Below, piece by piece: positions 1 to 33,371 of a DNA stretch of 33,371 bases (position 1 is its first letter; every line of letters begins with the position of its first letter). The DNA lies in NCBI GenBank assembly GCA_945948915.1, contig CAMFCQ010000024.1:1-33371 (forward strand), in the 5' to 3' direction. The translations under genes and the position numbers were made by a program. The notes beneath the pieces were generated by a model. It had not been told where the DNA came from. It was given only the letters and a program-made list of their open reading frames with translations, and ran no database searches. Source of the DNA: an uncultured Clostridia bacterium (GTDB lineage: Bacteria; Bacillota; Clostridia; Christensenellales; Aristaeellaceae).

Positions 1-470
1 TTCTTGCACAGCGCGCGGGCGATGGACACGCGCTGCTGCTCGCCGCCGGAGAGCTGCGCCGGGAAGTTGGAAAGCCGCGCGCCCAGGCCCACCTGCTCCA
101 TGACGGTCTTCGGGTCCAGCGCACGGTCGCGGCAGACCTGGCGCGCCAGCTCCACATTCTCCAGCGCCGTGAGGTTGGGCATCAGGTTGTAGAACTGGAA
201 GACGAAGCCCACGTCGTGGCGGCGGTACTGCGTCAGCTGTGGGCCGCGCATGCCGGTGATCTCCTTGCCGTCCACTGTGATGCGGCCGCTGGTCGCCTTG
301 TCCATGCCGCCCAGCAGGTTCAGAATCGTCGTCTTGCCCGCGCCGGAGGGGCCGAGCACCACGCAGAACTCGCCCTTCTCGATGGAAAAGCTGACCTGAT
401 CCACCGCCTTGACGACGGAATCGCCGGTCTGATAATGCTTGCAGACGTTTTCAAATGTGATATATCCCAC
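1..470 (-). CDS. ABC transporter ATP-binding protein, LolD/MacB type (partial, C-terminus outside window)
   Basis: This is the nucleotide-binding subunit of an ABC exporter; by family it would pair with a MacB/FtsX-like permease in an efflux or lipoprotein/peptide-handling system. The first 156 residues are visible. Walker A is GPSGAGKTT at residues 40-48, the Q-loop lies in VFQFYNLMPNLT, and the signature LSGGEQQ is at residues 140-146. Walker B and the H-loop lie beyond the window edge. The start is a GTG at 470, chosen because an AGGAGG site sits about 7 nt upstream and because the reading frame starts directly with the typical ITFENVCKHY strand. A consensus promoter and a large palindrome lie upstream, so the gene is probably repressor-controlled. 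The partner permease would lie to the left. The family call is firm; the substrate is unknown. Confidence 0.9.
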   Translation of the reverse strand, partial: MGYITFENVCKHYQTGDSVVKAVDQVSFSIEKGEFCVVLGPSGAGKTTILNLLGGMDKATSGRITVDGKEITGMRGPQLTQYRRHDVGFVFQFYNLMPNLTALENVELARQVCRDRALDPKTVMEQVGLGARLSNFPAQLSGGEQQRVSIARALCK

Positions 471-498
471 CGCGATGCCTCCTTGGAAATGCTGCGTA

Positions 499-530
499 AA
501 AACATAAAAACGATTTTGTTTTTATGTTTT
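499..530. promoter_or_regulatory. Perfect inverted repeat, probable repressor operator
   Basis: The left arm AAAACATAAAAAC (499-511) is exactly complementary to the right arm GTTTTTATGTTTT (518-530), with a 6-nt spacer. It directly abuts the -10 box of the minus-strand ABC promoter and covers the expected transcription start. Position and symmetry suggest a dimeric repressor site (TetR, MarR or GntR type); the regulator is not in view. Confidence 0.7.
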
Positions 531-531
531 C

Positions 532-560
532 ATTATAGGGGAACAGGGGGCGCCTGTCAA
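532..560 (-). promoter_or_regulatory. Sigma-A promoter of the ABC ATPase gene
   Basis: On the minus strand the -35 box is TTGACA (560-555) and the -10 box is TATAAT (537-532), 17 bp apart. This is a full match to the vegetative consensus. The palindrome at 499-530 follows immediately, so the promoter is strong but probably kept off by a bound protein. Confidence 0.85.
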
Positions 561-599
561 TGAAAAATCCGGCAAATCGACTGACCCGGAAAAAGAGGA

Positions 600-628
600 T
601 TTACTTCTTCTGACAAACATGCTATGCT
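600..628 (+). promoter_or_regulatory. Probable promoter of the chromate-type transporter genes
   Basis: A TTTACT box (600-605) and a TATGCT box (623-628) are separated by 17 bp, upstream of the start at 650. Each matches the consensus at four or five positions, so this is a plausible but modest promoter. Confidence 0.5.
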
Positions 629-649
629 TTCGCGGGGGAGGCGTGAAGC

Positions 650-1219
650 ATGAAGGAAAAGACGCAGGGAAAGCTTTGGCAGCTGTTCGTCTCGATGCTG
701 GCCATCAGCGCGTGCACGTTCGGCGGGGGCTTTGTCATCGTGTCGCTGATGAAGAAGAAATTCGTGGACGAGTACGGCTGGCTGGACGAATCGGAGATGC
801 TGGATTACACGGCGCTCTCGCAGTCCTGTCCGGGCGCGATTGCGGTCAACGCGGCCATCCTGGTGGGCTGGCGCGTGGGCGGCGCGGCGGGCATGCTCGC
901 CGCGGTGCTGGGCACGATGCTGCCGCCGCTGGGCATTCTCACGGTGATCACGATGTTTTACAGCGCGTTTGTCGGCAATCCCTATGTGACCCTGCTGCTT
1001 TCGGGCATGCAGGCGGGCGTCGCCGCGGTGCTGTGCGACGTGGTGCTGAGCATGGGGCGCGGCGTGCTGGCCCAGCGCTCGGCTGTCAAGAACGCGGTCA
1101 TGGCTGCGGCGTTTGCCGCGGTGTATGTCTTTGATGTGAGTGTGGCGATGGTCATCGTGTGCGCGGGCGTGCTGGGCGCTGCCTTACAGCTGGCTGCGCG
1201 GAAGGAGGCGGACGCATGA
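650..1219 (+). CDS. Chromate transporter family protein, half-size subunit 1
   Basis: This 189-residue membrane protein belongs to the CHR (chromate ion transporter) family. Full-length members hold two homologous halves; here, as in many Bacillota, each half is its own gene. Visible marks are the FGGGF motif near residue 25, the CPGAIAVNAA stretch after the first segments, and several long hydrophobic helices. The start ATG at 650 has a GGGAGGC site about 8 nt upstream. The stop overlaps the start of the next half as ATGA, so the two are translationally coupled and presumably assemble as a heterodimer. Family members export chromate, but true substrates are rarely tested; a role in sulfate-like anion transport is equally possible. 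Confidence 0.9.
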   Translation: MKEKTQGKLWQLFVSMLAISACTFGGGFVIVSLMKKKFVDEYGWLDESEMLDYTALSQSCPGAIAVNAAILVGWRVGGAAGMLAAVLGTMLPPLGILTVITMFYSAFVGNPYVTLLLSGMQAGVAAVLCDVVLSMGRGVLAQRSAVKNAVMAAAFAAVYVFDVSVAMVIVCAGVLGAALQLAARKEADA

Positions 1220-1782
1220 TCCTGTTTGAACTGTTCTGCGCGTTCTTTGAGATCGCGCTGTTCTCCATCGGCGGCGGCTATGCGGCCATGCCGATGATCC
1301 GCAGCCAGGTGGTACAGGCGCACGGCTGGATGACGATGAGCGAGTTTGCCGACCTGCTGACCATCGCGGAGATGACGCCCGGCCCGATTCAGCTCAACGC
1401 GGCGACGTTTGCGGGCATGCGCGTGGCGGGCTTTCCCGGCGCGCTGTGCGCGTCGCTGGGCGTGGTGACGCCGTCGCTGTTGCTGGTGTCCCTGCTGGCC
1501 TATGTGTACCGGCGCTGGCAGAGCCTGTCGGTGATTCAGGGCGTGCTGGGCTTTCTGCGCCCGGCGGTCGTCGCGCTGATCGCCTCGGCGGGGCTGGACG
1601 TGCTGCTGCTGGTGCTCTTTCACGGGCAGCGGATTGCGCTCCAAACCGCCGATTGGCTGGGCGCGGGCCTGTTTGTGCTGGCGCTGGTGCTGCTGCGCGC
1701 AAGGAAGATGAGCCCGATTCTCGTCATGGTGCTCTGCGGCGTGCTGTCGCTGGCTGTGGGTGTGCTCTTTGGCGCGGCATGA
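1216..1782 (+). CDS. Chromate transporter family protein, half-size subunit 2
   Basis: This is the partner half of the split CHR transporter, 188 residues. It repeats the family pattern: SIGGGYAAMP near residues 17-26, then TPGPIQLNAATFAG, followed by hydrophobic helices to the C-terminus. The start at 1216 shares the ATGA overlap with the preceding stop. A GAAGGAGGC site inside the upstream gene serves as ribosome site. The two halves are similar in length and motif order, as expected from duplication with opposite topology. No terminator with a T-run is visible after 1782, but a new promoter follows. Confidence 0.9.
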   Translation: MILFELFCAFFEIALFSIGGGYAAMPMIRSQVVQAHGWMTMSEFADLLTIAEMTPGPIQLNAATFAGMRVAGFPGALCASLGVVTPSLLLVSLLAYVYRRWQSLSVIQGVLGFLRPAVVALIASAGLDVLLLVLFHGQRIALQTADWLGAGLFVLALVLLRARKMSPILVMVLCGVLSLAVGVLFGAA

Positions 1783-1795
1783 GCCGCGTTCGCCC

Positions 1796-1824
1796 TTTAC
1801 AGCTTCAGATTTGTTGGGTATAAT
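1796..1824 (+). promoter_or_regulatory. Promoter of lacLM
   Basis: The -35 box TTTACA (1796-1801) and the -10 box TATAAT (1819-1824) are 17 bp apart. This is one base short of full consensus. It gives a leader of about 50 nt before the lacL start. Confidence 0.8.
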
Positions 1825-1841
1825 GGGTAAGGATGACAAGT

Positions 1842-1854
1842 TTGCATCATGCAA
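1842..1854. promoter_or_regulatory. Palindrome in the lacL leader, candidate operator
   Basis: TTGCAT, one C, then ATGCAA form a perfect palindrome starting about 10 nt after the expected transcription start. The position suits a repressor that blocks elongation. It does not match a LacI-type operator closely, so the regulator class is open. Confidence 0.45.
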
Positions 1855-1882
1855 TCTGTACAGTATGAGGAGGTACCCTGGC

Positions 1883-3760
1883 ATGCAGCCCAATATCAGG
1901 TGGCTCGATGATCCGCGCGTGTTCCGCGTCGGCCAGATCGATGCGCACAGCGATCATCTCTATTACGAGAACGAGGCGGACGCCAAGGCCGGCCGGCAGA
2001 CGCTGTGCCAGTGTCTTGACGGCGTGTGGAAGTTTGCCTATTCCGTGAACGCCAAAACGCGTCCGGCAGGCTTCTATGAGGAAGGCTACGACTATTCTGC
2101 CTTCGACGACATCACCGTGCCGGGCCACATCGAGATGGCCGGCTATGACAAGGTTCACTACATCAACACCCTGTATCCGTGGGAGGGCCACGAGTACCGC
2201 CGTCCTGCCTTCTCCGGCATGCCGGGCGAGCGCATGGAGGGCCAGTTCTCCGAGGCAGATTACAACCCGGTCGGCTCCTATGTGTGCCGGTTTGACCTGA
2301 ACGAGGCGCTGCGCGGCAAGCGCGTGGTCGTCCGCTTTGAGGGCGTGGAGCAGGCGATGTATGTCTGGCTCAACGGCGTGTTCATCGGCTATGCGGAGGA
2401 CACGTTCACCCCGTCCGAATTCGACCTGACCGACGCTGTCCGCGAGACGGGCAACACCCTGTGCGTGGAGGTGCACAAGCGCTCCACCGCCGCGTACCTG
2501 GAGGATCAGGACTTCTTCCGCTTCTTCGGCATCTTCCGCAGCGTGTCCCTGCTGGCCAGGCCCGATGCGCACGTGGAGGATCTGTGGGCCAGGCCTGAGG
2601 TGGATCTTAAAACCCTCGCGGGCAGGGTGAACGTGCGCCTGAAGCTCAGCGGCAATGCCGTGAAGGTGCAGGCCCGCGTGCTGGAGGGCGAAACCCTGCT
2701 GGCCACCGCCGAGACCGACGCGGAGGACAGGCTCTCCCTGACGCTCGACATGCCGGGCGCGGTCAAACTCTGGCACAACCATCACCCGAACCTGTACACG
2801 CTGGAGATCCTGCTGCTTGACCAGAACGGCCAGGTCGTGGAGATCGTGCCCCAGCCCATCGGCTTCAGGACGATCGAGCTGAAGAACAAAATCATGTGGC
2901 TCAACGGCGAGCGCCTGATCATCAACGGCGTGAACCGCCACGAGTGGAACTGCCGCAGCGGCCGCTGCATCACGGACGAGGACGAGATCTGGGACATCGC
3001 GTGCATGCAGCGCAACAACATCAACGCCGTGCGCACCTGCCATTATCCGGACCGTCTGTCCTTCTACCGCCGCTGCGACGAGGCCGGCATCTACATGATG
3101 AGCGAGACGAACCTGGAAAGCCACGGCTCCTGGCAGAAGGGCGGCGGCATCGAGCCAAGCTGGAACGTGCCGGGCAGCAACGAGGCCTGGGAGCCCGCCG
3201 TGCTCGACCGCGCCAGGAACAACTTTGAGACCTTCAAGAACCACGTCTCCATCCTGTTCTGGTCGCTGGGCAACGAGTCCTACGCGGGCGACGTGCTGGC
3301 GAAGATGAACCGCTACTTCAAGGAAACCGACCCGAGCCGCCTGGTGCACTACGAGGGCGTGTTCAACTGTCCGGAATACAAGGACCGCATCTCCGACATG
3401 GAGAGCCACATGTACACCGCGCCGGACAAGATCAGGGAGTACCTGGAAAACGATCCGCCCAAGCCGTTCATCCTGTGCGAGTACATGCACGACATGGGCA
3501 ACTCGCTGGGCGGCATGAAGTCCTATCACGATCTGGTGGACGAATTCCCGATGATGCAGGGCGGCTTCATCTGGGACTACATCGATCAGGCCGTCATGGT
3601 GCGCGACGAGGTGACCGGCCGCGAGGTGCTGCGCTACGGCGGCGACTTTGACGACCGTCCGTCCGACTACGAGTTCTCCGGCAACGGCATCGTCTTTGCG
3701 GACAGAACCGAGAAGCCCGCGATTCAGGAGGTAAAGCATTACTATGGACTGCACAAATAA
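1883..3760 (+). CDS. lacL: Beta-galactosidase large subunit LacL
   Basis: This is the large subunit (625 residues) of a heterodimeric GH2 beta-galactosidase that hydrolyses lactose and related beta-galactosides in the cytoplasm. It carries the sugar-binding jelly-roll, the immunoglobulin-like domain and the TIM barrel. The acid/base Glu is E465 in SLGNES and the nucleophile is E533 in ILCEYMHDMGNS. RTCHYP, a conserved active-site segment, is also present. The start at 1883 is set by GAGGAGGT 9 nt upstream; the frame stays open further upstream but without a ribosome site. The gene ends where single-chain LacZ would continue, and the rest is encoded by lacM in another frame, overlapping by 17 nt. 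That arrangement is known for lactobacillal and Leuconostoc lacLM, so this is a natural split, not a frameshift. No lactose permease is adjacent. Confidence 0.95.
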   Translation: MQPNIRWLDDPRVFRVGQIDAHSDHLYYENEADAKAGRQTLCQCLDGVWKFAYSVNAKTRPAGFYEEGYDYSAFDDITVPGHIEMAGYDKVHYINTLYPWEGHEYRRPAFSGMPGERMEGQFSEADYNPVGSYVCRFDLNEALRGKRVVVRFEGVEQAMYVWLNGVFIGYAEDTFTPSEFDLTDAVRETGNTLCVEVHKRSTAAYLEDQDFFRFFGIFRSVSLLARPDAHVEDLWARPEVDLKTLAGRVNVRLKLSGNAVKVQARVLEGETLLATAETDAEDRLSLTLDMPGAVKLWHNHHPNLYTLEILLLDQNGQVVEIVPQPIGFRTIELKNKIMWLNGERLIINGVNRHEWNCRSGRCITDEDEIWDIACMQRNNINAVRTCHYPDRLSFYRRCDEAGIYMMSETNLESHGSWQKGGGIEPSWNVPGSNEAWEPAVLDRARNNFETFKNHVSILFWSLGNESYAGDVLAKMNRYFKETDPSRLVHYEGVFNCPEYKDRISDMESHMYTAPDKIREYLENDPPKPFILCEYMHDMGNSLGGMKSYHDLVDEFPMMQGGFIWDYIDQAVMVRDEVTGREVLRYGGDFDDRPSDYEFSGNGIVFADRTEKPAIQEVKHYYGLHK

Positions 3761-4694
3761 GCTGAAGCTCGTCTTTGGCGACCTGACGCTGGGCGTCAAG
3801 GGCGATACCTGGCAGGTGATCTTCAACTACATGCGCGGCGGCATCGAGTCCCTGGTGGCCGGCGGCCGCGAGTGGATGTACCGCGCGCCGCAGCCCACCT
3901 TCTGGCGCGCGCTGACGGACAACGATCGCGGCAGCCAGTTCCACCTGAAGTCCGGCTGCTGGCTGGCGGCGGATACCTTCATCCGCGTGACCGGCGCGCA
4001 GGTGGCGGTGGACGGGCAGGACATCGCGCTGCCGGTTCCCCCGGAAAACAACCGCTACACCCCGGACGAGCAGGCGGACAGCGCGGCGGTCACCTTCCTG
4101 TTTGAGACGCTGACCGTGCCGGCGGCGAAGGTCAGCGTGACCTACACCGTGACGGCGGACGGAAGGATCAACGTGGCGTGCAAATACTTCGGCCAAAAGG
4201 GTCTGCCGCAGATGCCGGTCTTCGGCCTGCGCATGATCATGCCCACGATGGCGGCGGGCTTCACCTACGAGGGCCTGTCCGGCGAGACGTACCCCGACCG
4301 CATGGCCGGCGGCGTGCCGGGCGTGTACGAGGTGAAGGGTCTGCCGGTGACGCCGTACATGGTGCCGCAGGACTGCGGCATGCACATGGCGACGAAGTGG
4401 GTGGAGGTTCGCCGCGATACGCAGCTGGCCAACACCGCCAATCCGCCCGAGAGCAGCCTGAGGATCACCATGGACGGCGAGCCGTTTGCCTTCTCCTGCC
4501 TGCCCTACACGGCCGAGGAGCTGGAAAACGCGACCCATCACGAGGAGCTGCCGCCGGCGCGCCGCACCGTGCTGTGCGTCTACGGCGCCGTGCGCGGCGT
4601 GGGCGGCATCAACAGCTGGGGCGCGGACGTCGAGGAGGCGTACCATGTGAGCGCCGAGGAGGATAGGGCGTTCTCGTTCAATATTGAGCTGTAA
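3744..4694 (+). CDS. lacM: Beta-galactosidase small subunit LacM
   Basis: This is the small subunit (316 residues), corresponding to the C-terminal beta-sandwich of LacZ. The segment PTFWRALTDNDRG near residues 49-61 is the family hallmark. The C-terminal half is rich in beta strand and ends with FSFNIEL. In this family the small subunit completes the active site and is required for activity. Its ATG at 3744 lies inside the end of lacL, with AGGAGGT about 11 nt upstream, so translation is coupled. Length and overlap match characterised LacM proteins. A sense-oriented structured repeat begins 8 nt after the stop, and an intrinsic terminator follows near 4970. Confidence 0.95.
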   Translation: MDCTNKLKLVFGDLTLGVKGDTWQVIFNYMRGGIESLVAGGREWMYRAPQPTFWRALTDNDRGSQFHLKSGCWLAADTFIRVTGAQVAVDGQDIALPVPPENNRYTPDEQADSAAVTFLFETLTVPAAKVSVTYTVTADGRINVACKYFGQKGLPQMPVFGLRMIMPTMAAGFTYEGLSGETYPDRMAGGVPGVYEVKGLPVTPYMVPQDCGMHMATKWVEVRRDTQLANTANPPESSLRITMDGEPFAFSCLPYTAEELENATHHEELPPARRTVLCVYGAVRGVGGINSWGADVEEAYHVSAEEDRAFSFNIEL

Positions 4695-4702
4695 GGCTTA
4701 CC

Positions 4703-4870
4703 GCGCGAAGCGAAGAAGGGAGTCTGAGGGATGAAATCCCTCAGGCAGGTTTAGGGACCGGAGCCTGCCGCCGCCGGTGGCGGATACAGGCAGGCGGAGC
4801 GTCGGGAATCGCAAGGAGCACCGGATGGTGCGACTATGCGAGTTCCCTGGGTCGGCAGCCCAACGTACCG
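4703..4870 (+). repeat. Structured intergenic repeat, copy R1, with internal insertion
   Basis: The core matches the other copies: GCGCGAAGCGAAGAAGGG, a hairpin with arms TGAGGGA/TCCCTCA, then the left arm of a second hairpin. Here the second hairpin is split. TTTAGGG ends at 4756 and CGGCAGCCCAACGTA resumes at 4853, so about 96 bp are inserted in its middle. The insert itself forms hairpins. The repeat starts 8 nt after the lacM stop and runs in the same direction as lacM. Confidence 0.75.
4804..4847 (+). repeat. Hairpin module inside R1
   Basis: GGGAATCGCA (4804-4813) pairs with TGCGAGTTCCC (4837-4847), leaving one bulge, around an inner hairpin GCACC/GGTGC. A related module occurs at 4894-4929; both share GAATCGCA, GGAGC and GCGACTAT in the same order. 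Confidence 0.6.
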
Positions 4871-4893
4871 CTATCGCGAAGCGCCATGTGCAA

Positions 4894-4929
4894 GAATCGC
4901 AGCGGAGCCGAAGGCGACTATTGCGATTC
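4894..4929 (+). repeat. Second copy of the hairpin module
   Basis: GAATCGCA (4894-4901) pairs perfectly with TGCGATTC (4922-4929) around an inner GCC-GAA-GGC hairpin. Its sequence follows the module at 4804-4847, so the region downstream of lacM contains a short tandem family of hairpins. Confidence 0.6.
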
Positions 4930-4969
4930 CGCCTGCGCTGATTTGAATCGTTCCGAACAATCACATAAC

Positions 4970-5005
4970 AAAAGCTGCTGCGGAACAGTCCACGGCAGCT
5001 TTTTA
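4970..5005 (+). terminator. Intrinsic terminator of lacLM
   Basis: AAAGCTGC (4971-4978) pairs with GCAGCTTT (4995-5002), with an inner GGA/TCC step, followed by further T residues. The A-rich left flank could also let it work on the minus strand, which has the XpaC-like gene transcribing toward it. Confidence 0.75.
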
Positions 5006-5029
5006 TAGTTTTCAAATCAAAACAGCTAT

Positions 5030-5168
5030 GTGGTAAGCCACGTCAGGTAACGCTTCGCGCCCTGACTGCTGTTTCTAAATCGCTTCGCGATTGAGTACGT
5101 TGGGGGATTTCATCCCCCAAGCCCCTAGCCTGGGGACACTGTCCCCAAACCCCTTCTTCGCTTCGCGC
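5030..5168 (-). repeat. Structured intergenic repeat, copy R7 (full length, minus orientation)
   Basis: Read on the minus strand it begins GCGCGAAGCGAAGAAGGGG at 5168. It then shows hairpins GGGGAC/GTCCCC, TTGGGGGAT/ATCCCCCAA, AATCGC-GAA-GCGATT, GTCAGG/CCTGAC and GTGG-CTTA-CCAC. The layout equals copies R4 and R6, but several stems differ in sequence and still pair. It starts 17 nt after the stop of the minus-strand XpaC-like gene and runs in that gene's direction. Confidence 0.8.
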
Positions 5169-5185
5169 CTGGAAGCCGAAGCCTG

Positions 5186-6010
5186 TCAGTGCCCGCCCAG
5201 CACCTGCGCGAACGGATCGTCGTCCTGCGTCTCGTCGATCAGACCGTCGGATTTGAGCATGTCGCGCAGCACGTCCATCTCGCTCTCCAGGTCGATGAAG
5301 CGGTACTCGTCCAGCGCCTCCACCTGCTTGAGGAACGCCTTGTCGATCACGCCGACCGCGTCGGAAATGCGCGCGCGCACCTCGCGGGCCTTGCGGGTGC
5401 CCGCCGTGTTCTCCAGCCGGGCGCGCGCGTCCAGCAGCTTGAGCGTGGTGGGCAGGTAGTAGCGCAGGAACGTGCGCAGCTGCGGCAGAAGCTGGGGCCG
5501 CTGCTCGAGGATCGAGAGGATCTGGCCGCAGCTGTTTTCGATCGAGTCGATCTGCGCGGAGAGCGTCTCGTCGGCGATGATGTCGTTGGCCTGGCGGATG
5601 CGGCGCATGGCGTCGTAGCCGCTGCGGATCACCTCGTCCACGCCGGCATTCTCGTCAATCGGCTGCTCGGGCGCCTTCTGCTGGGTCTGGGCGCGCGCAG
5701 CGGAGGACTGTGTCTTCGCCCACTGGCGGTTGATCTCCGCGTCGGTGGCATTGGCCTTCGACCATTGGCGGTTGATCTCCTCATCGGAGGAGACGACGCA
5801 CTCCTCGTCCTCATACGCCTGCGCGCTGCCGGCTGTGCGGTGCGTATAGCCGCTCTCCTGCTCCTCCTGCTCCTGCGCAATCTTTTCAAGCACATGGAAC
5901 GCGAGGTAAACGACGAACGGCCCGAACGGGCCCGCGATGAAGAAGGAGAGCACATACCACGACCAGCGGGGCAGATAGTTGAGCTTGTGAATCAGTTGTT
6001 TTGCTTTCAT
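5186..6010 (-). CDS. XpaC-like (5-bromo-4-chloroindolyl phosphate hydrolysis) family protein
   Basis: This 274-residue protein has a hydrophobic N-terminal segment (residues 17-43), an acidic linker with two copies of INRQW (79-83 and 93-97), and a helical C-terminal domain. That domain contains LRTFLRYYLPTTLKLLDA, typical of the XpaC family. The family name comes from an early phenotype in Bacillus; the biochemical role is unsettled, and members often sit beside telA, which is absent here. The start at 6010 has a GGGAAGGG-type site about 9 nt upstream; an upstream in-frame ATG would add 16 residues but lacks a better site. It follows the LCP gene by 66 nt and is likely cotranscribed with it. 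Confidence 0.7.
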   Translation of the reverse strand: MKAKQLIHKLNYLPRWSWYVLSFFIAGPFGPFVVYLAFHVLEKIAQEQEEQESGYTHRTAGSAQAYEDEECVVSSDEEINRQWSKANATDAEINRQWAKTQSSAARAQTQQKAPEQPIDENAGVDEVIRSGYDAMRRIRQANDIIADETLSAQIDSIENSCGQILSILEQRPQLLPQLRTFLRYYLPTTLKLLDARARLENTAGTRKAREVRARISDAVGVIDKAFLKQVEALDEYRFIDLESEMDVLRDMLKSDGLIDETQDDDPFAQVLGGH

Positions 6011-6076
6011 GGATGATTCCCTTCCCATTCCATTGCGATTTTTCCCAGTGAGGTACATTTGACGCAGGCGTCCCGG

Positions 6077-6988
6077 TCATTCTTCGGGGACGGCGGTTGC
6101 CCTGGGCGCGGGCAGGCCCAGCGCATCAAGCAGCAGCAGCCTGTTGGCTTCGAGATCGGCGACGACGCCGCTTGTGCCGTTTGCGCTGCCATAACGCCAG
6201 TGTCCCTCAAACGGCACGCCGATACGCGTGACGTTCGCGCCGCGCAGCCACAGCGCCTTGCCCAGCAGGCCGATCTGCTGCAGGGCGGAGTAGGACGAGT
6301 GCCACGCGTGCTTGAGCGAGGAGAACACGCCGGCGACGTTTGCCGCGGTCATATGGCCGGTCTGCCTGACCATGGCGGCGATCAGCTTGCCCTGACGCTC
6401 GCCGCGGCCCAGATCGTTGTCCAGCTTGCGGCAGCGGGCATAGGCCAGCGCCTGCGCGCCGTTGAGACGGCACAGGCCCTCTTCAAGCGGGCTGTCCGGA
6501 TACCGGCCCACGGTCCTGTTCAGATAATTGACCTCGGCGCTCGTCAGCTCGACCTGTGCGCCGCCGATGGCGTCCACCAGCTCGATGACGGTGGTGAAGT
6601 TCACGCGGAACCAGCCGTCGATGGAGACGCCGAAGGTGCGCTCGACCGCATCGCACAGCGCCTGCTCGTCCCTGTTGCGGATGATCGTGTTGATCTTGGA
6701 CAGCTTACCGTACTCATTCTCCACGAACATGTCGCGCGCGAATGTCACGGCGGAAATCCGCGTGCGGGTGAAGTCCACATGAACGAGCATGGTCACGTCG
6801 CTGCGGCCGGTCTCGTTCAGGGAGCCATAGTTGTCCATGCCGATGACCAGGAAGGTCATCTTGCCATGCGGATGCAGCAGCACAAACAGCGCCAGAAGAA
6901 CGGCCAGCACGATGCAGGCGATGCGCGCGCGACGGTGCTGACGCAGATAGATCTTCGCCTTTTCAAAATATGCGCGGATGCGGTTCAT
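6077..6988 (-). CDS. LytR-CpsA-Psr (LCP) family cell-wall glycopolymer ligase
   Basis: LCP enzymes transfer undecaprenyl-linked glycopolymers (teichoic acid, capsule) to peptidoglycan outside the cell. This 303-residue protein has a short basic cytoplasmic tail, one membrane segment (about residues 22-38) and a compact LCP domain. Conserved family residues are visible in GRSDV (61-65), TFARDM (R85, D86), AYARCRK, and the RGERQ helix, which hold the phosphate groups of the lipid donor. The start at 6988 has GGGAGGCG 8 nt upstream. It is divergent from the RNase J gene. The four GT-C glycosyltransferases elsewhere in the window could supply polymers for such a ligase, but that link is inference. 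Confidence 0.92.
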   Translation of the reverse strand: MNRIRAYFEKAKIYLRQHRRARIACIVLAVLLALFVLLHPHGKMTFLVIGMDNYGSLNETGRSDVTMLVHVDFTRTRISAVTFARDMFVENEYGKLSKINTIIRNRDEQALCDAVERTFGVSIDGWFRVNFTTVIELVDAIGGAQVELTSAEVNYLNRTVGRYPDSPLEEGLCRLNGAQALAYARCRKLDNDLGRGERQGKLIAAMVRQTGHMTAANVAGVFSSLKHAWHSSYSALQQIGLLGKALWLRGANVTRIGVPFEGHWRYGSANGTSGVVADLEANRLLLLDALGLPAPRATAVPEE

Positions 6989-7023
6989 AGACGGTCGCCT
7001 CCCGGGGCAGAATGTATAGTGCG

Positions 7024-7038
7024 GCAGGCAAAGCCTGC
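7024..7038. other. Small hairpin in the LCP leader
   Basis: GCAGGC (7024-7029) and GCCTGC (7033-7038) pair around an AAA loop, within the untranslated leader of the minus-strand LCP gene. No T-run follows in either direction, so it is not a terminator; its role is unknown. Confidence 0.4.
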
Positions 7039-7056
7039 ATCATGACGGATGGAATA

Positions 7057-7085
7057 AACATATCATATTTAGCGGGCAAAATCAA
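7057..7085 (-). promoter_or_regulatory. Possible promoter of the LCP operon
   Basis: On the minus strand TTGATT (7085-7080) and TATGTT (7062-7057) are 17 bp apart. The match is partial, but it is the best pair between the two divergent genes for this strand. Confidence 0.4.
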
Positions 7086-7135
7086 GCAGATTGCCTAGGA
7101 TATGCGCTTTTCGTCAGAATGGAAAAGAAAATGGA

Positions 7136-7164
7136 TTGCGGCGCCAAACGTTTTTGTGTATAAT
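7136..7164 (+). promoter_or_regulatory. Promoter of the RNase J gene
   Basis: TTGCGG (7136-7141) and TATAAT (7159-7164) are 17 bp apart. Transcription would start near 7171, leaving an untranslated leader of about 130 nt. I see no strong hairpin or riboswitch pattern in that leader. Confidence 0.7.
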
Positions 7165-7300
7165 AAGAACGTTATGGATTTTTGCACAGGCTATCCCACT
7201 CCCTGCGGCTCAAATCAACCGCCATCGGGCTGACCTCCGGCGGCGCAAAAAGCAGCATGCTGACATACATCGAAACCCAGATCAGAGAAAGGAAATCATC

Positions 7301-9490
7301 GTGACTGACAACGAAAACCGCAAGACCCCCGATACGAACGAGGACAAGAACAACGCCGGCAGGCGCGCAGGCGTGCGCCGCCGCCCGGCTGTGAAGAAGA
7401 GCGAGACGGCTGAAAGCGCCGTGAAGAGCGAGAAGACGAAGCGCCCGTCCGCAAAGCCCAAGGCCGCCAGGGCCGCGGCGAAGCCTGAGCAGGGCGCGCA
7501 GAGCGCCGCGCCCAGGAGCCCGCGCAGGAAGCCTGCCGCGCAGGCGAAGAAGGCCGCGCCGGCCCAGCGGGCGGCTGCCGCCCCGCAGACCGCAGCGGCC
7601 CAGCAGGCATCTGCCGCCCCGCAGACCGCGCCGGTCCAGCAGGCTGCGCCGGCCAAAAAGGCCCGTCCGATCGCGGGCAGGAAGCCGGCGTCGCATCCGC
7701 AGACGGGCCGCCGCCGCGTGACGCCGCCCGCCAGCGTGCAGGCGGACAAGCCGTTCATCTCCCAGAGCCTGCAGCTGGTGGGCAAGAAGCCGCCGACGAT
7801 GCGCTCCCGCGCCAGCGAGCACCCCAGCCGCGCGACGCTGCGCATGATCCCGCTGGGCGGCATGTGCGAGATCGGCAAGAACATGACGGCCTATGAGTAC
7901 GGCAACGACATCATCATCGTCGATTGCGGCCAGATCTTCCCGGACGAGACCATGCCGGGCGTGGACGCCGTCATCCCGGACTTCACCTATGTGCTGCAGA
8001 ACCGCGACCGCGTGCGCGGCATCTTCATCACCCACGGCCATGAGGACCACATCGGCGGCCTGCCGTACCTGATGCGCGAGTTCAAGGCGCCCATCTACGG
8101 CGGCAGGATGGCCGTGGAGCTGCTCAAGTACAAGCTCGACGACCGCGTCCCGGGCCTGACCAAGAGCTGCACGCTGCGCGCCGTGGAGGCGGGCGAGGTG
8201 ATCCGCGCGGGCTGCTTCTCCGTGGAGTTCATCCACGTGAACCACTCCATCGCGGACGCTTTCATGTTCGCCATCCGCACGCCGATCGGCACCATCGTGC
8301 ACTCCGGCGACTTCAAGATCGACTACACGCCCATCAGCGGCGATATCATGGATCTGCAGCGCATCGCGCAGATCGGACGCGAGGGCGTGCTGCTCTTCGT
8401 GTGCGAGTCCACGAACATCGAGGTGCCGGGCTTCTCCAAGTCCGAGCGCCACGTCGGCGAATCCATGGCCGACATGTTCAAGGACGCGCAGGGCCGCATC
8501 TTCGTGGCGACGTTCTCCTCGAACGTCTCCCGCCTGCAGCAGATCTTCACCGCCGCCGAGCGCCACGGCCGCAAGGTCGCGCTCGTGGGCCGGAGCATGC
8601 TCAACGTGTTCAACGCGGCCAACAACCTGGGCTATATCCAGATGAAGCCGGACACGCTCATCGAGATCTCCCAGGTGGACAGGCTGCCGCCCGAGCAGGT
8701 GTGCATCATCTCCACCGGCTCCCAAGGCGAGCCGATGAGCGCGCTCACGCGCATCGCCTTCAACAACCACCGCGAGCTGGAGATTCAGGCGGGCGACACC
8801 GTCATCATCTCCGCTTCGCCGATCCCGGGCAACGAAAAGCCCATCTACAAGGTCATTAACGAGCTGTACAAGCGCGACGCGAAGGTGTACTATTCCGCGC
8901 TGGCGGACGTGCACGTCTCCGGCCACGCCTCCCAGGAGGAGATCAAGCTGGTGCACAGCCTGGTGCGCCCCAAGTTCTTCATCCCGGCGCACGGCGAGAC
9001 CCGCATGCTCTATCAGCACGCGGAGCTGGCGCACAAGCTGGGCGTGCCGTTTGAGAACATCTTCATCCTGGCCAACGGCGATATCTTCGAGATTGCGAAG
9101 GGCAGCGCGCGCGTGACCGGCTTCACCAACGGCGAGGCCGTGCTCATCGACGGCTCCTCCAGGGGCGAGGTGGACAACACCGTGCTGCGCGAGCGCAAGC
9201 TGCTCTCTGACGACGGCGTGGTCTCCATCGGTCTGGCGGTCAGCGCCAGAACCGGCGCGATGATGGCCCAGCCGGTCGTCAGCGCGATGGGCTTCCTGTA
9301 CGACAGCGAGCACCAGAAGGTCGAGGCGGCCTGCCGCCAGCACGCGGCCAACATGGTCACCCGCACGATCGCCTCCGGCAAGCGGATCCGCGACTGCGTG
9401 CCGCAGCTGCAGGGCCAGATGCGCTCCTTCCTCTACGAGAAGACGAAGCGCCGCCCGGTTGTGATGATCAACGTGATTGAGGTGGAGTGA
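7301..9490 (+). CDS. rnj: Ribonuclease J with long Ala/Lys/Pro-rich N-terminal extension
   Basis: RNase J is a zinc-dependent exo- and endonuclease that matures rRNA and degrades mRNA from the 5' end. The product has 729 residues. The catalytic part starts near residue 180 (RMIPLGGMCEIGKN) and is about 550 residues long, the usual length. It shows the metallo-beta-lactamase motif HGHEDH (245-250), the beta-CASP region, and the late HASQEE and HGE segments. Residues 1 to about 175 are low complexity, very basic, rich in Ala, Lys, Pro and Gln, and surely disordered. The start is the GTG at 7301, with AAAGGAA about 7 nt upstream; the open frame extends to 7091 but without a site. The gene is followed directly by an rRNA methyltransferase. 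Confidence 0.93.
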   Translation: MTDNENRKTPDTNEDKNNAGRRAGVRRRPAVKKSETAESAVKSEKTKRPSAKPKAARAAAKPEQGAQSAAPRSPRRKPAAQAKKAAPAQRAAAAPQTAAAQQASAAPQTAPVQQAAPAKKARPIAGRKPASHPQTGRRRVTPPASVQADKPFISQSLQLVGKKPPTMRSRASEHPSRATLRMIPLGGMCEIGKNMTAYEYGNDIIIVDCGQIFPDETMPGVDAVIPDFTYVLQNRDRVRGIFITHGHEDHIGGLPYLMREFKAPIYGGRMAVELLKYKLDDRVPGLTKSCTLRAVEAGEVIRAGCFSVEFIHVNHSIADAFMFAIRTPIGTIVHSGDFKIDYTPISGDIMDLQRIAQIGREGVLLFVCESTNIEVPGFSKSERHVGESMADMFKDAQGRIFVATFSSNVSRLQQIFTAAERHGRKVALVGRSMLNVFNAANNLGYIQMKPDTLIEISQVDRLPPEQVCIISTGSQGEPMSALTRIAFNNHRELEIQAGDTVIISASPIPGNEKPIYKVINELYKRDAKVYYSALADVHVSGHASQEEIKLVHSLVRPKFFIPAHGETRMLYQHAELAHKLGVPFENIFILANGDIFEIAKGSARVTGFTNGEAVLIDGSSRGEVDNTVLRERKLLSDDGVVSIGLAVSARTGAMMAQPVVSAMGFLYDSEHQKVEAACRQHAANMVTRTIASGKRIRDCVPQLQGQMRSFLYEKTKRRPVVMINVIEVE

Positions 9491-9495
9491 AAGCG

Positions 9496-10686
9496 ATGCC
9501 ACAAGAGAATCTGCCCGTCGTCCATGTCATCAACGGACGGCAGAAGAAGCTGCTCCAGGGCCATCCCTGGGTGTACGGCAACGAGATTGAGCGCGTCGAG
9601 GGCGAGACGACTGACGGCGAGCTGGTGACGGTCGTCGATTTCCGCGGACGGTACATGGGCACGGGCTTCTACAACAGCCGCAGCCTGATCACCGTGCGCC
9701 TGCTGACGCACCGCCAGGAGGAAATCAACGAGGCGCTGATCGCCTCCCGCGTGAAGGCGGCCTGCGCATACCGCAGGTTCGTCCTACAGCGCGAGGACAC
9801 CGATTCCTGCCGCCTGATCTACGGCGAGGCGGACCGCCTGCCCGGCGTAATCGCCGACCGCTTCGGCGGCGTGATCGTGCTGCAGGTGCTGGCGCTGGGC
9901 ATGGAGAAGTACACACAGGTGATTGCGGACACGCTGGTGGCCTGCGAAAACCCAGCGTGCCTGCTGCTGAACAACGACGACGCCATCCGCCAAAAAGAGG
10001 GCATGACCTGCTTTACGAAGGTGCTGCACGGCGCGCTGCCCGAGGAGACGGTCATCCATGAGAACGGCATCCGGCTCGCCGTGGACGTGCAGGGCGGCCA
10101 GAAGACCGGCTACTTCCTGGATCAGAAGGACAACCACCTGTTCGTGCGTCCATTCTGCAAGGATGCGCGCGTGCTGGACTGCTTCTCCTACATCGGCGGC
10201 TTTGCGCTCAACGCGGCCATAGGCGGCGCGCGCGAGGTGACGGCGGTGGACATCAGCGAGAGCGCCGTGGAGCTCATCCGCCGCAACGCAGAGCTGAACG
10301 GCGTGCAGATCAACACTGTCTGCGCGAACTGCTTTGACTTCCTGCGCGCGCAGGTAAAGGAGAAGCAGAAGTACGACGTGATTGTGCTCGATCCGCCGGC
10401 CTTCACCAAGGCGCACGCGAACATGGCCAACGCCTGCCGCGGCTATAAGGAGATCGCGCTCTCCGCAATGCGCCTGCTCCCTGCGGGCGGCGTGCTGGCG
10501 ACGCACAGCTGCTCCTACCACATGCCGGAGGATGTGTTTGTCAATACCGTCCTCTCCGCCGCGCAGGATCTGCACCGTCAGGTGCGCGTGATCACGCTGC
10601 GCAGGCAGGATATTGACCACCCGGTGCTGGCCGGATACCCCGAGAGCCACTACCTCAAGAGCCTGTGGCTCCAGATGCTGGATTGA
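9496..10686 (+). CDS. RlmI-like 23S rRNA (cytosine-C5) methyltransferase
   Basis: This 396-residue SAM-dependent methyltransferase has an N-terminal PUA-type RNA-binding domain (HPWVYGNEI), a central linker, and a Rossmann methyltransferase domain. The family signature GGQKTGYFLDQKDN is present. So are the catalytic-site motif DPPAF (D299) and the late Cys in SCSYH (C339), the expected nucleophile for C5-cytosine chemistry. The E. coli relative RlmI modifies C1962 of 23S rRNA. I chose ATG 9496, with GAGGTG 11 nt upstream; a GTG at 9487 overlaps the RNase J stop (GTGA) but would leave only 2 nt to the same site. Either way the gene is coupled to rnj, a plausible pairing of RNA processing and modification. 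Confidence 0.88.
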   Translation: MPQENLPVVHVINGRQKKLLQGHPWVYGNEIERVEGETTDGELVTVVDFRGRYMGTGFYNSRSLITVRLLTHRQEEINEALIASRVKAACAYRRFVLQREDTDSCRLIYGEADRLPGVIADRFGGVIVLQVLALGMEKYTQVIADTLVACENPACLLLNNDDAIRQKEGMTCFTKVLHGALPEETVIHENGIRLAVDVQGGQKTGYFLDQKDNHLFVRPFCKDARVLDCFSYIGGFALNAAIGGAREVTAVDISESAVELIRRNAELNGVQINTVCANCFDFLRAQVKEKQKYDVIVLDPPAFTKAHANMANACRGYKEIALSAMRLLPAGGVLATHSCSYHMPEDVFVNTVLSAAQDLHRQVRVITLRRQDIDHPVLAGYPESHYLKSLWLQMLD

Positions 10687-10707
10687 TCAGAAGAGCTGCG
10701 TATTGAA

Positions 10708-10786
10708 GCGCGAAGCGAAGAAGGGAGTCTGAGGGATGAAATCCCTCAGGCAGGTTTTAGGGCGGCAGCCCTAACGTACCCATATA
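10708..10786 (+). repeat. Structured intergenic repeat, copy R2 (core only)
   Basis: It starts 21 nt after the methyltransferase stop in the same direction. It shows GCGCGAAGCGAAGAAGGG, hairpin TGAGGGA/TCCCTCA and hairpin TTAGGGC-GGCA-GCCCTAA, then AACGTACC. The second stem differs from the TTTGGGC/GCCCAAA version of copy R3 by a paired change on both arms. The tail hairpins of R4, R6 and R7 are missing. Confidence 0.8.
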
Positions 10787-10798
10787 TCAAAAAAGAAG

Positions 10799-10840
10799 CC
10801 GTCTCAGAGCAGGAGGCATAGCCTCCTACGATTGAGACGG
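10799..10840. other. Large two-part hairpin downstream of R2
   Basis: CCGTCTCA (10799-10806) pairs with TGAGACGG (10833-10840), and inside it AGGAGGC (10811-10817) pairs with GCCTCCT (10821-10827). There is no T-run on the plus side. On the minus strand the stem is followed by CTTCTTTTTT, so it looks like a terminator for antisense transcription. Confidence 0.6.
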
Positions 10841-10877
10841 GGAATACCTGCAAAGCGTGTTCCAGAATAATTCCATC

Positions 10878-10907
10878 AAGCGGATGGCCGGAAGGCTGTC
10901 CGCTTTT
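10878..10907 (+). terminator. Probable intrinsic terminator of the rnj operon
   Basis: AAGCGGA (10878-10884) pairs with TCCGCTT (10899-10905) around an inner GCC-GGAA-GGC hairpin, followed by TT and a mixed T-rich stretch. It closes the transcript that carries copy R2. Confidence 0.65.
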
Positions 10908-10955
10908 GCTTAACCAGCGGTTATCTTTTTCTCTTTATGCTTAACTTTGCCTCGC

Positions 10956-10984
10956 TTGTGCGCGGGCGCGGGATGTGCTATGCT
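10956..10984 (+). promoter_or_regulatory. Promoter of the XRE regulator gene
   Basis: TTGTGC (10956-10961) and TATGCT (10979-10984) are 17 bp apart, about 40 nt before the start codon at 11023. Confidence 0.5.
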
Positions 10985-11022
10985 GTGTTCACAGGCCTGA
11001 AGAGAGAAAGGGAGCATGACCT

Positions 11023-12072
11023 ATGCTGAGCATGAACGAGATCATCCGCGCCCGCAGACGTGCGCTGGGCATGACGCAGGAGCAGCTGGCCGAGCGCCTG
11101 GGCGTGAGCGCGCCCGCCGTGAGCAAGTGGGAGCAGGGCGCGTCGTATCCGGATGTGACGCTGCTGTCCGCGCTGGCCCGTGCGCTGGGCATCGACCTGA
11201 ACGCGCTGATGGGCTTTGAACGCACGCCGGAGAAGGCGGAGATCACCCGGATGCTCACACGCGTGAGCGACGCGGCGAAGGCCGAGGGGATCGACGCGGG
11301 GCTTTCCCTGGCCAAGGAATTCCTGCGGGAATACCCGTCCTGCGGCGCGCTGCTCTTCGGCCTGGCGGCGACGCTGGAGGGCCGGATGGTGATGGCGGGC
11401 ATGACGCAGGCGGAGCGCGAGCCGGTTTCCATGCAGCTGGAGGACTGGTATGTGCGCGCGGCGGACAGCGACGACGAGGAGGCGCGGGAAGCGGCGGCGC
11501 ATCTGCTGGCCGCCCGGGCGCTGAATCGGGGCGACGCGGACGCGGCGCAGGCCATGATGGCGCGTCTGCCGCGCGAGCCTGCGGCGGCCCGCTGGACGCT
11601 GGAGACCGGGCTGCTGCTGGCCCGGGGCGAGCGAGAGCAGGCGATTTCCTATGTGCAGAAGGCGCTGTTTTTGCGCGCGGGCGACATGCAGCAGATGCTG
11701 CTGCGGCTGATTCAGCTGGCGCTGGATGCGGGGGAGACGGACCGCGCGCAGGCGATGGCCGAGCTGACGGACGGGTTTACGGCGCTGCTGTGCCTGCACC
11801 CGTATGTCGGCCATCTGGCGCAGCTGATGCCCGCGCTGGCAAGGCGGGACAAGCCTGCCTGCATGGAGCATATCCACGCGATGCTCGAGGCGCTGCGATT
11901 GCCGTGGTCGCCGGGAACCTGCCTGCCGTATGACCGTGCCGCGCTGGGCCAGGGGGTGTCGGGGGATATGCTCGGCGGCATCGTGCGGGAGATGGAGGAA
12001 AGCGAGGAATACGCGTTTCTGCGGGAGGATGCGGCGTTCAGGGCGATGCTGGCGCAATACCGCGCAAAATAA
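11023..12072 (+). CDS. XRE-family transcriptional regulator with helical repeat C-terminal domain
   Basis: This 349-residue protein has an N-terminal Cro/C1-type helix-turn-helix at about residues 5-62. The motif runs MTQEQLAERLGVSAPAVSKWEQG. The remaining 280 residues are helical with Ala-rich, TPR-like pairs (for example ALNRGDADAAQAMMARLP). They resemble the effector or peptide-sensing part of other large XRE regulators, but no specific family is clear. The start at 11023 has AAAGGGAG about 9 nt upstream; an ATG at 11016 is in another frame and too close to the site. The gene is alone between a terminator and a MITE-flanked convergent region, so a distant or self-target is likely. Confidence 0.85.
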   Translation: MLSMNEIIRARRRALGMTQEQLAERLGVSAPAVSKWEQGASYPDVTLLSALARALGIDLNALMGFERTPEKAEITRMLTRVSDAAKAEGIDAGLSLAKEFLREYPSCGALLFGLAATLEGRMVMAGMTQAEREPVSMQLEDWYVRAADSDDEEAREAAAHLLAARALNRGDADAAQAMMARLPREPAAARWTLETGLLLARGEREQAISYVQKALFLRAGDMQQMLLRLIQLALDAGETDRAQAMAELTDGFTALLCLHPYVGHLAQLMPALARRDKPACMEHIHAMLEALRLPWSPGTCLPYDRAALGQGVSGDMLGGIVREMEESEEYAFLREDAAFRAMLAQYRAK

Positions 12073-12076
12073 GGTA

Positions 12077-12237
12077 ATACTATTCTCAGATTAAACTGAC
12101 AAATCTACTTGCGCCTTTTCCATTCTGGCGTCCGCTCATTCCATTCAACGTAGCGCCGCTACGCCTCATTTCATTCGCGTTAGCCAGAATGAAAAATTCG
12201 CTTCGTATCTTGTGTCACTTTTATCTGAGAATAGTAT
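12077..12237 (+). mobile_element. MITE copy 1
   Basis: The ends are perfect 15-bp inverted repeats, ATACTATTCTCAGAT (12077-12091) and its complement (12223-12237), extended imperfectly by about 10 bp. Inside lie another inverted pair CATTCTGGC/GCCAGAATG and a short palindrome CGTAGCG-C-CGCTACG. At 161 bp with no coding capacity, it fits a non-autonomous element that needs a transposase elsewhere. It begins 4 nt after the XRE stop codon. Confidence 0.75.
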
Positions 12238-12270
12238 AAAAGCTGCCGGGCGCATGCCTGACAGCTTTAT
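12238..12270. terminator. Bidirectional terminator between convergent genes
   Basis: AAAGCTG (12239-12245) pairs with CAGCTTT (12262-12268) around an inner CGGGC/GCCTG stem. A-rich and T-rich flanks on both sides let it serve both the XRE gene (plus) and gluQ (minus). It is exactly the spacer left between the two MITE copies. Confidence 0.6.
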
Positions 12271-12273
12271 CTT

Positions 12274-12436
12274 ATACTAATTCGCAGTTAAAATGCTTAA
12301 CAGAGCGCATCAGATTTTTCGCTTTGACGAAGCCGAGTGAAGTGAGGCGTTACTTAAGGTACGTTGAACGGAATGAGGCAAAGTCAGGGCGGAAAAGATG
12401 GTGCGTGGATTAAGCTATTTTAACAAGAATTAGTAT
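12274..12436 (-). mobile_element. MITE copy 2, inverted relative to copy 1
   Basis: The ends are imperfect 27-bp inverted repeats beginning ATACTAATTC on both sides (12274 onward and 12436 backward). Read on the minus strand its interior follows copy 1: CTTTTCC, then CTCATTCCGTTCAACGTA, then CGCCTCACTTCACTCG, then GAAAAAT. So the two are diverged members of one family facing each other. The right end lies 7 nt from the gluQ stop codon. Confidence 0.7.
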
Positions 12437-12443
12437 TATCATT

Positions 12444-13361
12444 TTACGGATACGCCAGCCGGATATCGTCCTTTTTGACGTTCCTCCAGTCAAACACCTT
12501 CGTCAGCTCCGCAAGCCCTGCGGGCCGCTTTTCGGGAAGGATCCCGGCGGAATACGCCAGCATGCCCAGAATCTGCTCGGGGGTCATGACCTTCGAGAGC
12601 GCCGTCAGGTCGAGATCCTTGTCGCGCTTGGCGAGGCGGCGGCCCTGGCTGTCCATCAGCAGGGGAATGTGGCGGTAGACGGGCGTGTCGTACCCCAGAA
12701 GCCCTTGCAGATAGATCTGGCGCGGCGTGGCGGACAGGATGTCCCGGCCGCGGACGATCTCGTTGACGCCGGAGAGCGCGTCGTCCACGACGACCGCCAG
12801 CTGATAGGCGAACAGCCCGTCCGAGCGGCGCAGGATCACGTCGCCGCAGTCCCGCGCAAGGTTCTCGCAGACCGGGCCGAAATGCCGGTCTGTAAAGGAT
12901 ACGGTCTCGTCCGGCACGCGCAGACGCATGGCGGGCGTGCGGGTCTTGATGCGTTCGGCGATTTCCCCGGGCGTGAGGGCGGCGCAGGCGCGGTTATAGA
13001 CCGGCTCGCGGTCGCCCAGGTTCGGGGCCTGCGCGGCGTGCAGCTGGGCGCGGGTGCAGAAGCACGGGTAGATCAGGCCCATCGATTGCAGATGATCAAA
13101 GGCCTGCGCGTAGATCTCCGTGCGCTGACTCTGGTAAATGGGCGGCTCGTCCCAGTCAAAGCCCAGAAAGCGCAGATCGGCAACGCACTGGTCGGCCAGG
13201 CGCCTGGGGCAGCGCGGCGCGTCCAGATCCTCGATGCGCAGCAGGAACCTCCCGCCCTGGCTGCGGCAGGAGAGCCAGGCCAGCAGGCAGCACAGCAGGT
13301 TGCCCAGGTGCAGCCGCCCGCTGGGCGTGGGCGCGAAGCGCCCGACCACCGGCGTGCTCAT
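12444..13361 (-). CDS. gluQ: Glutamyl-Q tRNA(Asp) synthetase
   Basis: GluQRS is a shortened glutamyl-tRNA synthetase paralogue that attaches glutamate to the queuosine base of tRNA-Asp. The 305-residue product has the catalytic domain only, without the anticodon-binding domain, as expected. The class I HIGH-like motif is HLGN (18-21) and the KMSKS-like loop is LAKRDKD. The zinc site typical of the family is visible as CFC (C-X-C) followed later by YNRAC (Y-X3-C). The start at 13361 overlaps the stop of the upstream small gene as ATGA, so it is translated as the second gene of a pair. Confidence 0.93.
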   Translation of the reverse strand: MSTPVVGRFAPTPSGRLHLGNLLCCLLAWLSCRSQGGRFLLRIEDLDAPRCPRRLADQCVADLRFLGFDWDEPPIYQSQRTEIYAQAFDHLQSMGLIYPCFCTRAQLHAAQAPNLGDREPVYNRACAALTPGEIAERIKTRTPAMRLRVPDETVSFTDRHFGPVCENLARDCGDVILRRSDGLFAYQLAVVVDDALSGVNEIVRGRDILSATPRQIYLQGLLGYDTPVYRHIPLLMDSQGRRLAKRDKDLDLTALSKVMTPEQILGMLAYSAGILPEKRPAGLAELTKVFDWRNVKKDDIRLAYP

Positions 13362-13660
13362 GCGTCCGTCAGCGGATTGCGCGCGCCGCTGTGCTTCTTC
13401 TCGCCGTCGGGCATGATCAGCTCGATCTCCAATCGGTCAAAGTCCACGCTCTCGGTGAAGTGCTCCTTGGTGTAGGACGTGCGGCCGAACTTTTCAAACT
13501 CGCGGTTGTGCTTGGGCAGCTGCAGCGGGCGCTGCACGTCGAACCGTCGGCAGATTTCCAGAAACGCTTCCTCGATGTCGTCGTTCTCAATGGCGATGGT
13601 CTCCTGCCGGGCGATGCGGTGATGCCGGATGAGACGGCCCCAGAGCCTGTTTTTGTCCAT
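13358..13660 (-). CDS. Conserved-looking small protein coupled to gluQ, unknown function
   Basis: I do not recognise a named family. The 100-residue product is basic at the N-terminus (MDKNRLWGRLIRHHRIARQ) and then mixed alpha/beta. It contains EEAFLEICRRFDVQRPLQLPKHNREFEKFGR and a charged C-terminal part. No membrane segment or signal peptide is present. The start at 13660 is set by AAGGAG 8 nt upstream, and the stop overlaps gluQ by 4 nt, so the two are certainly co-translated. The aromatic, Arg- and Lys-rich make-up would suit an RNA- or tRNA-related role with GluQRS, but that is inference from position only. Confidence 0.75.
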   Translation of the reverse strand: MDKNRLWGRLIRHHRIARQETIAIENDDIEEAFLEICRRFDVQRPLQLPKHNREFEKFGRTSYTKEHFTESVDFDRLEIELIMPDGEKKHSGARNPLTDA

Positions 13661-13670
13661 GTTTGTCTCC

Positions 13671-13699
13671 TTGCCTGCGCGCGGCGAATGCGCTATAAT
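13671..13699 (+). promoter_or_regulatory. Promoter of the WalJ-like gene
   Basis: TTGCCT (13671-13676) and TATAAT (13694-13699) are 17 bp apart, about 50 nt before the start at 13749. Confidence 0.65.
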
Positions 13700-13716
13700 A
13701 AACAATCGGTGAGATG

Positions 13717-13745
13717 ATTTTATATGATCGAAGGGGATTTGTAAA
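13717..13745 (-). promoter_or_regulatory. Possible promoter of the small gene-gluQ pair
   Basis: On the minus strand TTTACA (13745-13740) and TAAAAT (13722-13717) are 17 bp apart. The two divergent promoters face each other across about 20 bp, and this one overlaps the leader of the plus-strand gene. Confidence 0.5.
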
Positions 13746-13748
13746 GGC

Positions 13749-14567
13749 ATGCGGCTCACACTTTGTCCGCTGTTCTCCGGTTCCTCCGGCAACAGCATCT
13801 ATATCTCCGCCGGCGGCGTGCGGCTGCTGGTGGACGCGGGCATGAGCGCGTCACGCGTGGAGGCGAATCTGCGCGAGATCGGTGTGGATATCCGCGACAT
13901 CGACGCGATTCTGGTGACGCACGAGCACGTGGATCACATCCGCGGCCTGGGCGTGCTCTGCCGCAAGTACGGCCTGCCGGTCTACGCCAACGAGGGCACC
14001 TGGGACGGCATCCTGCTGCGCGAATCGGGCATTCCGCTGCGCTGCGTGCGCACGTTCTACACGGGCGAGGACTTCTACATCGGCGGCGTGAACGTGCATC
14101 CGTTCCCGATTCCGCACGACGCGAAGGAGCCCGTGGGCTACAGCTTTGACTGCCAGGGCCTGCGCTGCGCGGTGGCGACGGACCTGGGGCACATCTGCGA
14201 GGGCTGGATGAATGCGGTCAGCGGCTGTCAGGCGCTGGTGCTGGAGGCCAATCACGACGTGGAGATGGTGAACCGCGGCCCGTATCCCTCGCACCTCAAG
14301 CGCAGAATCCTGGGGAAAAAGGGCCATCTGAACAACGAGGACTGCGCCAGGGCGCTGCTTTCGCTGGTGAAGTCCGGCACGCGCGCGGTTTTTCTTTCTC
14401 ATCTTTCTCTGGACAATAATTTGCCCGAATTGGCATATAATACCGTGTGCGGAGCCCTGCGCGAGGCGGGCTATGACGTGGGCACGGATGTGCGCGTGTC
14501 GGTTTCCCGCAGGGACAAGGTGTCGGACATGCTGGTGCTGACCAGCGAGGATGTGCAGGCCGTGTGA
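13749..14567 (+). CDS. MBL-fold metallohydrolase, WalJ/YycJ type
   Basis: This 272-residue cytoplasmic metallo-beta-lactamase-fold protein opens with LCPLFSGSSGNS and carries the metal site THEHVDH (H58, H60, D62, H63). Further metal-ligand segments are FPIPHDA, ATDLGH and LSHLS. This pattern is that of YycJ/WalJ, often encoded with the WalRK system and linked to coordination of cell division or DNA repair; the walRK genes are not nearby here. A possible ribosome site GAAGGGG lies about 11 nt before the ATG, with AAAGG also very close. The next gene follows after 61 nt and may be cotranscribed. Confidence 0.88.
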   Translation: MRLTLCPLFSGSSGNSIYISAGGVRLLVDAGMSASRVEANLREIGVDIRDIDAILVTHEHVDHIRGLGVLCRKYGLPVYANEGTWDGILLRESGIPLRCVRTFYTGEDFYIGGVNVHPFPIPHDAKEPVGYSFDCQGLRCAVATDLGHICEGWMNAVSGCQALVLEANHDVEMVNRGPYPSHLKRRILGKKGHLNNEDCARALLSLVKSGTRAVFLSHLSLDNNLPELAYNTVCGALREAGYDVGTDVRVSVSRRDKVSDMLVLTSEDVQAV

Positions 14568-14628
14568 ACCGGCCCGCTGCCGATTCAAAGGATGGAAGAA
14601 TCGACAAACCAACAAGGAGGCCATGGAG

Positions 14629-14886
14629 ATGGGGCGCAGGGTGACGCTGAACCTTGACGGTGAAACGCTTGATAAGCTCGACGCGCTGGCCGAATCGCTC
14701 GGCTTTTCGCAGGAGATGGCGGCGGTGTATGCCATCCGCCTGGTGAGCGCATGCGTGGAGGAAGGGCTTCTTGCGGACGTGCCCGCCCGCGCCTGGCCCC
14801 GGGAGGCCCAGCTGCTCACCGGCACCGGCGGGAAGGTGATTGAATTCTACGCGCGGCGCGAAAAAAATGCGGAGGAGAGCGATTGA
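14629..14886 (+). CDS. Small ribbon-helix-helix-like protein
   Basis: This 85-residue protein starts with a strand GRRVTLNLD (2-10), then helix GETLDKLDALAESLG (11-25), turn FS, and helix QEMAAVYAIRLVSACVEEG (28-46). That order is the ribbon-helix-helix fold of Arc/MetJ-type DNA-binding proteins. The C-terminal 35 residues are unlike antitoxin tails that I know, and no toxin gene follows. The start is ATG 14629, 8 nt after AAGGAGG; ATG 14623 lies only 2 nt from it. DNA binding, perhaps autoregulatory, is inference. Confidence 0.65.
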   Translation: MGRRVTLNLDGETLDKLDALAESLGFSQEMAAVYAIRLVSACVEEGLLADVPARAWPREAQLLTGTGGKVIEFYARREKNAEESD

Positions 14887-14943
14887 GCGCATAATCGCGG
14901 CGATATCGGTGCAGACTTCCTTTCGTAGAAAGGAGTGGACTGC

Positions 14944-15180
14944 ATGGATCGACTTTCCCTTTTGCTTGTCATCATCGGCGCGATCAACTGGGGCCTCATC
15001 GGGCTGTTCCAGTTTGACCTGGTGGCGTTCCTCTTCGGCGGACAGGCTGCGCTGATCTCCCGGGTGCTCTACACCATCATCGGCGCGGCCGGCGTGTGGA
15101 GCATCTCGATGCTCTTTACCAGCCGGGATGCACGGCAGGAGCGCCACACACAGCCGCGCGTTGACGGCGCAAACGCCTGA
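14944..15180 (+). CDS. DUF378 family small membrane protein
   Basis: The 78-residue product has two hydrophobic segments (LSLLLVIIGAINWGLIGLF and VLYTIIGAAGVWSISMLF) around FDLVAFLFGG. That is the signature of the DUF378/YuzA-like family. Its function is not known. The start at 14944 is set by AAAGGAG 8 nt upstream. A basic, polar tail follows the second helix. It lies 57 nt after the ribbon-helix-helix gene in the same direction. Confidence 0.82.
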   Translation: MDRLSLLLVIIGAINWGLIGLFQFDLVAFLFGGQAALISRVLYTIIGAAGVWSISMLFTSRDARQERHTQPRVDGANA

Positions 15181-15191
15181 TTTCATGAAGC

Positions 15192-15238
15192 TTACCCCTG
15201 TTCCTCACCCGTGATGCGCGGGCGGGGAGCAGGGGTAA
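15192..15238. other. Stem-loop after the DUF378 gene, without T-run
   Basis: TTACCCCTG (15192-15200) pairs perfectly with CAGGGGTAA (15230-15238), with partial pairing inside. On the plus strand an A-run follows the stem rather than a T-run, so it is not a standard terminator. It may slow polymerase or protect the 3' end. Confidence 0.5.
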
Positions 15239-15267
15239 AAAAATCCTCAAAACGCAGCAATTCCCCC

Positions 15268-15297
15268 CTGTCATATCCCTTTTCGATGGTGTATAAT
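15268..15297 (+). promoter_or_regulatory. Promoter of cdaAR
   Basis: The -10 box is TATAAT (15292-15297). The best -35 match is CTGTCA (15268-15273), 18 bp upstream, so the -10 is strong and the -35 weak. Confidence 0.55.
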
Positions 15298-15331
15298 AGG
15301 AACATATGATGGTATAAAGGGAGGATAACCT

Positions 15332-16231
15332 GTGGACGCGATTGTCGAGCAATTCTCTGCGGTTCTGTGGAACGTCATCAACAGGCCGAGCGTTGTCGAT
15401 CTCATCGATATCCTCCTGCTCACCCTCATCATCTATGAAATGCTGCTGCATCTCAGGCACACCCGCGTCTCCCAAACGCTCAAGGGCATCATTGTGCTGC
15501 TGCTGGCCACCTGGCTGAGCGATGTGGTCGGCATGCGCACCATCCATGCGCTCCTGTCCTGGGTGATCAACGCGGGGCCGGTGCTGCTGATCATCCTGTT
15601 CCAGCAGGAGATAAGGCGCGTGCTGGAGGAGTTGGGCGCGACCAATCTGTTTGATTCCGCGGCGCGCATGCAGCTGACCAGCAGCACCGATCTGATGATC
15701 GACGAGCTGATTCTGGCGCTGGAGCACATGGCCCGCCGCCGCGTGGGCGCGCTGATCGTCATCGAAAACAAGACGCATCTGAACGATGTCATCGCCACCG
15801 GCACGCGCGTGGACGGCGTGATCTCCCAGCCGCTGCTGGAAAACATCTTTGAGCCGAACACGCCGCTGCATGACGGCGCCGTCATCGTGCGCGGGGACCG
15901 CATCGTCTCCGCCGCGTGCCTTCTGCATCTGTCCGATACGACGGGCGTGGGCCGCGATCTGGGCACGCGCCACCGCGCGGGCCTGGGCATGAGCGAGATT
16001 TCCGACGCGACGGTCTTCATCGTCTCCGAGGAGACGGGCATCATCTCGATGGCCAGGGGCGGCGAGCTGGTTCGTCACCTGGACGAAACCTCCCTGCACA
16101 AGATCCTTCACGAGCTGTACGACAGCGAGGAGAAGGCGCCGAGCCGCCTGAGCCTGAACGTGCCGCTGCTCAATCTCAAGCAAAGGAGGCGGGCCGCACA
16201 TGATGAACAGCAGACCGAAGAAAAGAAATAA
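15332..16231 (+). CDS. cdaA: Diadenylate cyclase CdaA
   Basis: CdaA makes cyclic di-AMP from two ATP at the membrane; c-di-AMP controls potassium and osmolyte uptake and cell-wall balance. The 299-residue protein has three N-terminal membrane helices (about residues 20-100) and a DAC domain. The catalytic motifs DGAVIV (D181, G182, A183) and GTRHRAG (211-217) are intact, and SEETG follows. The GTG start at 15332 has GGGAGGAT about 7 nt upstream. The C-terminal end overlaps cdaR by 32 nt. In many Bacillota glmM follows cdaR; here it does not. Confidence 0.95.
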   Translation: MDAIVEQFSAVLWNVINRPSVVDLIDILLLTLIIYEMLLHLRHTRVSQTLKGIIVLLLATWLSDVVGMRTIHALLSWVINAGPVLLIILFQQEIRRVLEELGATNLFDSAARMQLTSSTDLMIDELILALEHMARRRVGALIVIENKTHLNDVIATGTRVDGVISQPLLENIFEPNTPLHDGAVIVRGDRIVSAACLLHLSDTTGVGRDLGTRHRAGLGMSEISDATVFIVSEETGIISMARGGELVRHLDETSLHKILHELYDSEEKAPSRLSLNVPLLNLKQRRRAAHDEQQTEEKK

Positions 16232-17531
16232 CGCGCCCCGCGGGCCGTTCAAGGGGCTGCGCGGCTTTGTGGCGGGCATCCTCTCGAGCAAGCGCTTTCT
16301 GCTGATCGTCTCGCTGCTGGCCGCGCTGCTGATCTGGAGCGTGCTGGTCGCCTCCGATACGACGCTGACGCGCCCGAAGACCTTCCAGAACGTGGCGGTG
16401 AGCGTCGTTGGTGAAGCGGCGCTCAAGAGCCGCGGCTATATCGTGATGGACGACCTGAACGAGCTGGTCTCCGGCGTGCGCATGACCGTCGAGGTGACGC
16501 AGGCCAATTACAACCGCGTGAGCGGCACGTCCTACAACCCGCACTTTGACCTGACGGACGTGACGGGCGTGGGCGAAAACACGCTGGAAATCGCGTATTC
16601 CTCTCAGATTTACGGCCCGGTCATCGCCTGTGAGCCCTCGACCATCACCGTGAACGTGGAGCGCTACATGACCCGCCGCGTGCCGGTCGTGCTGGAGATG
16701 ACCGGCTTTGCGCCGGAGGACGTGTACCTGGACAGCTACCGCACCGACCCGACGATGCTCTCGGTGTCCGGCCCGCAGTCGCTGGTGACGAGCGTGGCGC
16801 GCGCGGTGGCGAAGCTGGATCTGTCCGCGCTCTCCACGGACCGCGCCAGCGACCGCACGGCGCTTGACGTGGAGCTGCAGGACACATCCGGCGCGGTCAT
16901 CGTGTCGGACAAGCTGGAGATCACGAACCAGACGGTCATCACCGATTCTGTCGTCGTGGATACGGAGGTCGTTCCGGCGGCGCTGGTGCCGCTGGAGCTG
17001 GAGAGCCTGGTGAGCGGCGAGCCCGCAGCGGGCTACGAGCTGGCGGACATCTATGTCGAGCAGGACGCGCTGCGCGTGGCCGCCAAGCAGGATATCCTGG
17101 GCTCGATTGAGTTCATCACGGCCGATCAGCCGCTGGATATCTCGGGCGCGACGAGCAGCGTGAGCGGCTATGCGCGGCTGAAGAAGCTCACCGGCATCGA
17201 GAACACGCTGCCCGGTGAGATCGCCGTGACCGCCGAAATCGCGGAAAAGACGATCGAACGGACGCTGCGCAATGTGGACATCGACGTGGAAGGCGCGGCT
17301 GAAGAGCTGAGCGCGAAGCTCTCCGTCCGGCAGAGCACCGTGCAGCTGACGGGCGCGTACAGCTTCATCGATGCGCTGGAGCGCGAGGACGTGCGCCTGT
17401 TTGTGGACGCGAGCGGCCTGGGCGAAGGCAAGTTTACGCTGCCGGTGCAGATCCGCATCGACAACGCGCAGGAATTCACCTGTGCGCTGAGCGTGCCGGA
17501 GGCGACCGTCACGCTGACGCAGACCAAATGA
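16200..17531 (+). CDS. cdaR: CdaA regulator CdaR (YbbR-domain protein)
   Basis: CdaR binds CdaA and modulates its activity from outside the membrane. The 443-residue product has a basic N-terminus, one membrane segment (about 32-50), then tandem YbbR beta-domains of about 80-90 residues. Each contains a RxVPVxxxxxG-like opening (for example RRVPVVLEMTGFAPEDVYL) and a later VSGPQSLV-type motif. The start ATG at 16200 lies about 10 nt after AAAGGAGGC and inside cdaA; a second ATG follows at 16203. It is the expected partner by position and fold. Confidence 0.9.
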   Translation: MMNSRPKKRNNAPRGPFKGLRGFVAGILSSKRFLLIVSLLAALLIWSVLVASDTTLTRPKTFQNVAVSVVGEAALKSRGYIVMDDLNELVSGVRMTVEVTQANYNRVSGTSYNPHFDLTDVTGVGENTLEIAYSSQIYGPVIACEPSTITVNVERYMTRRVPVVLEMTGFAPEDVYLDSYRTDPTMLSVSGPQSLVTSVARAVAKLDLSALSTDRASDRTALDVELQDTSGAVIVSDKLEITNQTVITDSVVVDTEVVPAALVPLELESLVSGEPAAGYELADIYVEQDALRVAAKQDILGSIEFITADQPLDISGATSSVSGYARLKKLTGIENTLPGEIAVTAEIAEKTIERTLRNVDIDVEGAAEELSAKLSVRQSTVQLTGAYSFIDALEREDVRLFVDASGLGEGKFTLPVQIRIDNAQEFTCALSVPEATVTLTQTK

Positions 17532-17648
17532 CCGGCCTGCTGACGGCGGCGTTCCCGGCAGAGCGCCGCAGATTCCGCCGCCATGCGCGCAAGACCGGTG
17601 CCTTGCGAAAAGGATCTGTATAACGAACACGCGGGCGACAGCCCTTTT

Positions 17649-17677
17649 CCGGCCGCGGATTGCGACCGGATTTTTTA
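17649..17677 (+). terminator. Intrinsic terminator of cdaAR
   Basis: TCCGG (17649-17653) pairs with CCGGA (17667-17671), and an inner CGC pairs with GCG, followed by six T residues (17672-17677). It separates cdaAR from the coiled-coil gene. Confidence 0.75.
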
Positions 17678-17757
17678 CCTTATGTGGCATTGCGCAGGCC
17701 CCTGCTGCGGACATGGAGCGGCGCGCGTATGAACAACGGTGAGGAGTGAGCTGCACG

Positions 17758-18969
17758 ATGGGTACGCTGGCCGATTCCCTGTTTACCGTGCTGATGAGCT
17801 GGGTGCGCGGTCTGGTGAACGCGCTGTGGGCGCTGTTTTCTTCAGATCACACGACGACCCTTGAATTTCTTGGCAGGCACTGGCTGCTGATCGCGGTGGT
17901 CATCATCGCGGCGGGCCTTGTGATCGACTGGATCATCTGGCTGCTGCGCTGGCAGCCGTATCACCTGTGGGCGCAGCGCGCGCGCAGGCTGCTGCGCATT
18001 GAAGAGCCGCAGGAAGAGGAGGAAGACCCGGCGCCCGCCAAGGCGCACGCGGCTGCGATGCCCAGAAAGCGTGATGCCGCGCAGGCGTGGGAAAAAGCCG
18101 ACGAGGTGCCGCTGTACCTGGGCGAGCAGGACGAGCAGGAGGCCATGCAGCGCGCCCAGAGCACGCCGGATGCGTTTGCCTATCCGGGCATGCGCTATGA
18201 CAGCGTTGCCCAGCAGGAGCTGGACGGCACGCGGCGCTACGCTGCGGTGACGCAGGAGGGCCCGGGCGCGGCCGAGGTGGAGCGCCGCAGGGCGGAGATC
18301 GAGGCCTGGCAGCTGCAGATGCAGGAGGAGGCCCGTGCGCGCGCCGAGGCAGAGCGCGCTGAGCAGGAGGCCTACGAGGCGGAGCAGGCGCGGCTGGCGC
18401 AGGAGGCCTATGAGGCGGAGCAGGCGCGGTTGGCGCAGGAGGCCTACGACGCGGAGCAGGCGCGGCTGGCGCAGGAGGCCTACGAGGCGGAGCAGGCGCG
18501 GCTGGCGCAGGAGGAATACGAGCGCCAGATGGAAGAATACGAGCGGCAGAAGGCGCAGTACGAGCGGGAGCTGGCCGAGTATGAGCGGCAGAAGGCCGCA
18601 TATGACGCGGAGATGGCGCGGCAGGCCGCCGCACAGCAGCAGGAGCAGGGTGGAGAGATCGCGCCTGCGCAGGACGCTTCCCGCCGCCGCAGGAACGCCA
18701 AAAGGTCGTACAGCGACTATGTCGAGGGCGAGGATGTTGTGGTTCTGCCGGATGCGCCGCAATGGCCGCAGATGCCGGAGGCGGAGATCGCAGCGCCGGC
18801 AGAGCCTACACAGAAGAAGACCGGCAGCAAGCTGCTGGGCCGCATGGCGAAGATGATCGAGCCGGAGGAGGAGCAGCTCGCCGCGCGTCCGAAGCTGCCG
18901 CCGCGCGTTGACATGCATGACGCGTACAGGACGCCGGCGAAGCCGGGCCGCCGCAATCCCCGCATCTGA
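17758..18969 (+). CDS. Membrane-anchored coiled-coil protein with tandem repeats, unknown function
   Basis: I do not recognise a family. The 403-residue product has an N-terminal amphipathic stretch and one strong membrane helix at about residues 41-65. A charged linker follows, then a long coiled coil (about 175-300). The coiled coil contains four copies of a 12-residue unit EAYEAEQARLAQ (residues 204-251), then degenerate EYERQ units. The C-terminal 100 residues are Pro- and Arg-rich and probably disordered. The start at 17758 is the ATG about 11 nt after AGGAG; a GTG at 17746 overlaps that site and is less likely. The next gene follows after 11 nt, so it is cotranscribed with the PIG-V-like enzyme. 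A scaffold role at the membrane is inference. Confidence 0.7.
   Translation: MGTLADSLFTVLMSWVRGLVNALWALFSSDHTTTLEFLGRHWLLIAVVIIAAGLVIDWIIWLLRWQPYHLWAQRARRLLRIEEPQEEEEDPAPAKAHAAAMPRKRDAAQAWEKADEVPLYLGEQDEQEAMQRAQSTPDAFAYPGMRYDSVAQQELDGTRRYAAVTQEGPGAAEVERRRAEIEAWQLQMQEEARARAEAERAEQEAYEAEQARLAQEAYEAEQARLAQEAYDAEQARLAQEAYEAEQARLAQEEYERQMEEYERQKAQYERELAEYERQKAAYDAEMARQAAAQQQEQGGEIAPAQDASRRRRNAKRSYSDYVEGEDVVVLPDAPQWPQMPEAEIAAPAEPTQKKTGSKLLGRMAKMIEPEEEQLAARPKLPPRVDMHDAYRTPAKPGRRNPRI
18367..18510 (+). repeat. Four tandem 36-bp repeats inside the coiled-coil gene
   Basis: Four adjacent in-frame units at 18367, 18403, 18439 and 18475 each encode EAYEAEQARLAQ, with one unit showing D for E. The DNA is nearly identical between units, so copy number can change by slippage without breaking the frame. 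Confidence 0.9.
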
Positions 18970-18980
18970 GGAGGAGACGA

Positions 18981-20252
18981 ATGAACGACTCCCTGATGCG
19001 GACGCTGGAGACTGCGGCGGCGGCTCTGTCGCTGCTGCTGATGGGCGCGTGCGGCGTGGAGCTGGCGCTGCGCCTTGTCCGCGTGCTGCGCGGGCAGGAG
19101 AAGGCGGACGGCCTGACACAAAGGAGGAAAACCGCGCCGGCGTCGGCGCTGCTGACGGCGGCGGGCATCTGCCTGCTCTCGCGGCTGGCGCTGTACCTGT
19201 TGGCGTATGCGATGTACCGTCTGCTGGGCGTGGGGAGCGACGGTCTGCTCACCTCCCTGACGCCGCTGTGGACGCACTGGGACACGCGCCACTATATCGG
19301 CATCGCCGCGGAGGGCTACACAGCCGTGGGCGACGAGCGGCTGCGGCTGGTGTTCTTTCCGTTGTACCCGCTGCTGATGCGCCTTCTCTCGCCGATGACA
19401 GGCGGGAACCTGCTTTATGCCGGGATGCTGGTGTCGCTATTGTGCAGCGCGGCTGCGGCGGCGATGGTGTACGATCTCTCATATCTGCACTTTGGCAGGG
19501 AGACGGCGCGGCGAAGCGCGGCGTACTTCCTGTTCAGCCCGCTGAGCGTGTTCCTGTGCTGCGCGTACACGGAGGCGCTGTTCATCTGCCTGACGTTGGC
19601 GGCTGTGTGCCTGCTGCGGCGAGGTCATCCGTGGCCGGCGGCGCTGTGCGGCGCATTCAGCGCGCTCACGCGCATGCCGGGTGTGATCGTCGCGGGATTG
19701 TTCATGCTCTTCTATCTGGGAAAAATCCCCCAAAAACGGGCGAATGCCCGCGCGCTGCTTTCGTGCGCCGGGCAGGTGCTGCTGGTCTTTTCGGGCCTGT
19801 TTGTATACTGGATCATCAATGATTTGGTGACAGGCGATCCGCTGATGTACATGACCTACCAGCGGGAGAACTGGTTCCAGCGGCCCGGCACGTTCTGGGG
19901 CTCGACGGCCAACACCATGCACTACTTCCTTTCCAGCGTGGGCGAGAGCGACTGGCTGTGGACCTGGGGCTTTCAGCTGCTGTGCATGCTGGGCATCTAT
20001 CTGCTGCTGGCCTTTGGCGCGGGGCGCATCCCGTTTGATCTGGCGGCGTACAGCTTCGTGTACACGGCGGTCGTGCTCTCGCCGACGTGGCTGCTCTCCG
20101 GCGCGCGGTATCTCTACGCGCTGTGCGCGCTGCCGATGCTGCTTGCGCGCATGCGCATCGGAGGAAAGGGACACGCGCTGCTGCTCGCGCTCTCGGGCGC
20201 GCTGCTCGTCGTCTGGACGTTCGGCTTTACGATTGCCATTCAGGTGCTGTAA
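18981..20252 (+). CDS. PIG-V-like GT-C mannosyltransferase family protein
   Basis: This 423-residue polytopic protein has about ten hydrophobic segments. The family mark is HWDTRHYIGIAAEGY (W100, D101, H104, Y105), followed by FFPLYP (125-130), SPLSVFLCCAYTEALF and a late SGARYLYALCALPMLLA. This matches the bacterial relatives of GPI mannosyltransferase 2 (PIG-V). They use lipid-linked sugar donors on the outer side of the membrane, with the early Asp as probable catalytic residue. The start at 18981 follows GAGGAGGAG. The acceptor is unknown. It is the first of four GT-C enzymes in this window. Confidence 0.82.
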   Translation: MNDSLMRTLETAAAALSLLLMGACGVELALRLVRVLRGQEKADGLTQRRKTAPASALLTAAGICLLSRLALYLLAYAMYRLLGVGSDGLLTSLTPLWTHWDTRHYIGIAAEGYTAVGDERLRLVFFPLYPLLMRLLSPMTGGNLLYAGMLVSLLCSAAAAAMVYDLSYLHFGRETARRSAAYFLFSPLSVFLCCAYTEALFICLTLAAVCLLRRGHPWPAALCGAFSALTRMPGVIVAGLFMLFYLGKIPQKRANARALLSCAGQVLLVFSGLFVYWIINDLVTGDPLMYMTYQRENWFQRPGTFWGSTANTMHYFLSSVGESDWLWTWGFQLLCMLGIYLLLAFGAGRIPFDLAAYSFVYTAVVLSPTWLLSGARYLYALCALPMLLARMRIGGKGHALLLALSGALLVVWTFGFTIAIQVL

Positions 20253-20272
20253 TGATCATTTCCCCCCCTTCC

Positions 20273-20289
20273 GGCGAACGAAGTTCGCC
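20273..20289. other. Hairpin with GAA loop upstream of R3
   Basis: GGCGAAC (20273-20279) and GTTCGCC (20283-20289) pair perfectly around GAA. The design equals the GAA-loop hairpin of the full repeats at R4 and R7, so it may be a displaced part of copy R3. Confidence 0.5.
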
Positions 20290-20312
20290 CTTCGCAGACT
20301 GTCATGGAGCCG

Positions 20313-20373
20313 CCGCGAAGCGAAGAAGGGTCAAGGGACTGCGTCCCTTGCGGGGTTTGGGCGGCAGCCCAAA
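20313..20373 (+). repeat. Structured intergenic repeat, copy R3 (core only, abuts a ribosome site)
   Basis: It shows GCGAAGCGAAGAAGGG, hairpin CAAGGGAC-TGC-GTCCCTTG and hairpin TTTGGGC-GGCA-GCCCAAA. Both stems differ from R2 by paired changes. The second hairpin ends at 20373, and the AGAGGTG site of the next gene begins 2 nt later. Confidence 0.8.
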
Positions 20374-20385
20374 AAGAGGTGCTCA

Positions 20386-21318
20386 ATGATTCACGTGGTT
20401 TGCCCGAATCCCGCCATCGACAAGCTCTATGCGATCGACGGCTTTGCGCCGGGCGAGGATTATCCCGGACAAAGGCCGGTCGTGCGCTTTGGCGGCAAGG
20501 GCGTCAATGTGGCGCGCGTGCTCAGCCAGCTCGGTGCGGCTGTGCGTCTGTATGCGTTCATGGGCGAGGAGAGCGAGACGGGCTTTCGGCGCGAGATGGA
20601 AAAGCGCTGTGCCTGCGTGTTTGTCGCCGTGCCTGGCGCATGCCGCACGACCGTCAACATCATCGACCGGAAGAGCGGCCGGGAGACCGTGATCACCGAG
20701 CGCGGCCCGGAGGTCACGGACGCACATGTGCGCCTGCTTTTGCAGGCGCTTGAGGACAGCGTGCAGCCGGGCGACCTTGTGTGCTGCTCCGGCTCGATCA
20801 TCGCGGGCGCGCCGAAGGAGCTTTACGCGGCCATCAGCCGCCTGAGCGCGAAAAGGGGCGCGAAATGCGCGCTGGACTGCAATGCAAAAACGCTGCCGCC
20901 GTCCCTGGAGGGCGCAGCGTATGCGCTGGGCAAGCCCAATGAGCGCGAGCTGTGCGCACTGCTGGGCGCGGCACGCACGCAGGAGCCGGGGGAGATTGCC
21001 GGGCTTGCCGGAAGGCTCATGCCGCCGTATGAGACGCTGCTCATCTCCATGGGCGCGCAGGGCGGCGTGTGGGCCGGGCCGGGCGGCGCGTACCTGGCGC
21101 GCGTGCCCGAAAGGCCGGTCGTCTCCACGGTGGGCAGCGGCGATGCGGCGTTTGCCGGCGCGCTGCACGCGATGGCGCAGGGCATGGACGCGGCGGATGC
21201 GCTGCGGCTGGCGATGGCCTGCGGCGTGGCCAACGCAATGCTGGGCGAGGTGGGCAGCGTGCGCCTGCAGGACGTGCGCGATACGATGCAGGAGATCGCC
21301 GTCACGGCGATTGAATAA
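20386..21318 (+). CDS. PfkB-family sugar-phosphate kinase (1-phosphofructokinase / tagatose-6-phosphate kinase type)
   Basis: This 310-residue cytosolic kinase phosphorylates a ketohexose phosphate using ATP. The N-terminal signature GGKGVNVARVLSQLG and the C-terminal ATP-site motif TVGSGDAAFAGA, with catalytic base D253, are both intact. Opening with VVCPNPAIDKLY is typical of FruK and LacC. Substrate cannot be set from motifs; no fructose PTS or tagatose genes are adjacent. The start at 20386 is set by AGAGGTG 4 nt upstream, right after repeat R3. The dehydrogenase downstream follows after 13 nt, so the pair is an operon. Confidence 0.87.
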   Translation: MIHVVCPNPAIDKLYAIDGFAPGEDYPGQRPVVRFGGKGVNVARVLSQLGAAVRLYAFMGEESETGFRREMEKRCACVFVAVPGACRTTVNIIDRKSGRETVITERGPEVTDAHVRLLLQALEDSVQPGDLVCCSGSIIAGAPKELYAAISRLSAKRGAKCALDCNAKTLPPSLEGAAYALGKPNERELCALLGAARTQEPGEIAGLAGRLMPPYETLLISMGAQGGVWAGPGGAYLARVPERPVVSTVGSGDAAFAGALHAMAQGMDAADALRLAMACGVANAMLGEVGSVRLQDVRDTMQEIAVTAIE

Positions 21319-21331
21319 AGGAGGAAAAGCG

Positions 21332-22342
21332 ATGATCCATGTGCAGTATGAAGAAGCCGTCCGTCAGATGACCCGCGGCCTTGAGCGCTATTTGAACCCG
21401 CAGGACGCGAAGCGGTTTGCGGAGATCTTTGCGGGCAATTCTCTGGATGGCGTGTACAGCCACGGCATGAACCGCTATCCGCGCTATCTGGCCGACATGG
21501 AGAACGGCCTGTGCGACGCGAGGGTGACGCAGGCGGAGCGTGTCTCCGGACTGGGCGGCCTGGAGGTGTGGGACGCGCACTTCGGCGTGGGCCCGCTGAT
21601 CGCGCAGCAGATGGCCGAGCGCGCCATTGAGCTGGCGAAGACGCACGGCATCGCCTGCGTGGCGCTGCGCAACAACAGCCACTGGCTGCGCGCGGGCCGC
21701 TACGGCCTGATGATGGCGGACGCGGGCATGATGGGCCTGTGCATGACCAATACCTGCATGAACCTCGTCGCCTACGGCGCGAAGGAGCCGTCCACCGGCA
21801 ACAACCCGATCACCATCGCCATCCCGCGCAAGGCGGGCAGCCTGGTGATGGACATGGCGGTGAGCCAGTACGCGTTCGGCAAGCTGGAGATCATGGCGCA
21901 GGAGGGCGGCATGCTCGACACGCCCTGCGGCTACGACACGGAAGGCAACCTGACCTGCGATCCCAAGAAGATCGTTGAGAGCGGCCTGATGACGCCGATG
22001 GCGCTGTGGAAGGGCAGCGCGCTGTCGATCATGATCGACCTGATGGTCTCCATGCTCTCCCTGGGCCGCACGTCGCTTGAGATCGGCACGCCGGCAGATG
22101 GCGAGAAGGGCATGAGCCAGATGTTCGTGTGCATGAACCCCGCGGCGGTGGTCGATATGGACAAGGCCGAGGAGCAGATGGAGAAGAGCATCGCGTTCCT
22201 CAACGCCCTGGAGCCCAAGGACGGCGTGCACGGCGTGCACGCGCCGGGCGAGAACCTCAAAAGGACCCGCGCGCGCAACATGGAGCGCGGCATCCCGGTC
22301 ACCGAGGATACCTGGCAGAAGATCGAGAACGCGGCGAAGTAA
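21332..22342 (+). CDS. Ldh2/malate dehydrogenase-family oxidoreductase, close to 2,3-diketo-L-gulonate reductase (YiaK/DlgD)
   Basis: This 336-residue NAD(P)H-dependent reductase belongs to the Ldh_2 family. VYSHGMNRYPRYL, with H44, aligns with the catalytic histidine region of YiaK. LGGLEVWDAHFGVG, LRNNSHWLRAG, AYGAKEPSTGNNPITIAIP and a late WKGSALSIMIDL also follow YiaK closely. That enzyme reduces 2,3-diketo-L-gulonate to 3-keto-L-gulonate in ascorbate or lyxose breakdown. The start at 21332 has AAAGGAGG 8 nt upstream. With the PfkB kinase it suggests a small module for an oxidised sugar acid or its phosphate; the true substrate is uncertain. Confidence 0.85.
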   Translation: MIHVQYEEAVRQMTRGLERYLNPQDAKRFAEIFAGNSLDGVYSHGMNRYPRYLADMENGLCDARVTQAERVSGLGGLEVWDAHFGVGPLIAQQMAERAIELAKTHGIACVALRNNSHWLRAGRYGLMMADAGMMGLCMTNTCMNLVAYGAKEPSTGNNPITIAIPRKAGSLVMDMAVSQYAFGKLEIMAQEGGMLDTPCGYDTEGNLTCDPKKIVESGLMTPMALWKGSALSIMIDLMVSMLSLGRTSLEIGTPADGEKGMSQMFVCMNPAAVVDMDKAEEQMEKSIAFLNALEPKDGVHGVHAPGENLKRTRARNMERGIPVTEDTWQKIENAAK

Positions 22343-22371
22343 TCCTGTTTTCTGATAGAAGCGAGCTGTAA

Positions 22372-22508
22372 GCGCGAAGCGAAGAAGGGAGTCTGAGGGA
22401 CTGTGTCCCTCAGGCAGGTTTGGGCGGCAGCCCAACGTATCCCCATATGGCGAAGCCATTCAGGCAAAGCAGTCAGGGAGCGAAGCGTTGCCTGACGTGC
22501 TTAGCACA
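22372..22508 (+). repeat. Structured intergenic repeat, copy R4 (full length)
   Basis: Five hairpins can be drawn in order: CTGAGGGAC/GTCCCTCAG, TTGGGC-GGCA-GCCCAA, ATGGC-GAA-GCCAT, GTCAGG/CCTGAC and GTGC-TTA-GCAC. It begins 29 nt after the dehydrogenase stop, in the same direction, and lies before the terminator at 22548. It is nearly identical to R6 over about 135 bp. Confidence 0.85.
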
Positions 22509-22547
22509 TGGCTGGGTCTATTTGAAAACTGTATAAGGTTCATATAG

Positions 22548-22573
22548 AAGGCCTTCCTGCGGGACGGCCTTTT
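22548..22573. terminator. Terminator shared by convergent genes
   Basis: AAGGCC (22548-22553) and GGCCTT (22566-22571) pair around an inner CC/GG step, followed by T residues on the plus side. It abuts the stop codon of the minus-strand RelA/SpoT-domain gene and can serve both directions. Confidence 0.7.
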
Positions 22574-23108
22574 ATGTGACCGGCTTGTAGATGAGGCGGT
22601 GCTCCATGCACGCCCACGCGTCCATGCTGGCCGTGCGCAGCTGGATCTCCACCGGCACCAGGTAGGCCTGGGAATCGAGCACCACCGGCACGCTGAAGAT
22701 CAGGTGCAGGCTGCGGTAGCCGCTCTGCTTGGGCGCGGCGATGTAGTCGTGCACCTCGTCCAGCTGCGCGACGCCGCAGGTCATCAGCGTGTGCGCGAAG
22801 CGATAGACCGCCTGACGGCTGGTGAGCACGGCGCGCAGGCCCGCGACGTCGCGCAGGCACAGTCCGGCGGCCTGCGCGGTCTCGGGCATGCCCTTCTTGC
22901 TGAGCTTGCCGCGGATGGACGCGGGCGATTTGAGCCTGAATTGAAGTGTGAGCACGTCGCTCGCATGCCGGCCGCGCGCGGCGCAGAGCATCTCCAGTGC
23001 GGCCTGCACGGCGGCTTCATAGGGACCGTAGAATTCGCTGTTAAAGACGGGATCTGGGGAGATGGAGAAATCATGGGGCAGGTTTTTCGCTGCTGCAGTG
23101 GAAATCAT
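22572..23108 (-). CDS. Compact RelA/SpoT-domain protein, probable small alarmone synthetase
   Basis: This 178-residue protein consists almost entirely of a RelA/SpoT nucleotidyltransferase domain, which makes (p)ppGpp or pGpp from GDP, GTP or GMP and ATP. The ATP-site segment RLKSPASIRGKL (58-69) is present. So are the metal Asp (D87 in RDVAGLR), the G-loop GYRSLH (130-135), the catalytic Glu in VEIQLRT (E154) and MDAWACMEH. No hydrolase, TGS or ACT domain exists. It is shorter than RelQ and RelP because it ends soon after the last conserved segment and lacks the usual C-terminal helix. The start at 23108 has GAGGTGA about 8 nt upstream. It is a single gene. Confidence 0.85.
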   Translation of the reverse strand: MISTAAAKNLPHDFSISPDPVFNSEFYGPYEAAVQAALEMLCAARGRHASDVLTLQFRLKSPASIRGKLSKKGMPETAQAAGLCLRDVAGLRAVLTSRQAVYRFAHTLMTCGVAQLDEVHDYIAAPKQSGYRSLHLIFSVPVVLDSQAYLVPVEIQLRTASMDAWACMEHRLIYKPVT

Positions 23109-23378
23109 CTGAAATTCACCTCGTATTCATAAGGAATGCTGTTTGTCCGGCTTTTGTATGATGATACCCTGGCGATGTTGCAGGGGTGTGGCCCGAAACG
23201 CAAGCAAATGTGAGCAATCATGGAAACGCTGCGGGATCAGCCGGCATGCTGCCGGCGCTGCCGCCTGCGAGGTGCTGTGCATCCTGCTGCCATGAGCTTA
23301 AGACCGAAGATAAGGATTTACGTCACAGGATATGCGGCGCGGGAACGGATTATGATGCGCGGCGCGAGCAGGTTTTGC
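23109..23378. other. Gene-free stretch upstream of the glycosyltransferase trio
   Basis: This stretch contains the leader of the minus-strand alarmone gene and about 200 bp with no convincing gene. A palindromic GCCGGC-ATGCT-GCCGGC lies near 23239. The short plus frame at 23220-23435 has no ribosome site or recognisable composition. I see no tRNA or riboswitch here. Confidence 0.4.
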
Positions 23379-23407
23379 TGTACAGACAGCGTTTTCTTCA
23401 GTATAAT
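23379..23407 (+). promoter_or_regulatory. Promoter of the GT-C trio
   Basis: TGTACA (23379-23384) and TATAAT (23402-23407) are 17 bp apart, about 95 nt before the first start codon. Confidence 0.6.
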
Positions 23408-23500
23408 AAGGACGGAAAGCAAATCCGATCGATGAGAACGGCTTGGGCCGCACGGCGCCTTCATGTGTGTGCCGGTTCTTTCGGGAAAGGACAGATTGAC

Positions 23501-24913
23501 ATGAAAAAGAATGTTGTGAGCGATACGCTGCGCACAGGACTGAACAAAGCGCCCGGAAGGGCTGTGCGCCTTGTGCTGCTTGTGCTCGCGACCGCGGTGT
23601 TTTTTGTCTTCGCGCGCTATGCGCGCTACGCGAAGATTGACGAATTCAGCGGCTACAAGACCAGCCAGATGCAGGTGATGTCCGGCGTGATCTTCGGGGC
23701 GATCTTCGCCGTCTCCTACGCGGTGCAGCTGCGCGCGGGCAGGAAGCTGCCCGTCTACATGCACATCCTACTGGCGGTGATCACGGGCGCGGTGCTGCTT
23801 GGCAAGATCTCGCTGCTTGACTATGTGAGCGACGACTACGATATCTTCCTGAGCAACTGGATCTACGAGTATTCCCAGATGGGCATCAAGGAGGGCTTGG
23901 GCACCTACATCGGCAGCGACTACACGCCGCCCTACCTGTACCTGATGCAGATCATTTCCCGGGTGAAGGACTATCCGCCGCAGTACCTGGTCAAGGCGAT
24001 CTCTATCGCCTTTGATGTGCTCCTGTGCACCGCGCTGATGAAGCTCACATCCCTTCGCGTGAAGGGCGAGGGCACGCTGCTGCTGGTGTATCACATCGCG
24101 AGCCTGCTGCCCACGGTTGTCTTCAACGGCGCGTACTGGGGCCAGTGCGACGTGATCTACACCTCCTTCTGCCTGCTGGCCCTGTACATGGGACTGACTC
24201 GGCGCAGCGCGCGCAGCATGATTCTCTTCGGCGTGGCGCTGTCCTTCAAGCTGCAGACGGTGTTCTTCCTGCCGGTGCTGCTGCCGCTCTGGCTCCGGCG
24301 CGACATCAAGCTTCGCCATCTTGTGCTCATTCCGGTTTCCTACATGGCGATGATGATCCCGGCGCTGTGGGGCGGCAAATCGCTGCACCACGTGCTGACG
24401 GTGTACACGCAGCAGGCGGGCAACTACAATTTCATCACGATGAACGCTCCGAATCTGTACCAGTTCCTGCCGGATCTGGACAAGGAGCTGCTGTTTGGCA
24501 TGTTCAGCGGCATGGCTATGGTGCTGGCCTTCGCCTGCATGATGGCGATGTGCCTGCTGGTGAGCGTCTATCGCGACCGCCTGAGCGTCGATGCGACGCT
24601 GCTGGCGTGTCTGTTGATGCTCAGCGGCATCCCGTTCTTCCTGCCCAAGATGCACGAGCGCTACACGTTCGGCGCGGACGTGCTCGCGCTGACGGCGGCG
24701 GTGTACGCGCCCAGGCGCCGCTTCCTGCTGCCGCTGTGTTTCGGGTTCGCGTCCTACGCGGCGTATACGGCGGGCCTGCCGGGCGACAGGATCATGGATC
24801 TCAAATGGGCGGCGATGTTCCAGATGGTGGGCGTGGCGCTGACGGCGGCCGAGCTGTGGCGCGCGCTCCATGCGGACAGGCAGAATGCTGTGCTCTCGGA
24901 GGTGAAGGCATGA
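23501..24913 (+). CDS. GT-C fold membrane glycosyltransferase, paralogue A
   Basis: This 470-residue polytopic protein (about ten or more helices) resembles GT-C enzymes of the DUF2029/GT87 mannosyltransferase type. These transfer sugars from lipid phosphate donors on the outer face. The first external loop carries SDDYDIFLSNWI (D111, D112, D114), the probable acidic catalytic site. Further marks are NGAYWGQCD (W213-D217), SFKLQTVFFLP (K250) and PKMHERY (H385, E386, R387). The start at 23501 has GAAAGGA about 10 nt upstream. The stop overlaps gene B as ATGA. Family assignment is from motif and topology memory; donor and acceptor are unknown. Confidence 0.78.
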   Translation: MKKNVVSDTLRTGLNKAPGRAVRLVLLVLATAVFFVFARYARYAKIDEFSGYKTSQMQVMSGVIFGAIFAVSYAVQLRAGRKLPVYMHILLAVITGAVLLGKISLLDYVSDDYDIFLSNWIYEYSQMGIKEGLGTYIGSDYTPPYLYLMQIISRVKDYPPQYLVKAISIAFDVLLCTALMKLTSLRVKGEGTLLLVYHIASLLPTVVFNGAYWGQCDVIYTSFCLLALYMGLTRRSARSMILFGVALSFKLQTVFFLPVLLPLWLRRDIKLRHLVLIPVSYMAMMIPALWGGKSLHHVLTVYTQQAGNYNFITMNAPNLYQFLPDLDKELLFGMFSGMAMVLAFACMMAMCLLVSVYRDRLSVDATLLACLLMLSGIPFFLPKMHERYTFGADVLALTAAVYAPRRRFLLPLCFGFASYAAYTAGLPGDRIMDLKWAAMFQMVGVALTAAELWRALHADRQNAVLSEVKA

Positions 24914-26286
24914 TGACGGAGATGAAGGGCGCATGGCGCGACCCGCTGCGCTATGTGATGGACAAGCGCCTGGGCAAAACGGGCATGAGCCTGCTGTTTG
25001 CGGCGCTGACGGCGGCATTCTTCCTGCTGACCGGAAAGCTCTGCGCGGCCATGGAGGGCGCCGTGGTGATTGCTGCGTGCGCTGCGCTGTGCGCGGCGAT
25101 CCTGACGGCGTTTGCCTGGCAGGCGCTGCGCGGCGAGGACAAGCCGGTGATCGTGCTGCTGTGCGTATCGGCGCTGGCGATGCTGGCTGTCGGCGCGCAT
25201 CTGACGCTGCTGAGCGTGAAGCCGGGGCGGTACGCCAACGTGCTCGAGCCGATGCTTTCGGACATGTGGAACTATGGGCTGGTGACGGCGATGGCCTGGG
25301 AGGACGGCGCCTGGTCCGGTGTGTACCTGATCTTCATGGGCCTGCTCTCTAGGGTGGAGAACTTCAGCTGGCTGTATGCCGTGAAGCTGTTTGACCTGCT
25401 GTGCCAGTGCATCGCTGCGGGCGCGGTGCTGCGTCTGGCGATGCAGCGCGGCGCGAAGGTCTATGGCGCGCTGGCGGCGATGTTTGCCTGCGTGCTCGCG
25501 CCGACGATGCTGCTGAACGGAAGCCTCTGGGCGCACTGCGACGCGACGTTTGCGATGCTTGCGCTCTGGGGGCTGGCGCTGCTGCTTGATGATCATCCGC
25601 TGGCCGGCTGCGTGCTGTGGGGCCTGGCGCTGGGTACAAAGCTGCAGAGCGCATTCCTCTTTCCGCTACTGATCGTGCTGTTCATGAAAAACCGCGTGCA
25701 GCTGCGCCATATTCTGGCGCTGATGGCGGCTGCGTTCCTGTGCCAGATCGCCATCGTGCTGGACGGCCAGGGGCTGACGAGCCTGGTGACGCGCTATGCC
25801 ATGCAGCTGGAGGACGCGCGCTGGGAGCTGGGCCTGTCAAACGGCATGCCGGGCGTCTACAAGCTGATGAATGTGGCGTCTGTGCGCGAGTTCAGCGGCA
25901 TGGGCCTGTACCTGGGCATTGCCAGCGCGCTGCTGGTGGTGGCCGCGCTGCTGCGCAGCAGGCGCGAGCTGACGGGCGACACGCTGCTGCTGGGCGCGCT
26001 GCTGCTCGCCTGCGGCCTGCCGCTGATTCTGCCGCAGATGAACGCGCGCAGCTGGTATCTGGCGGGCATGCTGGCGTTCGCGTGCGCGGGCAATGCGCGC
26101 CGGATGGTCGCTGCGGGCCTGATCGAGTTCATCTCGCTGTGCGCGTACATGACGGCGGTCTTTGGCGGAGAGGTGGTGCCGATGATGCCGCTGGCAATGC
26201 TGGCGATTGCCACGGCGGTGCTGGTGCTCCTTGAGCTGCTGGACGCGATTCTGGTCAGGAAAAACGGGGAGGCAATGCGCGCATGA
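24910..26286 (+). CDS. GT-C fold membrane protein, paralogue B, with degenerate motifs
   Basis: This 458-residue protein has the same layout as its neighbours: NGSLWAHCD (W207-D211), GTKLQSAFLFPLLIVL, and multiple helices. Yet the acidic loop motif DYDI(F/Y)L is replaced by LEPMLSDMWNYG, with D118 shifted. The late PKMHERY becomes PQMNARSWY (N378, A379, R380). Thus the residues expected to be catalytic or donor-binding are lost while the fold is kept. It may be a non-catalytic partner of A or C, or an enzyme of changed specificity. It starts at 24910 in an ATGA overlap with A and ends in an ATGA overlap with C, so all three are coupled in translation. Confidence 0.72.
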   Translation: MMTEMKGAWRDPLRYVMDKRLGKTGMSLLFAALTAAFFLLTGKLCAAMEGAVVIAACAALCAAILTAFAWQALRGEDKPVIVLLCVSALAMLAVGAHLTLLSVKPGRYANVLEPMLSDMWNYGLVTAMAWEDGAWSGVYLIFMGLLSRVENFSWLYAVKLFDLLCQCIAAGAVLRLAMQRGAKVYGALAAMFACVLAPTMLLNGSLWAHCDATFAMLALWGLALLLDDHPLAGCVLWGLALGTKLQSAFLFPLLIVLFMKNRVQLRHILALMAAAFLCQIAIVLDGQGLTSLVTRYAMQLEDARWELGLSNGMPGVYKLMNVASVREFSGMGLYLGIASALLVVAALLRSRRELTGDTLLLGALLLACGLPLILPQMNARSWYLAGMLAFACAGNARRMVAAGLIEFISLCAYMTAVFGGEVVPMMPLAMLAIATAVLVLLELLDAILVRKNGEAMRA

Positions 26287-27629
26287 AGAGGCTGAACGCG
26301 CTGCTCGAGCGCGCGGACGACGGACTGCGCAGGGGGCTGCTGAGTGGCCGTCTTCCCGGCTGGCTGCTGGGCGGGTGCACGTTTGCGGCATTCTTCCTGC
26401 TGATGATGACGCGCACGCTGACGCAGCTGGCGGGCGCGCAGACGGCGGAACGCGCCGCGGCGGTGCTGGTGCTCTGCCTGCCGCTCGGGTTGATGCTGGC
26501 CTTCGCGATGAGGCTGGCCAGGCCACAGGAGGACGGGCTGCTGATGCAGCTCGGCCTGTGCGCGCTGTGCGCGCTGGCGATGCTCGCGCGCGTGAGCTTT
26601 ATCGAGCGCTCCTCCGGCGATTACGACATCTATCTGGCGGACTGGATCGCCAAGCTGGCCGCAGGCTCGTTTTCGGAGGGCATGCGCGCCAACATCGGCG
26701 AGTACAACGTGCTCTATCAGTACATTCTCTTTGTGATCACGCGGCTGGGCGTGCCGGCGCTGTACGCGGTGAAGGCGGTCTCCTTCATCGGCGACGCGTT
26801 CCTGGCGGGCGCGGCGGCGAAGCTGGCCGGCAGAAAAAACGGCCTGTTGGCGTTTGGCGCGGTGCTGCTGCTGCCCACGGTGGTGCTCAACGGCGGCATG
26901 TTCGCCCAGTGCGACAGCCTGTACGCGGCGTGCGCGCTGTGGGGCCTTGCGCTGGCGCTGGATGACAGACCCAAAGCGTCGGCGACGTGCTTTGCGCTGT
27001 CGCTGTCGTTCAAGCTGCAGAGCGCGTTCATCCTGCCCATCGTCATCGTGCTGTGGGCGGGCAGAAAGCTGAAGGTGCGCGAGGCGCTGGTCTTCCTGCT
27101 GACGCTGCTGGCCGTGATGCTCCCGGCGCTGCTGGGCGGCAAGAGCCTTTTGAGCATCGTTGGCGTCTACACCGCGCAGACCGGGCTGTATACGGGCCTC
27201 AATTACAGCGCGGCGAACTTCTTCGGCCTGATGGAGACCGCGGGACTGGATGTGTATGCGTACGGCAATTTCGGCATGGCGCTGGCGTTTGGCGTGTGCG
27301 CGGTGCTGGTGATGTCCGGCGTGCGCAGGGCAGAGCGCATGACGCAGGAGGAAACCGTCCGTCTGGCGCTGCTTCTGGTGCTGCTGATCGTCTTTTTCCT
27401 GCCCCGGATGCACGAGCGCTATTTCTACATGGCCACGCCGCTGAGCGTCGCGCTGGCGTGCAGCCGAGGCGGCAGGGCCGTCATCGCGGCGGTGCTCATC
27501 GAGCTGGCGATGCTCTCCACCTGCTGGGCGCTGGCCTTCTCCCTGCCGATGGCTTCCGCGATGATGCTCGCGGCGGCGGCGCTGATTCTGTCGGACGGGA
27601 ATTGCGATGGGGACAGAAATGTGTTATAA
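26283..27629 (+). CDS. GT-C fold membrane glycosyltransferase, paralogue C
   Basis: This 448-residue third paralogue keeps the hallmarks: SGDYDIYLADWI (D113, Y114, D115), NGGMFAQCD (207-211), SFKLQSAFILPIVIVL and PRMHERYFY (H377, E378, R379). The internal layout matches A more than B in the motifs, but the middle helices resemble both. The start at 26283 overlaps the stop of B as ATGA, with GGGGAGG about 10 nt upstream. Its last codons contain a promoter for the regulator that follows. Together with A and B it probably builds or modifies a surface glycan; the polymer is not known. Confidence 0.78.
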   Translation: MKRLNALLERADDGLRRGLLSGRLPGWLLGGCTFAAFFLLMMTRTLTQLAGAQTAERAAAVLVLCLPLGLMLAFAMRLARPQEDGLLMQLGLCALCALAMLARVSFIERSSGDYDIYLADWIAKLAAGSFSEGMRANIGEYNVLYQYILFVITRLGVPALYAVKAVSFIGDAFLAGAAAKLAGRKNGLLAFGAVLLLPTVVLNGGMFAQCDSLYAACALWGLALALDDRPKASATCFALSLSFKLQSAFILPIVIVLWAGRKLKVREALVFLLTLLAVMLPALLGGKSLLSIVGVYTAQTGLYTGLNYSAANFFGLMETAGLDVYAYGNFGMALAFGVCAVLVMSGVRRAERMTQEETVRLALLLVLLIVFFLPRMHERYFYMATPLSVALACSRGGRAVIAAVLIELAMLSTCWALAFSLPMASAMMLAAAALILSDGNCDGDRNVL

Positions 27630-27630
27630 T
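27602..27630 (+). promoter_or_regulatory. Promoter inside the end of paralogue C, for the YheO-type gene
   Basis: TTGCGA (27602-27607) and TATAAT (27625-27630) are 17 bp apart. The -10 box overlaps the stop codon of paralogue C, so the regulator can be expressed apart from the trio. Confidence 0.65.
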
Positions 27631-27643
27631 AATAAAGGTTAGT

Positions 27644-27656
27644 GTGTCATTGACAC
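27644..27656. promoter_or_regulatory. Palindrome in the YheO-type leader, candidate operator
   Basis: GTGTCA, one T, then TGACAC form a perfect palindrome about 14 nt after the -10 box. The downstream gene encodes a DNA-binding protein, so autoregulation is a reasonable guess. Confidence 0.5.
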
Positions 27657-27683
27657 GTATTTGCGACGAAGCTGCTTCATGCG

Positions 27684-27743
27684 GCGCAAAGCGATCATGA
27701 AGTCTGGGGGATCAATCCCTCAGCCGGGCGTTGGGCGGCAGCC
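27684..27743 (+). repeat. Structured intergenic repeat, copy R5 (degenerate core, abuts a ribosome site)
   Basis: It starts GCGCAAAGCGATCATGAAG instead of the usual GCGAAGCGAAG. The first stem is reduced to GGGGGAT/ATCCCTC. The second hairpin GGGC-GGCA-GCCC is intact and ends at 27743, just before AGAGGAGG of the next gene. Confidence 0.65.
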
Positions 27744-27760
27744 CGAAGAGGAGGTTAACC

Positions 27761-28414
27761 GTGAACAGGGAAGAGATGCTCGCTTTTTTGAAGAACGAGG
27801 CGCGCGGCATTGCCACGATGTTTGGGCCAAACTGCGAAACCCTTGTTCATGACATGACGCGTCCCGGCCATCCGATTCTGGCCATCTACAACGGCTCAGT
27901 GACGGACCGCGACGTGGGCTCCACGGCGGATATCTTCGGCGACATCGGCGATTACGACGAGACGGTCTACAAGAACAAGGACTACACCAACCAGATGGTG
28001 CTCTCCCGCGACGGCCGTACGCTCAAGAGCACGACGTTCAACGTCGTGGGCGACGACTATCACTTCGCGCTGGGCATCAATCTGGACATCACCAACATGG
28101 TGCGCGCCACGCAGATGCTCACCGAGCTGACCGCCACCAGCGGTGATCTGCAGCAGACGCTGATGCAGGACGCGCGAAGCCAGCTCGAGGAGCTGCTGCG
28201 CGAGTGCATCAGCGCCGTGGGCAAGGAGCCCGAGGCGATGAAGAAGACCGACCGCATGCGCATCATCCGCATGCTCTACAAGCGCCGCGCGTTCACCTAC
28301 CAGAAGTCCGTGGCGATCGTCGCCGAGCGGCTCAACGTCTCCCGGTATACCGTGTACAAGTACATGCACGAGCTGGAGGAGGCGGAGAAAAAGGGAGAGC
28401 ATCTGATCGAGTGA
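27761..28414 (+). CDS. YheO-like PAS domain and helix-turn-helix transcriptional regulator
   Basis: This 217-residue regulator starts with a PAS-like YheO domain (about residues 5-115). Typical pieces are GPNCETLVHDMTRPGHPILAI and FALGINLDIT. It ends with a helix-turn-helix (about 165-210): YKRRAFTYQKSVAIVAERL then NVSRYTVYKYM. Relatives such as DauR repress amino-acid or nutrient catabolism genes in response to a small ligand. The start is GTG 27761, 6-8 nt after AGAGGAGG. Its own promoter carries a palindrome, and the adjacent trio or sugar ABC operon could be targets. Confidence 0.85.
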   Translation: MNREEMLAFLKNEARGIATMFGPNCETLVHDMTRPGHPILAIYNGSVTDRDVGSTADIFGDIGDYDETVYKNKDYTNQMVLSRDGRTLKSTTFNVVGDDYHFALGINLDITNMVRATQMLTELTATSGDLQQTLMQDARSQLEELLRECISAVGKEPEAMKKTDRMRIIRMLYKRRAFTYQKSVAIVAERLNVSRYTVYKYMHELEEAEKKGEHLIE

Positions 28415-28429
28415 CAAACGGCTTTTGTT

Positions 28430-28566
28430 GCGCGAAGCGAAGAAGGGAGTCTGAGGGACTGCGTCCCTCAGGCAGGTTTGGGCGGCAGCCCAACGTATCC
28501 CCATATGGCGAAGCCATTCAGACAAAGCCGTCAGGGAGCGAAGCGTTACCTGACGTGCTTAGCGCA
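28430..28566 (+). repeat. Structured intergenic repeat, copy R6 (full length)
   Basis: All five hairpins of R4 are present with few changes; one is GTGC-TTA-GCGC, where a G-T pair keeps the stem. It starts 15 nt after the YheO-type stop, in the same direction, and precedes the terminator at 28629. Confidence 0.85.
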
Positions 28567-28628
28567 TGGTTGATTCTATTAGAAAATATGATTTGGGCGG
28601 AAGTTCTGATGTCCCTGGTCATAAGAAT

Positions 28629-28659
28629 AGAGCACCGGCTGATTGCCGATGCTCTTTTT
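28629..28659 (+). terminator. Intrinsic terminator after the YheO-type gene
   Basis: AGAGCA (28629-28634) pairs with TGCTCT (28650-28655), with an inner CGGC/GCCG stem, followed by a run of T residues to 28659. It also stands at the end of the convergent sugar ABC operon. Confidence 0.8.
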
Positions 28660-28699
28660 ATGTGTGCTTGAAAGCAGTGATGGAGCGCCCACTGGGCCT

Positions 28700-29575
28700 T
28701 TAGCCCTTGACCGCGCCGGCGACAACGCCCTCGATGATGTACTTCTGGCAGAGCAGATACATCACGATGATCGGGATGACTGTGATCATGATGCAGGCCA
28801 TCATCGGGCCCATCTCCACGCGGCCGTAGCTGCCGCGGAAGTACTGGATCGCCATCGGGATGGTGCGGTACTTCTTGATGTCCAGCACCAGCGTCGGCAG
28901 GAGGTAGTCGTTCCAGACCCACATGGTCTCCAGAATCGCCGTGGAAATCGCGGTCGGCTTGAGGATCGGGAAGACGATCTTGAAGAAGATCTGCAGCGGG
29001 TTGCAGCCGTCGATCATCGCGGCTTCTTCAATCGCCAGCGGCACCGACTTCATGAAGCCCGTGAACATGAACACCGCCAGGCCCGCGCCGAAGCCCAGGT
29101 AGATGATGCAGATGTTGAACGGGGAGTTCAGACTCAGGGTGTCCGCCGTCTTGGAGAGGGTGAACATGACCATCTGGAACGGCACGACCATGGAGAACGC
29201 GCACAGCAGATACATCAGCTTGGACACCGTCGAATTGACGCGGGTGATGTACCAGGCGCACATGGAGCAGCACAGGATGATCAGGATGACGGAGGTAATG
29301 GTGATGACGAGCGAATAGCCGAAGGAGGCCAGGAAGTTCATCTGCGTCACACCGTAGATGTAGTTGTGCAGGCCGACAAAGGATTCGGCCGTGGGCAGCT
29401 CAAATACGGCCGTGGTGGAAATGGCGGTCTCCGCCTTCAGGGAATTCTGCAGGATCAGGACGACCGGATAGATCCACACGAGGCTGAGCACGGTCAGCAG
29501 GATGCTCAGGCAGGCATCGACAACGCGGCGGGCGCCGGAGACAGCGCCGTCGTGATAAACCTTGGCTTTAGCCAT
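28700..29575 (-). CDS. Carbohydrate ABC transporter permease, MalG type
   Basis: This is the second inner-membrane permease (291 residues) of a CUT1-type sugar importer. It has six membrane helices and the ATPase-contact EAA loop EEAAMIDGCNPLQIFFKIVFPIL, followed by the usual C-terminal end ending in VAGAVKG. LVWIYPVVLILQNSLK near the N-terminus is typical of MalG-like subunits. The start at 29575 shares one base with the stop of the MalF-type gene (TAATG), with GGAGGTG 7-8 nt upstream. The operon has no ATPase gene, so a shared MsmK-type ATPase encoded elsewhere is expected. Confidence 0.93.
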   Translation of the reverse strand: MAKAKVYHDGAVSGARRVVDACLSILLTVLSLVWIYPVVLILQNSLKAETAISTTAVFELPTAESFVGLHNYIYGVTQMNFLASFGYSLVITITSVILIILCCSMCAWYITRVNSTVSKLMYLLCAFSMVVPFQMVMFTLSKTADTLSLNSPFNICIIYLGFGAGLAVFMFTGFMKSVPLAIEEAAMIDGCNPLQIFFKIVFPILKPTAISTAILETMWVWNDYLLPTLVLDIKKYRTIPMAIQYFRGSYGRVEMGPMMACIMITVIPIIVMYLLCQKYIIEGVVAGAVKG

Positions 29576-30426
29576 TACTGCTGCACCTCCTTGCGACGGG
29601 TGAAGTAGAGCTGAACCAGCGCGATGGTGATGACCAGCAGGAAGAAGACGACGGCCTTTGCCTGGCCGATGCCCTTCCACTGCGCGCCGGAACGGGCGTA
29701 GAAGGTATCGTAGATGTTCAGGGCCAGCATCTGGCTCGCCTTGGCCGGCTCGCCGCCGGTGAGCGCGAGGTTCTGGTCAAAGAGCTTGAAGGAGTTGGTC
29801 AGCGTCAGGAAGGAGCAGATGGTGATGGACGGCATGACCATCGGCAGCTTGACCTTGATGAGCGTCTGGAAGCTGGTCGCGCCGTCGATGGACGCGGCCT
29901 CGAGCAGATCGCCTGGGACATTCTGCAGGCCTGCGATGTAGATGATCATCATGTAGCCGATCTGCTGCCAGCACATCAGGATAATCAGGCCCCAGAAGCC
30001 GTAATTGGCGTTGAGCGCCAGCAGCGGCAGGCCCATGTTGGTGAGGATGCCGTTGAGCAGGATCTGCCAGATGTAGCCCAGCACGATGCCGCCGATGAGG
30101 TTGGGCAGGAAGAACACGGTGCGGAAGACGTTCGTGCCCTTCAGGCCGCGCGTGAGCGCCAGGGCCAGCACGAAGGCGATGACGTTGATGATGATGGTGG
30201 AGACGATGGTAAACTTCGCCGTGAACCAGAAGGCGTTGACGAAGGTCGCGTCCTGGAAGACCTTCACATAGTTGGAAAGGCCCACGAACGTCGTCTTGGA
30301 GATCGTGGTGAATTTATGGAAGGAGAGATAAATGCCCCAGATAAATGGCCAGATGAAGCCGATGATGAATGCGGCCAGCGTCGGGAGCAGGAACACTGGC
30401 CAATACTTTTTGATCGCGTTTTCCAT
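29575..30426 (-). CDS. Carbohydrate ABC transporter permease, MalF type
   Basis: This 283-residue permease forms a heterodimer with the MalG-type protein and shows six helices. Its EAA loop is EAASIDGATSFQTLIKVKLPM, and the N-terminal part (YWPVFLLPTLAAFIIGFIWP) lacks the large MalF periplasmic loop, as in UgpA or LacF. The start at 30426 has GGGAGGA about 9 nt upstream. It is separated from the binding-protein gene by 164 nt holding two hairpins, which can lower its expression relative to the binding protein. Confidence 0.93.
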   Translation of the reverse strand: MENAIKKYWPVFLLPTLAAFIIGFIWPFIWGIYLSFHKFTTISKTTFVGLSNYVKVFQDATFVNAFWFTAKFTIVSTIIINVIAFVLALALTRGLKGTNVFRTVFFLPNLIGGIVLGYIWQILLNGILTNMGLPLLALNANYGFWGLIILMCWQQIGYMMIIYIAGLQNVPGDLLEAASIDGATSFQTLIKVKLPMVMPSITICSFLTLTNSFKLFDQNLALTGGEPAKASQMLALNIYDTFYARSGAQWKGIGQAKAVVFFLLVITIALVQLYFTRRKEVQQ

Positions 30427-30465
30427 ACACGAAATCCTCCCGGATCGATCAGGTGTTGGGGCAGC

Positions 30466-30502
30466 CTGCAAAAGCGCCCGGCGCAAAATTGCGCTTTTGC
30501 AG
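30466..30502 (-). other. 12-bp perfect hairpin between binding-protein and permease genes
   Basis: CTGCAAAAGCGC (30466-30477) is exactly complementary to GCGCTTTTGCAG (30491-30502) across a 13-nt loop. No T-run follows on the minus strand, so it is more likely an mRNA-stabilising or processing structure than a terminator. Confidence 0.65.
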
Positions 30503-30539
30503 ACCGCCCGCGGTTCAGACGAGGCAAAACGTAAAAGAG

Positions 30540-30568
30540 AGGAGGACGGGCGTAATGCCCGCCCTCCT
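30540..30568 (-). terminator. Attenuating hairpin after the binding-protein gene
   Basis: AGGAGG (30540-30545) with CCTCCT (30563-30568) and CGGGC with GCCCG form an almost perfect stem with one mismatch. On the minus strand TCTCTTTTA follows. It is a partial terminator or 3' stabiliser, typical behind sugar-binding-protein genes. Confidence 0.6.
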
Positions 30569-30590
30569 GATGCTTGCGAAAGGGGATGAC

Positions 30591-31856
30591 TTAGTGGGTC
30601 AGGTCATACTCGGTCTTCCAGCCATCGACGAACGCGGTCACAACGCCATTCCAGTCGCCGGTGCCGGCAGCATAAGCGGTCAGCGCGGAGCCCACGCCGT
30701 TCTTCCACTCCTCGGAAGGCATGGTCGGGAAGTTCCAGGACACCGGGATCTTGCCCTCGGCGGTCAGCGCAGCGTCAACCGCGACGAGCGGGTTGGTGGA
30801 GGCATACTCGCCGGTGAAGGTGTCGAACGGGACGACGAAGCCCATGTCCTGAGACATGCTCTTGCGGCCCTCGTCGGAGGTGATGACCCACTCGAGGAAG
30901 GCGATGGTCGCGTCGATGTCTTCCTGATCGGCCTCGCCGTTCACGCACCAGTAGTTCTCAGTGCCGGTGCACAGGCCCTGGTTCTCCTCGCCCTCAACGC
31001 CGATGTAGATCGGGAGCATGGTGAGGTTCTCAGCGCCCAGGTCCTTCACGTCGTTCCAGGCCCAGGTGCCGTTCTGATAGAAGACGGCCTTCTCGCCCAC
31101 GAACTCGGCCACGGCGTCATTGCCGGTCTTGGAAGCCAGCAGGGCCGGCTCGCAGGTGGCGTCGGTGATGTACAGATCCCAGATCTTCTTGTAGTTGTCC
31201 AGATAGGTGCCCTTGATGGCGCCGGTGGTGCCGATGCCGTCAGCCTGGTACTCGTAGTAGATCGGCATGTTGGCCAGGTGGGTCTTGAAGCGCCAGTCGG
31301 AGGAGCCGTCCATGCCGGCGGACGTGAACGCGCCGTCGAGACCGAGCTCAGCCTTGCGGGCCTGGATGTCGTCGGCGACCTTCTTGAGGGTCTCGAAGTT
31401 GGTGATGTCGGCCACGGTGTAGCCGGCCTTCTCCAGCAGCTTGGTGTTGGCGATGATGCCGTAGGTCTCCACAACGTAGGCAACGCCCTTGACCACGTCG
31501 CCGTCCTTCAGCGCGAAGGCGTCGGAGGTCAGGTGCTTGACCAGATCGGTGCCGGAGAGATCATAGCAGTAGTCCGTCCAGTTCGCCAGACCGACCGGGC
31601 CGTTGACCTGGAACAGGGTCGGCGCGTCGCTCTTCTCGATCTCGGACATGAGGGTGGTCTCGTACTCGCCGGAGGCGGCGGTCACGACGGTCACCGGCAC
31701 GCCGGTCTTCTCGGTGTAGAGCTTGGCCAGCTCCTGCCACTGAGCATCCTGCTCGGGCTTGAAGTTGAGGTAGTAGACGGAGGCATCGGCGCAGGCGGCG
31801 GAGGCGAGAGCCACGCACAGCACCAGCGCGAGCGCCAGGGCGATGATCTTCTTCAT
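30591..31856 (-). CDS. Extracellular sugar-binding protein of an ABC importer
   Basis: This 421-residue family 1-type solute-binding protein captures a carbohydrate outside the cell and delivers it to the two permeases. A signal peptide covers about residues 1-23. The mature part contains family pieces such as FKPEQDAQWQELAKLYTEKTG and PTLFQVNGPVGLANW. Later pieces are VVETYGIIANTKLLEKAGY and FYQNGTWAWNDVKDLG. Unusually for Bacillota, the Cys (C22) sits in ASAAC without the usual Leu at -3 and without a Gly/Ser linker; ACA-DAS could instead be a type I peptidase site. The start at 31856 has AAGGAGATC about 9 nt upstream. The ligand is not predictable; oligosaccharide is likely. Confidence 0.92.
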   Translation of the reverse strand: MKKIIALALALVLCVALASAACADASVYYLNFKPEQDAQWQELAKLYTEKTGVPVTVVTAASGEYETTLMSEIEKSDAPTLFQVNGPVGLANWTDYCYDLSGTDLVKHLTSDAFALKDGDVVKGVAYVVETYGIIANTKLLEKAGYTVADITNFETLKKVADDIQARKAELGLDGAFTSAGMDGSSDWRFKTHLANMPIYYEYQADGIGTTGAIKGTYLDNYKKIWDLYITDATCEPALLASKTGNDAVAEFVGEKAVFYQNGTWAWNDVKDLGAENLTMLPIYIGVEGEENQGLCTGTENYWCVNGEADQEDIDATIAFLEWVITSDEGRKSMSQDMGFVVPFDTFTGEYASTNPLVAVDAALTAEGKIPVSWNFPTMPSEEWKNGVGSALTAYAAGTGDWNGVVTAFVDGWKTEYDLTH

Positions 31857-31949
31857 AATGAAAGATCTCCTTCCGAAAAAATATTCTGTACGGGCGGCAT
31901 GACAGCTTCCCGCAAGCAGCAGATCGAGGCAAGGAATCAACATGCATCC

Positions 31950-31963
31950 CGGAAACGTTTCCG
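31950..31963. promoter_or_regulatory. LacI-type or cre-like operator of the sugar ABC operon
   Basis: CGGAAACGTTTCCG is a perfect 14-bp palindrome with the AACGTT centre typical of LacI/GalR-family sites. It lies about 25-38 nt after the expected start of transcription, where a bound repressor would block elongation. Binding by a local LacI regulator or by CcpA cannot be told apart here. Confidence 0.7.
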
Positions 31964-31994
31964 AAAAACAGCATATGATCCATTTGCAAGAAGT

Positions 31995-32023
31995 ATTATA
32001 GAGGCATTGGGTGAAATTGTCAA
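31995..32023 (-). promoter_or_regulatory. Consensus promoter of the sugar ABC operon
   Basis: On the minus strand TTGACA (32023-32018) and TATAAT (32000-31995) are 17 bp apart, a full consensus match. It gives a leader of about 130 nt that contains the palindrome at 31950-31963. Confidence 0.85.
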
Positions 32024-32110
32024 TAGCGAATTAAGAGAAACCTCTTGTATACTACATGATGAACAAATTCGTCAGACGTCCGGCAAGTTTGGCAATTTGT
32101 CGCGGACGGA

Positions 32111-32139
32111 TTGAAAAAAGGCGCTCTATCCGCTATAAT
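32111..32139 (+). promoter_or_regulatory. Promoter of ychF
   Basis: TTGAAA (32111-32116) and TATAAT (32134-32139) are 17 bp apart, about 65 nt before the start codon. Confidence 0.75.
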
Positions 32140-32205
32140 AAACAGGTTAAGGATGACAAGTACAAGCCTGTGCCCTGCGCGCAGGATGATTCGGAGGAGA
32201 AAACT

Positions 32206-33303
32206 ATGAAACTCGGCGTCGTCGGTCTGCCCAACGTCGGCAAGTCCACCCTGTTTAACGCGATCACCAAGGCCGGTGCGGAGGCGGCGAACTACCCGTT
32301 CTGCACCATCGAGCCCAATACCGGCATGGTCGCCGTGCCGGATGAGCGCCTTGACAAGCTGGCCGAAATGTACAACCCCAAGAAGAAGACCCCGGCGGTC
32401 ATCGAGTTCGTCGATATCGCGGGCCTGGTCAAGGGCGCGAGCCACGGCGAGGGCCTGGGCAACAAGTTTCTCTCCCATATCCGCGAGTGCGAGGCGATCG
32501 TGCATGTGGTGCGCTGCTTTGAGGACCCGGACATCATCCGCCACGCGGACAGCCTGAACCCGCAGCACGACATTGAGACGATCAACCTGGAGCTGATCGC
32601 TGCCGACCGCGACACTGTCGCCAAGCGCGCCGAGCGCGCGGCCAAGATGGTCAAGACGGGCGAAAAGAAGTTTGCTGAGGAGGCCGAGCTGGGCAGCAAG
32701 CTGCTGGCGCACCTGGATAACCTGCAGCCGGCGCGCACCTGCCCGATGACGGACAAGGAGCGCGAGATTGCCCGCGAGTGGTTCCTGCTGACCACCAAGC
32801 CGGTCATCTACGCCTGCAACATCAAGGAGGACGACCTGGGCAAGGACGAGGACACCATCCCGGGCGTGCTGGACGTGAAGGCGATTGCGAAGGAAGAGAA
32901 CGCCAAGGTGCTGGTCATCTCCGCGAAGATCGAGGAGGATATCGCGCAGATGGACGAGGACGAGAAGGCAATGTTCCTGGAGGAGCTGGGCATCGGCAAG
33001 AGCGGTCTGGATCGCCTGATTGCCGAGGGCTACGACCTGCTGGGCCTCATCTCCTTCCTGACCGCGGGCGCAGACGAGTGCCGTGCCTGGACGATCAAGA
33101 AGGGCACCAAGGCGCCGCAGGCCGCGGGCAAGATTCACTCCGATTTCGAGCGCGGCTTCATCCGCGCGGAGATCGTGGCCTTTGAGGATCTGGAGAAGAA
33201 CGGCTCCATGCTCGCCTGCAAGGAAAAGGGTCTGGTTCGCTCCGAGGGCAAGGAGTATGTGATGAACGACGGCGATGTGACGCTGTTCCGCTTCAACGTT
33301 TAA
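32206..33303 (+). CDS. ychF: Redox-regulated ATPase YchF (Obg-like)
   Basis: YchF is a widely conserved P-loop ATPase that binds ribosomes and takes part in translation and stress responses. The 365-residue product has G1 GLPNVGKST (7-15), switch and G3 DIAGLVKGAS, and the altered G4 motif NIKE (in place of NKxD) that gives the family its ATP preference. A helical domain interrupts the G domain. The C-terminal TGS domain includes FLTAGADECRAWTI and ends at FRFNV. The start at 32206 has GGAGGAG about 7 nt upstream; the open frame reaches further back but starts within promoter sequence. Length is normal for the family. Confidence 0.95.
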   Translation: MKLGVVGLPNVGKSTLFNAITKAGAEAANYPFCTIEPNTGMVAVPDERLDKLAEMYNPKKKTPAVIEFVDIAGLVKGASHGEGLGNKFLSHIRECEAIVHVVRCFEDPDIIRHADSLNPQHDIETINLELIAADRDTVAKRAERAAKMVKTGEKKFAEEAELGSKLLAHLDNLQPARTCPMTDKEREIAREWFLLTTKPVIYACNIKEDDLGKDEDTIPGVLDVKAIAKEENAKVLVISAKIEEDIAQMDEDEKAMFLEELGIGKSGLDRLIAEGYDLLGLISFLTAGADECRAWTIKKGTKAPQAAGKIHSDFERGFIRAEIVAFEDLEKNGSMLACKEKGLVRSEGKEYVMNDGDVTLFRFNV

Positions 33304-33371
33304 CTGAACAAGATGAAAGGGGCTGTCAGGATAAGCCCTAAAAGAAAAAGAAAAAAGATGTGAGGAGGGCT
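33304..33371. other. Region after ychF, possible element end
   Basis: A short stem GGGCT/AGCCC lies around 33320-33338, followed by an A-rich stretch and a strong TGAGGAGGG site at the window edge. GGGGCTGTC at 33319 resembles the outer end of some insertion sequences, but the other end is outside the window. Confidence 0.25.

Follow-up and report, generated by a model that had tools for sequence, protein, structure and literature searches.

In pneumococcal BOX and neisserial NIME elements a constant outer module encloses palindromic modules that vary. A 1988 review is said to have asked of REPs: 'Evolution by gene conversion?' Bacterial folding MITEs are non-coding elements of 70-300 bp with terminal inverted repeats that lie near coding sequences, as described in a study of REPs and related families (PMC3733652). 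According to the same study, REPs favour unidirectional and convergent intergenic spaces, a preference shared by the repeat analysed here; GT pairing is frequent in GTAG repeats; and dRS3 corresponds to the family termed CGTC-1 (PMC3733652). GTAG REPs are defined, there and in PMC8266576, by an unpaired GTAG tag directly beside the palindrome. Since PMC3733652 describes REP subfamilies whose stems carry alternative complementary residues, palindromes with covarying arms have precedents. PMC8794818 presents template switching as a mechanism by which perfect hairpins can arise and be maintained.

Within the window, by which we mean the whole stretch of 33,371 nucleotides that was analysed, the 18-mer GCGCGAAGCGAAGAAGGG occurs six times when up to three mismatches are allowed, against 0.06 occurrences expected. 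The matches of this 18-mer search (4703 +, 5151-5168 −, 10708 +, 20313 + with 1 mismatch, 22372 + and 28430 +) mark six intact copies, each within one mismatch of an 18-nt header that contains its own CGC-GAA-GCG hairpin. Behind this constant header stand one to three short, nearly perfect hairpins. A seventh copy, R5, has a header decayed to GCGCAAAGCGATCATGAAG, which the 18-mer search missed; it was recognised from its hairpins and because G011, the nearest relative, carries an intact header at the corresponding position. The first-pass annotation had described a seven-copy family and quoted its stems. The repeats are real and every quoted stem is present in the sequence, but the family was greatly undercounted: the 2.9 Mb draft genome contains 127 exact matches to the 16-mer GCGAAGCGAAGAAGGG and none to a reversed control pattern. 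The copies in the window are:

R1, 4703..4867, + strand: header, hairpin 1 and a split hairpin 2, with a ~94-nt structured insert at about 4757-4850.
R7, 5008..5168, − strand: header with a bare-type upstream flank and a MITE-type right half (hairpins 1-5); absent at the orthologous G011 site.
R2, 10708..10781, + strand: bare core (header, hairpins 1 and 2), ~20 nt beyond the stop codon that ends an RlmI-like methyltransferase gene.
R3, 20313..20376, + strand: bare core between mannosyltransferase-like and PfkB-like genes, ending near the start of the next gene.
R4, 22343..22533, + strand: MITE enclosing the core (22372-22444), with imperfect ends TCCTGTTTTC / GAAAACTGTA.
R5, 27684..27750, + strand: decayed bare core; the orthologous copy in G011 keeps its header intact and differs in hairpin 1.
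R6, 28430..28586, + strand: core plus MITE-type right half without a left MITE end, from reading of the sequence.

Two kinds of copy were recognised. The bare form consists of the header and its one to three hairpins, usually lies just 3' of a gene and usually ends in CGTn and a C-rich end (52 own copies read, then more); the other form holds the core within a MITE. After the first reading of 52, 93 own copies were classified as bare or MITE-like, as judged by MITE motifs and not by intact ends, and 58 of these 93 were MITE-like versus 6 of 78 in G011. In 56 aligned copies GAAGAAGGG precedes hairpin 1, an invariance that is partly by construction because copies were picked by header.

The MITE form was defined from 26 end pairs found in the own stretches that were read, which cover roughly a tenth of the genome. 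With no base forced in the pattern, the outer 3-mers were identical in 25 pairs, and all 25 were TNA. Lengths were 192 bp (16 pairs), 195 bp (6), 286-288 bp (3) and 159 bp (1, with an unrelated interior), and the exact core lay inside 24 of the 26. R4-type copies have terminal inverted repeats and a target-site duplication and are thus MITEs. R4 itself is bordered by TAA at 22340-22342 and 22534-22536, and the duplication coincides with the stop codon of the upstream gene. A match to a transposon end, named in the first-pass annotation as a finding that would count against it, was thereby obtained in part: R4 is of the MITE form, and the copies R6 and R7, which carry MITE-type right halves and lack the left MITE end, are explained as MITE chimeras or remnants. 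G011 lacks R4, R6, R7 and L027 at the orthologous sites; at that of R4 (L172) there is no MITE, and for R6 the core is absent from the corresponding 315 nt at a G011 contig end (L305). No autonomous insertion sequence with these ends was found in the own stretches read. At window positions 12075-12239 lies the 159-bp MITE, which has TACTATTCTC ends and TAA duplications; the shared ends around an unrelated interior indicate that MITE ends carry different cargoes.

Other repeats and genes were noted around these copies. R1 is no simple copy, its second hairpin being interrupted by the structured insert; the G011 orthologue (L223) has the core without it. Inserts of this kind, ~94-110 nt long and of the form ACCGnAGCC...GGGAATCGCAAGGAGC...GCGACTATGCGAGTTCCC, occur at window 4757-4850, in L008, L016, L033 and elsewhere, and land at GGG within header-repeat hairpins. 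The L033 insert site is empty in G011, with no obvious duplication. The own genome contains 16 copies of the 16-mer GGGAATCGCAAGGAGC, which is present in 16 of 29 genus genomes, header-poor ones included. On its sequence, the insert looks like a separate mobile structured element. Another repeat of ~165 nt occupies window 12272-12439 and occurs in L006, L028 and L034, and is 86-100% identical at many G011 places. A hairpin repeat of the form GTYTCAGAGCAG[stem]CTACGATTGARACGG, whose inner stem is variable too, often stands behind bare cores, as downstream of R2 and in L030, L034 and L289. Adjoining R4 is a gene for a 178-aa RelA_SpoT-domain protein (22572-23108, minus strand), possibly a small alarmone synthetase, and the coding region of a beta-galactosidase at 1760-4694 is divided between two ORFs that overlap, one for the LacZ large part (1760-3760) and one for Bgal_small_N (3744-4694).

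Beyond the window, the header was detected in 14 of 41 genomes: the own genome, 13 of the 24 congeneric genomes and none of the 16 from other genera. When a looser pattern was run over 297 genomes of the order, no genome outside the genus had more than two matches, about the level of the reversed control, and a wider distribution was rejected. Among the genomes searched, the repeat reaches high copy number in a single genus of uncultured gut Clostridia only. A public species collection contains the exact header in at least 112 stretches, mainly Clostridia MAGs from herbivore gut; the remaining matches among those listed are scattered in unrelated taxa and were treated as chance. One MAG labelled Christensenellaceae (L108), apparently of the same order and another family, has the exact header twice, at 4501 and 4775, leading into quite different hairpins. 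Its match positions coincide to within one base with those of G177, a member of the order that appears to be this MAG. From the arm, loop and placement counts given below, 23 loci were left out: 22 from taxa outside the genus group, L108 included, and the window itself (L171).

Placement was determined from self-trained gene calls, which agree with Pfam on the window genes tested. Only 1 of 252 distinct copies placed lay in an ORF call. Where both neighbours were called (239 copies), 100 copies stood in tandem pairs in sense, 36 in tandem pairs in antisense, 100 between convergent genes and 3 between divergent genes. Of the 591 background pairs of genes in these loci, by comparison, 80 were divergent. 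The repeat is thus high-copy and extragenic and shuns divergent promoters, as REPs do. Sense orientation prevailed in 100 of 136 tandem placements (p 4e-8), among both bare copies (78 sense versus 33 antisense) and MITE-like ones (22 versus 3), and bare copies start a median of 30 nt past the stop codon of the same-strand gene. This bias may come from transcription, replication direction or selection. The hairpins have no T-run behind them, and the repeat was rejected as an intrinsic terminator.

Arm pairing was compared over 146 distinct copies, with hairpin 1 anchored on GGG...CCC in 118 and hairpin 2 in 99. Hairpins with fewer than two outer Watson-Crick (WC) pairs were excluded (3 of 118 and 3 of 99), so that 115 first and 96 second hairpins with at least two such pairs entered the covariation test. 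Pair counts were not drawn from the MAFFT alignment (A1), which shifts arms between stem classes. In the 78 distinct stems of hairpin 1, the outer three pairs comprised 224 WC, 1 GT, 3 AC and 6 other pairs, and outer position 2 was WC in 78 of 78, as TA (23), GC (22), AT (18) or CG (15). The 63 distinct stems of hairpin 2 gave 155 WC, 7 GT, 1 AC and 26 other pairs. The WC fraction, whose absolute value leans upward since the register was chosen in favour of WC pairs, was 0.957 for hairpin 1 versus a mean of 0.367 (maximum 0.491) with re-dealt right arms, and 0.820 for hairpin 2 versus 0.424 (maximum 0.492). The earlier observation that the arms change together is thus confirmed in a larger set, far beyond re-dealt arms.

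The stems form a small pool (TGAGGG, CAAGGG, TTGGGG, CTGGGG, TCGGGG, GCAGGG and others), and the same types turn up in several of the nine genome groups compared, of which most have few copies read. Hairpin 1 and hairpin 2 types combine, in 81 bare copies, in 16 of 30 possible ways. The combinations are partly linked, with a mutual information of 0.387 versus 0.163 by chance in these copies and 0 of 1,000 permutations as high.

How the hairpins change at fixed sites was assessed by aligning 13 bare cores (R1, R5, L007, L030+, L265, L272, L276, L281, L287, L289, L033, L035+ and L035-) with their G011 counterparts, whose flanks are about 84-96% identical. For eight of them (R1, L007, L265, L272, L276, L281, L287 and L289) the G011 stretch was picked by header, and header sharing there is therefore by construction; the comparison of hairpins is unaffected. 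In stretches chosen blind to the header, bare cores were shared in five (R5, L030+, L033, L035+ and L035-) and absent in three (R3, L029 and L030-), with L034 counted neither way; L028, L040 and L282, own MITE-type copies opposite something else in G011, were left uncounted.

Hairpin 1 was identical at 4 of the 13 sites (L276, L289, L033 and L035-) and differed only in the loop with its closing pair at 2 (R1 and L007, the own copy of the latter having a MITE-like left flank). Four sites (R5, L265, L287 and L035+) carried arms of another stem type. L030+ had one pair fewer on both arms, together with a new closing pair and loop. At the remaining 2 sites a unit was lost or fused: in L272 it is missing in one species, and the G011 copy of L281 looks fused through a deletion between two GGG runs. 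The G011 copy of L289 has one additional hairpin unit. In hairpin 2, L276 shows one-sided, uncompensated changes, and the L033/L332 pair differs at two adjacent pairs, changed on both sides in an otherwise unchanged core, which does look like classical compensation. Changes of stem type, gain, loss and fusion as units give perfect pairing with no stepwise compensation.

The orthologous differences and the recurring stem types support an exchange of units between dispersed copies. We favour, with a probability of about two-thirds, the reading of the family as an intergenic mosaic of the REP/BIME-like kind, specific to the genus, in which hairpin turnover proceeds by whole units. Units would move by recombination between dispersed copies, through gene conversion or through slippage and template switching at GGG runs, and the arms would appear to covary because both arrive together. 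Transcribed 3' of genes, the hairpins would be mainly tolerated, perhaps with mild effects on mRNA 3' ends; judged from the sequences, a mild or modest role there is possible. The proposed exchange is suggested by comparisons of two species, in which donor and recipient were never caught in the act. The compensated pairs of L033/L332, the small change in L030 and the linked types of hairpins 1 and 2 are evidence against a mosaic. The covariation, far above that of re-dealt arms, is most readily explained by hairpins that move whole. Exchange of units breaks the shared descent that is assumed for each column when covariation is read as a sign of conserved RNA, and where hairpins change as units arm covariation alone could wrongly suggest such an RNA.

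A conserved structured RNA is nevertheless the alternative that the first-pass annotation had implied in stating that pairing was kept by selection. Such a 3'-UTR or intercistronic element, acting as an mRNA stabiliser, attenuator or protein-binding RNA, would have its pairing selected through compensatory substitutions. The strong arm covariation, the double change in L033, the sense bias in tandem pairs and the short distance from the upstream stop codon are all in its favour, and the significant sense orientation could mean selection on RNA. RNA folding is also in its favour, with z-scores of −4.67 for R4 and −4.46 for R2; the R4 stretch 22372-22508 folds better than every one of 200 shuffles, for either strand and whether treated as DNA or RNA. 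Against it, the minus strand of R4 reaches a similar score (z −4.19). L289 was the weakest of five DNA sequences folded (z −2.87, 2 of 200 shuffles as good).

The frequency of wobble pairs bears on the same alternative. Hairpins were scored without wobble credit and compared with 94 distinct intrinsic terminators under the same scoring in the same DNA; 234 distinct copies were used, of which 193 had a scored hairpin 1 and 178 a scored hairpin 2. In terminators GT made up 5.1% and AC 2.1% of pairs, and 37% were fully WC. The corresponding values were 0.7%, 0.8% and 84% for hairpin 1 (99 distinct) and 1.5%, 0.5% and 82% for hairpin 2 (82 distinct, commonest loop 3 nt). Overall, G-T pairs were about five times rarer in the repeat hairpins than in terminators (1.0% versus 5.1%, p 8e-10), and in hairpin 1 GT was not above AC (6 versus 7). 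The GT:AC ratio was not significantly different from that of terminators (p 0.11 for hairpin 1, 0.34 for both hairpins). Loops of 3 nt prevailed in first hairpins (64 of 99 distinct), and the commonest loop of terminators was 4 nt (39 of 94). Rare wobble speaks against RNA stems that were compensated step by step over a long time, and stays compatible with an RNA role; the argument is a limited one, since wobble could also be scarce in young copies, and terminators have the longer stems (mean 11.5 versus 8.5 for hairpin 1 and 7.4 for hairpin 2). Taken with the changes of stem type and losses of units at orthologous sites and with the lack of an Rfam match at gathering score, these data make a conserved structured RNA rather unlikely in our estimate, and selection for pairing is not established.

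Perfect pairing could also be a mutational product, arising without selection or exchange if template-switch mutation in replication kept correcting the palindromes. The mechanism is published (PMC8794818), agrees with the few mismatches and with GT being close to AC in hairpin 1, and could explain L033 and L030. Acting alone it leaves unexplained both the same small set of stem types across genomes and the differences between species at single sites, and we give it only a slim chance; alongside the exchange of units, template switching may operate.

Mobilisation of a REP family by a RAYT (the Y1/HUH REP-associated transposase) acting on single-stranded hairpins would suit a high-copy, extragenic, palindromic repeat with REP-like placement. 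The Y1_Tnp domain (PF01797) is matched in 16 of 29 genus genomes. There is no match in the own genome (89% complete) or in G010, G011, G017 and G019 (22-105 headers each), and matches are merely weak or partial in G003, G018 and G020 (21-160 headers); strong full-length matches occur in G002, G004, G005, G007 and G021, with 0-2 headers, and in G044, which lay outside the header search. The GTAG tag is likewise absent beside the palindromes. A RAYT-linked REP was rejected, given the missing PF01797 in the own genome and four other header-rich ones, and we regard this explanation as very improbable. Least probable of all is a dedicated enzyme, other than Y1/RAYT, that would recognise the GCGAAGC-containing header and shuffle hairpin cassettes in an integron-like array at gene 3' ends, which could retune mRNA stability between strains.

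The mosaic repeat was finally compared with described families. Against 4,227 Rfam families, the whole window gave 0 matches at the gathering threshold, so the Rfam search proposed in the first-pass annotation identified no family; lax searches on R4, on R1 and R7 and on 15 loci gave sub-threshold matches only. The best was Clostridiales-2 (RF02937), at 24.7 bits against a gathering score of 58.6. As in Clostridiales-2, GGG is followed by a G-rich hairpin in a weak full-length alignment; in contrast, the header and the downstream parts have no correspondence. Rfam membership was rejected, for Clostridiales-2 and for the other families below threshold. Literature searches found no description of the header repeat, and a full-text search with the string GCGAAGCGAAG returned no paper on it, judging by titles. 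Nor did any described REP family match in the REP literature compared, the other outcome that the first-pass annotation had held against itself. No GTAG tag stood beside the palindromes in 56 aligned copies, which sets the repeat apart from GTAG-type REPs, and no CGTC tag was found at the head of hairpin 1 in the aligned copies. In REPs of the CGTC type the palindrome is headed by an unpaired CGTC tag and has a CCA-like tail. In the present repeat CGTn follows hairpin 2 on the tail side, the next base being A in 58, T in 42, C in 28 and G in 3 of 131 copies.

The MITE form resembles the folding MITEs RUP, NEMIS, ERIC and bcr1 in size, inverted ends and lack of coding capacity. Unlike them, it has TACTnTTnTC ends and a TNA duplication, and its interior is a REP-like core that also exists outside the MITE. 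BOX and NIME can be likened to the header repeat by description; the latter occurs in a different bacterial group, and its hairpin sequence varies by type at a fixed site. The many orthologous sites offer places where hairpin turnover could be measured. The repeat also resembles REP/BIME elements, with which it shares short, high-copy extragenic palindromes mostly 3' of genes in tandem and convergent spaces, and mosaic composites. It differs from them in the constant 18-nt header before the hairpins, in its rare wobble pairs and in that no RAYT was found in the genome, and thus represents a REP-like family in a clostridial lineage, without a detected RAYT in the own genome, whose core has been captured by a MITE.
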